A stretch of DNA of 64,000 nucleotides from NCBI GenBank assembly GCA_944324075.1, contig CALUUZ010000002.1, positions 186,001-250,000 on the forward strand. The letters run 5' to 3'. The stretch is from Candidatus Mailhella excrementigallinarum (GTDB lineage: Bacteria; Desulfobacterota; Desulfovibrionia; Desulfovibrionales; Desulfovibrionaceae). Under the pieces are notes generated by a model. That model did not search any database. It worked only from the letters and a program-made list of their open reading frames with translations, and was not told the DNA's origin. The translations under genes were made by a program, and so were the position numbers. Positions 1-64,000 of the stretch are shown here, piece by piece. Positions within the stretch are counted from its first letter, which is position 1. The number at the start of each line of letters is the position of its first letter.

Positions 1-464
1 GCCTGCTTTTCCACTTCCGCGAACAGGCGTTCCGGGTCCATGTCGGCCGGGTCATCGCCGCGATCAATATAGTGCTGCGCCACGCCGTACAGGGGCACGG
101 TTCCCAGAGGGGCGGGACAATCCTCCAGCATGCCGCGCCGGACGGCGTCAAGATCGCCCGCAATGGACAGGTCCATCACGGTATCGGCTCCGGCCGCGAG
201 AGCGACCCTGAGCTTGGCGCTTTCACATTCGGGGTGATTCTGGAAAGGGGAGGTGCCGATATTGGCGTTTACCTTGACGCGGGAAGGCTGGCCCACGACA
301 ATGGGTCTGACGTTTTTGTGGGCGGGGTTGCCGAGCAGAACCATGGAACCTTCGTCCAGGGCATGTTCAATCGCCGCGGGCGTCAGCTCCTCTTCCTGCG
401 AAATGCCCTCGATATGGGCGTCAAACAGCGTTTTCAGGGCGGAATTCAGGGAAATAAGGCTCAT
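1..464 (-). CDS. thiC: Phosphomethylpyrimidine synthase ThiC, N-terminal part (cut by window edge)
   Basis: Radical-SAM enzyme that turns aminoimidazole ribotide into HMP phosphate for thiamine synthesis. Only the first ~154 residues are in the window; the gene runs off the left edge. The start is the ATG at 464, preceded by AAGGAG. Family signatures are readable: VKVNANIGTS, then AGADTVMDLS with a GDLD stretch and GTVPLYG, matching the ThiC core entry. The C-terminal CxxCxxxxC cluster is outside the window. The upstream gene on the same strand is an MFS exporter only 70 bp away, so the two may be cotranscribed. That gap is too short for a full TPP riboswitch, and I see no THI-box there. Confidence 0.93.
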   Translation of the reverse strand, partial: MSLISLNSALKTLFDAHIEGISQEEELTPAAIEHALDEGSMVLLGNPAHKNVRPIVVGQPSRVKVNANIGTSPFQNHPECESAKLRVALAAGADTVMDLSIAGDLDAVRRGMLEDCPAPLGTVPLYGVAQHYIDRGDDPADMDPERLFAEVEKQ

Positions 465-534
465 GGATGCTCCTTGAAAGACTGAAGAAACGCGGCCGTA
501 ACCGGGCCGCGGAACGGAAACCTTCCCGTTTGCT

Positions 535-1743
535 CTAAGCGGAATGAACGCCGGGGTCAACCTTGCCCGTTTTTCCTCCGTCTTTTCCGTATCTGCGGGC
601 ATACAGCAGAAGCAGCAGGAATCCCGCCGCGGCAAATCCGGCTCCGATCAGCGCGGTTCCGGAGTATCCTCCGCCGGAACTGACGGAGATGCCGCCGAAA
701 TACGCTCCCACGGCATTACCCAGATTGAACCCCACCTGCGCGAGAGACGCTCCCAGCATTTCGCCTCCTTCCGCGCTGCCGAGCAGAAGCATCTGCTGCG
801 GGGCGGAAATGCCGAACAGGCAGGCCGTGCAGACGAACATGAGGCCGAGAGCGGCGGCAGGGCTGTTCCCCGCGAGGAAAATCAGGATCAGGGCAAACGC
901 CATGACGCCCTGCATGGTTCCGGCGATGGCGGCGGGACTGAAACGGACGGAAAGTCTGCCGCTGAGAGCGTTGCCCGCGACCATGCCCAGCCCTGCGAGG
1001 GCCATGACTGCCGTCATGTGCGCGGGCGGAATGAGAGTGATGCCCGTCATGAAGGGACTGACATAGCTGTACCAGCAGAACATGCCGCCGTTGCCCATGA
1101 CGATGGCCGCCAGGATGAGCCAGGGAGCTGGGGATCTGAGAAAGCGGAACTGCCCGCGCAGGCCGGTATCCTTCATGCCCGGCAGACGGGGAACCCAGGC
1201 AAGAATGCCCGCAATGACGAGAAGTCCTGTGCCCGCCACCAGGCCGTAGGCCATTCTCCACGATCCGGCATGGGCAATGAGCGTGGAGCAGGGCACTCCG
1301 GCCAGGTTGGCTATGGTGGCTCCGGCAATGACGATGGAAACGGCAAGCACCGAGTAGGCCCTGTCCACCAGCCTGTCGGCCACGATGGCGGCCACGCCGA
1401 AATAGGCTCCGTGCGGCAGTCCGGCCAGAAAACGGGCCGCAAGCATCATGTGATAGTTCTGGGCCGCGGCTGTCAGCGCATTGCCCGCGATATACAGGCA
1501 CATGAGCGCCAGCAGGATGCTCCTGAGGGGGCGCGTGCGGACCGTCAGCACCATGAGCGGCGCGCCCGCGCATACGCCAAGGGCATATGCGGAGATAAAG
1601 TGCCCGGCATCGGGGATGCTGACCCCCAGCGTACGCGCGACATCGGGCAGTATTCCCATGATGGAGAATTCGGACATGCAGACGCCCAGTGTGCCGAGGG
1701 ACAGGGCGGCAAGACTCTTGAAAACGGGGTGGCTGATTTTCAT
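535..1743 (-). CDS. MFS transporter, DHA1 (AraJ/Cmr-like) drug or sugar efflux family
   Basis: Inner-membrane proton-coupled exporter of 402 residues with about 12 hydrophobic segments. The N-terminus (EFSIMGILPDVAR, then AGHFISAYALGV) fits the DHA1 family that includes AraJ, YdhP and chloramphenicol exporters; VRTRPLR fits the loop 2-3 position. No clear Shine-Dalgarno precedes the ATG at 1743, so the start is less certain than the reading frame. It is transcribed toward thiC with a 70-bp gap. The substrate cannot be told from sequence; an HMP or thiamine link is only a guess from the neighbour. Confidence 0.85.
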   Translation of the reverse strand: MKISHPVFKSLAALSLGTLGVCMSEFSIMGILPDVARTLGVSIPDAGHFISAYALGVCAGAPLMVLTVRTRPLRSILLALMCLYIAGNALTAAAQNYHMMLAARFLAGLPHGAYFGVAAIVADRLVDRAYSVLAVSIVIAGATIANLAGVPCSTLIAHAGSWRMAYGLVAGTGLLVIAGILAWVPRLPGMKDTGLRGQFRFLRSPAPWLILAAIVMGNGGMFCWYSYVSPFMTGITLIPPAHMTAVMALAGLGMVAGNALSGRLSVRFSPAAIAGTMQGVMAFALILIFLAGNSPAAALGLMFVCTACLFGISAPQQMLLLGSAEGGEMLGASLAQVGFNLGNAVGAYFGGISVSSGGGYSGTALIGAGFAAAGFLLLLLYARRYGKDGGKTGKVDPGVHSA

Positions 1744-2136
1744 CAGATACTCTGTAGATGCTCTGTTTAAGCGTGGAGTGGAGTTGAAGGCATTCCTGAC
1801 CGCCGGAGGCGCGAGAGAACACAGGCAATCCGGTTGAGGATATGTGCTGCCTTACCGCCGCTGTCGCCATTCGCAAACTTTTGTGGCTCAAGACCTCTTG
1901 CGGCCCGCCAGCCCGCGCCGGGAACCCCGCCGGAAGGGGGGGGGCGCCCCCCTTTCCCTCCGCCTCACTGGACTGAACGCATCAGAAACAAGGGGAATCA
2001 AACACACAAGACTTTTCCGCCACCTGCCCGTGCTGGGCGCGGGCTGCTTTTGCGGCAGCATTCGCTGCTGCTCTGTCCGTGCAGACGGGGCGCCCCTTGA
2101 AATTGTCGGCAGCCGTGAAAATTGCGGGAAAATGCA
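1744..2136. repeat. Intergenic region with divergent copies of two interspersed repeats
   Basis: No credible gene lies here. About 1873-1895 resembles repeat family B (a TTTGTGG-TT/CT-GAGACCT-like core also found at 15431 and 24206). About 2026-2075 resembles repeat family C, with the sequence TGCGGCAGCAT followed by TGCTGC that recurs at 12124. Open frames in this stretch are GC-rich and low in coding character. Confidence 0.5.
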
Positions 2137-2175
2137 AAAGGCGTGTCCATATGGAAAAGACATGGACACGCCTTT
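2137..2175 (-). terminator. Rho-independent terminator of the ferritin gene
   Basis: A perfect 14-bp inverted repeat (AAAGGCGTGTCCAT and its complement) with an 11-nt loop lies 31 bp past the ferritin stop. On the minus strand it is followed by TTTTGCATTTT. Confidence 0.85.
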
Positions 2176-2206
2176 CACCCCGCTTCGGAAAAGGCGGGCA
2201 AATGTT

Positions 2207-2692
2207 CTACGCGCGGTTTTTGAGCTCCGCGTTCAGCAGATACAGCCCCTTGGCGTCTCCGCCGAGGAGGTCGAACTTGGCAATGAGATCGGCCGTACTT
2301 TTTTCTTCCTCGCCCTGTTCGGCCACGAACCATTCCAGGAACTGGCAGGCGCGGAAGTCGTCGCTGTCGCGGGCCTGCTTGTAGATGGCGTGGATAAGGC
2401 TGGTGACGTACTGCTCATGCTTGAGCGCGGCGGTCAGAGGCGCCCTGTAATCAGAAAAATCCGCGCCGGGCGCGGCAATGGCCGCGAGTTCGACCTTTAC
2501 GCCGTTGTCCTGAAGATATTTCAGGATTTTCATGGCGTGTTCCTGTTCTTCCCTGGCCTGCACTTCAAACCAGTGGCCGAAGCCGTCCAGATTTTCGCCG
2601 TAGTAATAGTTGGACATGGCGAGGTAGAGATAGGCCGAGTAAAATTCCTTGTTGATCTGATCCTTGAGCAGAGCTTCAACCTGCGTATTCAT
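2207..2692 (-). CDS. ftnA: Ferritin (bacterial non-heme FtnA type)
   Basis: Iron-storage protein of 161 residues that should assemble into a 24-subunit cage and oxidise Fe(II). The start ATG at 2692 is preceded by AAGGAT at good spacing; a longer in-frame start at 2752 lacks support and adds residues foreign to the family. The N-terminal helix has EFYSAYLYLAMSNYY, followed by HWFEVQAREEQEHAMK, which carries the E-x-x-H ferroxidase ligands. The length matches the family. It stands alone, with its own terminator, next to an iron-uptake locus, consistent with iron homeostasis. Confidence 0.93.
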   Translation of the reverse strand: MNTQVEALLKDQINKEFYSAYLYLAMSNYYYGENLDGFGHWFEVQAREEQEHAMKILKYLQDNGVKVELAAIAAPGADFSDYRAPLTAALKHEQYVTSLIHAIYKQARDSDDFRACQFLEWFVAEQGEEEKSTADLIAKFDLLGGDAKGLYLLNAELKNRA

Positions 2693-2843
2693 GACAGCGA
2701 TCCTTGTTGGTTGCGATTTTGAACATTCCTGAAAAACGTCTTCATGTCTCATAATTAATACGGATTTTCAGCTTGTCACGGGCAATCGTGAACTATCCGC
2801 AAATTTTTTGCTCCGCGGGGGAAATGCGCGGGGCGGAAGACGG

Positions 2844-3173
2844 CTACAGGGAACCCGCCAGCACGGCGGGAAAGAACAGAAGATAGCTCAGGGCCAGCGC
2901 GCGGCTCCTGAGCCAATCCCGCGCGGCCTCGGGCGCGCAGGCCATGAACAGCGCGGTCAGAACCCCGGCGGGCGCCAGCAGGCCGAACCATGTCACCACG
3001 CCCACGGCGGGGCCGTAGGCTCGGCAGGCGAAGAGCAGGGTCAGGCCCAGGGGAAGCCAGCCCTTGCGCCAGCGGAAGACGAGGGGCGCGGGCGCGGCGC
3101 TGTCCCGGTCTGTTCCGGGGGCAAGCAGACAGCAGGCGGCCAACATCATGAGAGCGGCGCACAGACTCAGCAT
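2844..3173 (-). CDS. DUF3325-type small inner-membrane protein of an iron-uptake locus
   Basis: A 109-residue protein with three to four hydrophobic segments (residues ~1-17, 38-58, 60-80, 92-108) and no polar catalytic motif. Its size, WFGLLAPAGVL stretch and place directly after a PepSY protein fit DUF3325, a family usually found beside siderophore receptors. Its ATG overlaps the 3' end of the PepSY gene by 7 bp, so it is translationally coupled. The molecular function is unknown. Confidence 0.75.
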   Translation of the reverse strand: MLSLCAALMMLAACCLLAPGTDRDSAAPAPLVFRWRKGWLPLGLTLLFACRAYGPAVGVVTWFGLLAPAGVLTALFMACAPEAARDWLRSRALALSYLLFFPAVLAGSL

Positions 3174-5086
3174 GAAAGTTCTCCTTTGTTTTTGGGGAGG
3201 GCGGGGCCGGTTCCGGTCTTTGCAGGGGATTTCTTTCCGTCCGGGGAGGAAGATGCGCTTTTCGCTCCGGTGGCGGAAGATGAGTCCGCGGAGGAAACGG
3301 CAATGGAATCGGCAGGATGTTCTCCGGCTGTGTCGTCTTCTTTCTCCGTCCGGGCGGGAACAGCGGCGTGCATGGCTTTTGCCCGGACGGCGGCCAGTGC
3401 GGCCGCGGCGCTTCCGCGTTTCGGCATTGCCCCGCGCACGCGGGCGGCGGTTCTGTCCAGCATTTCCGCAATGCGGCCGCGCAGCGCGTGCAGAGGCGAC
3501 GCCGTCCGGCTGCGGCGCAGCGAGCGGAAGCCCGCGCCGAACAGCCCCATCCCCGCCAGCAGCGCAAAGATGTCAAAGCCCGCGAGCTGAGCGGGGCCGT
3601 GGAACAGGGTATCCGGCAGAGCTTCCCCCCCGGTCAGGCCGTTGAGGAAAGGCAGGAGAGCGAGAGCCAGCCCCGCCGCCGCAAGCTGCTCGCCTCGTCC
3701 GGCGGGCTTGTCGCGGGCCCATGCGTGGGTAAGGCAGCAGGCCCAGGCAAAGAAAAAGGTCAGACTTTCCCATGTGGCGCGCTGCGGCAGATCCGCATCC
3801 AGCAGGCGGTTCATCCAGAAGTAGGCGGCCACGGAAAGCGGCAGCCCGGCGATGACGGCGGTGTTTGCGGCGTAAACGCCCTTGGGCACGCTGTCTCCGG
3901 TTTTTCGCTCCCGTGCCTTTTCCCAGAGCAGCAGCCCGGCCGCCATCATGCCCGCGGAGAGCAGGCCGGAAAGAAAGAGCAGGGCGCGCGGCAGAGGCGC
4001 GGCAAAGCGGCCCAGATGCAGGGCGCTGGCGGCATACCAGACGGAGCGGATAAAGGAGGGAGGGGTTTCCGTGCGGGGGTCGAGTACCTCCCCCCTGTCC
4101 ATGCCGGGAATCACGCGAAGCTCGAGGAGATCGGCGGAGGAGCGGCGGGACAGGGCGGAGCTTCTGGCCTGCACGGCCTGCATGCTGATGACGTTTCCGT
4201 CGTGAAAGCGGATCAGCAGCGAACCTGCACCGCAGTCCGGCCAGCGCCGGGCAGCCAGTTCGAGCAGGGGGGCGGGGTCGGGCACGCTGCCGTATTCTTC
4301 GGAAAGCGGCGTGACGGGCAGAGTCCGGGCTGTGGGCGAGGGGGGCTGCATGATGCCCGCGCCCTTGGATTCGCGCACAAAGTTCCGCGCCCCGTCGCGG
4401 TAATGGGGGAAGAGCGTGGAGGGAAGCAGGGACTGGGCCAGAAGCACCAGACCGGAAGCGGTGATGACGAGAAAGAAGGGCAGGGTCAGCCCGCCCGCAA
4501 CGCCGTGCGCGTCGCGCCAGAACGCGAACCGGTTTTCACCGGGCCGAAAAGCGAGAAAATTCCGGAAGAAGTCCCTGCGCAGGCAGACGCCGCTGACGCA
4601 GACCAGCAGCAGGGCAAGAGCCGCCATGCCTACGGCCTTGCGGCCGACGCCGCGATCCAGACCGAAGAGATCGACGTGCAGGCGGTACAGGAACGAGCCG
4701 CCTCCGGTTTCCCTCGCCGCAAGCGCCCGGCCGGTTTCAGGATCGAACAGTTCCGGCGCCATGCCGTGAGGATCGTGCACGGCCTCTCCGCTGGCCCATG
4801 CCGCCGAGGGTACGGGAGAGCGTTCCGTGGGCAGGTTCACGCGCCACATTTCCGCGTCAGGCGCGCGCCGGGTCAGGTAGGCGAGTCCGGCGCGCGCGGC
4901 TTCGATTTTTTCGCGCGTACTGCCGCGCTGCGCCGCGTGATGGGTTTCCGGCTGCATCCAGAAGGTGATTTCGTAGCGGTACAGCGCCAGCGAACCCATG
5001 AAAAAAAGAAAAATTCCCAGCCAGCCGAGGACAAGCCCGGCCCGGGAATGCAGTTCACGCATACTGCTGCGGAAAGGAGCGTTCAT
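3167..5086 (-). CDS. PepSY-associated TM domain protein (putative ferric-siderophore reductase or iron-uptake factor)
   Basis: Inner-membrane protein of 639 residues. The start ATG at 5086 follows GGAGG and overlaps the TGA of the upstream small gene; a longer frame to 5302 is an artefact. TM1 lies at ~16-38 (VLGWLGIFLFFMGSLALYRYE), followed by a periplasmic PepSY-type part and further TM pairs at ~130-150, ~180-205 and ~310-335, and a C-terminal cluster of helices. The last ~100 residues are Ala/Ser/Lys-rich and look disordered. PepSY-TM proteins next to TonB receptors are linked to reduction or release of imported ferric chelates; the exact reaction here is inferred from context. Confidence 0.82.
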   Translation of the reverse strand: MNAPFRSSMRELHSRAGLVLGWLGIFLFFMGSLALYRYEITFWMQPETHHAAQRGSTREKIEAARAGLAYLTRRAPDAEMWRVNLPTERSPVPSAAWASGEAVHDPHGMAPELFDPETGRALAARETGGGSFLYRLHVDLFGLDRGVGRKAVGMAALALLLVCVSGVCLRRDFFRNFLAFRPGENRFAFWRDAHGVAGGLTLPFFLVITASGLVLLAQSLLPSTLFPHYRDGARNFVRESKGAGIMQPPSPTARTLPVTPLSEEYGSVPDPAPLLELAARRWPDCGAGSLLIRFHDGNVISMQAVQARSSALSRRSSADLLELRVIPGMDRGEVLDPRTETPPSFIRSVWYAASALHLGRFAAPLPRALLFLSGLLSAGMMAAGLLLWEKARERKTGDSVPKGVYAANTAVIAGLPLSVAAYFWMNRLLDADLPQRATWESLTFFFAWACCLTHAWARDKPAGRGEQLAAAGLALALLPFLNGLTGGEALPDTLFHGPAQLAGFDIFALLAGMGLFGAGFRSLRRSRTASPLHALRGRIAEMLDRTAARVRGAMPKRGSAAAALAAVRAKAMHAAVPARTEKEDDTAGEHPADSIAVSSADSSSATGAKSASSSPDGKKSPAKTGTGPALPKNKGELSC

Positions 5087-5328
5087 GGGCGCTCCTCCTT
5101 TGCTCCGGAGCGGAGCAGCGGGGTCAGTCCCATATGGTACAGGACGGCGAGAAAGGGGAAGAGGACAATGGAAACCAGAAACGCCGCCGCGCTGGCCTCG
5201 AAGGGAGGCAGGGGCAGCACCGAGGCGAGGCCGGGAGCCAGAGCCCACAGCGTGATGAACGCCGCCGCGAGCGCGCCCGCCGTGCGCAGCCAGGGCAGAC
5301 ATTCCGGCGGAAGGGAAGGATACGTCAT
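5083..5328 (-). CDS. DUF3649-type small membrane protein
   Basis: An 81-residue protein with two hydrophobic helices (~15-38 and ~45-68). The gene order small membrane protein, PepSY protein, DUF3325 protein next to a TonB receptor is the usual arrangement of DUF3649 family members, and length and topology agree. Its stop overlaps the next start (ATGA at 5083-5086), so the three genes form one coupled unit. Function unknown; probably an accessory of ferric-chelate handling. Confidence 0.72.
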   Translation of the reverse strand: MTYPSLPPECLPWLRTAGALAAAFITLWALAPGLASVLPLPPFEASAAAFLVSIVLFPFLAVLYHMGLTPLLRSGAKEERP

Positions 5329-5474
5329 GGAAAATCCTTTTGTCGGGGAGGAAGGGAAAACCGGGGCGGGCCTCGGGAGGATATGGAAAACCGCGCGCCG
5401 CCCCGGGCAGGGAGAGTCATGCCGGGGCGTTCCGGAAGACCGGAGACGCCCGGCGGATTCACGTTGAATGTGTC

Positions 5475-7553
5475 CTAGAAGGTATAGGCCAGCTTGAGCC
5501 AGTAACGGCGGCCGCTGTCCGGATAGGTGTAGTCGGCGTCACTGTTGCTGCGCGTGTCATTGAACAGATTGTACACCGTGCCGCTGAGCTTGAGGTTCTT
5601 GTACATTTCCCAGGTGAAGCCGATGTCCGTGGTGAGGGTGGTGTCCTCGTTTTTGTTCAGTTCCCCGCCCTGGCCGAAGTTCGGATAGTATTCCTTGCCC
5701 CGGTACTGGAGAGAGGCGAAGGTGCTTACGCTTTCAAGGGGCAGCCATTCGACGGTGAGGTTGGCCAGGTGTTCGGGCATGGCCACCAGCGGCTCCCCTT
5801 CCAGTCCGTCATACTTGTGGAAGTCATAGGGCAGGTTCGAGGCTTCCCCGGTGATTTCCGAATTGTTCCAGGTGTAATTGAAGCGCGCGGACAAAGTGTC
5901 GGTGAACTTGTAGCCGAGAGCGAACTCGATGCCCCACACTTCCGCGCCGGTGATATTGTAATAGGTGCTGAGGCCCTTGCCGGTGAGCGGGTCCTGAATG
6001 GGCTGGCCGTCCGGCCCCAGCAGTCCGTCCGTGCCGGTATTGACGATCTTGTCCTTGTAGTCGGTGTAGAAGCCGGTGAGGCTGGCGCTCAGACGGGAGT
6101 TGTCATACAGCACGCCCAGTTCGTAGTTGACGCTGGTTTCCGGGTCCAGATCCGCGTTGCCCCGTGTGATGCCGCCGCCTCTCTGACCCATGCCGAACAT
6201 GGGATTGATCTGGACAAGGGTGGGGGACTTGAAGCCCCAGGCCACGCCGCCCTTGAGCGTCCAGTCAGGCAGGAAGTTGTAGACGCCGTACAGGCGGGGA
6301 CTCCAGTGGTCGCCGAACTCGGTGTTGTTGTCCCAGCGCAGACCGCCGGTCAGGCTGAGGTTGTCCAGCAGCCACCATTCGTCTTCCAGAAAGAGGGAAT
6401 ATTCCTCCATGGAAGCTTCCGTTTTTGTGATATTGGTTCCGCCCGGCACGATAGTGGTGTAATAGCCGTCGTCGTCCAGCCCGTATTTCTTGTATTGCCC
6501 GCCGACCAGAATCATGTGGCCGCCGAGCGCGACATTGTACTTCGCCTCGATATTGGTGTTGTCCACGTTCATCAGGCCGGGCTTGGAGGAGAAGGAGGAG
6601 GTATATTCCTCATAGAAGGCGTCCAGGCTCAGGTTTCCCACAGGCAGCCTGCCGTTGTAGGAAAAGTCGTACTGCGTGCGATCGTACTCGGTTTCGGCGA
6701 CGCTGTTCGGCCTGCCTTTGCTCATAAGCTCCGTGGTCTTGCCGGGGGTGGTGCGGAAGCCCTGTTCCTGCCGGGTCATGCCGATCATGAATTCCTGCCC
6801 ATCCACGGGGGTGAACCACAGGCGGGCGGTACCGTTCTGCTTCTTGTGGCGGGCTACTCCGTCAAGAACTTCATCCTCGTCGCGGCTTGACAGATCTCCC
6901 CAGAGCTGGATTCCCAGCTTTTCCGGGATGATGGGGCCGGTCAGGTAAAGATCGCCGCCCAGCGTGTCGCCGTAGTCGCTTTCCCGCAGGGTGGCGCTCG
7001 TGGAGAAGGTTCCCGTCCACTTGCTGCCCACTTTCTTGGTAATGACGTTGATGACGCCGCCCATGGCCTCGGAACCGTACAGGGTGGACATGGGACCGCG
7101 CACCACTTCAATGCGCTCAATGGCTTCGACCGGAGGAATCCAGCTCATGGCCTCGCCCTGACTGATGCCGCCCTTGCGGGTGGTTCCGGTGCTGTTCTGG
7201 CGGCGTCCGTCCACCATGATCAGCACCTTGTCGGATTCCATGCCGCGGATGGAGATCGAGCCGGTTTCGCCGCCGATGACATCCACGCCTTCCACCCCGC
7301 GCAGCGCGTCGGTCAGGGAATTGACGGCCTTCTTTTCCAGTTCCTCGGAAGTGATGACTGTCACGCTGGCCGGGGCATCCTGAACTTCCTGGGCATACCC
7401 CGTAGCGGACACGATGACTTCGGATGTTTCAACGGATTCCTCGGCGTATGCGGGAGTCCAGAGACTGGGAGTCCCTGCGGAAACGCAGAGCAGCGCGGCC
7501 AGAAGGGCCGGCAGGCGGCGTATGCGGGACGGCTTTCCTGAAGCGACGAACAT
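5475..7553 (-). CDS. TonB-dependent outer-membrane receptor (catecholate siderophore / CirA-FepA-like)
   Basis: Outer-membrane gated channel of 692 residues, energised by the TonB system encoded at 9965-11763. The start ATG at 7553 has a strong GGAGGAAAG site; the upstream ATG at 7574 is less likely. A signal peptide ends near PAYA, followed by a TonB-box-like segment (SEVIVSATG). The plug domain shows SLTDALRGVEGV, SISIRGM and RIEVVRGPMSTLYGS; the barrel ends in an aromatic residue (LAYTF). The stop is followed by a 145-bp gap before the DUF3649 gene, so cotranscription is possible. The ligand is not determinable; iron chelate is favoured by the neighbours. Confidence 0.9.
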   Translation of the reverse strand: MFVASGKPSRIRRLPALLAALLCVSAGTPSLWTPAYAEESVETSEVIVSATGYAQEVQDAPASVTVITSEELEKKAVNSLTDALRGVEGVDVIGGETGSISIRGMESDKVLIMVDGRRQNSTGTTRKGGISQGEAMSWIPPVEAIERIEVVRGPMSTLYGSEAMGGVINVITKKVGSKWTGTFSTSATLRESDYGDTLGGDLYLTGPIIPEKLGIQLWGDLSSRDEDEVLDGVARHKKQNGTARLWFTPVDGQEFMIGMTRQEQGFRTTPGKTTELMSKGRPNSVAETEYDRTQYDFSYNGRLPVGNLSLDAFYEEYTSSFSSKPGLMNVDNTNIEAKYNVALGGHMILVGGQYKKYGLDDDGYYTTIVPGGTNITKTEASMEEYSLFLEDEWWLLDNLSLTGGLRWDNNTEFGDHWSPRLYGVYNFLPDWTLKGGVAWGFKSPTLVQINPMFGMGQRGGGITRGNADLDPETSVNYELGVLYDNSRLSASLTGFYTDYKDKIVNTGTDGLLGPDGQPIQDPLTGKGLSTYYNITGAEVWGIEFALGYKFTDTLSARFNYTWNNSEITGEASNLPYDFHKYDGLEGEPLVAMPEHLANLTVEWLPLESVSTFASLQYRGKEYYPNFGQGGELNKNEDTTLTTDIGFTWEMYKNLKLSGTVYNLFNDTRSNSDADYTYPDSGRRYWLKLAYTF

Positions 7554-7609
7554 GCTTTCCTCCAAAAGGGGCACGGCTTGCGGGCCGTACCCTGTTATAA
7601 TATGATTTT

Positions 7610-7628
7610 GAAAACAGATATCGTTTTC
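7610..7628. promoter_or_regulatory. Inverted repeat in the receptor/regulator divergent promoter
   Basis: GAAAAC-N7-GTTTTC lies between the divergent receptor and regulator genes, beside an AT-rich minus-strand -10-like sequence (TATTAT at 7602-7597). It could be a Fur-type iron operator, but it does not match the classical E. coli Fur box well. Confidence 0.4.
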
Positions 7629-7652
7629 TGAAAAAAACTGTAAAAAGTCAGA

Positions 7653-7669
7653 CTGACATCAACCTGACA
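7653..7669 (+). promoter_or_regulatory. Direct repeat CTGACA-N5-CTGACA, probable OmpR-family regulator site
   Basis: Two CTGACA hexamers start exactly 11 bp apart, the spacing used by PmrA/QseB-type regulators. The same arrangement occurs upstream of exbB at 11842-11858, in the same orientation relative to the minus-strand genes. It probably binds the regulator encoded at 7703. Confidence 0.55.
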
Positions 7670-7702
7670 AAAAACGGTGCGTGAAATCCGCGGGGAAACG
7701 CT

Positions 7703-8410
7703 ATGACCATTCTTATTGTGGAGGATCACCCCGTGCTGCGGGACAAGCTGGCCGGGCATTTTTCGCGTGCGGGGTTCGCGGCGGATGCCGTGGGCGGGGG
7801 CGCGGATGCCCTGGCCTATCTGGATCGCAGAAACTATGATATCATGGTTCTGGATCTCGGCCTGCCGGACATGGACGGTATGGAGCTGCTGGCCAGACGG
7901 GGCGGGGCGCGCTGCCTTATCCTGACCGCACGGGATGCCCTGGAGGATCGCCTGAAGGGACTGGACCTGGGTGCTGATGACTATGTGCTCAAGCCGTTTG
8001 AAATGGCGGAACTGGAAGCCCGTGTACGCGCCGTGCTGCGGCGGGCGGACAATGCGGCCGCCCCGGTGCTGCGCTGCGGAACGCTGTGTTTCGATACCCG
8101 TTCCCGCCATGCGGCGGCGGGAGAGCGTCCGATCCAGCTCTCCCGCAGGGAAGGCATGCTGCTGGAGGAGCTGCTGCGTTCCTCGCCCAGGGTGGTCATC
8201 AAGGATGTTCTGGAGGAACGTCTGTACAGCTTTGAGGAGGAAGTCACGCCCAATGCCCTTGAGGCCGTGGCGTCCCGCCTGCGCCGCAAGCTGCGGGAAA
8301 GCGGGGCGGACTGCCGCATGGAGACCGTGCGCGGTCTGGGATACCGCATGTCTCCCGCGTCATCCGAAGAGAGAGCCGGGCGCGGACGCACAGGCGGAAG
8401 GCGGATATGA
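7703..8410 (+). CDS. OmpR-family response regulator (QseB/PmrA-like)
   Basis: A 235-residue DNA-binding regulator. The receiver domain (1-~115) has the acidic pair at E7-D8, the phospho-acceptor D51 in VLDLGLPD, T75 and K97 (LKPFE). The winged-helix effector follows (~125-222), ending with METVRGLGYRM. It overlaps the kinase gene by ATGA (8407-8410), so the two form a two-component pair. It is divergent from the TonB receptor, with likely self-regulation through the direct repeat at 7653. Its targets probably include the receptor and exbB. Confidence 0.92.
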   Translation: MTILIVEDHPVLRDKLAGHFSRAGFAADAVGGGADALAYLDRRNYDIMVLDLGLPDMDGMELLARRGGARCLILTARDALEDRLKGLDLGADDYVLKPFEMAELEARVRAVLRRADNAAAPVLRCGTLCFDTRSRHAAAGERPIQLSRREGMLLEELLRSSPRVVIKDVLEERLYSFEEEVTPNALEAVASRLRRKLRESGADCRMETVRGLGYRMSPASSEERAGRGRTGGRRI

Positions 8411-9780
8411 AATTTCACTGCCCCGTGGCTTTTGACTCGCTCAGTCTGCGCCTGCGCATACTGGTGGCGCTGACCTGCATGCTGCTGCCCGTGTTTCTTG
8501 TGCAGGCCTATCATCAGCGTGACATTCTGGACGACCTGCGGCGAAATATCCTGCTGTTTCAGGCCAAGGACATCACCTTCGGCAGGGATTCCGCCGCGAT
8601 CCGTTCCCTGCCCGCCGCCTTTGGCGAAGATATCCTGTATTATACCCTGTACTCCCCGGAGGGGAAGCTTCTGTGGTATGCGCCCCACGGAGGCCGTCCG
8701 CGCAGGCTCAAGCCCATGCTGCTGGATGAGGGGCAGCGGTACGGCGGCTGGTTTTCGCACTTCGCCGGGGAAGAGATCAGTGTACCGGTACGGCTCACGG
8801 ACGGGAACATTCTTATGGTATCCAAGCGGGATGTCCTGGAAAGAGCTGCGCTGGACAGACTGCTGGGGAGCCGCTCGCTCAGGGGGGCTTCCCTAACCAT
8901 CGGGCTGGGCGTGCTGGTTGTGCTGTTCATGGCGGTGCTGCTGCGCTGGACCATGCGGCCCGTGAACCGGGCGGCGGCGCTGACGCGCCGGATTGTTCCC
9001 GATGATCCGGGCAGGGGGGTGCCCGTGGACGGGCTGCCGCCGGAACTGCGCGGGCTGGCCGAGGCCGCGAATGACGCGCTCAGACGCCTTGGCCTCGCCT
9101 ATGAACGGGAAAAGAGGTTTGTTTCCGATGCGGCGCATCAGCTGCGTACGCCCCTGACCGTGCTGGGCCTGCTGCTGGAAGAGGGCAGACGCGGCGGAAA
9201 ACCGGACTGGGTGGGCATAAGGCGGGAATTTCGCCACATGGAACGCATGGTGTTTCAGCTCGGACGGCTGGCGAAAAGTGATCGCGCCGCTCTGACCGCG
9301 CGATCGGGAGCGGTGTCTCCGGCTGATCTTTCCCGCGCTGTGCGGGAAGCGGCCGTCTCCCTCCTGCCTCTGTTCGAGAAGGAAGGGAGAACATTGGAAG
9401 CGGATATCGCTGACGGGCTCCGATGCGCCTGCGATGCCGGAGACATGCGCGAACTGGTGGGGAATCTGCTGGAAAACGCCCTGCTGCACGGAAAGGGCGC
9501 GACAAGGCTGCGCGCGGGCCGACAGGGCGGGCGGATCATTGTGGATGTGACCGACGAGGGGGATGGCGTTCCCGAAGAACTGCGCGAAGACATGTTCCGG
9601 CGTTTCCGCAAACGCGACCCCAATTCCGACGGTTCCGGGCTGGGGCTTGCCATTGCGCGGCAGATTGCCCGCAATGCGGGAGGGAATCTGGCTTTCGTCT
9701 CGTCGCCGGTGTGCGTTATACGGCTGGATCTGCCGGAAATTCCGGACAGATCCCCGCAGTTGCGAGAGGCTTTGCCCTGA
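8407..9780 (+). CDS. Sensor histidine kinase (QseC/PmrB-like)
   Basis: A 457-residue inner-membrane kinase. TM1 is at ~16-36 and TM2 at ~160-180, enclosing a periplasmic sensor of ~120 residues of the type found in QseC-like kinases. A HAMP-like linker leads to the HisKA box SDAAHQLRTPLT and then the ATPase N box (NLLENALLHG), G1 (DEGDGVP) and G2 (GSGLGLAI). The partner is the overlapping regulator upstream. The position next to a TonB receptor suggests it senses iron or another envelope signal; the ligand is unknown. Confidence 0.92.
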   Translation: MKFHCPVAFDSLSLRLRILVALTCMLLPVFLVQAYHQRDILDDLRRNILLFQAKDITFGRDSAAIRSLPAAFGEDILYYTLYSPEGKLLWYAPHGGRPRRLKPMLLDEGQRYGGWFSHFAGEEISVPVRLTDGNILMVSKRDVLERAALDRLLGSRSLRGASLTIGLGVLVVLFMAVLLRWTMRPVNRAAALTRRIVPDDPGRGVPVDGLPPELRGLAEAANDALRRLGLAYEREKRFVSDAAHQLRTPLTVLGLLLEEGRRGGKPDWVGIRREFRHMERMVFQLGRLAKSDRAALTARSGAVSPADLSRAVREAAVSLLPLFEKEGRTLEADIADGLRCACDAGDMRELVGNLLENALLHGKGATRLRAGRQGGRIIVDVTDEGDGVPEELREDMFRRFRKRDPNSDGSGLGLAIARQIARNAGGNLAFVSSPVCVIRLDLPEIPDRSPQLREALP

Positions 9781-9789
9781 AAATCGCCA

Positions 9790-9964
9790 GAGCATTCCGC
9801 TCTTGAAATGCTCCGTGGAGCCGGGCAGGGCGAGACTCCGCCGCGGCGGCCCCCTGTCCGGTATCGCTGCAATTCACTTGCGGCGTTAGGTTTTGACGGG
9901 GCGTGAAACCTGCGGGCCGGAACATGGAGTCCCGGCCCGCAGACATTTTCAGGAACAGGACGCG
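9790..9964. repeat. Interspersed repeat family A, copy 1
   Basis: This 180-bp gap between convergent genes has no gene. It contains the family A motifs AATTCACTTGCGGCG and GTGAAACCTGCGGGCCGG, with an inverted GGGCCGG/CCGGCCC pair. Related copies lie near 18985, 51050, 52385 and 54125. It may serve as a bidirectional terminator. Confidence 0.6.
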
Positions 9965-10774
9965 CTAGTTGTCCCGCAGCGAATACCTGACGGGAACCAG
10001 CACGCGGAATGCCTTGCCCCTGACGCCGGTGTCCATCCCGGCGAGCCTGCCTGCCAGCCGGGATGTTGCGGCATCGAGAACGGGCGAGCCGCTGCCCTTT
10101 GCCAGCCCGCAGCCTTGCACCACCCCCGCCGCATCCACGCGGATTTCCAGGGTATAGGTTCCCTCGGCCCCTGAACGTCTTGCCTGACGGGGGTATTTCT
10201 TGCGTTTTTCGATTTCCGCGATCAGCCGGTCCAGAAGCCTGCTGCGCAGTTCCCCTTCCGCCCTGCGTTCGGCCACGGCGGCGGCATCCGCGGAAGAGCC
10301 GGAGATTTCCCCCTCCGGCGCATTGACGGCGGCGGATTCGCGCGGAGCCTCCTTCACCGGGGCGGGAGGCTGTTTGCGCCGGGGCGCTTCCCTTTTGGGC
10401 GCCGGTTTGGGCTTCGGCTCGGGTTTGGGTTCCGGTTTCGGTTTGGGTTTGGGTTCCGGCCTGGGTTCGGGAACAGGTTCGGGTTCCGGTTCGGGGATAT
10501 CGAATTCCGAGTCTTCGGCCAGGATTTTCTGCAGTTCTTCGTCCGCGGGGGGCAAATCCTCGGGCGTAATCTCTTCCATGACGCGCATGAACATCATGGC
10601 GGGGGGCGCGGAAGGCGTGGGCGGAAGGACTTTGCCCGCCGTGACCGCGAAGATGCCCGCCGCGCCCAGCGCGACGATGCAGCCGGTGAGGGCGGCCGCG
10701 CCGTCGCGGCTGCGGCGCAGGGCCGTGGAACCGTAAAACCGGTATTCAGGAAGATGAGCGTGTGCTGATGACAA
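9965..10774 (-). CDS. tonB: TonB energy-transducing protein (TTG start)
   Basis: Periplasm-spanning protein of ~269 residues that passes proton-motive energy from ExbBD to outer-membrane receptors. A single N-terminal TM (AALTGCIVALGAAGIFAV) is followed by a long Pro-Glu then Pro-Lys repeat region, and a C-terminal TonB domain (RYPxQA-like KKYPRQARRSGAEG, later FRVLVPVRY). I choose the TTG at 10774 because it has GGGAGG at 5-nt spacing and overlaps exbD by 29 bp; the ATG at 10849 would lie deep inside exbD. It is the last gene of exbB-exbD-tonB. Confidence 0.88.
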   Translation of the reverse strand: MSSAHAHLPEYRFYGSTALRRSRDGAAALTGCIVALGAAGIFAVTAGKVLPPTPSAPPAMMFMRVMEEITPEDLPPADEELQKILAEDSEFDIPEPEPEPVPEPRPEPKPKPKPEPKPEPKPKPAPKREAPRRKQPPAPVKEAPRESAAVNAPEGEISGSSADAAAVAERRAEGELRSRLLDRLIAEIEKRKKYPRQARRSGAEGTYTLEIRVDAAGVVQGCGLAKGSGSPVLDAATSRLAGRLAGMDTGVRGKAFRVLVPVRYSLRDN

Positions 10775-11135
10775 AGCGGCCTCCCGGGCGCTGCCTGGCC
10801 AGATCCACCAGTTCCACGAAATACCGGAACGGGGTTTTCTCATCGACATAGAGGTTGAGCATGGCCTCGGGATGGGCGTCGATGAGCGCCCTGACGGCCT
10901 CCCTGTCCATCTGCTGTTCCTGATGCCAGCATGAGCCGTCCTCCCGGACGGAAATGAGCAGTTCCCCCTTGTTTGCGGTGGGGTCTTCGGAGGTTTCCGA
11001 CTGCGGGAGAACGATATCCAGCACGGGCTTGCTGAAGGTTGTGGTCATGATGAAGAAGATGAGGAGCATGAAGATCACGTCGATGAGGGGCGTGATGTCC
11101 AGACTGATATCGTCGTTGAGCGGGTCGTCATGCAT
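10746..11135 (-). CDS. exbD: Biopolymer transport protein ExbD
   Basis: A 129-residue proton-channel subunit. One N-terminal TM holds the essential Asp in DITPLIDVIFMLLIFF, followed by a periplasmic domain. It overlaps exbB by 8 bp and tonB by 29 bp, so the three are coupled. With ExbB it forms the motor that drives TonB. Confidence 0.93.
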   Translation of the reverse strand: MHDDPLNDDISLDITPLIDVIFMLLIFFIMTTTFSKPVLDIVLPQSETSEDPTANKGELLISVREDGSCWHQEQQMDREAVRALIDAHPEAMLNLYVDEKTPFRYFVELVDLARQRPGGRFVISTRSSS

Positions 11136-11763
11136 GGCGCGTCTCCTTCGGGGGCAGACATTCCGCGCCCGGACGCGAGCAGAGTTCCAGAGCGCGGTAA
11201 CTGTGTTCCACGGCCTCGACGTGGAATCCCCTGAACTTGAGCATGAGATAGTAGTAGAACATGAGCATGGGTATGGCGATGCACAACCCCATGATGGTGG
11301 TGATCAGCGCCTCCCAGATGCCTGCCGCGAGCAGAGCCGGATTGGGAGCCGCGTTTTCGGCGATGGTGCGGAAGACGGTGACCATGCCGAGCACGGTTCC
11401 GAGGAGCCCGAGCAGGGGAGAGACGACGGAAACGAGTTTGATCCAGCACAGGCTTTTCGTGACACGGGCGAAGTTCCTGTGGAAGAGGTAGGCGACTTCC
11501 GCCCTGATGTCTTCGGAGTGTTCGCCGTGTGTCTGCGCGATGTCGCGTATGACGCAGACGAGTGGGTTGTCGCTGGCGTTGACGACATTGTTCCAGTTTC
11601 TTGCGGAACTTTGCTCCACATCCAGGAAATCCCGCTTGAATTCCTTCCAGACGAGCTGGAGAAAGAGCAGTGTGCGCAGGGCGAGGAACAGGCCGACGCA
11701 GGCGACAAGCGCCAGCACGACCCCTGCGGGGCCGATGGCCGCGTAAATGCTTGCAAAATTCAT
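11128..11763 (-). CDS. exbB: MotA/TolQ/ExbB proton channel family protein ExbB
   Basis: A 211-residue inner-membrane protein with three TM segments (~8-30, ~110-135, ~150-175). The GLLGTVLGMV and MGLCIAIP motifs mark the MotA/TolQ/ExbB family. The start ATG at 11763 has AAAGGAGAG upstream; the long frame to 12180 is not supported. First gene of the exbB-exbD-tonB operon, with a promoter and regulator site just upstream (11810-11858). Confidence 0.92.
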   Translation of the reverse strand: MNFASIYAAIGPAGVVLALVACVGLFLALRTLLFLQLVWKEFKRDFLDVEQSSARNWNNVVNASDNPLVCVIRDIAQTHGEHSEDIRAEVAYLFHRNFARVTKSLCWIKLVSVVSPLLGLLGTVLGMVTVFRTIAENAAPNPALLAAGIWEALITTIMGLCIAIPMLMFYYYLMLKFRGFHVEAVEHSYRALELCSRPGAECLPPKETRHA

Positions 11764-11809
11764 ACAAAACTCTCCTTTCGCGGATACCGCTTCCGGCGTA
11801 GCCGGGAAA

Positions 11810-11858
11810 AGTATACGGATTTCGATTTCAAACAATACATCCTGACAGGAGTCTGACG
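11810..11858 (-). promoter_or_regulatory. exbB promoter with OmpR-type direct repeat
   Basis: On the minus strand TATACT (11815-11810) is a good -10 and GTATTG (11838-11833) a weak -35. Just upstream on the plus strand is CTGACA-N5-CTGACG (11842-11858), with the same 11-bp repeat period as at 7653. A weak -35 abutted by such a repeat is typical of promoters activated by PmrA/QseB-like regulators. Confidence 0.55.
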
Positions 11859-12059
11859 AATCTGTTTTCTTTCCCGCAAAGCGGCTGCACTGACCTGGCC
11901 GCAGAGTGTGCCGAAAATAATCGTGACCGCAGGAGGTGCGGGTGCAGCGTTTTTCGCGCAAAACGCAGGCGGAAGCCGGTGCCTGTAAGGATGATCGAAC
12001 GTCGTCAGGAGGTCGCGGTCGAATGTCATGCGGAACGGAACCTTCGGGCGGCGGAACTG

Positions 12060-12155
12060 CACGAAGGCTCCGGCAGGCCGTGGATACATGCTGTCTCTGC
12101 CCCATGCGGAACACGGGTTGTCCTGCGGCAGCATTTGCTGCCGGGGCGGAGCCGC
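12060..12155. repeat. Interspersed repeat family C, copy 2
   Basis: The sequence from GCCGTGGATACATG through GCGGAACACGGGTTG to TGCGGCAGCATTTGCTGCCG matches, in reverse orientation, 47501-47583, and partly matches 2026-2075. No gene is seen between 11860 and 12200; this repeat accounts for much of that gap. Confidence 0.65.
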
Positions 12156-12208
12156 GCGTCTCGCGCAGAGCCATCAGCACGACGCGGCAGAACGAGTCAA
12201 CTTATCGC

Positions 12209-12238
12209 TTGACAGATTTTCCCCGTCGGCGATATTCT
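12209..12238 (+). promoter_or_regulatory. Promoter of the aromatic amino acid operon
   Basis: A perfect -35 TTGACA (12209-12214), an 18-bp spacer and a -10 TATTCT (12233-12238) place the transcript start near 12245, about 16 nt before the leader peptide ATG. Confidence 0.75.
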
Positions 12239-12260
12239 TTGTCCAGCACAGGAAAACGCC

Positions 12261-12383
12261 ATGCATCACGCCAACCACAACCCCACCCTGAACATCGCAA
12301 GCGGCCAGAACTATTTTGGCGGCTTCTTTTTTTATTTTTACGGGTGGTTTAGCCGGGTCTGTGGCTGCGGGGTGAATGTATAG
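12261..12383 (+). CDS. Aromatic-rich attenuator leader peptide (pheL-like)
   Basis: A 40-codon frame with an AGGAAA ribosome site and ATG at 12261, ending in TAG at 12383. Residues 18-30 contain ten aromatic residues in thirteen: six Phe, three Tyr and one Trp (read as [13 protein letters not shown]). It precedes a terminator and a Phe-pathway operon, as in the enterobacterial pheA leader, although the sequences are unrelated. The peptide itself probably has no function. Ribosome stalling on uncharged tRNA-Phe or tRNA-Tyr would decide termination downstream. Found directly by reading the region; too short for ordinary gene callers. Confidence 0.85.
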
Positions 12384-12440
12384 CGCGACTGATATCGCAA
12401 CACCAGGGGCCACAGGCAAACGCTTGTGGCCCCTTCTTGT
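12359..12440 (+). terminator. Transcription attenuator: antiterminator segment plus terminator hairpin
   Basis: The terminator stem AGGGGCCACA (12405-12414) pairs with TGTGGCCCCT (12425-12434), followed by TCTTGTTTC. The rival segment CTGTGGC (12359-12365), inside the last codons of the leader, is perfectly complementary to GCCACAG (12409-12415) in the 5' arm. A ribosome stalled on the aromatic codons (12312-12350) would leave 12359-12365 free to form the antiterminator. A ribosome reaching the stop at 12383 would cover it and allow termination. Confidence 0.8.
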
Positions 12441-12486
12441 TTCACCGGCCGCAGGCGGAGGCTCCGCAAGCACAAGGAAGGGCATC

Positions 12487-13284
12487 ATGCATCTTGGCAA
12501 ATCCGTACGTCTGGAACGCATTTTCAATCGCGAAACCAAGCGCGCCATCATTGTTCCCATGGATCACGGAGTTTCCGTGGGCCCCATGGAAGGCATCATC
12601 GACATGCGGAAGGCCACCTCGGACATGGCCGAGGGCGGCGCGGACGCCGTACTCATGCACAAGGGTCTGGTGCGGTGCAGCCACCGCGCCTCCGGCAAGG
12701 ATGTCGGGCTTATCGTCCATCTTTCCGCTTCCACCTCCCTCACGCCCCAGAGCAATACGAAAACGCTGGTCGCTTCCGTGGAAGAGGCCATCAAGCTCGG
12801 TGCGGACGGCGTTTCCGTCCATGTGAATCTGGGGGATGAAAACGAGCGCGACATGCTTGCCCAGCTCGGCAGGGTGGCGGAAGACGCCCAGAACTGGGGC
12901 ATGCCGCTCATCGCCATGGTATACGGGCGAGGCCCGAACATCCGCAACAGCTTTGACCCCTCCGTGGTGGCGCACTGCGCCCGTGTGGGCATGGAGCTTG
13001 GCGCGGATGTGGTGAAGGTGCCCTACACCGGAGACGTGGACAGCTTTGCGCGGGTGACGGAATGCTGCTGCATCCCCGTGGTTATCGCAGGTGGTCCCAA
13101 GACCGAGTCTTCCCGCGAATTTCTCCAGATGGTGAAGGAAAGTCTCATGGCCGGCGGGGCGGGCCTTTCCGTGGGGCGCAACGTGTTCCAGCATCCGAAT
13201 CGCGTGCTGCTGCTCAAGGCTCTGCGCGGCATCGTGCATGAGGACAGGAGCGTGGACGAAGCTCTGGCCGTTCTGGGAGAATGA
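12487..13284 (+). CDS. aroA': 2-amino-3,7-dideoxy-D-threo-hept-6-ulosonate (ADH) synthase, archaeal-type AroA'
   Basis: First step of the alternative (DKFP) route to dehydroquinate, which bypasses DAHP synthase. A class I aldolase-type barrel of 265 residues, starting at ATG 12487 after AAGGAAGGG. Motifs: [11 protein letters not shown] near the N-terminus, the active-site-region KVPYTGD and the phosphate-binding IAGGPK, then [10 protein letters not shown]. The same gene order (aldolase, DHQ synthase II, P-protein) is known from Desulfovibrio vulgaris. Controlled by the upstream attenuator. Confidence 0.88.
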
Positions 13285-13285
13285 G

Positions 13286-14275
13286 ATGCGCCGCATTTAT
13301 GTAAAAAGCATTCCCTTTGATCGGGATAACGTGACTCTGGCTCTTGAATCCGGCGTGGACGGGGTGATTGTGGATGCGGCGCATGTGGCGGGTGTGGCCG
13401 GGCTGGCCCGCTGCGACGCGCGCGACGCGGCCTCCATGCCCGTGATCTCCCTGAACGCCAAGGCCGACGAGGAAGAGGCGGCCCGCCGCCTTGCCGCCGG
13501 CGAGGATGTGGTGCTGGCCAGAGGCTGGGAGATCATTCCCGTGGAAAATCTGCTTGCCCATCCCGATCCGAAGGTCTCCGGCCGTGTGGCTCTGGAGGCG
13601 GGTTCGCTGGAGGAGGCGCGGCTTGCGGCGGGCATTCTGGAGCGCGGCGTTTCCACGGTGGTGGTGCTGCCTGAAGGCATGACGGAACTGAAACGGATTG
13701 TGGCCGAGCTGAAGTCCGCGCAGGGGAGCATTTCCCTTGAACCCGCCCGCATTGCGGACGTGCGGCCCGTGGGCATGGGGCATCGCGTCTGCGTGGATAC
13801 CTGTTCCATGCTGTCGCGCGGGCAGGGGATGCTGACGGGCAACTCCAGCGCCTTCACCTTTCTTGTCCATGCGGAGACGGAACATAACGAATATGTCGCC
13901 GCGCGGCCCTTCCGGATCAACGCGGGGGGCGTGCACTGCTACGCATTGCTGCCCGGCGACCGCACCCGTTATCTTGAAGAGTTGAAAGCCGGGGATGAAA
14001 CCCTTATCGTCGGGGCGGACGGTTCCTCGTCTCTGGCCGTGGTGGGCCGGGTCAAGGTGGAAGCACGCCCCATGCTCTATATCGAGGCGGAAAACGCGGA
14101 AGGACAGCGCGGCGGCGTCTTTCTCCAGAATGCCGAGACCATCCGGCTGGTGCGCCGGGACGGCAGGCCGGTCAGCGTGGTTTCCTTGCGGGAGGGAGAT
14201 GAGGTTCTCTGCCATTTTGACTCCGCAGGCCGTCATTTCGGCATGCGCATCGAGGAAGACATCAAGGAAAACTGA
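13286..14275 (+). CDS. aroB': 3-dehydroquinate synthase II (AroB', archaeal type)
   Basis: Converts ADH to 3-dehydroquinate with NAD-dependent oxidative deamination and cyclisation, completing the DAHP-independent branch. 329 residues; the ATG at 13286 lies one base after the stop of the preceding gene. Typical family stretches: GMGHRVCVDTCSMLSRGQGMLTG, FLVHAETEHNEYVAARPFRINAG and GGVHCYALLPGDRTRYL. The operon position between ADH synthase and the P-protein agrees with the assignment. Confidence 0.9.
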   Translation: MRRIYVKSIPFDRDNVTLALESGVDGVIVDAAHVAGVAGLARCDARDAASMPVISLNAKADEEEAARRLAAGEDVVLARGWEIIPVENLLAHPDPKVSGRVALEAGSLEEARLAAGILERGVSTVVVLPEGMTELKRIVAELKSAQGSISLEPARIADVRPVGMGHRVCVDTCSMLSRGQGMLTGNSSAFTFLVHAETEHNEYVAARPFRINAGGVHCYALLPGDRTRYLEELKAGDETLIVGADGSSSLAVVGRVKVEARPMLYIEAENAEGQRGGVFLQNAETIRLVRRDGRPVSVVSLREGDEVLCHFDSAGRHFGMRIEEDIKEN

Positions 14276-14277
14276 GA

Positions 14278-15387
14278 ATGGATCTGACGGAATTGCGGGC
14301 CGCCATCGACGAGGTGGACGGCGAACTGCTGACGCTGCTGCACCGCCGGGCGGAAATCAGCCGTATGGTGGGAGCGGCCAAGAAGGACGAGGGCGGCCCC
14401 GTGTTCCGGCCCGAGCGGGAGCAGGAAGTGGTGGAAAGACTGCTCCGGATCAACCGCGAGAGCAGGGGGGAAGGGCTGCCGGACGAGCACATCGCCCGGA
14501 TATGGCGCGAGATATTTTCCTCTTCCCGCGCCTTGCAGCGGCCTCTGCGCGCGGCGTTTCTGGGGCCGGAGGGCACCTTTTCGCACATGGCGGCGCTGGA
14601 ATGCCTCGGACACAGCATCAGTGCCGCCCCCTGCGAGAATTTCGACGCCGTGTTCCGGGCCGTGTCCGAGGGGACATGCGACCTGGGGCTGGTGCCCCTG
14701 GAGAATTCCCTGCATGGAAGCATCGGTCAGTGCATTGATCTCTTCGCGGAGTATGACGTGCATGTTGTAGGCGAGCATTACAGCCGTATCCGTCTTTGTC
14801 TCATGAGCAGGGAGAGCGGACTTTCCGCCGTAAGGCGGGTCTATTCCCATCCCCAGCCGTTCGGACAGAGCCGGGGCTGGCTGCGCGCCCATCTGCCGGG
14901 CGCCGCGCTCATGCCGGAGGAGTCCACCGCCGCCGCCGCGCTCAGGGTCAGGGACGAGGCCGGTTCCGCCGCCATCGGGCATCCCGGTCTGGCCTCCATG
15001 CTCGGGCTTGATGTGCTGGCTGATTCCCTGGAGGATTCCACTTCCAACTGGACACGTTTCGCCGTCATCGCGCCGGGGCGGGAGGCCCGTTCGCCCCGTG
15101 CGGAACCTGGCACGGCGCTGAAAACTTCGCTGCTGTTCACCGTGGCGCATCGGCCCGGCACGCTGGCGGCTGTGCTCAATATACTCTCCGGGGCGGGGAT
15201 CAACCTGTCCGAGCTGGAGTCGCGGCCCATGCGGGGAAGCATAGGTGAATATGTTTTCTTCCTTGATGCCGTCTGCGACCTGCTGCGGCCGGAGCATGTG
15301 GAAACCCTGGAGAAGCTGAGGGAATGCTGTCAGTCGCTGCGCGTGCTTGGCGTCTATCCGCACGAAACTCCCCGTTCGCGGGGCTGA
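14278..15387 (+). CDS. pheA: Chorismate mutase / prephenate dehydratase (P-protein)
   Basis: Bifunctional cytosolic enzyme making phenylpyruvate from chorismate, 369 residues. The AroQ chorismate mutase domain is at 1-~90 (LRAAIDEVDGELLTLLHRRAEI), prephenate dehydratase at ~95-275 (FLGPEGTFSH, LVPLENSLHGSIG, STSNWTRF), and a C-terminal ACT domain at ~285-360 (HRPGTLAAVLNILSGAGINL, ESRP) for Phe feedback. It starts 2 bp after aroB'. A Phe-dedicated enzyme at the end of the operon explains the Phe-rich leader. Confidence 0.95.
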   Translation: MDLTELRAAIDEVDGELLTLLHRRAEISRMVGAAKKDEGGPVFRPEREQEVVERLLRINRESRGEGLPDEHIARIWREIFSSSRALQRPLRAAFLGPEGTFSHMAALECLGHSISAAPCENFDAVFRAVSEGTCDLGLVPLENSLHGSIGQCIDLFAEYDVHVVGEHYSRIRLCLMSRESGLSAVRRVYSHPQPFGQSRGWLRAHLPGAALMPEESTAAAALRVRDEAGSAAIGHPGLASMLGLDVLADSLEDSTSNWTRFAVIAPGREARSPRAEPGTALKTSLLFTVAHRPGTLAAVLNILSGAGINLSELESRPMRGSIGEYVFFLDAVCDLLRPEHVETLEKLRECCQSLRVLGVYPHETPRSRG

Positions 15388-15409
15388 AACCGGCCCCTCC
15401 GTTCTGACT

Positions 15410-15490
15410 CGCAGGCTTCATCAAAAATTCCTTTGTGGTTTGAGACCTCCCCCTTCAGGGGGGCGCGCGGATTGAAACATGCTTCCGCAG
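15410..15490. repeat. Interspersed repeat family B, copy 1
   Basis: A 30-bp block at 15417-15446, beginning TTCATCAAAAATTCC and ending GGTTTGAGAC, is identical to 24192-24221. It is followed in both places by a C-rich/G-rich pair (CCCCCTTCAGGGGG type) and later GATTGAAACAT. The gap 15388-15590 has no gene. Confidence 0.75.
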
Positions 15491-15590
15491 AGGTTCAGGG
15501 CCGCAGGCAAATTTCGGTTGTTCCGGATATGGGGCACCGGCTTGCCTGCGCCGCCCGTTCCCGCTATCGTCATGCCGCAAGGCGGGAAAC

Positions 15591-16793
15591 ATGGATAAAA
15601 ATCATTTCCTCATCAGGAAGCTGTCCGTCGATGATCTCGACCAGTATGACAGACTGTTGCGCTATGCGTTTCAGGTGACGGAAGGGGCTCTGCAGGAATC
15701 CGGCTGGGAGGATGAGGATATCCGGCAGTCGAAGTTTCCCATTCTGGCTCGTGCCAGCGTGCTTGGATGCTTTGACGGCGAGAGCCTCGTATCGCAGTTT
15801 GCGGTGTACCCCGTGAAGATGAATATCCATTCCGTCATCTATCCGGTGGGCTTTGTCACCAGTGTGGCCACCTATCCGGAGTATGCGGGCATGGGGCTGA
15901 TGTCCCGGCTCATGAAACAGAGCCTGACGGACATGCGGGAGAGGGGGCGGACGCTTGCGCTGCTGTATCCCTATTCCATTCCCCTGTACCGGAAGAGGGG
16001 CTGGGAAATCATATCGGACAAGATGTCCTACCGCATCAGGGACGTGCAACTGCCCCGGCATGTGGATGCTCCCGGCTATGTGCGCCGCGTACCGGAAGAA
16101 AGCCCGGATCTCATGCATCTGCACGCGCGTTTCGCGCAGCAGACGCACGGCTGCCTTTTCCGCAACCGTCTGGCCTGGGATGAATACTGGCGATGGGACG
16201 AGGACGACACCACGGTCGCCATCTATTACAATGCCGAAGATACTCCGCTGGGCTACATGGTCTACCTGATCAAGGATGACATCATGCACATCAAGGAGAT
16301 GATCTACCTGAACAGCGAAGCGCGCAGGGGCCTCAGAAAGTATGTCGCCGCCCATGTGTCCATGATCGACGAGGTGAGGGGCAACAACTTCTTCAGCGAA
16401 CCCATCGCCTTCAGCCTGGAAGACAGCGACATCAAGGAGATGATCCGTCCTTACATCATGGGCAGAATCGTGGATGTGGAAGGCTTTCTGCGGCGTTACC
16501 GCTTCAGCCCGGAGGCATGCGGCACGATTGAGCTGGAGGTGCGCGATCCCTTTCTGGAGTGGAACAGCAGAACATTCACCCTTGCGGTGAAGGAGGGCAG
16601 GGCCGAGCCGTGCAGAGCCGGCGGGAAATACCGGGCCTCCCTCTCCATAGGGACGCTCACGGCGTTTCTGCTGGGTTACAGGCGGGCGCGTTCTCTCGCA
16701 AGGCTGGAGATGATCCGGGCGGACGAGGCGGCCCTCAGGCTGCTCGACAGTATGGTGATTCATGAAAAGCCGTATATTTCCGACTATATTTGA
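15591..16793 (+). CDS. Eis-like GNAT N-acetyltransferase
   Basis: A 400-residue cytosolic protein. The N-terminal GNAT fold has GFVTSVATYPEYAGMGLMSRLMKQ, with the acetyl-CoA-binding pattern in a form typical of Eis proteins, then ALLYPYSIPLYRKRGWEI. A second GNAT-like half and a C-terminal SCP2-like domain (~300-400, ending in a free C-terminal Ile) complete the Eis layout and length. Eis proteins acetylate amines, aminoglycosides or lysines; the substrate here is unknown. Single gene with no operon partner. Confidence 0.82.
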   Translation: MDKNHFLIRKLSVDDLDQYDRLLRYAFQVTEGALQESGWEDEDIRQSKFPILARASVLGCFDGESLVSQFAVYPVKMNIHSVIYPVGFVTSVATYPEYAGMGLMSRLMKQSLTDMRERGRTLALLYPYSIPLYRKRGWEIISDKMSYRIRDVQLPRHVDAPGYVRRVPEESPDLMHLHARFAQQTHGCLFRNRLAWDEYWRWDEDDTTVAIYYNAEDTPLGYMVYLIKDDIMHIKEMIYLNSEARRGLRKYVAAHVSMIDEVRGNNFFSEPIAFSLEDSDIKEMIRPYIMGRIVDVEGFLRRYRFSPEACGTIELEVRDPFLEWNSRTFTLAVKEGRAEPCRAGGKYRASLSIGTLTAFLLGYRRARSLARLEMIRADEAALRLLDSMVIHEKPYISDYI

Positions 16794-16958
16794 TACGCCT
16801 TCGTTGCGAAACTGTCTGATTTCTGAACGGGTTCCTCTGTCAGAATTCCGCCGCGCCGCGCCGTGAAAGAGCGGAGGGCATTGCGCGGCAGGGATTGGCA
16901 TTGCGCTTGCAAAGAAGGTTCGGATTTGTGAAAATGATGATGGAGGGTCCGAAAGCGG

Positions 16959-18050
16959 ATGCGAAAGGCGGTGAGAATGCGGAAGCATGTGTTGGCCATG
17001 GGGCTGGGCGCGGTCGGATGCGCTCTGGCCGGGCTTTTGCTCGGCTCCCTGCCGTGGCCGCATTCCCTGCCCAGCGTCAGCCGGCCCTTGTGCCGCTCCC
17101 TGAAGGAATCAAGCCTGCCTCTGTCCAGCCCCGCGCTTGACGCCGCCAGGGCCTCCATGCCGAGCGCCATGTTCCATCTGAGCCTTGACGTTCCGGATGT
17201 CGCGCGGGAAGGAACCGGCGCGCAGCAGCCCTTTCCGCGGGAAGATGGCGCATATCCTTCCCTGCTGAAGGAGCTGCTGGCGGAAACCCCCCGTCCTCTT
17301 GTCTTTTCCGGCCCTTCCGAAGCGGGTTCGGGGCTGGCGCACGGTCTGCCGGAACTTCTGGCCGGGCCTCTCCGCGTCTCCGCGCGTCCGGAAAACGGGA
17401 AGACATTTTCCGGCGCGTCGTTATGCCCCGGCATTGTCGAGTTTGATGCTCTTCCCCGTTACGCGCTGGAACCGGGGTTTGCGGGCAAGACCATGGTGGA
17501 GCGCTCCCGGCGCTATCATGAGACGGTTCGCCGCTTCGCCTCCCGCTACGGGCTTGATCCGGCACTGGTGCTTGCCGTCATGCAGGTGGAAAGCAGCTTT
17601 GATCCCAATCAGGTCAGCGGGCGCAGCGCGCACGGGCTCATGCAGATTGTGCCGGAAACGGCGGGGCGTGAAGTCAATCGATGGCTGGGACGGGAGGGGG
17701 AACCTTCCCCGGGCGAACTGCTTAATCCGGAACAGAATATCCGCTACGGCGTCATTTATCTGCACCTGCTGCATTCCGCGCACCTGGACGGCATCAGCAA
17801 TCCCCTGAGCAGGGAGTACTGCGCCATTGCTTCCTATAACGGCGGTTCAGGCATGGTATTGCGCCGGTTCGGCAGCAGCCGGGAGGAAGCTTTTGACGTC
17901 ATTAATACCATGACTCCGGAGGAAGTGCGCCGCAAGCTTCTGGATACCCTGCCCGCGCTGGAAACCCGTTCTTTCATGCGCAAGGTGCTGGCCGCCCGTC
18001 ATGTCTACGCCGCTGTTGTGGGAGGAAATCCTCTGCAGGGAGCGGGATGA
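16959..18050 (+). CDS. mltC: MltC-like lytic murein transglycosylase
   Basis: Exported cell-wall enzyme of 363 residues that cleaves peptidoglycan glycan strands. It has an N-terminal hydrophobic segment (~10-30), a variable region, and an SLT domain from ~190. Motifs: MQVESSF with the catalytic Glu, SAHGLMQIVPETAG, NIRYGVIYLHLL and YCAIASYNGG; the downstream SP-like MTPEEVRRKLL segment matches MltC more than other Mlt types. No lipobox Cys is evident at the N-terminus, so attachment may differ from E. coli MltC. The start could be 16977, which has a closer GGTGAG site. Confidence 0.85.
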   Translation: MRKAVRMRKHVLAMGLGAVGCALAGLLLGSLPWPHSLPSVSRPLCRSLKESSLPLSSPALDAARASMPSAMFHLSLDVPDVAREGTGAQQPFPREDGAYPSLLKELLAETPRPLVFSGPSEAGSGLAHGLPELLAGPLRVSARPENGKTFSGASLCPGIVEFDALPRYALEPGFAGKTMVERSRRYHETVRRFASRYGLDPALVLAVMQVESSFDPNQVSGRSAHGLMQIVPETAGREVNRWLGREGEPSPGELLNPEQNIRYGVIYLHLLHSAHLDGISNPLSREYCAIASYNGGSGMVLRRFGSSREEAFDVINTMTPEEVRRKLLDTLPALETRSFMRKVLAARHVYAAVVGGNPLQGAG

Positions 18051-18227
18051 CGGCCTCGGCGGGGCTGCCGGACAAAAATGCCGATTGACAATCACGGGAG
18101 TCGATGAAATTTTCTTCGCGGCGCGTGTTCCGGAAACCGCGCCGCTGATTTCCCCGCCTTCTTTCCCGGACGGCAGAAAGGGGAACAAACGGTCAACCGC
18201 GCGTCTGACGCGCCAGACAAGGATGAA

Positions 18228-18896
18228 ATGATGAAAAAAAGCGTCATTCTGGGCGGTCTGCTTGCCCTGAGCATGTTCGGCCTCATGGGTATGGGCGGCA
18301 ACAAGGAAGAAGCTGTCAAACCGACGGTGGGCATTGTGCAGACCGTGCAGGTGTACGAGCAGTCCAAGCTGGCCAAGCTGGCCACGGAACGTCTGGAAAA
18401 GCTTCAGAGTGAAGCCATGGCCAGACTGGAGGCCATGCAGAAGGAAATGAGCGCCGCCGAGGAAGCCAAGGATGATGTGAAGAAGCAGCGCATCCAGGTG
18501 GAAATGCAGCAGCAGCTTTACACCATGCAGGCGGCGCTGGAGGCGGAACAGCAGAAAGTGCTGCAGACGCTGCAGGGCGTCATGCAGAAGGTCATCGGAG
18601 CGTGCCGCGCGGAAAAGGGCATGACTGTCGTGCTTGAGGCCGGCTCCGCGCTGTCTTACGATCAGGCCGCCGACATCACTTCTGAAATCGTGACCCGCCT
18701 GGATCAGGAAAAGGTGGATTTCGGCCCGCTGCCTTCGCTGGAGCCTGCTCCCGCTCCGGAAGAGGACGCCTCCGCCGATAATGCCGCGGATGCTGCTTCT
18801 GCCGGGGAAAAGCCCGGGGCTTCCGAAACCGCTCCGGCGGACACTCCCGCAAAGGACCCTGCAACCTCCGCATCCGGAGCTGCTCCCGCGAAGTGA
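18228..18896 (+). CDS. OmpH/Skp-like periplasmic protein with Ala/Pro-rich tail
   Basis: A 222-residue exported protein. An N-terminal hydrophobic leader (~4-23), then GIVQTVQVYEQSKLAK, the usual entry of Skp/OmpH proteins, a coiled-coil from ~40 to ~125, and VVLEAGSALSYDQAADITSEIVTRLD closing the domain. The last ~50 residues are Ala/Pro/Glu-rich and probably disordered. Skp-like proteins chaperone unfolded outer-membrane proteins. A strong terminator follows. Confidence 0.82.
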   Translation: MMKKSVILGGLLALSMFGLMGMGGNKEEAVKPTVGIVQTVQVYEQSKLAKLATERLEKLQSEAMARLEAMQKEMSAAEEAKDDVKKQRIQVEMQQQLYTMQAALEAEQQKVLQTLQGVMQKVIGACRAEKGMTVVLEAGSALSYDQAADITSEIVTRLDQEKVDFGPLPSLEPAPAPEEDASADNAADAASAGEKPGASETAPADTPAKDPATSASGAAPAK

Positions 18897-18925
18897 TTGG
18901 CCCGGCAGAGCTTCCTTGTTTTGCC

Positions 18926-18971
18926 TCATGACAAGACCCCCGCCGGAAACCGGCGGGGGTCTTGTCATGAG
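18926..18971 (+). terminator. Strong bidirectional terminator after the OmpH-like gene
   Basis: A near-perfect inverted repeat (CTCATGACAAGACCCCCGCCGG and its complement) with a 3-nt loop, 30 bp past the stop. It isolates the following sigma-54 transcription unit from upstream reading. Confidence 0.85.
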
Positions 18972-18984
18972 CGTTTTGTTATTG

Positions 18985-19140
18985 AAAATATCTGCGGGCC
19001 AGGACCCTGCGTTCTGGCCCGCAGGCTTCACTCCTCCGCCGAAGCTTTACGCCGCAAGTGAATTGCGGCTGCTCCGGCGTCGCGGCTTCAGTCTCGCTTC
19101 GCTTGACTCCGGGAGCATTTTCAAAACGAAAATGCTCTGA
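18985..19140. repeat. Interspersed repeat family A, copy 2 (reverse orientation)
   Basis: Contains CTGCGGGCCAGG and TGGCCCGCAGGCTTCAC, then CGCCGCAAGTGAATTGCGGC and CTCCGGGAGCATTTTC. These elements occur in the same order, reversed, at 9790-9964. Confidence 0.65.
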
Positions 19141-19184
19141 AGAAGGGGCTGAGAATCTCCGGCATCCGGTATTGCCGGAGCGGG

Positions 19185-19222
19185 TGTGCGACTCCCGGCC
19201 GGGGTGTGCGGCATGGCGCACA
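19185..19222. promoter_or_regulatory. Upstream activator site: palindrome TGTGCG-N6-CGCACA plus half-site
   Basis: TGTGCGGCATGGCGCACA occupies 19205-19222, with an extra TGTGCG half-site at 19185. It lies ~85 bp before the sigma-54 promoter at 19299, the usual place for NtrC-type activator binding. The same palindrome occurs at 26081 and, degenerate, at 32247 and 32278. Confidence 0.75.
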
Positions 19223-19298
19223 TAAAGCGGAAACGAAAAAGGAGGCGGGGCAGGATGTCTTTAACTAACCATGTGCAGTTTCATGGTAATTTTGCGTC

Positions 19299-19314
19299 GG
19301 GTACGGTTCTTGCT
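19299..19314 (+). promoter_or_regulatory. Sigma-54 promoter of the 970-residue protein operon
   Basis: GGGTACGGTTCTTGCT has the invariant GG (19300-19301) and GC (19312-19313) separated by 10 bp, and fits TGGCACG-N4-TTGCW at all but two positions. It sits 43 bp before the ATG at 19357. Confidence 0.85.
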
Positions 19315-19356
19315 TTATAATTCCGAACACCAACCTTTTGCCTCAAGGAAGCCTCT

Positions 19357-22269
19357 ATGTTTTTCGAGAGACGATGGAAAAACCTGCTGATCGGGGCGAT
19401 GGTGGGCGCGTCCTGCCTCGCCGGGGTGCCCGCTTCCGGAGCCGAGACGCCGCACGGACTGCAACCCGCCGCTGACATGCCCTACATTCCGGATCTGGGC
19501 GGGCTGCGGGCCAGGACATTCAAGAACCAGTACGGCCAGGTTCGCCATCTGGCGGAAAGTGTGGTCGTGCGCCAGAGCAAGGTTGAAGGCGGCAAGGCCC
19601 ATGTTCCCGCGGGCGGTCTCTTCTACATTTCGGAGACGAAGGAAGACGCCGCGCCCTTCATGCGCGATCCTTTCTTTGTGCTTGGCGAGCATGCCTATCT
19701 TGTGGATTTGAAAAGCCACAGGAACACGGTGCGCGACGTGAAGGTCGCGAAACGGGAAAAAGTTCTGGTGGACAAGGCGGGATACCGTCTGTGGTTTGAC
19801 TTTTCCACCGACCATTATGACAAGCCCTACATCCAGCTGGCGCTCATCGCCCCTTCCGGGCACTGGCCGCTGGAATTCACCGTGTCCGACCAGTTCGCGC
19901 ATATGGAAGAGATCCGCAAACTGGACATGAAAGACGGCCTCAACCCCCAGTTGATCGAGTATTACCTCGACCCTGACTACTGGTACGGGGCCAGCAAGTT
20001 TACCGTCAAGAGCAATGATTTCGACAAGGCGACCTTTGATTCTCTGGAATATCCGGTGATCGACGAGGCCACCTTCTCGCTGAGCCGTCCCTGGGTGCTG
20101 GATGTGCGCCAGGAGGATTTCCGCTGGTACGGCACCAAGCGCATCTATGCCTTCCGTCATCCGGAAGGTTTTCTCGTCCGCGTGACGGACTTCTCCGGCG
20201 ACAAGGTGCTGGGCGAAAAGCTGATCCGTCCGGTCACCCCGCAGGGCTACAAGGATCGTGACGACGCCAAGGATGAATATTTCCTCTCCATCCCCGAAGA
20301 GAACATGCGCGTGGAAATCATGGTGCAGCCGGAGTATCTCAAGCATTCCGACTTTACCCCCTGGTCCAATGATGTTCCCTACGGCTGGACGGACGGCCTG
20401 CTCAGTTTTGTGATTTATGACGATCTTGTCACCGTGAGGAACGGAGAACCCTGGCCGCTTGACCCCCGCTACAGGGTGGGGCTTGAAGCCAACCTGCTCA
20501 CCGGCAAGCTCCAGCGCCTCATACTGGAAAACGCCGAACCCTTTACTCTGGATGATTCCAGCAACAGTTTCGACGGTCCGATCAAGTACTCCGAAGTGTG
20601 GAACCGCCCCGCCTTCAAGCTGGTGGCCAGTGGCTTCGACGACAAGACCGTGAGCGAGTACTATGTGCGTGACGCCTTCTTCCAGCGCACGGACAACATG
20701 GTGTTTGACGGGAAGAAGGGGCGCAGGGACATCGACCTCTTCGTGGGGCGCGCCCCCACGCTGATCCCCATTCTGGAGGACAGCTTCCTGACCCGCCTCT
20801 CCGACAAGACATACGGCATCGTTGTACAGGGGTCGCACTTTACCACGCACCCCCAGGCCATGGATAATATGGCTTTCAACGCGCCTGATCCCACGGCTCC
20901 CTTCGGCGGCCTGCTGCGCGGCTTCAACCGCACCAACGTGAAGAACCGCCGGGGCGATGCCCTGGTTTCCGCAGAAGGGCTGGTCATCCGCGGCAGCTAT
21001 GTGGACTGGCGCAATGACCGCATTGTCATCCCGCGCGCGGGCCTGTTCTATACCTCGCGCAACGGCCGCAACGTGCGCGCTCTGCGCGGCGAAAGTTTCT
21101 ACATGCTCGGCAGGAAAGCCTGGATTGCCACCTTCCAGTCCGCCACCTTCGTGCGCAAGGACTTTGACCTTGACTTCTGGAAGCTGCAGCCCGAAGGCTC
21201 GCTGCATCCCATTTACTGGCAGGACGTGCCGCTGGGCGAAAACAACAAGATGCTGCGCTTCACCGATCGCAAGTTCCTTGACGATCGCGCCATGGGGCTG
21301 GTGAATGTGGTGAAGTACTCCGGCAACAACTTCGGCGCGCCCTTCCTGCTCGCGCAGAATCTCGACCCCACCGATCCCGGAACCCGCTACAGCGTGCATC
21401 CCATGTTCGGTGAAGGTTCCACATGGATCATCCCCGAGTTTGTGGGCGACAACTACATGCGTATCAAGGAATTCGGCACTCCGATTATCCAGAACATCCA
21501 GTACACCTATACCGAACCCAAGCGGGTGCTGCTCGGCGTGGGCGAGAGCGCCGGGCTCGGCGTGGGCACGGTGAAGGTGCTTGCATTCGACGAGGCCGCC
21601 GGAACCGTGACCGTGGAGATCGCCGACAAGGACGGCAAGGCTGAAACCAGGGTGCTTGGCCCGCTGGACGAGCATGCGCGCAACCTGCTGCCGCAGCATC
21701 AGGATATCGTGAACAGGCTTCAGCTCGTGGTCGGTCCGCTGAATGACCGTGTCATGGCTGAGATGGATATTGAAAAGCCCTTTGAGGACGGCAAGGCCGC
21801 CCTGTGGACGTACGTCAATCTTCTGTATCTGGAAAACGAAAAGCCCCTGCCCACGGATTCCCGTTTCATGGTTCGTTCCGACGTGTGCGGGCACTGCTAT
21901 CAGCTGAACGAGCTGCTGTTCGACAACAGCGAGGAAATCGTTCTCGACAGGAACAATCCCCGTTATGACGGCCCCAAGGGCGCGGACGGCAAGCCCATCT
22001 TCAGCATCGTCGTGGACAATTTCGATGGCGAGATGATCCACGCCTGGCATATCGAAACAGTCGTCAGGGGACGCGTGTTCAAGAGTGACAATCTGGCCTT
22101 CAACCCCCGCAACAACGTGGACGTTCTCATGGGCGTCAACGGTACGACGGAAGGTTTCCTGCGCGCGAACATGCTGGAACGCTCCGCCTACCAGGAATAC
22201 TGGAGAGTCGGCCTCCACGAGCACGCGAAGCGCGGGCTCGACGCATGGATGGCCCACAAGTTCCAATAG
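19357..22269 (+). CDS. Unrecognised large exported protein with internal duplication
   Basis: A 970-residue protein with a Sec signal peptide (~1-30, ending PASGA) and no further TM segment, so it should be periplasmic or exported. I do not recognise the family. Two stretches ~475 residues apart look homologous: GLFYIS at ~87 followed by a LGEHAYLVDL-like segment, and GLFYTS at ~562 followed by MLGRKAWIATF. This suggests a duplicated beta-rich domain. A CGHC pair (C844, C847) could be redox-active or bind metal. It heads a sigma-54 operon with the YeiH-type transporter and two tiny membrane proteins. No enzymatic motif could be assigned; function unknown. Confidence 0.8.
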   Translation: MFFERRWKNLLIGAMVGASCLAGVPASGAETPHGLQPAADMPYIPDLGGLRARTFKNQYGQVRHLAESVVVRQSKVEGGKAHVPAGGLFYISETKEDAAPFMRDPFFVLGEHAYLVDLKSHRNTVRDVKVAKREKVLVDKAGYRLWFDFSTDHYDKPYIQLALIAPSGHWPLEFTVSDQFAHMEEIRKLDMKDGLNPQLIEYYLDPDYWYGASKFTVKSNDFDKATFDSLEYPVIDEATFSLSRPWVLDVRQEDFRWYGTKRIYAFRHPEGFLVRVTDFSGDKVLGEKLIRPVTPQGYKDRDDAKDEYFLSIPEENMRVEIMVQPEYLKHSDFTPWSNDVPYGWTDGLLSFVIYDDLVTVRNGEPWPLDPRYRVGLEANLLTGKLQRLILENAEPFTLDDSSNSFDGPIKYSEVWNRPAFKLVASGFDDKTVSEYYVRDAFFQRTDNMVFDGKKGRRDIDLFVGRAPTLIPILEDSFLTRLSDKTYGIVVQGSHFTTHPQAMDNMAFNAPDPTAPFGGLLRGFNRTNVKNRRGDALVSAEGLVIRGSYVDWRNDRIVIPRAGLFYTSRNGRNVRALRGESFYMLGRKAWIATFQSATFVRKDFDLDFWKLQPEGSLHPIYWQDVPLGENNKMLRFTDRKFLDDRAMGLVNVVKYSGNNFGAPFLLAQNLDPTDPGTRYSVHPMFGEGSTWIIPEFVGDNYMRIKEFGTPIIQNIQYTYTEPKRVLLGVGESAGLGVGTVKVLAFDEAAGTVTVEIADKDGKAETRVLGPLDEHARNLLPQHQDIVNRLQLVVGPLNDRVMAEMDIEKPFEDGKAALWTYVNLLYLENEKPLPTDSRFMVRSDVCGHCYQLNELLFDNSEEIVLDRNNPRYDGPKGADGKPIFSIVVDNFDGEMIHAWHIETVVRGRVFKSDNLAFNPRNNVDVLMGVNGTTEGFLRANMLERSAYQEYWRVGLHEHAKRGLDAWMAHKFQ

Positions 22270-22422
22270 CGCAGCATGCCGGGTGAGCGCCGGCGGCGAT
22301 GCAATTCGCCCGGCGCCCGGCCGGAATGCGGACGTTCACAGAAAATCCGCGCGGAACTGCCCGATCCGGCCACAAACCGGATCGGGCAGCCGGAAACCGC
22401 GAACACGCAGGAGAAAGACCCA

Positions 22423-23577
22423 ATGAGTCAGACCCCGTATATCTATGAGGATCGGCGTCGTTCCTTCCTGAGCTGTTGCTACAGCTTCCAGGAGGTGCTG
22501 CCCGGTCTTCTGGCCATGTTTTTCATCGCCATATTCAGCAACAATCTGGCCGGGGTGCCCAATCCCTTCACGCTGGAAAACCTGTTCCGTTATCTGGACG
22601 CCGTGATCGGCCCGATCAACGGCCAGCCTCTGTTTCAGATACTCAACTCCAACTTTGTGTGGAACCCCTTCCTTCTCGGCCTGATCATCGGCAACACGTT
22701 CGGCGTGCATGACAGCTGGAAGCGCGGTCTTTCCTATATTCACAAGCTGATGCCGCTGGGCATCATCATGCTTGCGCCGCACTTCGTATTCGGTCACGCA
22801 ACCAAGGCGGGCTGGGCGATGATCATCTTTGCCTTTGTCATCATGGTGCTTACCGCCCAGTTCACCATCTGGCTCGGCCGCCGCATGGGAGTGGACGATC
22901 GCCATGCCGGGGATATCGCCGGGGCGCTCGCCACGGGCGATCCGCACGTCACCGCCATCCTCATGCCGATGCTCAAGGCCAAGGGCGGACAGGTGATCAA
23001 TGCCCTGGCCTGCGTGCTGCTGTTCGGTCTGATCGCCTCCTTCCTGCTGCCGCTTGTCGGGCAGTTGGTCGGCATGAAGGATGAAGCCTTCGGTCTGCTC
23101 TCCATCCTCGGTATCGGCAATACCGGCCAGATGTACAATGCGGCCTTCGGCTACAGCTACGAGGCGGGACGCTGGGCCCATTACCTTGAACCGGTGCGCC
23201 ATGTCATCATGCCTGCGGGCTTTCTGTATGTGTTCTTCGTGCTCTTCCTGCGCAGCAGGATCAATCCCGATGATCCGGAAATCCACGCCACGCGGCCGCA
23301 CAAGGCTGTGCCTCTGTTCGTGATCATCTTCATCGTGTGCTGGATTCTTGCCCAGTTCCATGTATTCAAGGAACCCGCGCACCTCGCCATATTTGAAATG
23401 GTGAAATGGGACTTTTCTCTGGCCGCGGCCGCTCTGGGCCTTTCCCTGCCGCTGCGCGAGATCGCCCAGTGGGGACTGCGCGGTTTCGCGATCACCTGCA
23501 TCGCCGGCACGGCGCGCATCGTGGTGCTGGTTGCCGCCATCATGGCCGCGGTTCATTTCAACTGGCTGACTTTCTAA
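22423..23577 (+). CDS. YeiH-family (putative sulfate exporter, UPF0324-like) membrane protein
   Basis: A 384-residue inner-membrane protein with about 10 hydrophobic segments. The start ATG at 22423 has AGGAG; a longer frame to 22276 is unsupported. The C-terminal third (VPLFVIIFIVCWILAQFH, then AAAALGLSLPLREIAQWG) reads closely like E. coli YeiH, and the central LATGDPHVTAILMPML and IGNTGQMYNAA positions fit the paired re-entrant loops of that family. YeiH/TauZ-type proteins are proposed to export sulfate or sulfite; this is family-level inference. Its place in a regulon with sulfotransferases makes transport of an inorganic sulfur anion plausible. Confidence 0.68.
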   Translation: MSQTPYIYEDRRRSFLSCCYSFQEVLPGLLAMFFIAIFSNNLAGVPNPFTLENLFRYLDAVIGPINGQPLFQILNSNFVWNPFLLGLIIGNTFGVHDSWKRGLSYIHKLMPLGIIMLAPHFVFGHATKAGWAMIIFAFVIMVLTAQFTIWLGRRMGVDDRHAGDIAGALATGDPHVTAILMPMLKAKGGQVINALACVLLFGLIASFLLPLVGQLVGMKDEAFGLLSILGIGNTGQMYNAAFGYSYEAGRWAHYLEPVRHVIMPAGFLYVFFVLFLRSRINPDDPEIHATRPHKAVPLFVIIFIVCWILAQFHVFKEPAHLAIFEMVKWDFSLAAAALGLSLPLREIAQWGLRGFAITCIAGTARIVVLVAAIMAAVHFNWLTF

Positions 23578-23587
23578 GGAGTTCAAG

Positions 23588-23740
23588 ATGGAACGCCATC
23601 CTCATACCACCGACGCGCAGGGTTTTGACTATATGGCCAACTCCGGCCTGGAGGAAAAGGACCGCGACTATGTGGGCATTATTCTCGCTCTTGTGATCAT
23701 GGTCTTCATAACTGTCTGTCAGTACAACGGTCTGCTCTAG
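23588..23740 (+). CDS. Tiny single-span membrane protein (50 residues)
   Basis: ATG at 23588 follows AAGGAG, 10 bp after the transporter stop. The N-terminal half is polar (HPHTTDAQGFDYM) and the C-terminal half is one TM helix (VGIILALVIMVFITV). Tight spacing and a good ribosome site make it credible despite its size. Function unknown; perhaps a small subunit of the transporter. Confidence 0.7.
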   Translation: MERHPHTTDAQGFDYMANSGLEEKDRDYVGIILALVIMVFITVCQYNGLL

Positions 23741-23906
23741 CGGACGGATTCCGATCCCGCCGCGGGAGATGACGGGGCCGCCCCGCGGCGGCCGTCCTTC
23801 TTCCGCACGCCGTGGAAGAGGCGCATGTCGGCCGGGCGTCCATCGGGATACGGGGAAAGGTACGACAACCTGCTCATTGCCACGCTTTATCAGCCTGGGA
23901 GGAAAC

Positions 23907-24110
23907 ATGCTGGGCATTTACTTCTACCTCCAGATTGCCTTTGCCGTCTTTTTGCTGTGGGCGACCAGCGCCGCACTGTACATGGGCGTTTTCCACGCTC
24001 ACCGGGGCACTGTCGCGCTCGGTCGGAAAAGTCTTGCCGCCGTTGTTTCGGTGCTGCTTTCCGTCGTTGTGTGGTTTTTTCTCTATTCATGGACTTATCT
24101 GAGCTGGTAA
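23907..24110 (+). CDS. Small two-span membrane protein (67 residues)
   Basis: ATG at 23907 after GGGAGG; the upstream in-frame ATG is not supported. Two hydrophobic helices (~3-25 and ~40-62) with a basic loop (HRGTVALGRK). 166 bp after the 50-residue gene; probably the last gene of the same operon. No family recognised. Confidence 0.65.
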   Translation: MLGIYFYLQIAFAVFLLWATSAALYMGVFHAHRGTVALGRKSLAAVVSVLLSVVVWFFLYSWTYLSW

Positions 24111-24184
24111 TTCCGGCTCTTCAGGGGCCTTCCGCAGCGTTCTTCCCCTCTCTCTCCGGCGGAAGGTCCCTTTTTCAGGCTTGT

Positions 24185-24390
24185 CTCGAGTTTCATCAAA
24201 AATTCCTTTGTGGTTTGAGACTTCTCCCCTTCAGGGGGAAAAGAGGAGTTGACAAGACGGCGAAGCCGATGAAATCCTTTTCCGTACCTCCCCCCTTCAG
24301 GGAGGGGCAATCCGCACGACCCCTGTCCGTCGGCTGCTTCAGTCAGTCGGTGGATGGGGCGACTGTGGATTGAAACATCAGGCATTATTC
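24185..24390. repeat. Interspersed repeat family B, copy 2
   Basis: 24192-24221 is identical to 15417-15446. It is followed by two CCCTTCAGGG-type palindromes (24225-24240 and 24290-24306) and ends with GATTGAAACAT as in copy 1. No gene lies between 24111 and 24451. Confidence 0.7.
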
Positions 24391-24451
24391 TTTCACAATG
24401 ATGACCCGTCAGCGAAGAGTGGAGACGGCCTCGAACGCGCCGGAAAGACAT

Positions 24452-25825
24452 ATGCAGTACCGCATTCTGGTTGTGGATGACGAGCCTGAATGGCTGGATA
24501 TCCTCTCTCTGCTGTTCACCCGCAAGGGGTGGGACGTGCAGACAGCCCTTTCGGGAGAAGCGGCATGGAGTGCCATGGGAGAGCGTTCCTACGATCTGGT
24601 GCTCTGCGATCTTTCCATGCCGGATATCAGCGGCATTGAGCTGCTCAAGCGGGTGCGTGCCGTGGACAGTGTGCTGCCCTTTGTGATCATGACCGGGGTG
24701 GGCACCATTGAAACTGCCGTGCAGGCCGTGCAGCTTGGCGCGTACAGTTACATAACCAAACCCTTCAAGACGCAGGAACTGGAAATCGTCGCCATGCGGG
24801 CCGTGGAACACGGACGCATGCACCGCCAGCTTGAACATTCAAAAGATCGCGAGGCCGAAAGCGAATCCCCGTTTACCGACGCCCCGGGGCGAACCATGCA
24901 GGAAGTGCTTGCCACGGTGAAGAAAGTGGCGGATTCGCAGGTCCCGGTTCTCATTCAGGGGGAAACAGGTACGGGCAAAAGCCTGCTTGCCGCTCATATC
25001 CACAAGATCAGCCAGCGCCGGGATCAGCCTTTCCTCACCATTGACTGCGGAGCCTTGCCGGAAACCCTGCTCGAAAGCGAGCTGTTCGGCCATGTCAAAG
25101 GGGCATTTACCGGCGCGGTGTTCAGCCGCCGCGGCCTGCTGGAAGAAGCGCAGGGCGGCACGGTATTTCTGGACGAAATAGGCGAGCTGACCCTTGCCAC
25201 GCAGGCCAAGCTGCTGCGGGCCATCCAGGAGCATGAAATCCGTCCGGTTGGCGGGAACAAGCCCGTTACCGTAAATGTGCGCTTCATCACCGCGACCAAT
25301 CGCAATCTTCAGGAAGATGTGACGGCCGGCCGCTTCCGGGAGGATCTGTATTACAGGCTTGCCGTTATTCCCATCGTGCTTCCGCCCCTGCGCGAGCGCA
25401 CGGACGAAATGACTTCACTCATTGGTCATTTCATCAAGAAATTCAATGCGCGTTATGGCAAATCCATTGCCGGGGTCAGCCCTGCCGCCATGCAGATGCT
25501 GTTTGAACAGCCGTGGAAGGGAAATATCCGCGAACTGGAAAACGTGCTGGAACGGGCCGTGCTGCTGGCCGGACAGGATATGCTCACGCCGGATACCCTG
25601 GGGCTCCAGCTCTCCTCCGGAGAAGCGCGCAGGCCCGCCGGAGCGGATGAGGGGCGCTCGCTCCAGCAGACTGTGCAGGAGGCGGAGCGGCGGGCCATCG
25701 AGCAGGCGCTCCGCATCGCCGGCGGCAACCGTACGCAGGCGGCGGCCATGCTTGGAATCGGGCGGCGGACGCTGTACGACAAGCTGGAGGAATACGGGCT
25801 GGAAACCCGCAAGACAGGGAAATAG
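24452..25825 (+). CDS. NtrC-family sigma-54-dependent response regulator
   Basis: A 457-residue transcription activator. Receiver domain 1-~120 with D10, phospho-acceptor D53 (LCDLSMPD) and K103. AAA+ domain ~140-375 with Walker A GETGTGKS (170-177), the sigma-54-contact loop GAFTGA (217-222) and Walker B GGTVFLDEIGE. C-terminal Fis-type helix-turn-helix (NRTQAAAMLGIGRRTLYDKLEEYG). I take the ATG at 24452, after GGAAAG, since the receiver begins there; 24398 is an alternative. Its likely kinase is at 30140-32191 and its likely targets are the promoters at 19299 and 32348. Confidence 0.93.
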   Translation: MQYRILVVDDEPEWLDILSLLFTRKGWDVQTALSGEAAWSAMGERSYDLVLCDLSMPDISGIELLKRVRAVDSVLPFVIMTGVGTIETAVQAVQLGAYSYITKPFKTQELEIVAMRAVEHGRMHRQLEHSKDREAESESPFTDAPGRTMQEVLATVKKVADSQVPVLIQGETGTGKSLLAAHIHKISQRRDQPFLTIDCGALPETLLESELFGHVKGAFTGAVFSRRGLLEEAQGGTVFLDEIGELTLATQAKLLRAIQEHEIRPVGGNKPVTVNVRFITATNRNLQEDVTAGRFREDLYYRLAVIPIVLPPLRERTDEMTSLIGHFIKKFNARYGKSIAGVSPAAMQMLFEQPWKGNIRELENVLERAVLLAGQDMLTPDTLGLQLSSGEARRPAGADEGRSLQQTVQEAERRAIEQALRIAGGNRTQAAAMLGIGRRTLYDKLEEYGLETRKTGK

Positions 25826-25912
25826 CCGTACAGAGGCTGTATCGTTTTTTTTATGTGAAAGTCGATGCCGTTTCCGGCTGAACTGCAGCGGAAACATGAC
25901 GCAAAGCCCCGG

Positions 25913-25946
25913 ATGGTTCCTGCCGTCCGGGGCTTTATGCATGCGG
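25913..25946 (+). terminator. Terminator after the NtrC-type regulator
   Basis: AAAGCCCCGGA and TCCGGGGCTTT form an 11-bp stem with a 12-nt loop, 90 bp after the stop. Confidence 0.85.
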
Positions 25947-26019
25947 AGGTAATCCGGTTGCGGCGGAGTGTAATGCGTCATGTTTTTTCATTGCATAACT
26001 TCTATGTATGAACTGTTCA

Positions 26020-26035
26020 AGGGACAGGGAATGCT
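26020..26035 (+). promoter_or_regulatory. Weak candidate sigma-54 promoter before the first HhH/ASST pair
   Basis: GG (26021-26022) and GC (26033-26034) have the correct 10-bp spacing, but the flanks fit the consensus poorly (GGACA in place of GGCACG). The associated palindrome lies downstream rather than upstream, which is unusual. Confidence 0.3.
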
Positions 26036-26080
26036 GTCTGTGATATGATGTAACAAATTTCCGCATGAAACTGTTCTGAT

Positions 26081-26098
26081 TGTGCGGAACGGCGCACA
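26081..26098. promoter_or_regulatory. Activator palindrome TGTGCG-N6-CGCACA before HhH1
   Basis: TGTGCGGAACGGCGCACA, a perfect 6+6 palindrome, lies 32 bp before the HhH1 start. It matches the site at 19205 at all 12 arm bases and shares GGAAC with the site at 32278. Confidence 0.7.
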
Positions 26099-26129
26099 TG
26101 CGAAAAAACAGGTTTCAGGAGGTTCTGCA

Positions 26130-26450
26130 ATGAGAGGCGGTTGGAAGAAAGCGTCTTGCGCGATCATGCTGGCGCTGCTGCCGTGCGCGGGATTTGCCGC
26201 GGATGGCGCGATCAGCTTTAACAAGGCGCCGGCCGAAGTCATCGTGGAGGTCACGGATGGCATCGTGGATGAAACGCTGGCTCAGGCCATTGTGGAGTAT
26301 CGTGAGAAGAACGGGCCGTTCAAAACAGCGGAGGATCTGCGCGGCGTGCCGGGTATGACCTCCGTCATTTTCGGTATGCTCGGCCCCATCGATGAGGGCG
26401 GCGACGTATTGTACGAAGCGGAAATTCCCACCGGCATGCACAGCTATTAA
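26130..26450 (+). CDS. Small secreted helix-hairpin-helix protein 1 (ComEA-like)
   Basis: A 106-residue protein starting at ATG 26130 after AGGAGG. Signal peptide ~1-23 (ends GFAA), then one HhH pair: APAEVIVEVTDGIVDETLAQAIVEYREKNG and FKTAEDLRGVPGM. This is the ComEA-type layout in which the second hairpin keeps VPG but the first lacks the usual Gly-x-Gly. In ComEA it binds DNA; whether these do is unknown. It lies 28 bp before ASST1, and two paralogs sit between ASST2 and ASST3, so it probably works with the sulfotransferases in the periplasm. Confidence 0.78.
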   Translation: MRGGWKKASCAIMLALLPCAGFAADGAISFNKAPAEVIVEVTDGIVDETLAQAIVEYREKNGPFKTAEDLRGVPGMTSVIFGMLGPIDEGGDVLYEAEIPTGMHSY

Positions 26451-26478
26451 CCTCTGTTCAGAACAAGGGAGAATCGTC

Positions 26479-27840
26479 ATGAAGAAATTTTTCGCCGCCG
26501 CTGCGACGCTGGGACTGTACCTTGGCATGAGCGCTTCCGGCATGGCCGCGCCCAGCGTGTATCCCACCGGAACGACCATCTATGATCCCGCTCAGGCGCA
26601 GAACGGATATGTGCTGATCAGCGTGGACTACAAGGATGTTTACGCCAGAGTCGACAACCGGGAATACATGACGGGGGAGGTTGATTTCAACAGCCCCGGC
26701 GCGGTTCCCCGCGGGGAGAACAGCGACCTCGTGTTTCTCATGGACATGAACGGCAATGTGGTCAACACCTGGAAAGACCTTGGCGACAACAAGAAGTGCT
26801 ATCTGCTTCCCGATGGCCATCTGCTGAGTATCAGTGAAACCCGCAGCGAAGTCACGGAATACGACTGGGACGGCAAGGTGGTGTGGAACTTCGCCACCAA
26901 GCTTGGCCCCCATCATGACGGACGGCGTCTTGCCAACGGCAATACTCTGATCCTGTGCTATGAAACCGTGCCCGCCTCGGTGATCAGAAATGTGGAAAAT
27001 CAGACCACGCAGTGGTGGGGCACGCAGGATCGCGCCAACGCCAAACTGCGCGGCGACACGATCATCGAAGTGAATCCCGAAGGCAAGATTGTATGGTCAT
27101 GGAGCGCCTCCGAGCATCTGGACATCAACCGCTACATGCCTCTCACCGGCATGAATGACTGGACCCACGGCAACACCGTGTCCGTCATTCCGCCCAACAA
27201 GTGGTACGACGCCGGCGACAAGCGTTTCAAGCCCGGCAACATCATGTATAACCCCCGCCATTTTGACGAGTTCGTCATCATCGACAGAGAAAGCGGCGAT
27301 GTCGTGTGGTCGCTGAAGGGCTTCAAGGCCATGGGCGGCCTCGGTCAGTGTCATGAGCCGATCATGATCGAAAAGGGCAAGCCCGGCGCGGGCAACATCA
27401 TGGTGTTCGACAACGGCCTGTTTACCCGCAACGGAGCGCACGCCGGGCAGACGGTGGTGTGGGAAATCGACCCGAGCACCAGCAAGGCCGTGTGGCGTTA
27501 TGTGCCGGCCGTTGCCGGCAGTTTCCGCTTCCTCAGCAAATACAAGGGGTCTGCATACAAGATGGATAACGGCAATGTTCTCATTTCCGAAGACTACGCC
27601 GGACGCGTGTTCCAGGTGAAGCCCGACGCCACGCATCCCGACGGCGGCGCCATCGTCTGGGAATATGTGTATCCTTCCGTCATTTCCCGCACCTCCCTGT
27701 ACCCCTATGACTACTGCCCGCAGCTCAAGGCGCTGAAGAAGCCCGCCGAGCAGAAGGTTTCCCCGCTTGATCCCGGTTTCTGGCAGGTACTGCCCGATGC
27801 CGAGCGCAAGGGCGGCGTCGTGGTCAAGACAGGCAGATAA
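26479..27840 (+). CDS. Arylsulfate sulfotransferase paralog 1 (Arg-type, divergent)
   Basis: A 453-residue periplasmic protein of the ASST beta-propeller family, which moves sulfate from phenolic sulfate esters to phenol acceptors. ATG at 26479 after AAGGGAG; Sec signal peptide ends MSASGMAA. Propeller repeats such as LVFLMDMNGNVVNTW and GDTIIEVNPEGKIVWSW. The active-site region keeps DWTH (H230), NPRH and CHEP with FDNG. At the position of the E. coli AssT nucleophilic His it has Arg376 (AGRVFQV). It is the most divergent of the ten and is paired with HhH1. Confidence 0.85.
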   Translation: MKKFFAAAATLGLYLGMSASGMAAPSVYPTGTTIYDPAQAQNGYVLISVDYKDVYARVDNREYMTGEVDFNSPGAVPRGENSDLVFLMDMNGNVVNTWKDLGDNKKCYLLPDGHLLSISETRSEVTEYDWDGKVVWNFATKLGPHHDGRRLANGNTLILCYETVPASVIRNVENQTTQWWGTQDRANAKLRGDTIIEVNPEGKIVWSWSASEHLDINRYMPLTGMNDWTHGNTVSVIPPNKWYDAGDKRFKPGNIMYNPRHFDEFVIIDRESGDVVWSLKGFKAMGGLGQCHEPIMIEKGKPGAGNIMVFDNGLFTRNGAHAGQTVVWEIDPSTSKAVWRYVPAVAGSFRFLSKYKGSAYKMDNGNVLISEDYAGRVFQVKPDATHPDGGAIVWEYVYPSVISRTSLYPYDYCPQLKALKKPAEQKVSPLDPGFWQVLPDAERKGGVVVKTGR

Positions 27841-27952
27841 TCCCGCACTCCGGCGGTGAGGGGTACTCACGGCACAGCTTTGCCGCTGAGCGTCCCTGCT
27901 GTTTTTTCTCGACCTCGGGGCGGAAATCCGGCATTCTCAGACCGTCCGTTTT

Positions 27953-27974
27953 CTCTTCCGCAGCACCGGAAGAG
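27953..27974. terminator. Hairpin between ASST1 and panB
   Basis: CTCTTCCG and CGGAAGAG form an 8-bp stem with a 6-nt loop; T5 follows ~18 nt later. Probably a weak terminator. Confidence 0.4.
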
Positions 27975-28029
27975 AGGCGGGCGGCTTTTTGACATGCCGC
28001 CGGGCGGCGGCGAAACCCCGGGGATTGCC

Positions 28030-28872
28030 ATGCGCAATACAGTCGCCACATTCATGCGGATGAAGCAGGATGGGAAGAAGATTTCCATGCTTACCTGCTA
28101 TGACTACACCACTGCGAAGCTGCTGGACGCCGCCGGTGTGGACGGCGTTCTGGTGGGGGATTCTCTGGGCTGCGTCATTCTGGGGTATCCTGATACGCTG
28201 TCCGTAACCATGGAGGATATGATCCGGCATGGCGGGGCCGTGGTCCGGGGATGCACGAATGCTCTGGTGGTAATCGACATGCCGTTCATGTCCTATCAGA
28301 CTTCAGTGCGTGACGCCGTGCTCAATGCCGGAAGGCTGATGAAGGAGGCCCGGGGGCATGCCGTCAAACTGGAAGGAGGCGCGGCGGCAGCGGATCGGAT
28401 ACGGGCCATTGCCGATGCGGGTATCCCGGTGCAGGCGCACCTGGGCATGACCCCCCAGTCCGTCAATGCTCTGGGCGGTTTCAAGGTTCAGGGCAAGGGT
28501 GAGGAGGCGGCCCGGCGTTTGCTTGCGGATGCCCGCGCGGTCGAGGAAGCCGGAGCATTTTCCGTTGTGCTGGAGTGTGTGCCTCCCCGGCTGGCAGAGC
28601 TGATTTCGCGTAAACTGACTATTCCCACCATCGGCATCGGTGCGGGTGCCGGGTGCGATGGGCAGATTCTGGTTTGTCAGGACATGCTGGGTATGTACAG
28701 CGACTTCACTCCCAAATTCGTCAGGCATTTTGCCGAGATCGGGGCGGGCATGCGGGATGCTTTCCGCGCCTATGTCGCCGCTGTGGAGGCAGGAAGTTTT
28801 CCGGCGGAGGAACATGCCTTTGCGAAAGCGGACTGTGATGAAGAGGTGCTCGCGCGGCTTGAACGGGAATAG
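28030..28872 (+). CDS. panB: 3-methyl-2-oxobutanoate hydroxymethyltransferase
   Basis: First committed step of pantothenate synthesis: ketoisovalerate plus methylene-THF gives ketopantoate. 280 residues from ATG 28030 (27994 is an alternative). Typical stretches: [33 protein letters not shown] with the Mg-binding Asp, [26 protein letters not shown], and [18 protein letters not shown] with the catalytic-region residues. Next gene is panC, 59 bp downstream. These housekeeping genes break up the sulfotransferase block. Confidence 0.95.
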
Positions 28873-28931
28873 AGCATTCGGAACATCCGGATTTTTCGGG
28901 AAACCTCTTTGAAGGGCATGGGATAGAGAAA

Positions 28932-29786
28932 ATGATTGTTGCGGAAAGCGCTGCTGAAGTTCGGGCGCAGATCAGGGCGTGGAAACAGGCGGGGCTGAGC
29001 GTGGGGCTGGTTCCCACCATGGGATACCTTCATGAGGGGCATGCCTCTCTGGTGGAGAAGTCGCGTTCCCTGTGCGACAGAACCGTGGTTTCCGTATTCG
29101 TTAATCCCACCCAGTTCGGGCCGGGTGAGGATCTGGAAAGTTATCCGCGTGATTTTGCGCATGATTGCGCGCTGCTGGAGGAAAGGGGCTGCGACATGGT
29201 GTTTCACCCCGATGCCTCTGCGCTGTATCCTCCTGACTTTGCAACCTATGTGGAAATCTGCTCCGACATGCCGAAACAACTGTGCGGAAAGACCCGCCCG
29301 ACTCATTTTCGCGGAGTCTGCACGGTAGTGACCAAGCTGTTCAATATCGTGACGCCGAACATGGCCTTTTTCGGACAGAAGGACGCCCAGCAGCTGGCAA
29401 TCATCCGCCGCATGGTTCGAGATCTGTCCATGAATGTGGAGATTGTGGCTTGTCCCATCGTGCGTGAGGCTGATGGCCTCGCCAGGTCTTCGCGCAACTC
29501 GTATCTGAACGCGCAGGAACGCGCCGCCGCGACGGTTTTGTCCAGATCTGTCGCCGTGGGGCGTGACATGGCGGCGCGCGGCGAACGCGACGCCCGCGCC
29601 CTGGTGGCGGCCATGAAAACCGTCATTGAAACCGAGCCTCTGGCCCGGATCGATTATGTGGACGCTGTGGACGGCGTGACCATGCAGCCGGTGGATGTCG
29701 TCCGGGACGGCGTGCTGGTCGCCATGGCCGTGCATATCGGCAAGACCAGACTGATCGATAATTTTATCGTTGGGGAAGGGGTGTAG
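28932..29786 (+). CDS. panC: Pantothenate synthetase (pantoate--beta-alanine ligase)
   Basis: ATP-dependent joining of pantoate and beta-alanine. 284 residues, usual length. Motifs: VPTMGYLHEGHASLV with the HxGH nucleotide-binding site, SVFVNPTQFGPGEDLESYPRD, FRGVCTVVTKLFNIV, FGQKDAQQ, and DGLARSSRNSYL with the KMSKS-like loop. Follows panB in the same operon. Confidence 0.96.
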   Translation: MIVAESAAEVRAQIRAWKQAGLSVGLVPTMGYLHEGHASLVEKSRSLCDRTVVSVFVNPTQFGPGEDLESYPRDFAHDCALLEERGCDMVFHPDASALYPPDFATYVEICSDMPKQLCGKTRPTHFRGVCTVVTKLFNIVTPNMAFFGQKDAQQLAIIRRMVRDLSMNVEIVACPIVREADGLARSSRNSYLNAQERAAATVLSRSVAVGRDMAARGERDARALVAAMKTVIETEPLARIDYVDAVDGVTMQPVDVVRDGVLVAMAVHIGKTRLIDNFIVGEGV

Positions 29787-29900
29787 CGAGTTTTCCGTTG
29801 CGCTGCGGATTTCATGGTATCATGCAGTGCGAGCCAGTACCGCCGGAAGCTCGGAACAGCCGCAGGCTTGCCGCCCCATGAACAAAGCGTAAAACGCCGC

Positions 29901-30034
29901 GCCCGCGAATTGAGCAGCCTGCTGCATTCAATTCGCGGGCATTGACTATAAACAATGGAGCGCGACAGTACGGGGTGTTCCGGGGGAGTGGAGAGGGGCC
30001 TCGGAGGGGCAGCGCCCCTAGCAGGCCCCTCTCC
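29901..30034. repeat. Two large palindromes between panC and the sensor kinase
   Basis: 29901-29940 is a long hairpin (GCCCGCGAATTGA stem, then GCAGC/GCTGC), probably the shared terminator of convergent panC and the kinase. 29990-30034 is a nested palindrome (GGAGAGGGGCC arms with GGGGC/GCCCC inside). No gene lies between 29787 and 30139; the remainder is GC-rich with no other feature seen. Confidence 0.6.
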
Positions 30035-30139
30035 CCCGCCGGGAGGGCGGAAGGAAAAACAAGTTCAAACAGCCGAACATCCGAAGTTCAAACCTTCGGG
30101 CTGCAACTCCTCCCTGCGGGCAAGCCATCCGCAGGGCCG

Positions 30140-32191
30140 CTACATCACCCCTTCCACGTTCTCTGTCTCCCACGGGCCATCTGCTCCGCAGGGAAACTCC
30201 AGCACCATGCTTGCGCCCTGACCGGGCACGGAAACCGCGGTCAGCGTGCCCTTGTGCGCTTCCATGATGCGGCGTGCGCAGAACAGGCCGAGGCCGAACC
30301 CCTGTGAGCCCTTGGTGGTGAAGAACGGCTCGAAGATCTTGTCTATGTTTTCGGGCGGAATACCCGCTCCGCTGTCGCTGATGGAGATGCGGCACCAGGG
30401 TTTTTCCGAACGCCTGAATGTTTCTCCCCGGATGGTGAGCGTGCCTTTGCCCTTCATGCTGGTCAGCGCGTTGAGAAGCAGATTGATGCAGACCTGTTCG
30501 AGCAGAATGCGGTCGCCCTGTATGGGGAGTCTTTCCGGCAGGCCGGAGATGTCGAGCCGGATTTCCTTCATCTGCGGACGCAGAAAGGAAAGCGCGTCCC
30601 GCAGGATGTCCGGAGCGTTCTGGGGCGTAAGGCATATGGTCTGCGGCATGGCAATGTTCAGCAGGCGGCGGGTGGTGGCGGCCGCCCGTTCCACATTGCG
30701 CTGGATGGTTTCCAGCAGATGGCGCATCATGGGATCTGTGGATTCCTCCTTCGCCACATCCGTATTGGCGAGAATAATGCCCAGAGGATTATTGATTTCA
30801 TGAGCTACTCCGGCGGCCATCTTGCCGATGACGGCCAGCCGTTCCATTTCAATGAGTTCCTTTTCCAGCTGACGCCGCTCGGTAATGTCGCGTCCGATGC
30901 AGCAAAGCAGGACTTCCCCCCTGTCTTCCCTGTCCGGCGCGGAGAAGGGAAATACAATGAACTCCATAATACGCTGCTCGTCAGGAACGGGATGGAGCAG
31001 CACTTCCTCCCGGGCAAAATTGTGGCGGCCCGCGTGATCAAGCATCATGCCCAGGCAGTCGTTGCCCTGGTCGCACAGCGCGTGCTTCAGCGCCATCTGG
31101 CCGGTGCCTTCGTTAAGGCGCAAAACAAGCCTGGCCGCCTTGTTTGCCAGTACAATGCTTCCTTCCCCGTCCACCACAAGCATCATGTCGGGCGACATTT
31201 CAAACAGTTCGCGGTAGCGTCGTTCGGTGGAGCGGAGTTTCTGGCGGGTCAGACGGATCTGTCTCCGCAGGGTGACAATCCACGCGATGACCAGCAGGCT
31301 GAGTGCCAGCAGACTGGAGAGAATGGCGAGAATATGCCCCCGGTATGTTTCCCAGAAGGGTTCCTGCGTCAGCAGGTTGCCCAGCCATTTTTCGCGCAGC
31401 AGCTTGAGTTTGCCCGTATTTTCCAGATGGGCAAGGGCATTGGTCAGTTCGGTGGCAAGTTCGGGCGTGTCCGGCCCCAGCGCCAGAGTGACGGGAATCC
31501 GCTCAAGGGAAATGCCCATAAGTTTGACGCTGGTAAGGTTCATCTGCTGGGCAATGTAGGAGGCCACCTCTCCGGAAGGCGCGACGAAGGCCGCCGCCTC
31601 ATGGGTTGCCAGGCGCTGGAGCGCGCTTCTGTACGAGCTGGAAATCAGGGGAAGCCCGCCGTTCTGGATGATTGTGTCGATAAAGGGATCGTTTTTCAGC
31701 ACGAGGATGCGCTGGTTCTGGAAGTCCTGTTCGCAGGTGATGTGCGCTTCCGGCGCACTGACCAGGATACGGCGGTTCAGACCGAAGGGCGTGATCAGCG
31801 TGACGCGCCCGTGATAGGAGACGCCGCTCATGGACGCGCCCGCGACAAGGTCGAGCGTGCCGTCATTCAGACGGCGGGAAAGTTCTTCCGGCGAGGCGGA
31901 GATAAAGCGTACTTCACGTTTGAGCATGGCGCCGAGCATGACGCTGAGATCCACGCACAGGCCGCGCGGGTTGCTGCCGTGCGCATTAAGAAAGGCCAGA
32001 GGGGGCAGATCGCGCGGAATGCCGATAAGCAGCCGCTCCGCCCCGAAAGCCGGGACAGCGTGCAGCAGCGCGCACAAAAGCAGACAGAGCAGAATACCCG
32101 TTCCCGTATTCCGGATGCCGGACATACGTTGCCTTCCGCCGCGCGCGGCTGCCGGCGCGAGACGTCGGAATATCTGTTTGTGTAAGGACAT
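30140..32191 (-). CDS. Sensor histidine kinase with periplasmic solute-binding (SBP_bac_3) domain
   Basis: A 683-residue inner-membrane kinase; ATG at 32191 after GCAGGAGGGG. Signal/TM1 ~25-48, a periplasmic solute-binding-like domain ~50-275 (LLIGIPRDLPPLAF, DGTLDLVAGASMSG, then LAHLENTGKLKLLREKWLG), TM2 ~290-310, a PAS domain ~330-430, and HisKA with the phospho-acceptor in AGVAHEINNPLGI (H464). The ATPase boxes are INLLLNAL, DSGAGIP and GFGLGLF. The HEINNP class pairs with NtrC-type regulators, here most likely the one at 24452. It is divergent from ASST2, with the shared activator sites between them. The ligand may be an extracellular small molecule such as a sulfate ester. Confidence 0.9.
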   Translation of the reverse strand: MSLHKQIFRRLAPAAARGGRQRMSGIRNTGTGILLCLLLCALLHAVPAFGAERLLIGIPRDLPPLAFLNAHGSNPRGLCVDLSVMLGAMLKREVRFISASPEELSRRLNDGTLDLVAGASMSGVSYHGRVTLITPFGLNRRILVSAPEAHITCEQDFQNQRILVLKNDPFIDTIIQNGGLPLISSSYRSALQRLATHEAAAFVAPSGEVASYIAQQMNLTSVKLMGISLERIPVTLALGPDTPELATELTNALAHLENTGKLKLLREKWLGNLLTQEPFWETYRGHILAILSSLLALSLLVIAWIVTLRRQIRLTRQKLRSTERRYRELFEMSPDMMLVVDGEGSIVLANKAARLVLRLNEGTGQMALKHALCDQGNDCLGMMLDHAGRHNFAREEVLLHPVPDEQRIMEFIVFPFSAPDREDRGEVLLCCIGRDITERRQLEKELIEMERLAVIGKMAAGVAHEINNPLGIILANTDVAKEESTDPMMRHLLETIQRNVERAAATTRRLLNIAMPQTICLTPQNAPDILRDALSFLRPQMKEIRLDISGLPERLPIQGDRILLEQVCINLLLNALTSMKGKGTLTIRGETFRRSEKPWCRISISDSGAGIPPENIDKIFEPFFTTKGSQGFGLGLFCARRIMEAHKGTLTAVSVPGQGASMVLEFPCGADGPWETENVEGVM

Positions 32192-32246
32192 GACCCCTCC
32201 TGCGGTTCTCGTAGCGCAGGAAAATGAGGGTGACAAGAGAGAAAAG

Positions 32247-32295
32247 TGTGCGGAATATCGCTCAATAGTAGAGAAAACGCACGGAACATCGCACA
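32247..32295. promoter_or_regulatory. Pair of degenerate activator palindromes between kinase and ASST2
   Basis: TGTGCGGAATATCGCTCA (32247-32264) and CGCACGGAACATCGCACA (32278-32295) resemble the palindrome at 19205 and 26081. Their centres are 31 bp apart (about three helical turns), so dimers would sit on one face. They end 53 bp before the sigma-54 GG element. Confidence 0.7.
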
Positions 32296-32347
32296 GTTTC
32301 AAATGATAGTTTTTTATTTCTCATTGCTTTAACACATTATTTGAAAT

Positions 32348-32363
32348 CGGTACGTTTTTTGCT
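32348..32363 (+). promoter_or_regulatory. Sigma-54 promoter of ASST2 and the downstream array
   Basis: CGGTACGTTTTTTGCT: GG (32349-32350) and GC (32361-32362) are 10 bp apart, and all but two positions fit TGGCACG-N4-TTGCW. It closely resembles the promoter at 19299 (both GGTACG...TTGCT). 65 bp to the ASST2 start. Confidence 0.87.
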
Positions 32364-32427
32364 TAACATATACGAAAATGGGGTCCGCCGCCCGGCGGAT
32401 CGCACACTTCTGACAAGAGGGTGTACT

Positions 32428-33903
32428 GTGAATCGACGTCATTTTCTCATGGGTATGGCCGCGACCGCAGGCGTCGCCATGATGCCCCGCATGGGCCGTG
32501 CCTTCCCGTCCGTGTTTCCCCACGGCACCACGATCTACAAGCCTGAAAAGTGCTGGAGCGGATTTACCGTGTTCGGCGTGGAAACTGCCGGTGAGGGCTG
32601 TGTGCTCATCGACATGAACGGCAATGTGGTCAAGGAATGGAAGCACGTCAGCGAACTGGAGCATCCCACCAAGATACTCAAGGGCGGCTACGTCATGGGC
32701 GCTACCCGCCAGAAGCCGGAAATGAAGGGCCGCACCTACGGCGACCCCCATTCCGCCGACCTTTCCATCTGCGATTTTGACGGCAAGATCGTGCGCAACA
32801 TTCCGCTTGCGGGCATGCACCACGACTACCAGGTGCACAGCAGCCCCACCGGCTACTACAGCCCCACGCAGGAAGTGCTTTTCGAGCCTGACGAGAACAT
32901 TCTGGTGCTTTCCCACCTGTTCACCACGCCCGAAGACAACGGTTACAAGCTTACCGCGCGTTCCCCGCTGGACGACGATTACATCTTTGAAGTGGACAAG
33001 AACAACAAGATCGTCTGGGATTACCGCTTCAGCGATCATTTTGACGAAATGCCCTTTGACGACGAGTTCAAGGCCACCATGTTCAAGTACCCGACCTGGC
33101 AGGTGACCCGTACCCCTGGCGTCAAGGCCGCTGACTGGATCCACTGCAACTCCATGTCCAAGCTCGGCCCGAACCACTGGTATGATGAAGATCCGGTGAA
33201 GCACTCCTGGGCCCATCCTGACAACATCATCGTTTCCAACCGCCAGACCCAGACCAGCTTCATCATCGACAAGAAGACAAAGAAGATCGTCTGGCACATC
33301 GGCCCGGACTACTACAAGGATTCCGTGTGGTATCTGAACGGCGAGCCGCAGAAGGGCCGCGCCCTCAGCCGCCTCGGTCAGATCGTGGGCCAGCACCATA
33401 CTCACATGATTCCGGCGGGACTTCCCGGCGCGGGCAATATCATGATTTACGACAACGGCGGCTATTCCGGCTACGGACGCCGCAACCCCGCCACGGAAAC
33501 CGGCTGGTCCAACTCCCGCCGCGATTCCTCGCGCGTCATCGAGTTCAACCCCGTCACGCTGGAAAAGGTGTGGGAACATTCCGCCGCCACCATGGGGCTG
33601 CGCGAAGGCTACAAGTTCTACAGCGACTATGTCAGCTCCGCCCAGCGCCTGCCCAACGGCAACACCCTGATCACCAACGGCGCCGTCGGCCAGCTTCAGG
33701 AAGTCACCCCCGATCATGAAGTCGTGTGGGAATACATCAGCCCCTGGTATAATCCCAGCGGCAATTTCAACCTGGTGTACCGCGCGTACCGCGTGCCCTA
33801 TGACTACGTTCCGCAGATCAAGAAGCCCGCGGAATATGAAGTCGTTCCTCCCACGAACAAGGACTGGCGTCTGCCTGCCAGCAAGACGGCCTACAAGGGC
33901 TGA
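32428..33903 (+). CDS. Arylsulfate sulfotransferase paralog 2 (Gln-type, Tat-exported)
   Basis: An ASST-family beta-propeller of 491 residues with a GTG start at 32428 after AGAGGG. The N-terminus NRRHFLMGMAATAG is a twin-arginine signal, unlike the Sec signals of the other nine. The active-site region keeps DWIH (H239), SNRQ in place of SRN, and QHHTHMIP followed by IYDNGG. At the nucleophile position it has Gln422 (VGQLQEV). First gene behind the sigma-54 promoter; HhH2 follows after 33 bp. Tat export suggests cytoplasmic folding or a cofactor, which is unusual for the family. Confidence 0.87.
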   Translation: MNRRHFLMGMAATAGVAMMPRMGRAFPSVFPHGTTIYKPEKCWSGFTVFGVETAGEGCVLIDMNGNVVKEWKHVSELEHPTKILKGGYVMGATRQKPEMKGRTYGDPHSADLSICDFDGKIVRNIPLAGMHHDYQVHSSPTGYYSPTQEVLFEPDENILVLSHLFTTPEDNGYKLTARSPLDDDYIFEVDKNNKIVWDYRFSDHFDEMPFDDEFKATMFKYPTWQVTRTPGVKAADWIHCNSMSKLGPNHWYDEDPVKHSWAHPDNIIVSNRQTQTSFIIDKKTKKIVWHIGPDYYKDSVWYLNGEPQKGRALSRLGQIVGQHHTHMIPAGLPGAGNIMIYDNGGYSGYGRRNPATETGWSNSRRDSSRVIEFNPVTLEKVWEHSAATMGLREGYKFYSDYVSSAQRLPNGNTLITNGAVGQLQEVTPDHEVVWEYISPWYNPSGNFNLVYRAYRVPYDYVPQIKKPAEYEVVPPTNKDWRLPASKTAYKG

Positions 33904-33936
33904 GCAGTCCGTTAATCATCAAGGAGTACAAGGATT

Positions 33937-34263
33937 ATGAAACGTTTTCTCGCCATGCTCATCGCCGCCGCCACGCTGACGTTTGGCGGCATGGCCCATG
34001 CTGAAGAACCCGAACCGTTTGACCTGAACAAGGCCACGGTGGAACAGCTCATGGCCATTCCGGACGCCAATATCACGGAAGAACTGGCCAAGGCCATTAT
34101 TGACTACGCCAAGAAGACCCCTTTCAAGTTTTCTGACGATCTGATGAAGGTGCCCGGTCTGGATAACAGCACGTTTGAAGCCATGATGCCTGTCGAAGAA
34201 AACGACAGCGTCTGGTATGATCCGGAAAACGCCGATATGGTGCTCGGTCCCTCCAAGTGCTGA
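33937..34263 (+). CDS. Small secreted helix-hairpin-helix protein 2 (ComEA-like)
   Basis: A 108-residue protein; Sec signal ends GMAHA. HhH pair: NKATVEQLMAIPDANITEELAKAIIDYAKK and FKFSDDLMKVPGLD. An AAGGAG site precedes the ATG at 33937. It is acidic, with a C-terminal Cys. It is more canonical than HhH1 at the first hairpin (NKATVEQLM, as in ComEA NINTA-type starts). It lies between ASST2 and HhH3. Confidence 0.8.
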   Translation: MKRFLAMLIAAATLTFGGMAHAEEPEPFDLNKATVEQLMAIPDANITEELAKAIIDYAKKTPFKFSDDLMKVPGLDNSTFEAMMPVEENDSVWYDPENADMVLGPSKC

Positions 34264-34268
34264 TGCCT

Positions 34269-34298
34269 CGGGCCGTCTGCCGGGAGGCGGGCGGCCCG
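34269..34298 (+). terminator. GC-rich hairpin between HhH2 and HhH3
   Basis: CGGGCCG and CGGCCCG arms with an inner pairing; no T-run. It may act as an RNA stabiliser or partial terminator. Confidence 0.4.
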
Positions 34299-34333
34299 CT
34301 CATTTAAACTTCCATCATCCAAAGGAGTTTCAC

Positions 34334-34654
34334 ATGAATATTAAAGCTGTGCTTTCCGCTCTCGCTCTGACTGCCGTGTTTGCCGCTCCGGCCATGGCCG
34401 CCTCTTTCAGCTTCAACCGCGCCGATGCCGACCGTATGGTCAATTTCGCCAAGGAAGAAGGCATCTCCCTGCCCAAGGATGTGGCTGAGAATATCGTGAA
34501 GTACCGCAGCCAGGGACATCAGTTCCTCACCGAGGACGACCTGTCCAAGGTGCCCGGCATGACTCCCCAACTGCTCATGATTCTCAGCCCTGAGGAAACC
34601 GGCACCGATCTGCTCTTCAATCCTGAAGGCAGCTCCGGCATGAAGGCATATTAA
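34334..34654 (+). CDS. Small secreted helix-hairpin-helix protein 3 (ComEA-like)
   Basis: A 106-residue protein from ATG 34334 (AAAGGAG upstream). Signal peptide ends APAMAA. The HhH pair reads LPKDVAENIVKYRSQG and FLTEDDLSKVPGM, followed by a short tail ending SGMKAY, close to HhH1's TGMHSY. HhH1 and HhH3 are thus sister copies. It ends in a strong hairpin before ASST3. Confidence 0.8.
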   Translation: MNIKAVLSALALTAVFAAPAMAASFSFNRADADRMVNFAKEEGISLPKDVAENIVKYRSQGHQFLTEDDLSKVPGMTPQLLMILSPEETGTDLLFNPEGSSGMKAY

Positions 34655-34662
34655 ACCATGTC

Positions 34663-34696
34663 GTTTCCCCGCGCGACTGCCGTCACGCGGGGAAAC
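34663..34696 (+). terminator. Hairpin after HhH3
   Basis: GTTTCCCCGCG and CGCGGGGAAAC form an 11-bp stem 8 bp past the stop. No T-run on the plus strand. Confidence 0.6.
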
Positions 34697-34827
34697 GCTC
34701 CGCCCGGAGCCTGGCAGCAAATGTCCGGACGGAAAAGAAATGTTCACTACCTTTTCCCGGTATGAGACAGGCGTGTTTCTCTGCATCCCTTCGGCTTTTA
34801 CACCGCATCAAGACAGGGAGAGAATGT

Positions 34828-36345
34828 ATGAATTTTGTGAAATCTTTCGTGATGGGGCTCGGCATGCTCGGGCTTTGCGCCGGTTCATCCCTGGCGGATA
34901 CCAACGTCATTCCCGTTGGCACCATCAAGTATGATCCGGCCAAATGCTGGAACAGCTATGTCATCCTGTCCCCCACGGTTCCCGGTTCCTCTGCCAAGCT
35001 GATTGACCGCAACGGCAATCTGGTCAAGGAATGGGATTGCATGGGCGGCAACGGCATGCCCAACAAGGTGTATCCCGGCGGGCATCTGCTGACGACCATC
35101 TATCCTCCCGTCAAGGCCGGCTCGCAGGATATGAACACCATTGCCATTCTGGACTTTGACAACAAGATTGTCCGCAAGTTCAACAAGTGGGAAAAGGTGG
35201 AAGCGAACGACGGACAGCCCCGGGAAGCGGACGGTTCTTCCTGGGTAGCCCGTCAGCATCATGACTATCAGCTTGAAGGTTCTTCCACCGGCTACTATGC
35301 GCCCGGCGTGGAGAAGAACGTGAAGCTGGACGGCAAGATGCTGGTGCTGGCGCATCGCAATACCATGAACGCCCGCATCAATTCGCAGAAACTGCTTGAC
35401 GACGCCATTTATATCGTGGACGGCAAGGGCGAGGTGATCTGGAAGTGGTTTGCCGCTGATCATTTTGCGGAATTCGGCTTTACCGATGCGGCCGTGAACA
35501 AGATTCGCTCCATGAATCCCCGCGGCGGCAAGGAACTGGGCGGCGTGGACTGGTTCCACATCAACTGCGCTTCCTGGCTGGGGCCGAACAAGTGGTATGA
35601 CGCGGGCGACAAGCGTTTTCATCCCGACAACATCATCTGCGACAGCCGCAACTCCTCGCATCTGTTCATCATTGACCATGAAACCGGCAACATCGTGTGG
35701 CAGGTCGCTCCTCCCTTTGTGGGCGAAGACGGCGCGCTCGGCCCGATCACCGGTGTGCACGGCACGCACATGATCCCCAAGGGGCTGCCCGGCGAAGGCA
35801 ATATCCTGATCTTCGACAACGGCGGAACCATGCCCGGTGACGTTTATCCCTCCCAGGCCCATGCCTGGAGCCGTATCATCGAATTTGATCCGGTGACCAA
35901 GGATCGTGTGTGGGAATACTCCGCCACCACCATGAAGGCTGCTCCCGGGCAGCACGGCTACCAGTTCTTCTTCTCGCCGTACATCTCCATCGCCCAGCGC
36001 CTGCCCAACGGCAATACGCTGATCGACGAGGGTGCCACCAGCCGTATCTTTGAAGTGACGCCCATGGGTGAAATCGTGTGGGAATATCGGTCTCCCTACA
36101 GCCGTCCGCTCGGTGATGTGGAAAAGAACGCCGGTGTGAACTACCGCGCATACGCCGTGCCTTACGAATGGGTGCCGCAGCTCAAGAAGCCGGTGGAAAC
36201 CCCGGTGAGCTATCCCTCCTTCCCCGGAAGTTTCATCATGCTTCCTGACGACAAGGGCAATATTCCCAACTTCAAGCCTACTGTGGATAAAGGCCCGGCC
36301 ATGCAGTTCAAGGATGTCTGGACCGTGAACCGTCCTGCGAAATAA
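34828..36345 (+). CDS. Arylsulfate sulfotransferase paralog 3 (Arg-type)
   Basis: A 505-residue Sec-exported ASST-family propeller; ATG 34828 after GGGAGAG; signal ends GSSLA. The mature N-terminus VIPVGTIKYDPAKCWNSYVIL defines subgroup A with paralogs 4, 7 and 9. Keeps DWFH (H244), CDSRNSSH, VHGTHMIPKGLPGEGN with IFDNGG, and WSRIIEF. The nucleophile position is Arg406 (TSRIFEV). Cys residues in KCW, INCAS and ICDSR could form a disulfide, as the single one does in E. coli AssT. Flanked by hairpins on both sides. Confidence 0.88.
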   Translation: MNFVKSFVMGLGMLGLCAGSSLADTNVIPVGTIKYDPAKCWNSYVILSPTVPGSSAKLIDRNGNLVKEWDCMGGNGMPNKVYPGGHLLTTIYPPVKAGSQDMNTIAILDFDNKIVRKFNKWEKVEANDGQPREADGSSWVARQHHDYQLEGSSTGYYAPGVEKNVKLDGKMLVLAHRNTMNARINSQKLLDDAIYIVDGKGEVIWKWFAADHFAEFGFTDAAVNKIRSMNPRGGKELGGVDWFHINCASWLGPNKWYDAGDKRFHPDNIICDSRNSSHLFIIDHETGNIVWQVAPPFVGEDGALGPITGVHGTHMIPKGLPGEGNILIFDNGGTMPGDVYPSQAHAWSRIIEFDPVTKDRVWEYSATTMKAAPGQHGYQFFFSPYISIAQRLPNGNTLIDEGATSRIFEVTPMGEIVWEYRSPYSRPLGDVEKNAGVNYRAYAVPYEWVPQLKKPVETPVSYPSFPGSFIMLPDDKGNIPNFKPTVDKGPAMQFKDVWTVNRPAK

Positions 36346-36354
36346 GGGGTCGAA

Positions 36355-36393
36355 GGGCGTCCTGTGCCATGCTGTTCATGGCGCGGGACGCCC
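36355..36393 (+). terminator. Hairpin between ASST3 and ASST4
   Basis: GGGCGTCC and GGACGCCC arms continue with GCCAT/ATGGC, 10 bp past the ASST3 stop, followed by TTCTGTCT. Confidence 0.65.
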
Positions 36394-36486
36394 TTCTGTC
36401 TGCAATCTGTGCCGCCGCTTGCCGAAGTTCCGGACGGCGCTTGTGCCGCAGAGCTTGGGAGAACGGTACACAAGGGAGAAGTCGCA

Positions 36487-37995
36487 ATGCAGTTTCTGAA
36501 AATTCTGGCAGCAGGACTGGGCATGGCCGCGCTGTGCGCCGGTTCCGCTCTGGCGGAAACGGATGTCATTCCGGTGGGAACCATCAAGTATGATCCGGCC
36601 AAATGCTGGAACAGCTATGTCATTCTGACTCCGGATGTTCCAGGCGCGTCGGCCAAGCTGATCGACCGCAACGGCAATCTGGTCAAGGAGTGGGATACGA
36701 GGGGCGGTTACGGCATGCCCAACAAGGTGTATCCCGGCGGACATCTGCTTACCAGCCTCTATCCTCATCTCAGTGAAGGGTCTCAGGATCTGAACACCAT
36801 CGCCCTTCTGGATTTCGACGGCAAGATCGTGCGCCAGTTCAACAAATGGCAGAAGCTGGAAAAAGGGGAACCCGGCCAGCCCGCCGAAGCGGACGGTTCG
36901 TACTGGGCGTCCCGCCAGCACCACGACTTCCAGCTTGAAGGATCACCGGTGGGTTACTATGCCCCCAGCGCAAAGCCGAAGCTGGACGGCAAGATGCTGG
37001 TGCTCGCGCATGCCAACGCCAAAAATCCGCGTATCAATCAGAACACGCTGCTTGATGACGTCATCTACATTGTGGACGGCAAGGGAGAGGTCGTCTGGAA
37101 ATGGTACGCCAACGAGCATTTCTCCCAGTTCGGATTCACCCAGCCCGCCATCAACAAACTGCAGACCATGAAGCCCCGCGGCAAGTCCCTGGGCGGAGTG
37201 GACTGGCTGCACATCAACTGCGCGTCCTGGCTGGGTCCGAACAAGTGGTATGACGCGGGCGACAAGCGTTTTCATCCTGACAATATCATCTGTGACAGCC
37301 GCAATTCCTCGCACCTGTTCATCATTGATCATGAAAGCGGCGATATCGTGTGGCAGGTGGCTCCGCCCTTTGTGGGCGCGGACGCCCAGCTCGCCCCGAT
37401 CACCGGGGTGCACGGCACGCACATGATTCCCAGGGGGCTGCCCGGCGAAGGCAATATCCTGATCTTCGACAACGGCGGTACCATGGCCGGAGACCTTTAC
37501 AGCGACACCCAGGCCCACGCCTGGAGCCGTGTCATCGAATTCGACCCGATCACCAAGAGCCGGGTATGGGAGTATTCGGCTCCGACCATGAAGGTGGCCC
37601 CCGGTCAGTTCGGGCAGAACTTCTTCTTCTCGCCCTTCATCTCCATTGCCCAGCGTCTGCCCAACGGCAACACGATGATCGACGAGGGCGCGACGGGGCG
37701 GGTGTTTGAAGTGACGCCGCGCGGCGAAATCGTGTGGGAATACCGTTCTCCCTACAGCTATGTCACGCCGCTCAAGGGCGTGATCAACTATCGCGCCTAT
37801 GCCGTGCCCTACGACTATGTGCCGCAGCTGAAAAAGCCGGTGGAAACGGCAGTGGTCGCTCCTTCCGTTCCGCATTCGTTCATCATGCTGCCGGACGTCA
37901 ACGGCAGTATTCCCGATTTCCGGCCGAAGATGGACAAGCTGCCCAATGTGCAGTTTGAGGAACCGTGGGTAGCCAATCCCCCCGCGAAGAAGTAA
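36487..37995 (+). CDS. Arylsulfate sulfotransferase paralog 4 (Arg-type)
   Basis: 502 residues, subgroup A; ATG 36487 after AAGGGAG; Sec signal ends GSALA. Very close to paralog 3 in sequence, so a recent tandem duplicate. Keeps DWLH (H242), CDSRNSSH, VHGTHMIPRGLPGEGN and WSRVIEF. Arg405 (TGRVFEV) stands at the nucleophile position. The long upstream frame to 36364 is an artefact. Followed by the His-type paralog 5 after a terminator-like hairpin. Confidence 0.88.
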   Translation: MQFLKILAAGLGMAALCAGSALAETDVIPVGTIKYDPAKCWNSYVILTPDVPGASAKLIDRNGNLVKEWDTRGGYGMPNKVYPGGHLLTSLYPHLSEGSQDLNTIALLDFDGKIVRQFNKWQKLEKGEPGQPAEADGSYWASRQHHDFQLEGSPVGYYAPSAKPKLDGKMLVLAHANAKNPRINQNTLLDDVIYIVDGKGEVVWKWYANEHFSQFGFTQPAINKLQTMKPRGKSLGGVDWLHINCASWLGPNKWYDAGDKRFHPDNIICDSRNSSHLFIIDHESGDIVWQVAPPFVGADAQLAPITGVHGTHMIPRGLPGEGNILIFDNGGTMAGDLYSDTQAHAWSRVIEFDPITKSRVWEYSAPTMKVAPGQFGQNFFFSPFISIAQRLPNGNTMIDEGATGRVFEVTPRGEIVWEYRSPYSYVTPLKGVINYRAYAVPYDYVPQLKKPVETAVVAPSVPHSFIMLPDVNGSIPDFRPKMDKLPNVQFEEPWVANPPAKK

Positions 37996-38004
37996 GTTTT
38001 TCCG

Positions 38005-38045
38005 ATCCGGCTGTCCGCCATGACGGGCATGGCGGACAGCCGGAT
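38005..38045 (+). terminator. Strong hairpin between ASST4 and ASST5
   Basis: A perfect 17-bp inverted repeat (ATCCGGCTGTCCGCCAT) with a 7-nt loop, flanked by T-rich sequence on both sides (TTTTTCC before, TTCATAC after). Confidence 0.8.
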
Positions 38046-38117
38046 TTCATACGGGTTTCGTCCGGAGACGCTCCGCGAAGAACGGCGGAGCCGACGGCAA
38101 ATCAAGAGGGTAGTGGA

Positions 38118-39515
38118 ATGCGTTTTCTGAAGTCTCTGGCGCTGGGCCTCGGCGCCGTCTGTCTGTGCGCGGGCGGCGCTTTTGCCGTGGAGAGCCTGAG
38201 CACGCCCACCGGCGTGCATGTCTGGAACAAGTACGGCGCGTACGATGGCTATACGCTGCTGTCGCCCAACATGACCAATGACGTGTACCTCATCGACATG
38301 AAGGGAGATGTGGTGCATACATGGCATACCGCCGGAAAGCCCGGTCTGTATGCCGAACTGCTGCCCAACGGAAATCTCCTGCGCGGCATCCGCTATGACC
38401 CGAAGCATGTGCCCTTCGGCGGAGTTTCCGGCGGTGTGCAGGAAATCGACTGGGACGGCAATGTGGTATGGGAACACAAGATTCATGGCCCCAGAGCCAA
38501 CCAGCACCATGCGTTCAGCCGCATGCCCAACGGAAATACCCTGATCGTCGCCTGGCAGTACAAGTCCTATGACGAAGCCGTGGCCAAGGGACGGAGGAAG
38601 GGCACCCTTCCCGCCAAGGCTGATCCCAAGGCCAAGTATCAGTATGACGGCCTGTGGGAAGACTATATTGTCGAAGTGGACAAGGACGGCAGGGAAGTAT
38701 GGTCCTGGCACACATGGGATCATATCGGCAAGGGCAAGGACAAGCTGGATATCAACTATAAGCTGCCCATCGCCAACTACTACGGGGATTCCGACTGGGT
38801 GCACATCAACTGTGTGACCTATATTCCGGAAACCGATCAGATATTGTTCACCGCGCGCAATTTCGGCGAAGTGTTTCTTGTGGACAAATCCACCGGCAGG
38901 ATCGCTTTCCGCTGGGGCAATCCCACAACCCATGATCCCAGGGCGAAGAAGCCCGGCTGGTGTGATGACGGCGATCAGAAGCTGTTCGGCCCCCATGACG
39001 CCACATGGCTTGGCGACGGGAGGATCATGCTGTTTGACAACGGCTGGAACCGGCCGAGCGTCAACCGTTCGCGCGCGGTCATCATCAACAGCAAAACGGG
39101 CGAACTGGAATGGGAATACCGGGCGCAGAACCCCAACGGATTCTATTCCGCCTATCAGGGCGCGGCCCAGATGCTGCCCAACGGCAATGTGCTGATCACA
39201 TCCACCAATACCGGGCATATTTTTGAAGTGACCAGGGGCAAGAAGCCCCATGTGGTGTGGGAATACGTCAGCCCCTGGACGCTGAAGGGGCCCGTTGCAC
39301 TGCTGGAAGATTCCCATTCCTTCGATGACCCCACCGGGCTGGAAGATATCAACATCATGAGCAACTTTGTGCATCGCGCCTTCCGCTACGGCAAGGATTA
39401 TCCCGGCCTCAAGGGACGCGATCTGTCAAAGGCTCAGGTTCTCTTCCCCAAGGCTCCCAAGTGGTATGAGCTGTGGGACAAGGCCGCCATGCTCAAGCCT
39501 GCTGAAATCAGGTAG
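38118..39515 (+). CDS. Arylsulfate sulfotransferase paralog 5 (His-type)
   Basis: 465 residues; ATG 38118 with GAGGG upstream; Sec signal ends GGAFA. The N-terminus (STPTGVHVWNKYGAYDGYTLLSP) differs from subgroup A. Keeps DWVH (H229), TARN in place of SRN, GPHDATWLGDGR with LFDNGWNRPS, and SRAVIIN. His367 in TGHIFEV aligns without gaps to the catalytic His of E. coli AssT, counted from the preceding FYS. It is therefore a better candidate for an active sulfotransferase than its neighbour paralog 4. Confidence 0.88.
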   Translation: MRFLKSLALGLGAVCLCAGGAFAVESLSTPTGVHVWNKYGAYDGYTLLSPNMTNDVYLIDMKGDVVHTWHTAGKPGLYAELLPNGNLLRGIRYDPKHVPFGGVSGGVQEIDWDGNVVWEHKIHGPRANQHHAFSRMPNGNTLIVAWQYKSYDEAVAKGRRKGTLPAKADPKAKYQYDGLWEDYIVEVDKDGREVWSWHTWDHIGKGKDKLDINYKLPIANYYGDSDWVHINCVTYIPETDQILFTARNFGEVFLVDKSTGRIAFRWGNPTTHDPRAKKPGWCDDGDQKLFGPHDATWLGDGRIMLFDNGWNRPSVNRSRAVIINSKTGELEWEYRAQNPNGFYSAYQGAAQMLPNGNVLITSTNTGHIFEVTRGKKPHVVWEYVSPWTLKGPVALLEDSHSFDDPTGLEDINIMSNFVHRAFRYGKDYPGLKGRDLSKAQVLFPKAPKWYELWDKAAMLKPAEIR

Positions 39516-39691
39516 GCGTCTCGGCAAGGAGGGGGGCAAGATTCAGTTCCATCGCCGGGCGTGCGCCTCCGGCTGGGAAGGACGAAAGAAAGTTCCCGAT
39601 CCGGTCCTTCCCCCTGTTCAGAGGAATCCCTTGCCCGAAAAGCAAAAAACGTCCGCTGCTCGGACGTATTAACCTGTAACCGGGAGGAATT

Positions 39692-41125
39692 ATGAAACGC
39701 TTTACTTCTCTTGCGGCAGCCGCCGTTCTTGCAGCGGCCTTTGCCGGGTCGGCAGTCGCTAATGAGGCTTTTCGCGGCCCGCTGGGCGTGCTTGCCAATG
39801 AGCCGGGCGTAACGGAAGGTTATGTTCTGCTTACTCCTCAGGGAAGCAAGACCAGCTACCTGATCGATAACAATGGTAAAATCGTCAATAAATGGGAAAG
39901 TGAATACAAGGGGTTCTGGGGCGAACTGAAGGCTGACGGCACGCTGTCCCGCCATGGGGTACTTCCTGAAATTGACTCCACCGGCCTCTGGCTTTTCGGC
40001 GGCGCTGCCGGGATCATGGAGGAGTTCGACTGGAACGGCAACAAGATCTGGGAATACAAGATGTATATTCCCGGCAAGGAAGTGTCGCACCACACCTATG
40101 AAATCATGCCCAACGGCAACTATCTGCTGCTCGGCTGGGAATTCAAGAGCTATGAGGAAGCCCTGGCCAAGGGTATGAAGCCCACCAAGGATCGCTACCT
40201 GTTCAAGGAAGGCTACACGGATGAGAAGCGTCACATCGACGGCATCTGGCCCGACTTTGTCCGTGAAGTGGATCGCGCCACCGGCAAGACCGTGTGGGAA
40301 TGGCATGTGTGGGATCATATCGGCAAGGGCAAAAACAAGATCGACATCAACAAGTTCTGCTCGGCCAAGGTTTACAGCGCCTACGCCGGGCCGGACTGGA
40401 CGCACTTCAACGGCGTTGCGTACAATCCCGATACCGATCAGATTGCGGTGACTTCCCGCAATCTGGCGGAAGTATTCGTTATCGATCGCAAGACCGGCGA
40501 TATCGTGTACCGCTGGGGCAATCCCGCCAACTACGGCGCGGGCAAGGCTCCTGCCGGCTATGCTGATGACGGCGATCAGAAACTGTGGGGGCCCCATGCT
40601 CCGGACTGGCTGCCCAACGGCAACCTTTCCATCATCGACAACGGCGCCCGCCGTCCTTCCCACAACTACACCCGCGCGGTGGAACTTGATCCGAAGACAA
40701 ATGCGGTGGTGTGGCAGTGGACGCCCATGGCGGTAAAGGCCAATCCCAGCAATTTCTACTCCCACTATCAGGACGGCGCGCAGAAGCTGCCCAACGGCAA
40801 CTGGATGCTGACCACCAGCAACGACGGTCATGTGATCGAAGTGACCAGCGACAAGAACATCGTGTGGGAACTTGCCAATCCTGTGCGTGAAGACAGAATC
40901 TACAAGGCCACCAACATCCACGGCAAGGGCGGCGCCAGCATTCACAAGGCGCTGCGCTATCCGGCCGACTTCCCCGGCTTCCAGGGCAAGAAGATGAAGA
41001 ATGAGGGCAAGTTCCCGAACTGGACTTCAGTCCTGTCCAAGGATGCCGTCCCCATGCCCGGAAGTGAAGCTCCCAAGGCCGCTCCGGTGAAGACCTACAA
41101 GCGTGTTGTGCCTGCAGCCGAATAA
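39692..41125 (+). CDS. Arylsulfate sulfotransferase paralog 6 (His-type)
   Basis: 477 residues; ATG 39692 after GGGAGGAAT; Sec signal ends GSAVA. The mature start NEAFRGPLGVL defines subgroup B with paralogs 8 and 10. Keeps DWTH (H238), TSRNLAEVFVID, GPHAPDWLPNGNLSIIDNG and YTRAVEL. His380 (DGHVIEV) is at the nucleophile position. It lacks the KCW/INC cysteines of subgroup A. The 176-bp gap upstream holds a short ACGTCCG/CGGACGT hairpin (39649-39667). Confidence 0.88.
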   Translation: MKRFTSLAAAAVLAAAFAGSAVANEAFRGPLGVLANEPGVTEGYVLLTPQGSKTSYLIDNNGKIVNKWESEYKGFWGELKADGTLSRHGVLPEIDSTGLWLFGGAAGIMEEFDWNGNKIWEYKMYIPGKEVSHHTYEIMPNGNYLLLGWEFKSYEEALAKGMKPTKDRYLFKEGYTDEKRHIDGIWPDFVREVDRATGKTVWEWHVWDHIGKGKNKIDINKFCSAKVYSAYAGPDWTHFNGVAYNPDTDQIAVTSRNLAEVFVIDRKTGDIVYRWGNPANYGAGKAPAGYADDGDQKLWGPHAPDWLPNGNLSIIDNGARRPSHNYTRAVELDPKTNAVVWQWTPMAVKANPSNFYSHYQDGAQKLPNGNWMLTTSNDGHVIEVTSDKNIVWELANPVREDRIYKATNIHGKGGASIHKALRYPADFPGFQGKKMKNEGKFPNWTSVLSKDAVPMPGSEAPKAAPVKTYKRVVPAAE

Positions 41126-41156
41126 ACGGTGAGAGAATAATGAAACTCTGACCCCT

Positions 41157-41198
41157 GCGCCGCACGTCATTCCGGGTTTTCCCGGCGATGTGCGGCGC
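41157..41198 (+). terminator. Hairpin between ASST6 and ASST7
   Basis: GCGCCGCACGTC and GATGTGCGGCGC arms with an inner CCGGG/CCCGG stem, followed by TTCTGATT. Confidence 0.7.
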
Positions 41199-41218
41199 TT
41201 CTGATTAAGGAGATTCGC

Positions 41219-42718
41219 ATGAATATGCTGCGTGCCGTCATGGCCGGACTATGCGTCGTCAGCCTGTGTGCAGGCGCGGCTCAGGCCAAGTCTTCCGTAC
41301 ATCCGGTGGGAACCTTGCGCTATGACCCTGCCAAATGCTGGAACAGCTATGTCATTCTCGCCAACGAAGGGGGCTCGGGCGGTTCCGCCAAGCTGATCGA
41401 TCGCAACGGCAATCTTGTGCATGAGTGGGATCAGAAAGGCGGACAGGGGTTCCCGAACAAGGTGTATCCCGGCGGCTATCTGCTGACCTCCCTGTACCCC
41501 GGCCTGAGCACGGGCTTTCAGGACTGCAACACTGTTGCCCTGCTGGACTTTGACGGCAACCTGGTACGCAAGTTCAGCAAACTTCAGAAGGTGGAGAAGG
41601 GCGAACCCGGCCAGCCCGCCGAAGCGGACGGCACCTACTGGGTTTCGCGGCAGCATCATGATTTCCAGCTTGAAGGCTCGTCCGTGGGGTACTATGCGCC
41701 CGGCGTGGAGAGTTCCCTTCGCAGGGACGGCAGGATGCTGGTGCTGGCCCATGAAAACGTCAGAGCCCCGAAAATCAATCTCCAGCAGCTCATCGACGAC
41801 GTGATCGTCATTGTGGACAAGGATGAAAATATCCTGTGGAAGTGGAATGCTTCCGATCACTTTGACGAGTTCGGCTTCACGGCGGAAGCGGCGGGACAAA
41901 CCAGAGCGCTGGGTGAAGTGCGCATCAAGGAACATCAGGGCGTGGACTGGTTCCATATCAACTGCGCGTCCTGGCTGGGGCCGAACAAATGGTATGACGC
42001 GGGCGACGAACGTTTTCATCCGGACAATATCATTGCCGACAGCCGCAATACTTCCCACATGTTCATCATTGATCACAAGACGGGCAGGATCGTGTGGCAG
42101 GCGGCGCCTCCCTTTGTGGGCGAGGATGCGCAGCTTGTGCCGATGGAAGGCATCCATCATACGCACATGATTCCCAGGGGGCTGCCCGGCGAAGGCAACA
42201 TCATGGTGTTTGACAACGGAGGGATTGACAACACCTACCCGACGATGAACCACAGTTGGAGCCGTGTGGTGGAATACAACCCCGTCACCAAGACGCCGGT
42301 ATGGGAATATTCCGCAGGCATGAACGGCATTCCGAACGGCATGTTCGGCGATGATTTCTTCTTCAGCCCCTTCATCAGCAATGCCCAGCGCCTGCCCAAC
42401 GGCAACACGCTGATTTGTGAAGGCTCTTCCAGCCGCATCATTGAAGTGACGCCCAAGCTGGAAATCGTATGGGAATACGTCAATCCCTACAATTATGTGG
42501 AAGCGTTCAAGCATGGGTACACCTACCGCGCCTATGCCGTTCCCTACGAGTGGGTGCCGCAGTTGAAAAAGCCCACGGAAGCCGCCGTTGTTCCGCCGGC
42601 CAATGAGGTCATCCTGATTCCCGACGTCAACGGCAATATTCCTGCCTACAGGCCGACAGTGGACAAGCGGGAATCGGTACAGTTCGGCCGGCCCTGCGTC
42701 ATTGTTCCCAAAAAATAG
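41219..42718 (+). CDS. Arylsulfate sulfotransferase paralog 7 (Arg-type)
   Basis: 499 residues, subgroup A (VHPVGTLRYDPAKCWNSYVIL); ATG 41219 after AAGGAGA; Sec signal ends AAQA. Keeps DWFH (H246), ADSRNTSH, HHTHMIPRGLPGEGN with VFDNGG, and WSRVVEY. Arg406 (SSRIIEV) stands at the nucleophile position. It forms an Arg/His pair with paralog 8 downstream; a weak GAGGCG/CGCCTC hairpin (42727-42751) separates them. Confidence 0.88.
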   Translation: MNMLRAVMAGLCVVSLCAGAAQAKSSVHPVGTLRYDPAKCWNSYVILANEGGSGGSAKLIDRNGNLVHEWDQKGGQGFPNKVYPGGYLLTSLYPGLSTGFQDCNTVALLDFDGNLVRKFSKLQKVEKGEPGQPAEADGTYWVSRQHHDFQLEGSSVGYYAPGVESSLRRDGRMLVLAHENVRAPKINLQQLIDDVIVIVDKDENILWKWNASDHFDEFGFTAEAAGQTRALGEVRIKEHQGVDWFHINCASWLGPNKWYDAGDERFHPDNIIADSRNTSHMFIIDHKTGRIVWQAAPPFVGEDAQLVPMEGIHHTHMIPRGLPGEGNIMVFDNGGIDNTYPTMNHSWSRVVEYNPVTKTPVWEYSAGMNGIPNGMFGDDFFFSPFISNAQRLPNGNTLICEGSSSRIIEVTPKLEIVWEYVNPYNYVEAFKHGYTYRAYAVPYEWVPQLKKPTEAAVVPPANEVILIPDVNGNIPAYRPTVDKRESVQFGRPCVIVPKK

Positions 42719-42813
42719 CTGACCGTGAGGCGTCGCATGCGCGGCCGCCTCCCCTGTTCAGGGCATGTTCGTCTTGAACCTGCCTTCACCTGTTACGGTA
42801 AAGGATGTGTCGT

Positions 42814-44211
42814 ATGAATCGCATGTTGACCGGATGTCTCGGCCTGGCCTTTCTGGCGGCAAGCGCGCTGCCCGCGCTTGCGTACGAGGCGTTTCAGGGG
42901 CCGCTTGGCCTGCTGCAGAAAGGACAGGGAACGTATGAAGGCTACACCCTGCTGGCTCCGCAGGACTCCACGATGACGTATCTGCTGGATATGGACGGCA
43001 GGGTCGTGAATGAATGGAAGAGCGAATATCCCTGTTTTTATGCCGAACTGCTGCCCAACGGCGGCATGCTTCGTCATTCCCGCATTCCCGATGCCGCCCC
43101 CAACTTCGGCGGCGCGGCAGGCCTGCTGGAGGAATTTGACTGGTCCGGCAAGAAAATATGGGAGTACAAGTGCTATACACCAGGAAAGGAAGTGTCGCAT
43201 CATACCTTTGAAGTGATGCCCAACGGCAACATACTGCTTCCCGTATGGCAGTACCACAGCTATGACGAAGCCATTGCCAAGGGGCTTGATCCGGATAAGC
43301 TTGGCCGCGCCATGCTTCCTGACGGGGTCAAGGTCGGCAAGGGAATGGTCAGGGGAATCTGGCCCGATGTCATCCGTGAAGTGGAACGCGGCACCGGAAA
43401 GACTGTCTGGGAATGGAAGGTGTGGGATCACATCGGCACAACGCCGGACAAATTCGACATCAATGCGTTCTGCGACCTCGGCAATATCATGCTCTGGCTG
43501 GCCGGGCCGGACTGGATACACCTGAACGGCGTGGCATATAACCCGGAAACAAATGAGATAGCCTTCACTTCCCGCAACCTCGGCGAAGTATTCATCATTG
43601 ATTACAAGAAAAACGGCGGCATCAAGTACCGCTGGGGCAACCCCGGCAACTACGGCCAGGGCAGACTGCCCTGGGGGTACGGCAAGGATGGGAGCCAGAA
43701 GCTGTGGGGCCCTCATGCTCCCGACTGGACGCCCGAAGGCACGCTGACGATTATGGACAACGGCTGTTACCGTCCTTCCGGCAATTATACCCGCGCCGTG
43801 GAGCTGGACCCTAAAAAGAACGCCGTGGTATGGGAGTGGAAGCCGGAGAACGTGAAGGCGGAGGACAGCAACTTCTATTCCGCGTTCCAGAACGGCGCGC
43901 AGAAGCTGCCCAACGGCAACTGGCTGATCACGACATCTTCTCCCGGCCATATCATTGAAGTGACCGGGGACAAGAGCGTCGTATGGGAATATGTGAATCC
44001 CGTTCGTGAAGACAAGGTCTATGCCCTGAGCAACAGCCACGGCGGAAACGGCGATCCCGTGCACAAGGCGCTGCGCTACGGCAGGGACTGGCCCGGGTTC
44101 AAGGGCAGGGACATGAGCGCCAAGCGGGATCTGATGCCTGCGGGTTCTCCTGACTGGCTGAAGGTTTTCGCCGGGTGCGAAACCGTGCCCATGCCCGCTG
44201 CAAAGAAATAG
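42814..44211 (+). CDS. Arylsulfate sulfotransferase paralog 8 (His-type)
   Basis: 465 residues, subgroup B (YEAFQGPLGLL). I choose the ATG at 42814 because AAAGGA has proper spacing to it; 42805 overlaps that site. Sec signal ends PALA. Keeps DWIH (H236), TSRNLGEVFIID, GPHAPDWTPEGTLTIMDNG and YTRAVEL. His379 (PGHIIEV) is at the nucleophile position. The sequence is closest to paralog 10. Confidence 0.88.
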   Translation: MNRMLTGCLGLAFLAASALPALAYEAFQGPLGLLQKGQGTYEGYTLLAPQDSTMTYLLDMDGRVVNEWKSEYPCFYAELLPNGGMLRHSRIPDAAPNFGGAAGLLEEFDWSGKKIWEYKCYTPGKEVSHHTFEVMPNGNILLPVWQYHSYDEAIAKGLDPDKLGRAMLPDGVKVGKGMVRGIWPDVIREVERGTGKTVWEWKVWDHIGTTPDKFDINAFCDLGNIMLWLAGPDWIHLNGVAYNPETNEIAFTSRNLGEVFIIDYKKNGGIKYRWGNPGNYGQGRLPWGYGKDGSQKLWGPHAPDWTPEGTLTIMDNGCYRPSGNYTRAVELDPKKNAVVWEWKPENVKAEDSNFYSAFQNGAQKLPNGNWLITTSSPGHIIEVTGDKSVVWEYVNPVREDKVYALSNSHGGNGDPVHKALRYGRDWPGFKGRDMSAKRDLMPAGSPDWLKVFAGCETVPMPAAKK

Positions 44212-44227
44212 CCGTGTCCGCATTATC

Positions 44228-44261
44228 GTCCCGCGCGGGAACACTGGCTCCCGCGCGGGAC
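44228..44261 (+). terminator. Perfect hairpin between ASST8 and ASST9
   Basis: GTCCCGCGCGGGA and its complement (13 bp) with an 8-nt loop, 17 bp past the stop; each arm is also self-complementary. Confidence 0.7.
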
Positions 44262-44283
44262 GTGTGGAGCATGACATGGACGA

Positions 44284-44326
44284 TTGCGCAGGGAGAGGGA
44301 ACATGCGTGTTCCCCGCGCCGGTCGT
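44284..44326 (+). repeat. Conserved leader element upstream of ASST9
   Basis: GCGCAGGGAGAGGGAACATG followed by GTTCCCCGCGCCGG recurs almost unchanged at 45969-46011 before ASST10. It includes a GGGAAC/GTTCCC hairpin. The copies lie ~40 and ~30 bp before the next start, so the element may be an operator or an mRNA structure. Confidence 0.7.
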
Positions 44327-44364
44327 GCAGGAACAGTTTAATCGAGCGGATTGAGGAGATGTGA

Positions 44365-45861
44365 ATGAAGCTTCTGAAAACCCTGGTTCTGGGACTTGGC
44401 GCCGCATGCCTCTGCGCGGGCGCCGCGCAGGCCCAGACTGACGTCATCCCCGTGGGAACCATCAAGTATGATCCTGCCAGATGCTGGAACAGTTATATCA
44501 TTCTTGCAGGGACCTATCCCAAGCTGATCGACCGCAACGGCAATCTGGTGAAGGAATGGGACAACTGGGGCGCGGCCGCCCAGCCCAGCAAGGTGCTGCC
44601 CGGCGGTCATCTGCTGACCTCCATTTACCCGCCCGTGGCTGAGGGGTTCCAGGATCAGAGCGCCGTAGCCGTTCTGGACTGGGACAACAGGATTGTCCGC
44701 AAGTTCGACAAGTGGCAGAAGGTGGAGCAGGGGGCCAAGGGCCAGCCCGCCGCGGCGGACGGATCTTTCTGGGCTGCCCGTCAGCATCATGACTTCCAGC
44801 TTGAAGGTTCCTCCGTGGGGTATTACGCGCCCGGCATGGAACCCAGAATGGACGGCAAAATGCTGGTTCTCGCTCACAGCAATGCCGAAAATCCCCGCAT
44901 CAACAAGGCCGGACTGCTGGATGACGCCATCTATATTGTGGACGGAAAGGGCGAAGTGATCTGGAAGTGGTTCGCCAGCGAGCATTTTTCCGAATTCGGT
45001 TTTTCCGAAAGCGCCCTCAACAAGCTGCATCGTATGGCTCCGGTCGGCAAGAAGCTGGGCGGCGTGGACTGGTTCCATATCAACTGCGCGTCCTGGCTTG
45101 GGCCGAACAAGTGGTATGACGCGGGCGATGAACGCTTCCACCCGGAAAACATCATCTGTGACAGCCGCAACACCTCACACCTGTTCATCATCGATCACAA
45201 GACCGGAAATATCGTGTGGCAGGTCGCTCCGCCCTTTGTGGGCGCGGACGCCGCGCTGGCTCCGATTACCGGGGTACACGGCACGCACATGATTCCCAGG
45301 GGGCTGCCCGGCGAAGGCAATATCCTGCTCTTCGACAACGGCGGAACCATGCCGGGAGATCTGTATGCCGATTCCCAGGCCCATGCATGGAGCCGCATCA
45401 TCGAGTTCAATCCGGTGGACAAGACCCGTGTGTGGGAATATTCCGCCGCGACCATGAAGGTTTCTCCCGGTCAGCACGGCTACAAGTTCTTCTTCTCGCC
45501 CTATATTTCCATCGCCCAGCGTCTTCCCAACGGCAACACGCTGATCGACGAGGGCGCGTGCAGCCGCATTTTTGAAGTGACCCCCATGGGTGAAATCGTG
45601 TGGGAATACCGTTCTCCCTACGGCTACGCTCCGGCCATGAAGGCGAATACGACCTACCGCGCCTATGCCGTGCCGTATGAATGGGTGCCGCAGTTGAAGA
45701 AGCCCGTGGAAACGCCGGTGACCGCGCCGGTTGAGCCGAAGACGTTTATCATGCTGCCTGATGACAAGGGGAATATTCCCAACTTCAGAACAACGCTGGA
45801 CAAGCGCCCGGTGGTGCAGTTCGACGAACCGTGGGTGGTGAGCCGTCCCGCGAAAAGGTAA
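44365..45861 (+). CDS. Arylsulfate sulfotransferase paralog 9 (Arg-type)
   Basis: 498 residues, subgroup A (VIPVGTIKYDPARCWNSYIIL); ATG 44365 after GAGGAGA; Sec signal ends AAQA. Keeps DWFH (H238), CDSRNTSH, VHGTHMIPRGLPGEGN with LFDNGG, and WSRIIEF. Arg401 (CSRIFEV) is at the nucleophile position. The immediate downstream neighbour is the His-type paralog 10, and the two share the 43-bp leader element. Confidence 0.88.
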   Translation: MKLLKTLVLGLGAACLCAGAAQAQTDVIPVGTIKYDPARCWNSYIILAGTYPKLIDRNGNLVKEWDNWGAAAQPSKVLPGGHLLTSIYPPVAEGFQDQSAVAVLDWDNRIVRKFDKWQKVEQGAKGQPAAADGSFWAARQHHDFQLEGSSVGYYAPGMEPRMDGKMLVLAHSNAENPRINKAGLLDDAIYIVDGKGEVIWKWFASEHFSEFGFSESALNKLHRMAPVGKKLGGVDWFHINCASWLGPNKWYDAGDERFHPENIICDSRNTSHLFIIDHKTGNIVWQVAPPFVGADAALAPITGVHGTHMIPRGLPGEGNILLFDNGGTMPGDLYADSQAHAWSRIIEFNPVDKTRVWEYSAATMKVSPGQHGYKFFFSPYISIAQRLPNGNTLIDEGACSRIFEVTPMGEIVWEYRSPYGYAPAMKANTTYRAYAVPYEWVPQLKKPVETPVTAPVEPKTFIMLPDDKGNIPNFRTTLDKRPVVQFDEPWVVSRPAKR

Positions 45862-45968
45862 CCGTATCCGGGACAGCCTGTTTCTGAGACGGATAGGCTG
45901 GCGGCGGGAGGGCGAGAGCCTTTTCCGCCGTTTCTGCTCATCCGGGCACCTCTCCTGACCTTTGACGG

Positions 45969-46011
45969 CTGCGCAGGGAGAGGGAACATGTGCGTTCCCC
46001 GCGCCGGCCGT
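45969..46011 (+). repeat. Conserved leader element upstream of ASST10
   Basis: Second copy of the element at 44284: the same GCGCAGGGAGAGGGAACATG and GTTCCCCGCGCCGG blocks with a one- to two-base difference in the loop. Confidence 0.7.
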
Positions 46012-46039
46012 CTGCAATATCCAATACGAGGGAAGAAAC

Positions 46040-47446
46040 ATGAAACGTTTAACGAAAGCTGTGGCGGCAGGCATCGCCGCGCTGGCCCTGGCCGGGAGCG
46101 CGCAGGCGTATGAGGCGTTCAAGGGGCCGCTGGGGCTGCTGCACAAGGCTCCGGGCACGTTTGACGGCTACACGCTGGTAGCGCCGCAGCAGGCCAACAC
46201 CACTTATCTGATGGATATGGACGGCAACGTGGTCAATGAGTGGAAAAGCGACTACGGCTGCTTTTATGCGGAACTGATGCCCAACGGCAACCTGATCCGC
46301 CATTCCTCGCTGCCCGGCGTGCGGCCTTCCTTCGGCGGGCAGGCCGGGCTGTTCGAGGAGTTCGACTGGAACGGAAAAAAGGTATGGGAATACAAATGCT
46401 ATATTCCCGATGAAGAGGTTTCCCATCACACCTTTGAGGTGATGCCCAACGGCAACCTTCTGATCCTGGTGTGGAAAAAGTATTCGTATGAAGACGCTCT
46501 GGCCAAGGGGCTGAAGCCGGACGCTCCCGGACGCTATCTGTTCAGGGAAGGGCTGAAGGACGGCAAGCAGGTTATCGAGGGCATCTGGCCCGATGTGGTG
46601 CGGGAAATCGAGCATGGCACGGGCAGGGTTGTCTGGGAATGGGCTGTGTGGGATCACATCGGCACCGGCCCGGATCAGATCGATATCAACAAGTTCGTGC
46701 CCCGCATCCGCCATGCCTGGGCCGGGCCGGACTGGACGCACTTCAACGGCGTGGCCTATAATCCCGCGACAAACGAAATCGCCATCACTTCCCGCAACCT
46801 GGCGGAAGTGTATGTCATCGACTACGGGAGCGACAAGGGCATCAAGTACCGCTGGGGCAACCCGGCCAACTACGGCAAGGGGGCCGCGCCGGCGGGCTAT
46901 GCCGATGACGGGGATCAGAAGCTGTTCGGCCCTCATGCCCCGGACTGGACGGCGGAAGGCACCATTTCCATCATGGACAACGGCCATACCCGTCCTTCCG
47001 GCAACTATACCCGCGCGGTGGAGCTTGACCCGAAGAAGAACGCGGTGGTGTGGCAGTGGAAGGCATCCGATGTCCGGACATGGGACTGGAACTTCTATTC
47101 ACAGACCCAGAGCGGCGCGCAGAAGCTGCCCAACGGCAACTGGCTGATCACCGCCACGAATACCGGCGGTCATACCATTGAAGTGATGCCCGACAAGCGC
47201 ATCGTGTGGGAATTCATCAATCCCATGGGCAAGGGCGACAAGGTGTATGCCGCGTCCAACGCCTACGGCGATATGGCGCCGCAGCTTGCCGTGCACAAGG
47301 CCCTGCGCTACGCCAAGGATGACCCGCGCTTCAAGGGCAGGGACATGAGCGTGAAGCATCCGCTGATGCCCGAGGGAACCCCCAACTGGCTGAAGCTGCT
47401 TGACGGCAACAACGTGCCGCCCAGGTTCAACCCTGACAAGAAGTAG
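46040..47446 (+). CDS. Arylsulfate sulfotransferase paralog 10 (His-type)
   Basis: 468 residues, subgroup B (YEAFKGPLGLL); ATG 46040 after AGGGAAG; Sec signal ends GSAQA. Keeps DWTH (H234), TSRNLAEVYVID, GPHAPDWTAEGTISIMDNG and YTRAVEL. His378 (GGHTIEV) is at the nucleophile position with one extra residue in the loop before it. Last member of the array; no sulfotransferase lies beyond it. Confidence 0.88.
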   Translation: MKRLTKAVAAGIAALALAGSAQAYEAFKGPLGLLHKAPGTFDGYTLVAPQQANTTYLMDMDGNVVNEWKSDYGCFYAELMPNGNLIRHSSLPGVRPSFGGQAGLFEEFDWNGKKVWEYKCYIPDEEVSHHTFEVMPNGNLLILVWKKYSYEDALAKGLKPDAPGRYLFREGLKDGKQVIEGIWPDVVREIEHGTGRVVWEWAVWDHIGTGPDQIDINKFVPRIRHAWAGPDWTHFNGVAYNPATNEIAITSRNLAEVYVIDYGSDKGIKYRWGNPANYGKGAAPAGYADDGDQKLFGPHAPDWTAEGTISIMDNGHTRPSGNYTRAVELDPKKNAVVWQWKASDVRTWDWNFYSQTQSGAQKLPNGNWLITATNTGGHTIEVMPDKRIVWEFINPMGKGDKVYAASNAYGDMAPQLAVHKALRYAKDDPRFKGRDMSVKHPLMPEGTPNWLKLLDGNNVPPRFNPDKK

Positions 47447-47489
47447 TCTCGGTAATAGCAGAAATGGTGTTGATGGCGCTGTACATGAC

Positions 47490-47626
47490 GTGTGCCTTTG
47501 CTCCGGCATGGGCGGCAACATGCGTTGCCGCAAAGGCAGCCCGTGTTCCACACGGGCCAGAGCCACCATGTATCCACGGCCGGCCCGCTTGAGCCTTTGG
47601 GCGGCGAAGCCGCCCAAAGGCTCAAG
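47490..47626. repeat. Interspersed repeat family C, copy 3 (reverse), with a long palindrome
   Basis: 47501-47583 is the reverse-oriented counterpart of 12062-12150. It is followed by a perfect 18-bp palindrome (47588-47605 with 47609-47626; CTTGAGCCTTTGGGCGGC arms, GAA loop). The gap 47447-47954 holds no gene; a run of ten G lies near 47680. Confidence 0.7.
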
Positions 47627-47781
47627 CTCCGCGAAACATTGCTGCCGCTCCTCGCCCCCCAGGATGCCGCATGACCATGCGGGGGGGGGGCGGCGCTCCA
47701 TGGCGCGCCACGCTCGCGCCTCCGGAGGGCAAGGATAGTTTCAACACCATGTTACTACAGAAAGCAGCATGCCTTGACAGA

Positions 47782-47809
47782 AAAGCCGCCGGATTTCTCC
47801 GGCGGCTTT
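47782..47809 (+). terminator. Terminator upstream of glmS
   Basis: AAAGCCGCCGG and CCGGCGGCTTT with a 6-nt loop, followed by CGTCATGTTCT. It can end transcripts from the ASST array or from a repeat-derived RNA. Confidence 0.75.
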
Positions 47810-47954
47810 CGTCATGTTCTGCCTGGAGCTGTCAACGGGCGTCACCGGGCGAAAATATTTTTTACACCGGGCAGACGGCTTGCCCGGCGTCAGATTGACC
47901 GCTACTATGGCGTCTTCGTCACGATAAGCTGCTCTGACATGAGGTTTTCTGTAT

Positions 47955-49832
47955 ATGTGTGGAATCATTGGTTACAGCGGACATCGGCCTGCGGTTCCTC
48001 TTCTGATTGAAGGGCTGCACAGGCTGGAATACCGTGGGTATGACTCTTCCGGCGTGGCCTTCATGCAGGCGGGAAAGCTCCATGTGGTCAGAGCCGCCGG
48101 CAGACTGTCCGCCCTGGAAGCAAAACTTGCGGCCGAACCCAGCATGTTTTCCACCTGCGGCATAGGGCATACCCGCTGGGCCACTCATGGCGCGCCCGAA
48201 GAACGCAATGCGCACCCGCACCTTGCGCGGGGCGGCACCCTTGCCCTTGTGCATAACGGCATCATCGAGAATTTTCAGGAACTGCGGGATGAGCTGACGG
48301 CTTCCGGCTGCACCTTTCGTTCGGATACGGATACGGAAGTTCTGGCCTGCCTGATTGAAGAGGAACGCAAGCGGGCTTCTTCCCTGCTTGAAGCCTTTGC
48401 CCGCGCTCTGCGCCGCGCGCGCGGAGCCTATGCCGTAGCCATGATATCGCCTGAAGAGCCGGAGACGGTGTATGCCGCGCGTCTGTCCGCGCCGCTGCTG
48501 ATCGGCGTCGGCGCAGGAGAATGCTTTGTGGCGTCGGATATCCCCGCGTTTCTGGCTTATACCCGTGATGTGGTCTTTCTGGAAGACGGGGAGATCGCGC
48601 GCGTCGGCCGGAGAAAGGGGCGGGAAGGCGGCACGGACGAGGCCCGGGCATGGGAGCTGTTCCGTCTGGACAGCCTTGCCCCCATACACCGGGAAGTCAC
48701 ACGCATCGAATGGGATATGCAGGCCGCCTGCAAGGACGGGTACAAGCATTTCATGCTTAAGGAGATTATGGAACAGCCCCGGGTCATTGCCGAGTGCATT
48801 GCCGGGCGCGTGCCCGCCGATCCGGGGCGGGATGAAGCCGAAGGCGTGTCCCTGCCGGAGCTGGATGGGCTGGCCGTTCCGCGCCGTCTGCGGATTGTGG
48901 CCTGCGGGACCTCATTTAACGCCGGACTGTGGGGAGCCCGTCTTCTGGAAAGATTCGGCGGCGTGCCCGTTGCCGTGGAAATAGCCTCCGAGTTTCGTTA
49001 CCGTGATCCGCTGCTGGAGGAGGGGGAAGCCGTGCTTGCCATCAGCCAGTCCGGGGAAACGGCCGATACGCTTGCGGCATTGCGGCTGGCCCGGGAAAAG
49101 GGCTGCGTCACGCTGGGGCTGTGCAATGTGGTGGGGTCTTCCGTCGCGCGCGAGGCGGATGCCGTGCTGTATACCCAGGCCGGGCCGGAAATCAGCGTGG
49201 CCTCCACCAAGGCCATGTGCAGTCAGATGGCGGTACTGCTGCTGCTCGCCCTGTACTGGGGAAGACGCAGAGGGAGGAAAGGGGAAGCCGGGCTGCTTGC
49301 CCATCTGCGGGCGCTGCCCGCGCTGCTGGATGGAGAGCTGCCTTCCATGCGCGAAACCGCAGCCCGCATTGCGCGAGCCTGCGCGGGAGCCCGCAGCTTT
49401 TTCTATCTCGGGCGCGGACCGGCCTATCCTCTGGCTCTGGAAGGCGCGCTCAAGCTCAAGGAGCTTTCCTACATTCATGCGGAAGGCTACGCGGCCGGGG
49501 AGATGAAGCATGGCCCCATCGCTCTGGTGGATCCGGAGTTTCCCACCTTCGTCGTGGCGCTGCGCGACGAGTTTTTCCCCAAGATCGTATCCAATATTGA
49601 GCAGGTGCAGGCCCGGCAGGGCAGAGTCATCGTCCTGACGCAGGCGGACGGGCGGAACGGCTGCGGAAAGCTGCATGCGGAGGAGATCTGGACGCTGCCC
49701 GCCTGCCGCCCCGAACTGGCGTCGTTTCTCGCGCTGCCGGCATTGCAGCTGTTCAGTTACGAGGTGGCCGATTATCTGGGCAAGGATGTGGATCAGCCGC
49801 GCAACCTGGCCAAGAGCGTAACGGTGGAGTGA
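47955..49832 (+). CDS. glmS: Glutamine--fructose-6-phosphate aminotransferase (isomerising)
   Basis: Makes glucosamine-6-phosphate for cell-wall sugars. 625 residues. N-terminal glutaminase with the catalytic Cys2 (MCGIIGY) and HRLEYRGYDSSG, GHTRWATHG, HNGIIENF; two SIS domains follow (CGTSFNAGLWG, ISQSGETADTLAAL, STKAMCSQ, GRGPAYPLALEGALKLKE). It ends in the usual NLAKSVTVE. About 15 residues longer than E. coli GlmS because of a basic insert (VGRRKGREGG). No glmS ribozyme is apparent in the leader. Confidence 0.96.
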   Translation: MCGIIGYSGHRPAVPLLIEGLHRLEYRGYDSSGVAFMQAGKLHVVRAAGRLSALEAKLAAEPSMFSTCGIGHTRWATHGAPEERNAHPHLARGGTLALVHNGIIENFQELRDELTASGCTFRSDTDTEVLACLIEEERKRASSLLEAFARALRRARGAYAVAMISPEEPETVYAARLSAPLLIGVGAGECFVASDIPAFLAYTRDVVFLEDGEIARVGRRKGREGGTDEARAWELFRLDSLAPIHREVTRIEWDMQAACKDGYKHFMLKEIMEQPRVIAECIAGRVPADPGRDEAEGVSLPELDGLAVPRRLRIVACGTSFNAGLWGARLLERFGGVPVAVEIASEFRYRDPLLEEGEAVLAISQSGETADTLAALRLAREKGCVTLGLCNVVGSSVAREADAVLYTQAGPEISVASTKAMCSQMAVLLLLALYWGRRRGRKGEAGLLAHLRALPALLDGELPSMRETAARIARACAGARSFFYLGRGPAYPLALEGALKLKELSYIHAEGYAAGEMKHGPIALVDPEFPTFVVALRDEFFPKIVSNIEQVQARQGRVIVLTQADGRNGCGKLHAEEIWTLPACRPELASFLALPALQLFSYEVADYLGKDVDQPRNLAKSVTVE

Positions 49833-49848
49833 GAGGCGGAGGGGCGGC

Positions 49849-50943
49849 ATGACGCGTGGGCCCGGGGGCGGAGACGGAAGGACGGAGCGGGGAGGATGCG
49901 CGGACGACAGGGATATCATCGCCCGCATTATCCATGCGGATCGGTATGTGGTCGAGTCCATTCCTGAATGTTCGCTGCTTTCCGCCCCTCCGGCCCGTGA
50001 GAAGCCCCTGCTTACCATGCGGGAGGAATTTGCCGCGGCGTGCGTGCTGTATTCCCGGGGTATGGAGCTGGCGCACGGCCTGTTTGAGGAAAAGCGGGAT
50101 CTTTTCCCCCGCGATGAACTGGCGGCATGGGCTGTGGATACGACGGAGAGCCTGATGCGCAACAAGGCCGCTCTGCTCAGTTTGTGCAAACTGCGCTGCG
50201 GCGGCGATTATCTGTGCTCCCACAGCGTGAATGCGGCTGTACTGGGTGCGGCGTTCGCCATGCATCTTGGCGTGAACAGGGTGTTTCTTCCGGATTTTGC
50301 GGCTGCGGGCTTCCTCCATGACGTGGGCAAGCTGTTCGTCCCCGAACACATCCTGCGCTATCCGGGCGGACTTTCTCCTTCACAGATGGAAGAGATGCAG
50401 GCTCATGTGCTCAAGGGACAGGAGTTTCTGCGCTTCTGGGATGATGTCTCTCCCATTGTGCTGGATGGAGAACTGGATCACCATGAATGTCATGACGGCA
50501 CAGGGTATCCCTACGGCAAGTCGGAGGGAGAGATTTCCTTTACGGGACGTTTGCTGGCCGTGGTGGACATGTACGACGCCATGTCCAGCACGCGCGGCTA
50601 CCGGCGGCAGGTGACGCCCTTCAGGGCGCTCGGCTTCATGTATAACGAAAGAGACAGCCATTTTGCTCCCGGCTATCCGCAGGCATTCATCAGGCTCATG
50701 GGCGTCTATCCGCCGGGTTCCTTTGTCCGCCTCTCCGATGGAAGCCTTGCCCTGGTGCTTGAGGCGGATGCTCATGCCGGACTGCGGCCGCTGGTGATGC
50801 GCGTTCTGGATCGGGAAGGGCGATCCTGCGCTTCTGACGTAATTGCGCTTGGCGAGCGTGAGGATCTGAGCGTCAGCGGAACGCTCTGGAAGCTGCCTGC
50901 CCGGCTGCGGCGGGACGCCGAAGAGCGGATCGGCCGCATATAG
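49849..50943 (+). CDS. HD-GYP domain protein (probable c-di-GMP phosphodiesterase)
   Basis: A 364-residue cytosolic protein 16 bp after glmS. The HD-GYP core ~115-260 has H125, the HD pair H157-D158 with K161 (HDVGK), H186, H211-H212 and the GTGYP signature (217-221). The N-terminal ~110 residues and C-terminal ~90 are not recognised. Metal ligands are complete, so activity against cyclic di-GMP is likely. The ATG at 49849 has a GGAGG-rich upstream. Confidence 0.88.
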   Translation: MTRGPGGGDGRTERGGCADDRDIIARIIHADRYVVESIPECSLLSAPPAREKPLLTMREEFAAACVLYSRGMELAHGLFEEKRDLFPRDELAAWAVDTTESLMRNKAALLSLCKLRCGGDYLCSHSVNAAVLGAAFAMHLGVNRVFLPDFAAAGFLHDVGKLFVPEHILRYPGGLSPSQMEEMQAHVLKGQEFLRFWDDVSPIVLDGELDHHECHDGTGYPYGKSEGEISFTGRLLAVVDMYDAMSSTRGYRRQVTPFRALGFMYNERDSHFAPGYPQAFIRLMGVYPPGSFVRLSDGSLALVLEADAHAGLRPLVMRVLDREGRSCASDVIALGEREDLSVSGTLWKLPARLRRDAEERIGRI

Positions 50944-51044
50944 AGTCAGTTCAAGGCAAAACTGTTTTGTGAGCCGGGTGAAACAGGACGCGGCCCTATC
51001 ATTCAGGGCGTTTTGCGATTGAGAACAGCTTCCATCCAGTCTCC

Positions 51045-51200
51045 CGGGTGCGGCCCGCGGGTTTCACGGCTGAAGCCGGAGTCTGTCGCCGCAAATGAAT
51101 TGCGGCGACACCCAGAGGGGAGAGGGGGGTGTCGAGCAAGGAGGGCAGGGACGGGTCTCGTTCCGTTCGGCTCCGGGAGCATGTTCAAACCGGGAATGCT
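51045..51200. repeat. Interspersed repeat family A, copy 3 (reverse)
   Basis: Contains GCGGCCCGCGGGTTTCACGG, then CGCCGCAAATGAATTGCGGCG and GGCTCCGGGAGCATG, in the order seen at 18985. The gap 50944-51316 has no gene. Confidence 0.65.
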
Positions 51201-51316
51201 CTCACCCGGATTTTACACAGTATTAACAGTTTTTGCCTTTTTCCGGACACCAGCAGGGGGTATCTCTTTGCCATGCCGCGCGTTTGGGCGGCGAATTTCA
51301 TGCAAGGAGAATCATC

Positions 51317-52309
51317 ATGGCTCAAGGCATTTCCAGGCGCGACGCTCTCAAACTGGGGGCAGCCGCAGCCGGCTTCGGCGTATTGCGTATGACTTCCGTG
51401 GCGCAGGCCAGGCAGAATTCCGATACCCTGCTCAAGGCAGGGATAGTCACCGACATGCACCATACCACCAGGGCAGATAGTGAAACCCGCAAATATTCCG
51501 CCGCCATGAAGAAAATGCAGGTATTCACGGAGAGCATGAGCGCCGTGAAGCCGGCGTTTGTCGTGGAGCTGGGCGACTTTGTGGATACACTCTCCATGGA
51601 AACGGAGCCGCTGAAGAACCTTGCCCAGATTGAAACCCGCTTCGCTTCGCTTTCCTGTCCGCATTATCATGTGCTGGGCAACCATGATTTCGACAACCTC
51701 AGGCGGGATGAGTTTCTGGGCAATATCACCAATACCGGCATTGAGCAGGGGCAGACGTGGTATTCATGGGATGCGAACGGCATTCATTTCGTCGTGCTGG
51801 ATGCCGATTATACCCCCGGGAATTATCGGCCCTATGACATGAACACGCCGGCCGATACCTTCTGGACATGGACGGACACCATTATTCCTCCTCAGGAACT
51901 GGAATGGCTCAGGGATGACTTGCGAAAGACTCCCCTGCCGACGGTTCTGTTTTCGCATCAGACTCTGGATCGGGTGGACGGGCAGGATCACAACATCAAG
52001 AACGCTTCAGTCGTGCGCGGGATACTGGAAGACAGCGGGCGGGTTCTGGCGGTGATTTCCGGGCACGACCATCAGGGCGGCTATTCCAATATCAGGGGCA
52101 TCCATTATGTAGTGATGAACGGCAATGTGGGCGTCAATGACTACCGCCCCTGGAGCGCCACAAGCGAGGCCGGCGGAATGGACACACGGGAAGACAACCA
52201 GTTTGCCGTGCTGGAAATCAGCCGGACTGACGAACGGAAATACATGCTGACTCTGGAAGGATACGGCCGTCAGCCCTCCTATATGCTGGAGCGTACGCTG
52301 GGCAGATAG
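51317..52309 (+). CDS. Tat-exported calcineurin-like metallophosphoesterase
   Basis: 330 residues from ATG 51317 (AAGGAGA upstream); the longer frame from 51233 is unsupported. Twin-arginine signal GISRRDALKLGAAAAGFGVL. Metallophosphoesterase motifs in order: GIVTDMHHTT (DxH with a following His), ELGDFVDT (GDxxD-like), VLGNHDF (GNHD/E), FSHQTL, and SGHDHQGG (GHxH). The dimetal site appears complete. Periplasmic; the substrate is unknown. Stands alone between two family A repeats. Confidence 0.87.
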   Translation: MAQGISRRDALKLGAAAAGFGVLRMTSVAQARQNSDTLLKAGIVTDMHHTTRADSETRKYSAAMKKMQVFTESMSAVKPAFVVELGDFVDTLSMETEPLKNLAQIETRFASLSCPHYHVLGNHDFDNLRRDEFLGNITNTGIEQGQTWYSWDANGIHFVVLDADYTPGNYRPYDMNTPADTFWTWTDTIIPPQELEWLRDDLRKTPLPTVLFSHQTLDRVDGQDHNIKNASVVRGILEDSGRVLAVISGHDHQGGYSNIRGIHYVVMNGNVGVNDYRPWSATSEAGGMDTREDNQFAVLEISRTDERKYMLTLEGYGRQPSYMLERTLGR

Positions 52310-52384
52310 CCTTATACCGCGGCGGAATGCCGGACGGCGCTGCCCCGTATCCGGGCGCTTTTCCGACCTTGCGGGCATGTTCCC

Positions 52385-52625
52385 GCCTGGAGCATTTCGT
52401 TCATGAAATACTCTGCGGAGTCGGCAGGGCGAGACTTGTCTCCGCTCTTCTTTATCTCCGCAAGGCGCTGCGCGCTGACGGCCAGGGGCTCCTCGACACC
52501 GGAGGAGAGAGTGTCGCCGCAATTCATTTGCGGCGTCAGGCTCCGGTGGGGCGTGAAACCTGCGGGCCGGAACATAGGGGCCTGGCCGGCAGATATGTTC
52601 AAGAGCAAAACGCTTTCATGTCCCG
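52385..52625. repeat. Interspersed repeat family A, copy 4
   Basis: Forward copy with GAAATACTCTGCGGAGTCGG, AATTCATTTGCGGCG and CGTGAAACCTGCGGGCCGG, resembling 9790-9964. Fills the gap 52310-52644 between convergent genes. Confidence 0.7.
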
Positions 52626-52644
52626 GGGGCGCAGGGCAGGAGCG

Positions 52645-53949
52645 TCAGTCAGGAAAGGAGGCTGACGCCACACGGTTCTTTCCCTGCGCCTTTGCCCGGT
52701 AAAGAGCCCTGTCCGCCGCTTCAAAAAGTTCTTCATACGTCACGCCGTCTTCCGGAAAGACACTGATTCCTATGCTGTTGGAAATCCGGAAACGGGACGC
52801 GAAAGGCCCGCTCACGGAAGCCAGGGCGGATCTGTATTTGTCGGCCAGCAGCAGAGCCTGTTCACGGCTGACGTCGTGGAGCAGCAGAAGGAATTCATCG
52901 CCTCCGATTCTCCCGATGAGATCATCGGAACGGAACGAGTTTTGCAGGGTTTCCGCTATGAGGTGGATGACGCTGTCGCCGAACTTGTGCCCGTTTGTAT
53001 CATTGGCGATCTTGAAATCGTCAATGTCGATGATCAGCATGGCATGTTTGCGCCCTGGAGAATCATGGAGAATCTGGGCACAGCGATTGCGCATGAATTC
53101 CTTGTTCAGCAGGCGCGTCATGGGATCCCTGCTTGTCAGATCATTCAGATAGTGGAGTTTTTCTTCCGTATCATGGATATCCACCAGTTTCCCGATAATG
53201 GTCGATTCGTCGATAATGCCGCAGTTGCAGTAATGCCAGCGGAAACCGAGACCTTCGATATAAATCCTGAATTTTTCGCTTTGTCTGATTTTGTTTTCGC
53301 AGGATATTAATTTTTGCAGTAAGTCATTTACAACATTATAGTCATCAGGATGAATAAGTTTGTGCTGATCAGGTTTTTTCAGAAAATTATTTATATTTCT
53401 TTTGTCTATATGTCGTTCAAGGCTTCCGAAATGCTTCATGTTGTCATTTTTTATGTCGTATTCAAATATTATTTCATTGCTTATCTTGCTGAGAAGAACA
53501 TATTTCTTTCTTTCCATTTCTATCATATCATTCAGTGCTTTTTCATGCGTAATATCCATCATGACATTCATGAAAACAGGATGGCCGTTTTCAATGCCGA
53601 TAAAGCATGATTTTACATCCAGCCAGACGATATGACCATCCTTGTGGAATACCCGATATTGAATATGAAGATTTTTCCTGTTCCGCACATGGGCATGGAA
53701 CTTTTTAAATACCGGCCTGAAATCGTCGGGATGCAGAACATTGGCCGGATTGCCGCTTTTTTCCTGCTGTTCGTATTCCTCTTTCGATCTTCCGGTCAGG
53801 GCATAGAATCCCTTGTTGGCCCAGAGAACGCTTCTTTTCATTTCTCCGTCAAAGGAGATTTTGACTACACCACAGTCCAGCAGATCCAAAAGCGACTGCA
53901 GGTCATGATCTGAAGTCTTCCTCTCTCTCTTAACAGGGGGAAAAGACAT
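52645..53949 (-). CDS. PAS-PAS-GGDEF protein (probable diguanylate cyclase)
   Basis: 434 residues from ATG 53949, which follows CGGAGAAAG; an upstream ATG at 54051 is less likely. The first PAS is ~15-140 (VLWANKGFYALTGRSKEEYE, then FMNVMMDITHEKAL), a second PAS-like region ~150-265, and GGDEF ~270-430. The catalytic motif RIGGDEF is near residue 350, preceded by DIDDFKIANDTNGH. No TM segment. The middle (about 53150-53560) is clearly AT-richer than the rest of the window, with different codon use, hinting at acquisition by transfer or recombination. Confidence 0.9.
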   Translation of the reverse strand: MSFPPVKRERKTSDHDLQSLLDLLDCGVVKISFDGEMKRSVLWANKGFYALTGRSKEEYEQQEKSGNPANVLHPDDFRPVFKKFHAHVRNRKNLHIQYRVFHKDGHIVWLDVKSCFIGIENGHPVFMNVMMDITHEKALNDMIEMERKKYVLLSKISNEIIFEYDIKNDNMKHFGSLERHIDKRNINNFLKKPDQHKLIHPDDYNVVNDLLQKLISCENKIRQSEKFRIYIEGLGFRWHYCNCGIIDESTIIGKLVDIHDTEEKLHYLNDLTSRDPMTRLLNKEFMRNRCAQILHDSPGRKHAMLIIDIDDFKIANDTNGHKFGDSVIHLIAETLQNSFRSDDLIGRIGGDEFLLLLHDVSREQALLLADKYRSALASVSGPFASRFRISNSIGISVFPEDGVTYEELFEAADRALYRAKAQGKNRVASASFPD

Positions 53950-54119
53950 GTCTTTCTCCGTGACTTGAACTCCTTGCAACCTGTCGCGTTTATCTTGTAG
54001 CAAGTAATTTTGTTTCGGAAAAGAGAAATATGGTGAAAAATTTTTCAGCATTCAATCTGAAGAGTTATATAGTCCGTTTCCCCCTCCGGACAGGATGCCG
54101 TCCGGAGAGTCCGGACGGA

Positions 54120-54255
54120 ACCCGGTTCGTCCCGCGGGTTTCACGCCTAAGGCCGGAACGGCAGCAGGTGAACTGCGCCTGCTCCGGCCTCGCGGTGAAG
54201 TTTCGCTCCGTTTGACTTCGGGAGCATTTTCAGGGTGCGGAAGTGCTGCGGCATC
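54120..54255. repeat. Interspersed repeat family A, copy 5 (reverse)
   Basis: Has CCCGCGGGTTTCACGCC, GCAGGTGAACTGCGCCTGCTCCGGC and CTTCGGGAGCATTTTC, in the same order as at 18985. Fills most of 53950-54304, where no gene is seen. Confidence 0.65.
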
Positions 54256-54304
54256 AGAATCCTGCCCGCCCTGAAAGCGGGCGGGACACCGCAGACGGGA
54301 CGGT

Positions 54305-56431
54305 TCAGCTTCGTTTCATTTCATCAATCAGCCCCATGAGTTCGCGGGCCTGGGCAGCCAGCGCGTTTACCGCCCCGGTTGCGGATCGCATGGCTTCCGC
54401 CGTCTGGGCGGAGATGGCGTTGACGGCATCCACCGAACGGTTGATGGATTCGCTGCTGGCGGACTGTTCTTCACTGGCGGCGGCAATGGAGCGAACCTGA
54501 TCGGCGGAGGCATCGGCCAGATGAAGAATTTCTTCCAGCAGGCTTCCGGACTGATTGACGCTTTCCGTAACCCTGTTTGTCAGTTCACCCGCATGGTTGA
54601 CGCCTTCAATATTCTTGTGCACTCCGTCCTGAATATTCTTGATGGCATCGCCCACCTCATGCGTCGCGGCCATGGTCTTTTCCGCCAGTTGGCGCACGTT
54701 GTCCGCCACCACGGCAAAGCCCTTGCCGGCGTCTCCGGCGCGGGCGGCTTCAATGGCGGCGTTCAGGGCCAGCAGATTGGTCTGATCGGCAATATCCGTA
54801 ATGACGGACAGAATGCGTCCGATATCTTCGGCCTTCTTGCCGAGATCCTGCATGTCCGCCGCGATGGTGGAAGAGTTTGCATACAGCTCTTCCATACCGC
54901 TTACGGCGATGCGTACCTGTTCCGCGCCTTCCTGCGCCTTGCTCCTCACGTTTTCCGACGCTCTGGCGGCCTCGGAGGCGTTGCGGGCCACGGCAAGAAC
55001 GGCAGTATTCATTTCTTCCATGGAGGTAGCGGTTTCTTCGGCAAGACGGGCCTGTTCGGCTGCGCCGTGATCCGATTTCCGGATCTCTTCGCTGAGGCCG
55101 TCGGAAGCTCCGTTCACTGCGGCCACGACGGATTCAAGACGATCCGCCGCCTGCAGCATGCCTTCACGTCTGGCTCTTTCCGCCAGGGCCTTGGCGGCCT
55201 CGGCCTCTTTCAATGCGGCAAAGGCCTGTTTCTGCCGTTCCCTGGCTTCCTCCATGGCCGTGTGCGCTTCCTCGATTTTCTGCTTCAGGGTGCCGACCAT
55301 GGTATTGAGCGCGTCGGCAAGTTCTCCCAGTTCGTCGCCGCGCTGGATGTCAAGCGTGTGTTCAAGGTTGCCGCCCGCCACGGTGGAAGCAAAGTGGACT
55401 CCCTGGACCAGGGGGCCGGTGATGCCGCGCGTGAGCGCGACAGACAGAAGAAGCCCGACGAGTACGGCGGCAATCAGTCCCACGGTCAACATATTGGAGG
55501 CGTCAAGCGCCCTTGCGTCCGCGTCGCGGGCGATGTTCCTGGTCTGTTCCATGCCTGCGCCGGCGGTAGTCCTGGCCAGTTCCTGAACTTTGCCGGCCAC
55601 AGCGCCGCGCTCCCTGTCGATATCCGCGCGGCGGAGCCATGTTTCAAGCAGGCGTTCCATATCGGCCTTGTATTCATGGGCCGCGTTGTAGGCGCTTTCC
55701 AGCAGCGGCAGATATTCCTCCGGCAGCAGCGGGTTGAGTTCGTTGAAGATTTCGTTCAATCTGTCGAAAAGCGCCAGTCCTTCCCGCGTTATGGCGGGGT
55801 CGTTCAGCACCTGCGCGCTCTGATTCTTGATGCGTATGCTGTTGCCCTGGTCGACAAGCTCGTTGGCCAGAGTGAGAGAAACTGCCAGCGTCTCCAGTGC
55901 GGAAGGCGATTCCCCATTGCGGATGGCTTCAAGCAGAACCTGATCGCCCTGCTTCAGAAGATGCAGCAGACTCTCCTGAAATTCCAGGGCGCTCTTGTCC
56001 ATATCCAGACGCAGAGCGACCAAGCGTGTCTGAATTTCATACGTCTGGCTGCACAGTTCCCGGTATTTTTCCATGTTCTGCGCTGTGGCGTCGGCATTCT
56101 GTCTCAGGACACGCAGTTCAGGATAGTTCTGAACCAGTTCCAGCGCCTGATCAAGACTGTTCCGGGCCTCCGCAAAGTTCCTGTTCGCGGCAGTCCAGTC
56201 TTCCTCCCGTCCGCTTCTGCCGAAACGCAGCATGGACTGGACCGTGGAATTGATGGCCCGTTCCAGATTCGTGACGATCTCCACTTCCGCAAGATAGCAT
56301 TCGCTGATGCTTTGGCTGGCGTTACGGGTTTCCTTCAGGGTGTTCATGGCCATAAGTCCCAGTCCGCACATGAGGAGGATGAGCAGGCCGAATCCGAAGC
56401 CGAGTTTGAGCCAGAGCTTGAGATTTTTCAT
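54305..56431 (-). CDS. Methyl-accepting chemotaxis protein
   Basis: A 708-residue chemoreceptor; ATG 56431 after GAGAGG. TM1 ~9-30, a large helical periplasmic sensor ~31-340 (HBM-like, about 300 residues), TM2 ~342-362, HAMP ~365-415, then the signalling coiled coil with the tip region [15 protein letters not shown] and [16 protein letters not shown]. No C-terminal CheR pentapeptide. It lies 131 bp after a second receptor on the same strand. Ligand unknown. Confidence 0.92.
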
Positions 56432-56562
56432 GAAGATTACCTCTCCAGACAGGATTTTTCGGGAGAAACAGGGAGTGTTTTTTTCCCTGGTATCCTTGTG
56501 CTTCCGGTTCTCCGGGAAAGACGCCGCCTCTGCGGGGAAGGACATGCAGGACGGCAGAGCGT

Positions 56563-58383
56563 CTATTGTTTGTTCAGTGAAGCAATGAGATTCGTCAGCA
56601 CGTTGATCTGGCGTTCAAGCTCTGCCACCGTGCGTGAAGCGTCCCCCATGTTGGATGCGGTTTCAGTGGCAATGACATTGATCTGCCCCACGGTACGGTT
56701 GATTCCTTCGCTGGTGGCGGACTGCTCTTCACTTGCGGCGGCAATGGCCTGAATCTTGTCGGCCGATTCGGCCGCCATGTTCAGGATTTCCGACAGGGTG
56801 GCCTTGGCTCTTGAGCCGAGTTCCTTGGTTTTATTGATGTTTTCCACGCTGCGTTCCACCTGGGTGATGCTTTGGGCGGAGCTTTCCTGGATGGAGGTAA
56901 TGGCGCTGGATACATCCGACGTGGAGGCCATGGTCTTTTCCGCCAGCTTGCGCACTTCATCGGCCACGACGGCGAATCCCCGGCCGGCCTCTCCCGCGCG
57001 GGCCGCTTCGATGGCGGCATTCAGGGCCAGCAGGTTGGTCTGATCCGCTATGTCGGAGATAACGTTCATGATCCGGGTGATGTCCTGCGCGTGCCTGTCC
57101 AGCGCGGTCATGACGCTTTTGAGTTCCATGGAATCATCCTGTACCTTCTGGATGCTTTCCATGACCTGATCCACAACCGCCACGCCCGCGGTCGCCGCAT
57201 TGCGGGTTTCCTGCGCGCCTCTGGACGACGCGGCGGCATTGCCGGCGATATCGGTCACGGCCAGATTCATCTGCTCCATGGCCGAGGTAGCCTCGGCCAC
57301 GCGCTGGGCCTGTTCCTGCGCGCCCGCATTGCTGTGCTCGATGCGCGCCGTCAGATCCCTGCCCACCTCTTCGCTTGCTCTGGCCACATCGGCAAGGCGT
57401 TCGGCCGCCTCATGCATTTGCCGCGCCGCCTCGTTGGCCTTGCCCAGGGCCTCGTCGGCACGGAGCCTGGCGGCCTGCGCCTCACGGCTCTGTTTTTCGG
57501 CGTGCGCCTGTTTTTCCTCACTTTCCCGGATACGGAATCTGAGGCGTTCGATCATGAAATTGAGAGTCTTGCGCAGTCTCCCTATTTCATTGCTGCTGCT
57601 GACGGCTATGGAGGCGTCAAGATTGCCCTGGGCCGCGTATTCGGCGAATTTCGTCGTCTCTTCCAGCGGGGTGGCGATGGCACGGTTCGCAAACAGCAGG
57701 CTTGCCGCCACGGCAATGAAAATAATGCCGATGCAGACAGAGACATAGATGGAATTTGTCCGGACTCTCTCCCGCGTGGCTTTTACTTCCGCGCTGCAGC
57801 GCTCATTGAGACGGCGGGTGAACTGATCCAGCGGCTTCATGATTTCCGCGGTGGCGTTCTGATAGGCCGGGCCGAACACCAGCAGAGCCGCTTTTTCGCG
57901 GTCGGGCGCGCCCTGTACGGTATAGTTGCCCGATGCGTCCTTGAACTTGCCCTCCACGGCGTTCATGGCCTCCGTTTCCAGAATGACCAGCGCATTGGAA
58001 AGCTGATTCGCCCGGGCCACCAGCGCCAGCTCTTCGTCGGTCACGCCATAGTCCCGGAGCAGGTCGACCAGCTCTCTTTTCCGGCCGGGGGCGATCAGCG
58101 CGTCGGCAGGACGGGGCTTTACCCCGGCGCGCGTATCCACGATGTCATTGTATGCGTCGATCGCTTTCCTGTCGCCTGTCACGGCATACAGCCGCACATT
58201 GGCGGTGAGGTTTTCGGAGCTTTTGCGGACTTCCTCGCCCAGCATGAGACTGACCAGACGCTTCTGCTCAACATCCTGCAGGGTATTGATATTTGAGATG
58301 AATACAGAAATTTCAAATCCCGTGAAAATGACGGCGGCCAGAATGAGACCGTTGAAAAGAAGCATGGCCCTGCGGATGGTCAT
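56563..58383 (-). CDS. Methyl-accepting chemotaxis protein
   Basis: A 606-residue chemoreceptor; ATG 58383 (CAGGTAC upstream). TM1 ~6-28, a periplasmic domain ~30-210, TM2 ~212-232, HAMP ~235-285, a coiled coil with [15 protein letters not shown] and [16 protein letters not shown]. The sensor domain differs from that of the neighbouring receptor, so the pair shares a signalling type but not a ligand. No CheR-binding tail. Confidence 0.92.
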
Positions 58384-58551
58384 GATTGTACCTGCCTGTG
58401 CTGTACGGTATGAAGGACATGATGTCAGCCGGAAACCGGAATCCCTTCTTTTTCTGCCGGTATGCATGAATGCAAACATGCAATCGTCGAAAACCGGAAA
58501 AAGTTTAGCGCAAAGGTAAGGCAATCCGCATCAAAAGTGAAGGCTGCATAT

Positions 58552-58581
58552 AAAAAAATCCGCCGGAGAGTTTCCGGCGGA
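58552..58581 (-). terminator. Rho-independent terminator of glnS
   Basis: TCCGCCGGA and TCCGGCGGA arms just past the glnS stop; on the minus strand the stem is followed by seven T. Confidence 0.92.
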
Positions 58582-58593
58582 CAAGTTGCATGC

Positions 58594-60318
58594 CTACAGC
58601 TTCCTTTCCAGTTTTGCCCAACTGTCTTTCAGAGTAACAGTACGATTAAACACCGGTTTTTCGGGAGTGCCGTCAGGATCGGAGCAGAAATATCCCAGCC
58701 GTTCAAACTGCACCCGTCCGCCTGCGGGCAGGTCCGCAAGGTAAGGCTCGGCCATGGCCGTGACGATTTTCAGCGAGTCGGGGTTGATGAAGTCGGTGAA
58801 GGGGCGTCCCTCGTCGTCGGGGTTGCCGGTCACGCCGGGCACATCCTGCAGGAAGAGATGATCATAAAGACGGACTTCCGTCGGGCGGGCATGACGCGCG
58901 CTCACCCAGTGGATGGTTCCTTTCACTCTGCGTCCGTCAGGCGAAGATCCTCCGCGCGAAGCAGGATCATGCGAGCAGCGCAGTTCCACGACATTCCCCG
59001 CTTCATCCTTTATGACTTCCCGGCAGGTGATATAGTAGGCGTAACGCAGCCGGACCTCGGCTCCGGGCGCAAGGCGGTAGTATTTTTTTGGCGGATTTTC
59101 CCGGAAATCGTCGCGTTCAATCCACAGTTCACGGCAGAACGGGACGGGCCGTGAACCATGGGAAGCATCTTCGGGATGCAGCGGCAGATCGAAGACCTCC
59201 ACCTTGTCTTCAGGGTAATCCTCGATAACTACCCTGATCGGGTCGAGCACGGCCATGCAGCGCGGGGTGACGGCGTTGAGGTGTTCACGCACACAGAATT
59301 CGAGGAGGCTGTAGTCCACGGTGGAATCAGCCGTGCGGGCCACGCCGATGCGGGAACAGAAGTCCCGGATGGCCTCGGGGGTACAGCCGCGGCGGCGCAG
59401 ACCGCTGATTGTGGGCATGCGCGGATCGTCCCAGCCGCGCACATGCCCTTCCCTTACCAGTTGGATGAGCTTGCGCTTGGAGAGCAGGGTGTGCGTGAGA
59501 TTGAGGCGGGCGAATTCAATCTGCTGGGGATGGTAGATGTCCAGCGCGTCGAGCATCCAGTCATACAGCTCGCGGTTGTTGTCGAACTCCAGCGTGCAGA
59601 TGGAATGCGTGATGCCCTCGATGGAGTCGGAGATGCAGTGCGTGAAGTCGTACATGGGGTAGATGCACCACTTGTCTCCCGTGCGGTGATGATCCGCATG
59701 ACGGATGCGGTACAGCGTGGGATCGCGCATGATCACATTGGGCGAGGCCATATCTATTTTTGCGCGAAGCACCAGCTTTCCGTCCGGAAATTCCCCGGCT
59801 TTCATGCGGCGGAACAGATCGAGGCTTTCGGACGCGGGGCGCTCCCTCCACGGGCTGGGTGTTCCCGGTCTGGTCAGCGTGCCGCGGTATTCCCGGATTT
59901 CCTCGGCGGACAGCTCATCCACATAGGCCTTTCCGTCCATAATCAGCTTTTCGGCATAGGCGTACAGACGGTCAAAATAGTCGGAGGCGTAATGCGGTTC
60001 GCCTTCCCATTCAAAACCCAGCCAGCGCACATCCTGCTGGATGGAATCAACGTATTCCACGTCTTCCTTCACCGGATTGGTATCGTCAAAGCGCAGATTG
60101 CACTTGCCGCCGAAATCCCGGGCAAGGCCGAAGTTGATGCAGATGGACTTGGCGTGGCCGATGTGCAGGTACCCGTTGGGTTCGGGAGGAAAGCGCGTGT
60201 GCACTCTGCCGCCGAAGCGGCCGCTTTCGTTGTCCTGCGCAATGCGCGCGCGCAGGAAGTCCTGCCCCTGGGGCCTTTCCTGCGCGGCGGCGCAGGGCGT
60301 TTCGGGCTGCTGACTCAT
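58594..60318 (-). CDS. glnS: Glutaminyl-tRNA synthetase
   Basis: Charges tRNA-Gln. 574 residues; ATG 60318 after GGAGC. Class I motifs: [18 protein letters not shown] with HIGH, the KMSKS-like LLSKRKL, and [17 protein letters not shown] plus a beta-barrel anticodon-binding C-terminus. Its length and [10 protein letters not shown] mark it as GlnRS rather than GluRS, meaning direct charging is used. Confidence 0.96.
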
Positions 60319-60545
60319 GAGCTTGCTCCAGACCCGGCGGCTCTGCCGCCGGGTGAATTTGCGGGGAAAATTTCACGGATGCCTCAGTCATCCTCACGGA
60401 ACATTCAACTATATGCGAGTCCTTTTTTACGGTCAATGCGCTTGCGGGACGCGCTGTTTTGCTCCGGCGGTCAAGGCCGTTCCCAAACCCGGACTGCGGC
60501 GGCGTCCCGTCCATTGCGGGTGCGCCTTTCACAGGAAGCCCGTTT

Positions 60546-60561
60546 TGGCCCGTAAATTGCA
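60546..60561 (+). promoter_or_regulatory. Sigma-54 promoter of the flgF-flgG-flgA-flgH operon
   Basis: TGGCCCGTAAATTGCA: GG (60547-60548) and GC (60559-60560) are 10 bp apart and only one defined base departs from TGGCACG-N4-TTGCW. 116 bp before the flgF start. Sigma-54 control of hook and rod genes is common in polar flagellates. Confidence 0.85.
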
Positions 60562-60676
60562 TGGAGGAGGAACGTCTTCTCCCGTGCGTCGTTAATCCGT
60601 CGCCCTGCCGCCTTCAGCGGAGCCGCGGGCACGGGAAACGAAAGCTGATCCGTTTGGGAGAAGGCAAGGAGAATCT

Positions 60677-61465
60677 ATGCAGAATGCCATGTTTTCCGGC
60701 GTATTCGCCGCACTGACCAGCGAACACCGCATGGCGGTGATTTCCAATAATCTGGCGAACGTCAACACCAGCGGCTACAAGGCGGACAAGCTGGCCTTCA
60801 AGGATACCATGCAGCACTTCGCTCATGATTTCATCCGCGAGCCGCTGGAGAATCTGCGTTCCAAACCGCTGTTTCCCGAGTCCCGGCTCCGATCCCGAGT
60901 CCGGCTGGCTGTGGCGGAAACGGATTTCAGCCAGGGCAGCATGAACTATACCGGAAACAGCCTGGATTTCGCCATTTCCGGGGAAGGTTTTTTCCGCATT
61001 CAGACTCCGAACGGCGCCTTTCTCTCCCGGAACGGGAGCTTCTGTCAAAACGCCGACGGTATGCTGATGACCAAGCAGGGCTGGCCCGTGCTCGGAGAGG
61101 GCGGTCCGATCACCGTTCCCGAGGGAACCCGGAATATCCATGTGAACAGCGAAGGAGCCGTATTTGCGGACGGGGCGGAGATAGGCAGGCTTGAACTTGT
61201 CAGCGTCGGGGATCTGACCGCGCTGGAAAAGGTGGGCGGCAATCTCTATCGCCTGCGGGAAGGCTCCACCGCGGCGGAAATTGATCCGCGTCAGACGGGC
61301 ACCATGGTCAATCAGGGGTATCTTGAGGCCGCCAATGTGGATGCGGTGACGGAAATGGTAAACATGATTGAGGTTCACCGCAGCTTTGAGGCGCATCAGA
61401 AAATGATGCAGAGTTCGGACGCGGTGGACAGGGAGCTGAACAGCAAGGTCGGCAGGGCCCGCTAG
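60677..61465 (+). CDS. flgF: Flagellar basal-body rod protein FlgF
   Basis: 262 residues; ATG 60677 after AAGGAGAATCT. N-terminal rod motif AVISNNLANVNTSGYKADKL, the middle DFAISGEGFFRIQTPNGAFLSRNGSF, and the C-terminal coiled-coil EAANVDAVTEMVNMIEVHRSFEAHQKMM. Part of the proximal rod, exported by the flagellar type III system without a cleaved signal. Confidence 0.94.
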   Translation: MQNAMFSGVFAALTSEHRMAVISNNLANVNTSGYKADKLAFKDTMQHFAHDFIREPLENLRSKPLFPESRLRSRVRLAVAETDFSQGSMNYTGNSLDFAISGEGFFRIQTPNGAFLSRNGSFCQNADGMLMTKQGWPVLGEGGPITVPEGTRNIHVNSEGAVFADGAEIGRLELVSVGDLTALEKVGGNLYRLREGSTAAEIDPRQTGTMVNQGYLEAANVDAVTEMVNMIEVHRSFEAHQKMMQSSDAVDRELNSKVGRAR

Positions 61466-61585
61466 GGCATTCCCGGAACGAAAAAGCTGCGTGCGCAGCA
61501 GCGCGGCGGGCTTCCGGCCGCCGAGGCGCTGTCGATACGGTAAAAAAAGCCCGTCGGGTACTCCCGGCAAGCGAGGACAACAGTT

Positions 61586-62371
61586 ATGATGCGCTCACTC
61601 TGGTCTGCCGCCACGGGCATGACCGCCCAGCAGACGAATATTGACGTCATTTCCAACAATCTGGCCAACGTCAATACAACATCATTCAAGAAGAGCCGCG
61701 CCGAGTTCGAGGATCTGATGTATCAGACCATGCGCGTGGCCGGCTCCGCCACGGAAGGGGACAATTCCATTCCCGTGGGCCTTCAGGTGGGCATGGGCGT
61801 GCGTCCCGTGGCCGTACACAAGTTCTTCACCCAGGGGGATTTCCAGAATACGGGAAATCCCCTGGACGTGGCCATTGAGGGCGACGGCTTTTTCCGCGTC
61901 ATGGTGGGGGATCAGGAGATGTACACCCGGGCGGGAGCGTTCAAGCTCAACCAGGACGGCACTGTGGTCACCGCCAACGGCTATGTGCTTCAGCCCGAAT
62001 TTGCCGTGCCGGAAGAGACGAAATCCATTTCCATCAGTGAAGACGGGCGCATGGTCGCGCTGGACGCCAATTCGGAAGAACTGGCCGCCACGGATATCCC
62101 CCTGTATACGTTCATCAACCCCGCCGGTCTGGACGCGCGGGGGCGCAACCTCTACATGCCCACCGACTCCTCGGGCGATCCGGTGGAAGGCGTGCCCGGT
62201 GAAAACAATGTGGGAACCCTGGCTCAGGGTTTTCTGGAAATGTCAAACGTGGAGGTCGTGGACGAAATGGTCAACATGATCGTGGGCCAGCGCGCCTATG
62301 AAATGAACTCCAAGGCCATTCAGACCTCCGATTCCATGCTCCAGACCGCCGTCAATCTGAAGCGCAGCTAG
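61586..62371 (+). CDS. flgG: Flagellar distal rod protein FlgG
   Basis: 261 residues; ATG 61586. It begins MMRSLWSAATGMTAQQTNIDVISNNLANVNTTSFKKSRAEFEDL, the standard FlgG opening, with LDVAIEGDGFFRVMV and the closing EVVDEMVNMIVGQRAYEMNSKAIQTSDSML. The length matches E. coli FlgG. It is cotranscribed with flgF, 120 bp upstream. Confidence 0.96.
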   Translation: MMRSLWSAATGMTAQQTNIDVISNNLANVNTTSFKKSRAEFEDLMYQTMRVAGSATEGDNSIPVGLQVGMGVRPVAVHKFFTQGDFQNTGNPLDVAIEGDGFFRVMVGDQEMYTRAGAFKLNQDGTVVTANGYVLQPEFAVPEETKSISISEDGRMVALDANSEELAATDIPLYTFINPAGLDARGRNLYMPTDSSGDPVEGVPGENNVGTLAQGFLEMSNVEVVDEMVNMIVGQRAYEMNSKAIQTSDSMLQTAVNLKRS

Positions 62372-62385
62372 GGCGGGAGTCTGTC

Positions 62386-63426
62386 TTGCGTCTGTTTCGC
62401 GCCGCATGTCGTTCTGTTCTTTTCACACTCGCGCTGCTGGTTCTGGCGGTGTTTCCGCGCGCGGCCGCGGCCTGGCAGGCCACAGGCAGCGAGGCCCGCG
62501 CGGTCGTGCCTCCCGCCTCCATCGGCGGCGACAGCGATGTGTGGCGGCTGCGCATACGCGAAGCCGCGGCTGTTCAGGGCGACATGGTACGGCTTGGCGA
62601 TATAGCCGATCCGCTTGGCGGACTGTCCCGGGAGAGGTGGGAAGAACTGGCCGCCAGACCCCTGTGGCCCGCACCGCCTGCTCCGGGCAGACCTCTTCAG
62701 ATTAATCGGCAGCGCCTTGAGTCCGCCCTGAAAGAGCGCCTCGGGGAGCTTGCCGCATCCTGCATTCTGCCCGCGTCTCTGGTTATTCAGCGCGGGGGAG
62801 CCGTGTACCTTGAGCCGGATCTGCGCGCGCTGGTGATCCGCGCGCTGACCCCCCAGATCAACCTGCTCGGCGGGCATGGAGATCTGACGGATTTCCGCCT
62901 GCCTGCGTATGCGTTCACGGCCCATGAGGGGCAGAGCATCGAGCTTGAGCGGGGAGTGGTCGCTCCGGGGCGCATCGGACTGCGTTTTGCGGTAAAGGAA
63001 CTGGACGGCACGGCCAGGCGGCGCTTTACCGGTTCCGTTTTTCTCAATCTATGGATGGATGTTCCCTGCGCCGCTGTTCCCCTGAACCGGGGGGATGCCG
63101 TTTCGCCGGACAGAGTGACGTTCCGCTCCGAAAATCTTGCCTATACCAGAGGCGCGATATGGGACGGCAAAGGCGGGCCATGGCAGGCAAAGCGGGCCAT
63201 CGGCGTCGGTGAGGCCATTCTGGCGGACGATCTCGCGCCCCTGGCCGCCATACACCGGGGAGATCGCGTGACTCTGGTATACCGGCGGGGCAATGTGGAA
63301 ATGCGCACAATGGTCGAGGCGCTGGAAGAGGGCGGCCCCGGGGATACCATCGCTGTGCGCAATCTCAGTTCAAAGAAACAGGTTTATGCCACGGTGCGCG
63401 ATGCCGATACCGTGGAAACAAAATAG
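62386..63426 (+). CDS. flgA: Flagellar P-ring assembly chaperone FlgA (TTG start)
   Basis: 346 residues with a TTG start at 62386 preceded by GGGAG at 8 nt; no ATG is suitably placed. Sec signal ~1-28. The SAF/FlgA C-terminal part reads PLNRGDAVSPDRVTFRSENLAY, AIGVGEAILADDLAPLAAIHRGDRVTLVYRRGNVEMRT and IAVRNLSSKKQVYATVRD. Longer than E. coli FlgA (~220) owing to an N-terminal extension common in this group. Lies 14 bp after flgG and 12 bp before flgH. Confidence 0.92.
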   Translation: MRLFRAACRSVLFTLALLVLAVFPRAAAAWQATGSEARAVVPPASIGGDSDVWRLRIREAAAVQGDMVRLGDIADPLGGLSRERWEELAARPLWPAPPAPGRPLQINRQRLESALKERLGELAASCILPASLVIQRGGAVYLEPDLRALVIRALTPQINLLGGHGDLTDFRLPAYAFTAHEGQSIELERGVVAPGRIGLRFAVKELDGTARRRFTGSVFLNLWMDVPCAAVPLNRGDAVSPDRVTFRSENLAYTRGAIWDGKGGPWQAKRAIGVGEAILADDLAPLAAIHRGDRVTLVYRRGNVEMRTMVEALEEGGPGDTIAVRNLSSKKQVYATVRDADTVETK

Positions 63427-63438
63427 CGGAGGAAGATC

Positions 63439-64000
63439 ATGAACAAGCTTGTCCCGAACATGCGCGGCCTTCCGGCGCGGGGATTCCTGTGTGCCCTTGC
63501 TCTGGCGCTCGCGGGGTGTACGGCGGCCGAACAGAAGCCCACGATCATCCAGCCCGTGACGCAGCCCATGGCATACCGCGAACCCGCTCCGACCTACAGC
63601 AATCCCGGCTCGATCTTCAGCGAGAGCGACGCGCTGCTGCTCTTTGACGATCATCGGGCCAAGCGCGTGGGCGATATCGTCATGGTCAATGTTGTGGAAA
63701 GCGCAAGCGCCGCCAATGAAGCCACCACCGACACCAACAGGGACAGCAATTCGGAATACGGCGTTTCCGCCCTGTTCGGCAGAAGCTCCATTCCTCTTGT
63801 GGGCGGCAAGGTAGGCAGCACTCCCATTCTGGGCACCAACACCAAGAAGGAATTTTCCGCCGACGGCTCCACCACGCGCAACAACAGGGTAACGGCCACG
63901 GTGGCCGCCCGCGTGGTCAATGTGCTGCCGGACGGCCTGCTGCGCATTGAGGGCGCGCGGGAGACCAAGGTCAACAACGAGACGCAGTTTCTCGTGGTGG
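63439..64000 (+). CDS. flgH: Flagellar L-ring protein FlgH, N-terminal part (cut by window edge)
   Basis: Outer-membrane lipoprotein forming the L-ring. ATG 63439 after GGAGGAAG; the frame is open to the window end (187 codons). Lipobox LAGC with the acylated Cys near residue 27, then the FlgH landmarks SIFSESDALLLFDDHRAKRVGDIVMVNVVESASA and NRVTATVAARVVNVLPDGLLRIEGAR. Fourth gene of the flgFGAH operon. Confidence 0.95.
   Translation, partial: MNKLVPNMRGLPARGFLCALALALAGCTAAEQKPTIIQPVTQPMAYREPAPTYSNPGSIFSESDALLLFDDHRAKRVGDIVMVNVVESASAANEATTDTNRDSNSEYGVSALFGRSSIPLVGGKVGSTPILGTNTKKEFSADGSTTRNNRVTATVAARVVNVLPDGLLRIEGARETKVNNETQFLVV

Follow-up and report, generated by a model that had tools for sequence, protein, structure and literature searches.

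Our results point to a translational switch that controls aromatic amino acid synthesis in a member of the Desulfovibrionaceae. Specifically, positions 12209-12443 of the window, by which we mean the whole 64-kb stretch of DNA from Candidatus Mailhella excrementigallinarum that was analyzed, very probably constitute a ribosome-mediated transcription attenuator that governs aroA'-aroB'-pheA and is tuned to the pool of aromatic amino acids. The first-pass annotation had described a promoter, a 40-codon leader with aromatic residues at 10 of 13 positions, a perfect 7-bp antiterminator, and a GC-rich terminator ahead of these genes. All of these elements are in the sequence, and their coordinates were accurate. 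The features of the region are as follows.

12209..12238, + strand: sigma-70-type promoter, with TTGACA at 12209-12214 and 10 of 12 matches
12250..12253, + strand: Shine-Dalgarno sequence AGGA, located by sequence 7 nt ahead of the leader ATG at 12261
12261..12383, + strand: leader peptide ORF of 40 codons, with its stop codon at 12381
12312..12350, + strand: regulatory codons (the aromatic run), codons 18-30, with Phe, Tyr, or Trp at 10 of 13
12357..12366, + strand: region 2 (5' arm of the antiterminator), GTCTGTGGCT, inside the leader ORF at codons 33-36
12405..12443, + strand: intrinsic terminator, with a GC-rich stem at 12405-12434 followed by a T-rich tail; its 5' arm, 12408-12417, is region 3
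12487..13284, + strand: aroA', 2-amino-3,7-dideoxy-D-threo-hept-6-ulosonate (ADH) synthase; TIGR01949, 391 bits against a cut-off of 299
13286..14275, + strand: aroB', 3-dehydroquinate synthase II (DHQ synthase II); PF01959, with NF002628 above its cut-off
14278..15387, + strand: pheA, chorismate mutase / prephenate dehydratase / ACT; PF01817, PF00800, PF01842

With profile searches, we found genes for both ADH synthase and 3-dehydroquinate synthase II, the combination by which the DAHP-independent (archaeal-type) aromatic pathway is recognized. We take the operon to end with pheA because a GNAT gene starts approximately 200 nt beyond it, which leaves aroA'-aroB'-pheA as its only members. A family search of the window genome (G000) returned a single AroA' match, the one at 12487..13284. 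That enzyme must therefore supply all three aromatic branches, and the leader in front of it holds codons for all three amino acids. When we looked for a leader upstream of aroA-tyrA in the same genome, none was found.

The window has the parts from which an attenuator is built: a promoter, a short ORF with a ribosome binding site, clustered cognate codons, an intrinsic terminator before aroA', and a mutually exclusive antiterminator that overlaps the leader ORF. Two hexamers are candidates for the -10 element of the promoter, GATATT at 12231-12236 with a 16-nt spacer and TATTCT at 12233-12238 with an 18-nt spacer. The leader contains six Phe codons, three Tyr codons, and a single Trp codon (codon 29), which lies 12 nt ahead of region 2. 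Across all six frames of the window, codons 18-30 are the sole site with at least 8 aromatic residues in 13, and the maxima in 100 block-shuffled copies of the window ranged from 5 to 9 per 13. The terminator reads AGGGGCCACAGGC-AAAC-GCTTGTGGCCCCT at 12405-12434, followed by TCTTGTTTCA, and aroA' starts 44 nt downstream of it. Within the antiterminator, CTGTGGC (12359-12365) is perfectly complementary over 7 bp to GCCACAG (12409-12415), and with G-U pairs the helix extends to 10 bp (12357-12366 with 12408-12417). As a side observation, a second site in the genome (L002, G000:C1:75103-75170) matches the promoter side of the region (66 nt, 12150-12215) at 75% identity.

Because the antiterminator overlaps the leader ORF, the position of the ribosome would decide which of the two hairpins forms. 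We infer the stalling, read-through, and amino acid specificity of the window leader as follows. When charged tRNA-Phe, tRNA-Tyr, and tRNA-Trp are plentiful, the ribosome would cross the aromatic run and reach the stop codon at 12381, where its footprint would lie over region 2, so that the terminator (region 3:4) would form and the transcript would end after approximately 195 nt. When any one of the three is short, the ribosome would stall within 12312-12350. Region 2 follows the final codons of the run by 9-12 nt, a distance that would be just enough to keep it mostly open, and the free region 2 would then pair with 12408-12417, allowing RNA polymerase to read through.

Predicted folding describes the same two states. 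For RNA spanning 12245-12445, the folding energy is -81.9 kcal/mol (z = -4.8 relative to shuffled sequences), and the terminator segment by itself has a z of -6.7. A partial transcript covering 12352-12425 folds into the antiterminator (-29.1 kcal/mol); once the 3' arm is included, the terminator prevails (-39.4 kcal/mol). Pairing between regions 1 and 2 (CCACA:TGTGG) is possible in the window fold, and only 15% of leaders have a region 1:2 hairpin that exceeds shuffles at p < 0.05.

The first-pass annotation had named a lack of conserved aromatic codons in close relatives as grounds for abandoning its reading of a leader and attenuator on an archaeal-type operon. We made that comparison with homologous operons gathered from a 79-genome family search, a named genome collection, and regional fetches, counting as operon loci distinct AroA' sequences that were followed by aroB' and had enough upstream sequence. 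Leaders with an aromatic run were present in 95 of the 99 distinct Desulfovibrionales operon loci, including those of Desulfohalobiaceae, Desulfonatronaceae, Desulfonatronovibrionaceae, and Desulfonauticaceae. This conservation, along with the covarying antiterminator described below, supports the reading. At homologous loci, the position of the leader ORF, the aromatic block, and an ACG-like tail are all conserved. In addition, 91 of 97 homologous leaders have TTGAC ahead of their aromatic block, at a median of 70 nt upstream, compared with 15% of shuffles. A leader was sought upstream of aroA' at L116 and L181 and none was found, and the apparent leaders at L118 and L191 were discarded as false matches. 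At several seemingly leaderless loci, the leader turned out to sit ahead of the first of two tandem aroA' copies or to be in frame with a far-upstream start. A tandem duplication of aroA' heads the operon in L079 (G021), L036 (G015), L040 (G051), L041 (G010), and L088 (G014), and there the leader precedes the first copy.

The alternative pairing itself has been maintained by selection on the RNA. In a set of 65 aligned leaders, 95.5% of the cells in the helix between region 2 and the terminator 5' arm were paired, as opposed to 36-44% in controls in which the helix was slid. Two-sided changes occurred at 5 of its 10 pairs and in 22 cells, versus a mean of 5.9 cells in shuffles, and the covariation score was reached by none of 500 shuffles. 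The terminator stem had two-sided changes at 8 of 11 pairs. One position separates the two structures: in all 65 sequences, the base in alignment column 94 has a partner in region 2 (UA in 41, CG in 16, UG in 6, and AU in 2), yet in 50 of them it has none in the terminator 3' arm, and it is therefore evidently the antiterminator that holds this base. Depending on species, region 2 encodes A-C-G, A-R-G, A-S-G, or S-C-G. Because such changes replace C in the peptide by R or S and keep the RNA pair, what is conserved here is RNA pairing and not peptide. Together, these results show both the anatomy of the attenuator and the evolutionary constraint on its alternative pairing.

That the leader senses Phe, Tyr, and Trp jointly, as the first-pass annotation had suggested, gains indirect support from comparison of codon content with gene content. 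The leader had Trp codons in every one of the 52 trp-containing operons versus 19 of 30 operons that lack trp genes (20 of 31, Fisher p = 5e-6, before one false leader was removed). As a pattern the association is strong, but as a test of independent evolutionary events it is weak, since the AroA' tree shows approximately three changes in trp linkage and offers too few independent pairs for power. The Trp codon nearest to region 2 lies at a median distance of 12 nt in trp-containing operons versus 24 nt in the others that have one; in some leaders, the anchor used for these medians is displaced by a few codons. Furthermore, the aroA' operon leaders contain no Trp codons in six genomes that lack a convincing trpE (G003, G008, G012, G039, G042, and G067, the last with only a 31%-identity match), although G003 and G012 are incomplete assemblies and any single case of trpE absence is uncertain in MAG assemblies.

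Where trp genes are separate, they tend to have a leader of their own. Of 17 trp-unlinked genomes, 14 have an ORF with WW or WWW upstream of the separate trpE. The window genome is one of these: its trp operon has its own leader ORF, MFHPSSRSTFRTMFWWWRVSDVKGGVRPVIF, which contains WWW, and its own terminator, GCCGCCATCC-TCCCGG-GGATGGCGGC-T7. This leader is located as follows.

L194 (G000:C2:364000-380500), reverse-complement positions 3897-4065: trp leader with WWW, just ahead of trpE

In a same-genus relative (L264 / L093, G070:C29:24587-27409), trpE is divergent and adjoins aroA'; a Trp-rich ORF was sought upstream of this trpE and none was found.

Stand-alone AroA' isozymes complete the picture of codon content. 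At least 85% of the aromatic run consisted of one amino acid in the leaders of 24 of 32 isozyme copies (17 Phe and 7 Tyr), which were chosen by eye for a visible leader, so that the count is uninformative about isozymes without one. Phe runs, such as RFFFFFFFSSACG at L072, also occur at L086, L100, L101, and L108, and Tyr runs, such as YAYYYYY at L103, at L054 and L074, all in other genomes. None of the 95 operon leaders was dominated by one amino acid in this way, and 76 of them contained all three aromatic amino acids. Regions 2 and 3 still pair in most isozyme leaders, and compensatory differences are seen between them, e.g., GTTCGCGGC:GCCGCGAAC.

A narrower reading of the window leader is that the same attenuator senses only Phe and Tyr here, the lone Trp codon having been inherited from an ancestral trp-containing operon. 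We consider this possible, if doubtful. Since the trp genes are located elsewhere under their own WWW leader, the single Trp codon may be a relic, and the narrower reading also accords with the preponderance of Phe and Tyr in the codon counts and with the leaders of both same-genus relatives, G042 (no trpE) and G070, neither of which has a Trp codon. However, the Trp codon of the window leader occupies the position typical of trp-containing operons, and the single AroA' of the genome still has to feed the Trp branch.

Other accounts keep the leader and change the sensor. The ribosome could be stalled by nascent-chain sensing of a free amino acid, as in TnaC, and not by a lack of charged tRNA. 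A hydrophobic, aromatic peptide is compatible with the tunnel interactions that this requires; nevertheless, we regard it as improbable, given that the peptide sequence varies freely except for its aromatic density and its RNA-constrained tail, that codon identity tracks pathway content, and that a biosynthetic operon calls for a response of the opposite sign. Less probable still is that the ORF is incidental and that sensing belongs to a 5' untranslated region bound by a protein or metabolite (a riboswitch, a T-box, or an RNA-binding repressor). Although the stable fold of the leader in isolation would permit this, the conserved elements are codons and the 2:3:4 pairings. Moreover, no Rfam model of a T-box or known riboswitch matched the window or the 13 loci searched, and the Rfam leader families (Phe_leader, Trp_leader, and others) likewise gave no match in the window to E = 10 or in the 13 loci to E = 1. 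Finally, intergenic DNA often contains short ORFs and terminators, but the notion of a chance ORF followed by the ordinary, nonregulatory terminator of some upstream transcript is ruled out for practical purposes by the conservation, the covariation, and the chance controls; the neighboring exbB-exbD genes, moreover, are encoded on the opposite strand.

Leaders of this kind also occur in other families of the phylum. A phylum-wide aroB' search yielded aroA' operons in other Desulfobacterota families, and aromatic-run leaders preceded aroA' in approximately 31 of the 43 non-Desulfovibrionales operons with upstream sequence (28 with at least 7 aromatics in 13 plus three with 6 in 13). Examples are MRKTLTATKNYYFYFWYYWFGRGLPTVS and MHRQLRGFYFSYYYFWGYRCASTFKSP. 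The region 2 sequences of these outgroup leaders differ from those of Desulfovibrionales and pair equally well, as in GGTCTGCCCAC:GTGGGCAGACC at L285 and GGTGCGCC:GGCGCACC at L293, both read by eye, and GTCTACCC:GGGTAGAC at L319; at several loci with tandem terminators, e.g., L285, the automatic outgroup pairing scores were based on the second one. Upstream of aroA' at L285, L293, L319, L332, and others, different region 2 sequences are often accompanied by two tandem terminators.

Throughout the phylum, the codons of the leader seem to have been adapted to the genes that follow it: the common operon has mixed codons, isozymes have single-amino-acid runs, and trp operons that stand apart have Trp runs. 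We think it probable, judging from these codon patterns, that the DAHP-independent pathway of Desulfobacterota is run by a repertoire of attenuators, comprising pooled Phe/Tyr/Trp leaders, Phe-or-Tyr isozyme leaders, and Trp leaders, whose codons would have been rewritten as operons split or branches were lost. If so, translation would provide the control that Escherichia coli obtains from DAHP synthase isozymes together with TyrR and TrpR. The leader family also represents a natural experiment on leader sensing, since its codons vary with the isozyme and with the genes of the operon.

The mechanism class is classical leader-peptide attenuation. In the enterobacterial pheA and pheST systems, a short, Phe-rich leader ORF overlaps region 2 of a mutually exclusive antiterminator and terminator. 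The window shares this arrangement of ORF and exclusive hairpins, also upstream of a gene for chorismate mutase-prephenate dehydratase. Unlike those systems, its operon opens with aroA'-aroB' of the DAHP-independent route, its leader mixes Phe, Tyr, and Trp codons and has no covariance-model similarity to theirs, and its host belongs to the Desulfobacterota. The proposed stall-and-switch logic is also that of trpL, the attenuator of the trp operon, and trpL-like WWW leaders are found on Desulfovibrio trp operons that lie outside the aromatic operon. The window leader, in contrast to trpL, would govern the common pathway and the Phe branch with one Trp codon among nine for Phe or Tyr. Multivalent leaders have a precedent in ilvGMEDA, where one leader has Leu, Val, and Ile codons and thereby codons for several end products of a branched pathway. 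The window leader resembles it in this respect but concerns aromatic amino acids, and its codon set varies with operon content and isozyme. In E. coli, the first step is divided among the DAHP synthase isozymes AroF, AroG, and AroH, each of which answers to one aromatic amino acid. AroA' isozymes would show a similar division, except that their specificity would reside in Phe- or Tyr-dominated leaders and not in repression by TyrR or TrpR or in the enzyme. We regard the region as a probable multivalent attenuator for aromatic amino acids that acts on the DAHP-independent pathway and has isozyme-specific relatives, and it provides a concrete, testable regulator for that pathway.

In open-license papers, we found no description of an aroA' leader attenuator or of a regulator for the DAHP-independent pathway. 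The passages searched in a regulon reconstruction for delta-proteobacteria (PMC545781) and in a broad survey of premature terminators (PMC2965389) do not mention an aroA' leader. The attenuator may bear on coregulation that has been published for two species. In D. hydrothermalis, the aromatic cluster goes down together by approximately 3 log2 units under pressure (PMC4162548). In D. desulfuricans 27774, nitrate induces aromatic and trp genes or operons for reasons that the authors call unexplained (PMC5701242). Both transcriptome studies report strong coregulation of this aromatic gene cluster and give no regulator (PMC4162548; PMC5701242). In the same nitrate data set, a tryptophanyl-tRNA synthetase of D. 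desulfuricans 27774 is down by 3.1 log2 (PMC5701242). These leaders could connect the rise in trp and aromatic genes to the fall in the synthetase if they respond to lower Trp charging.
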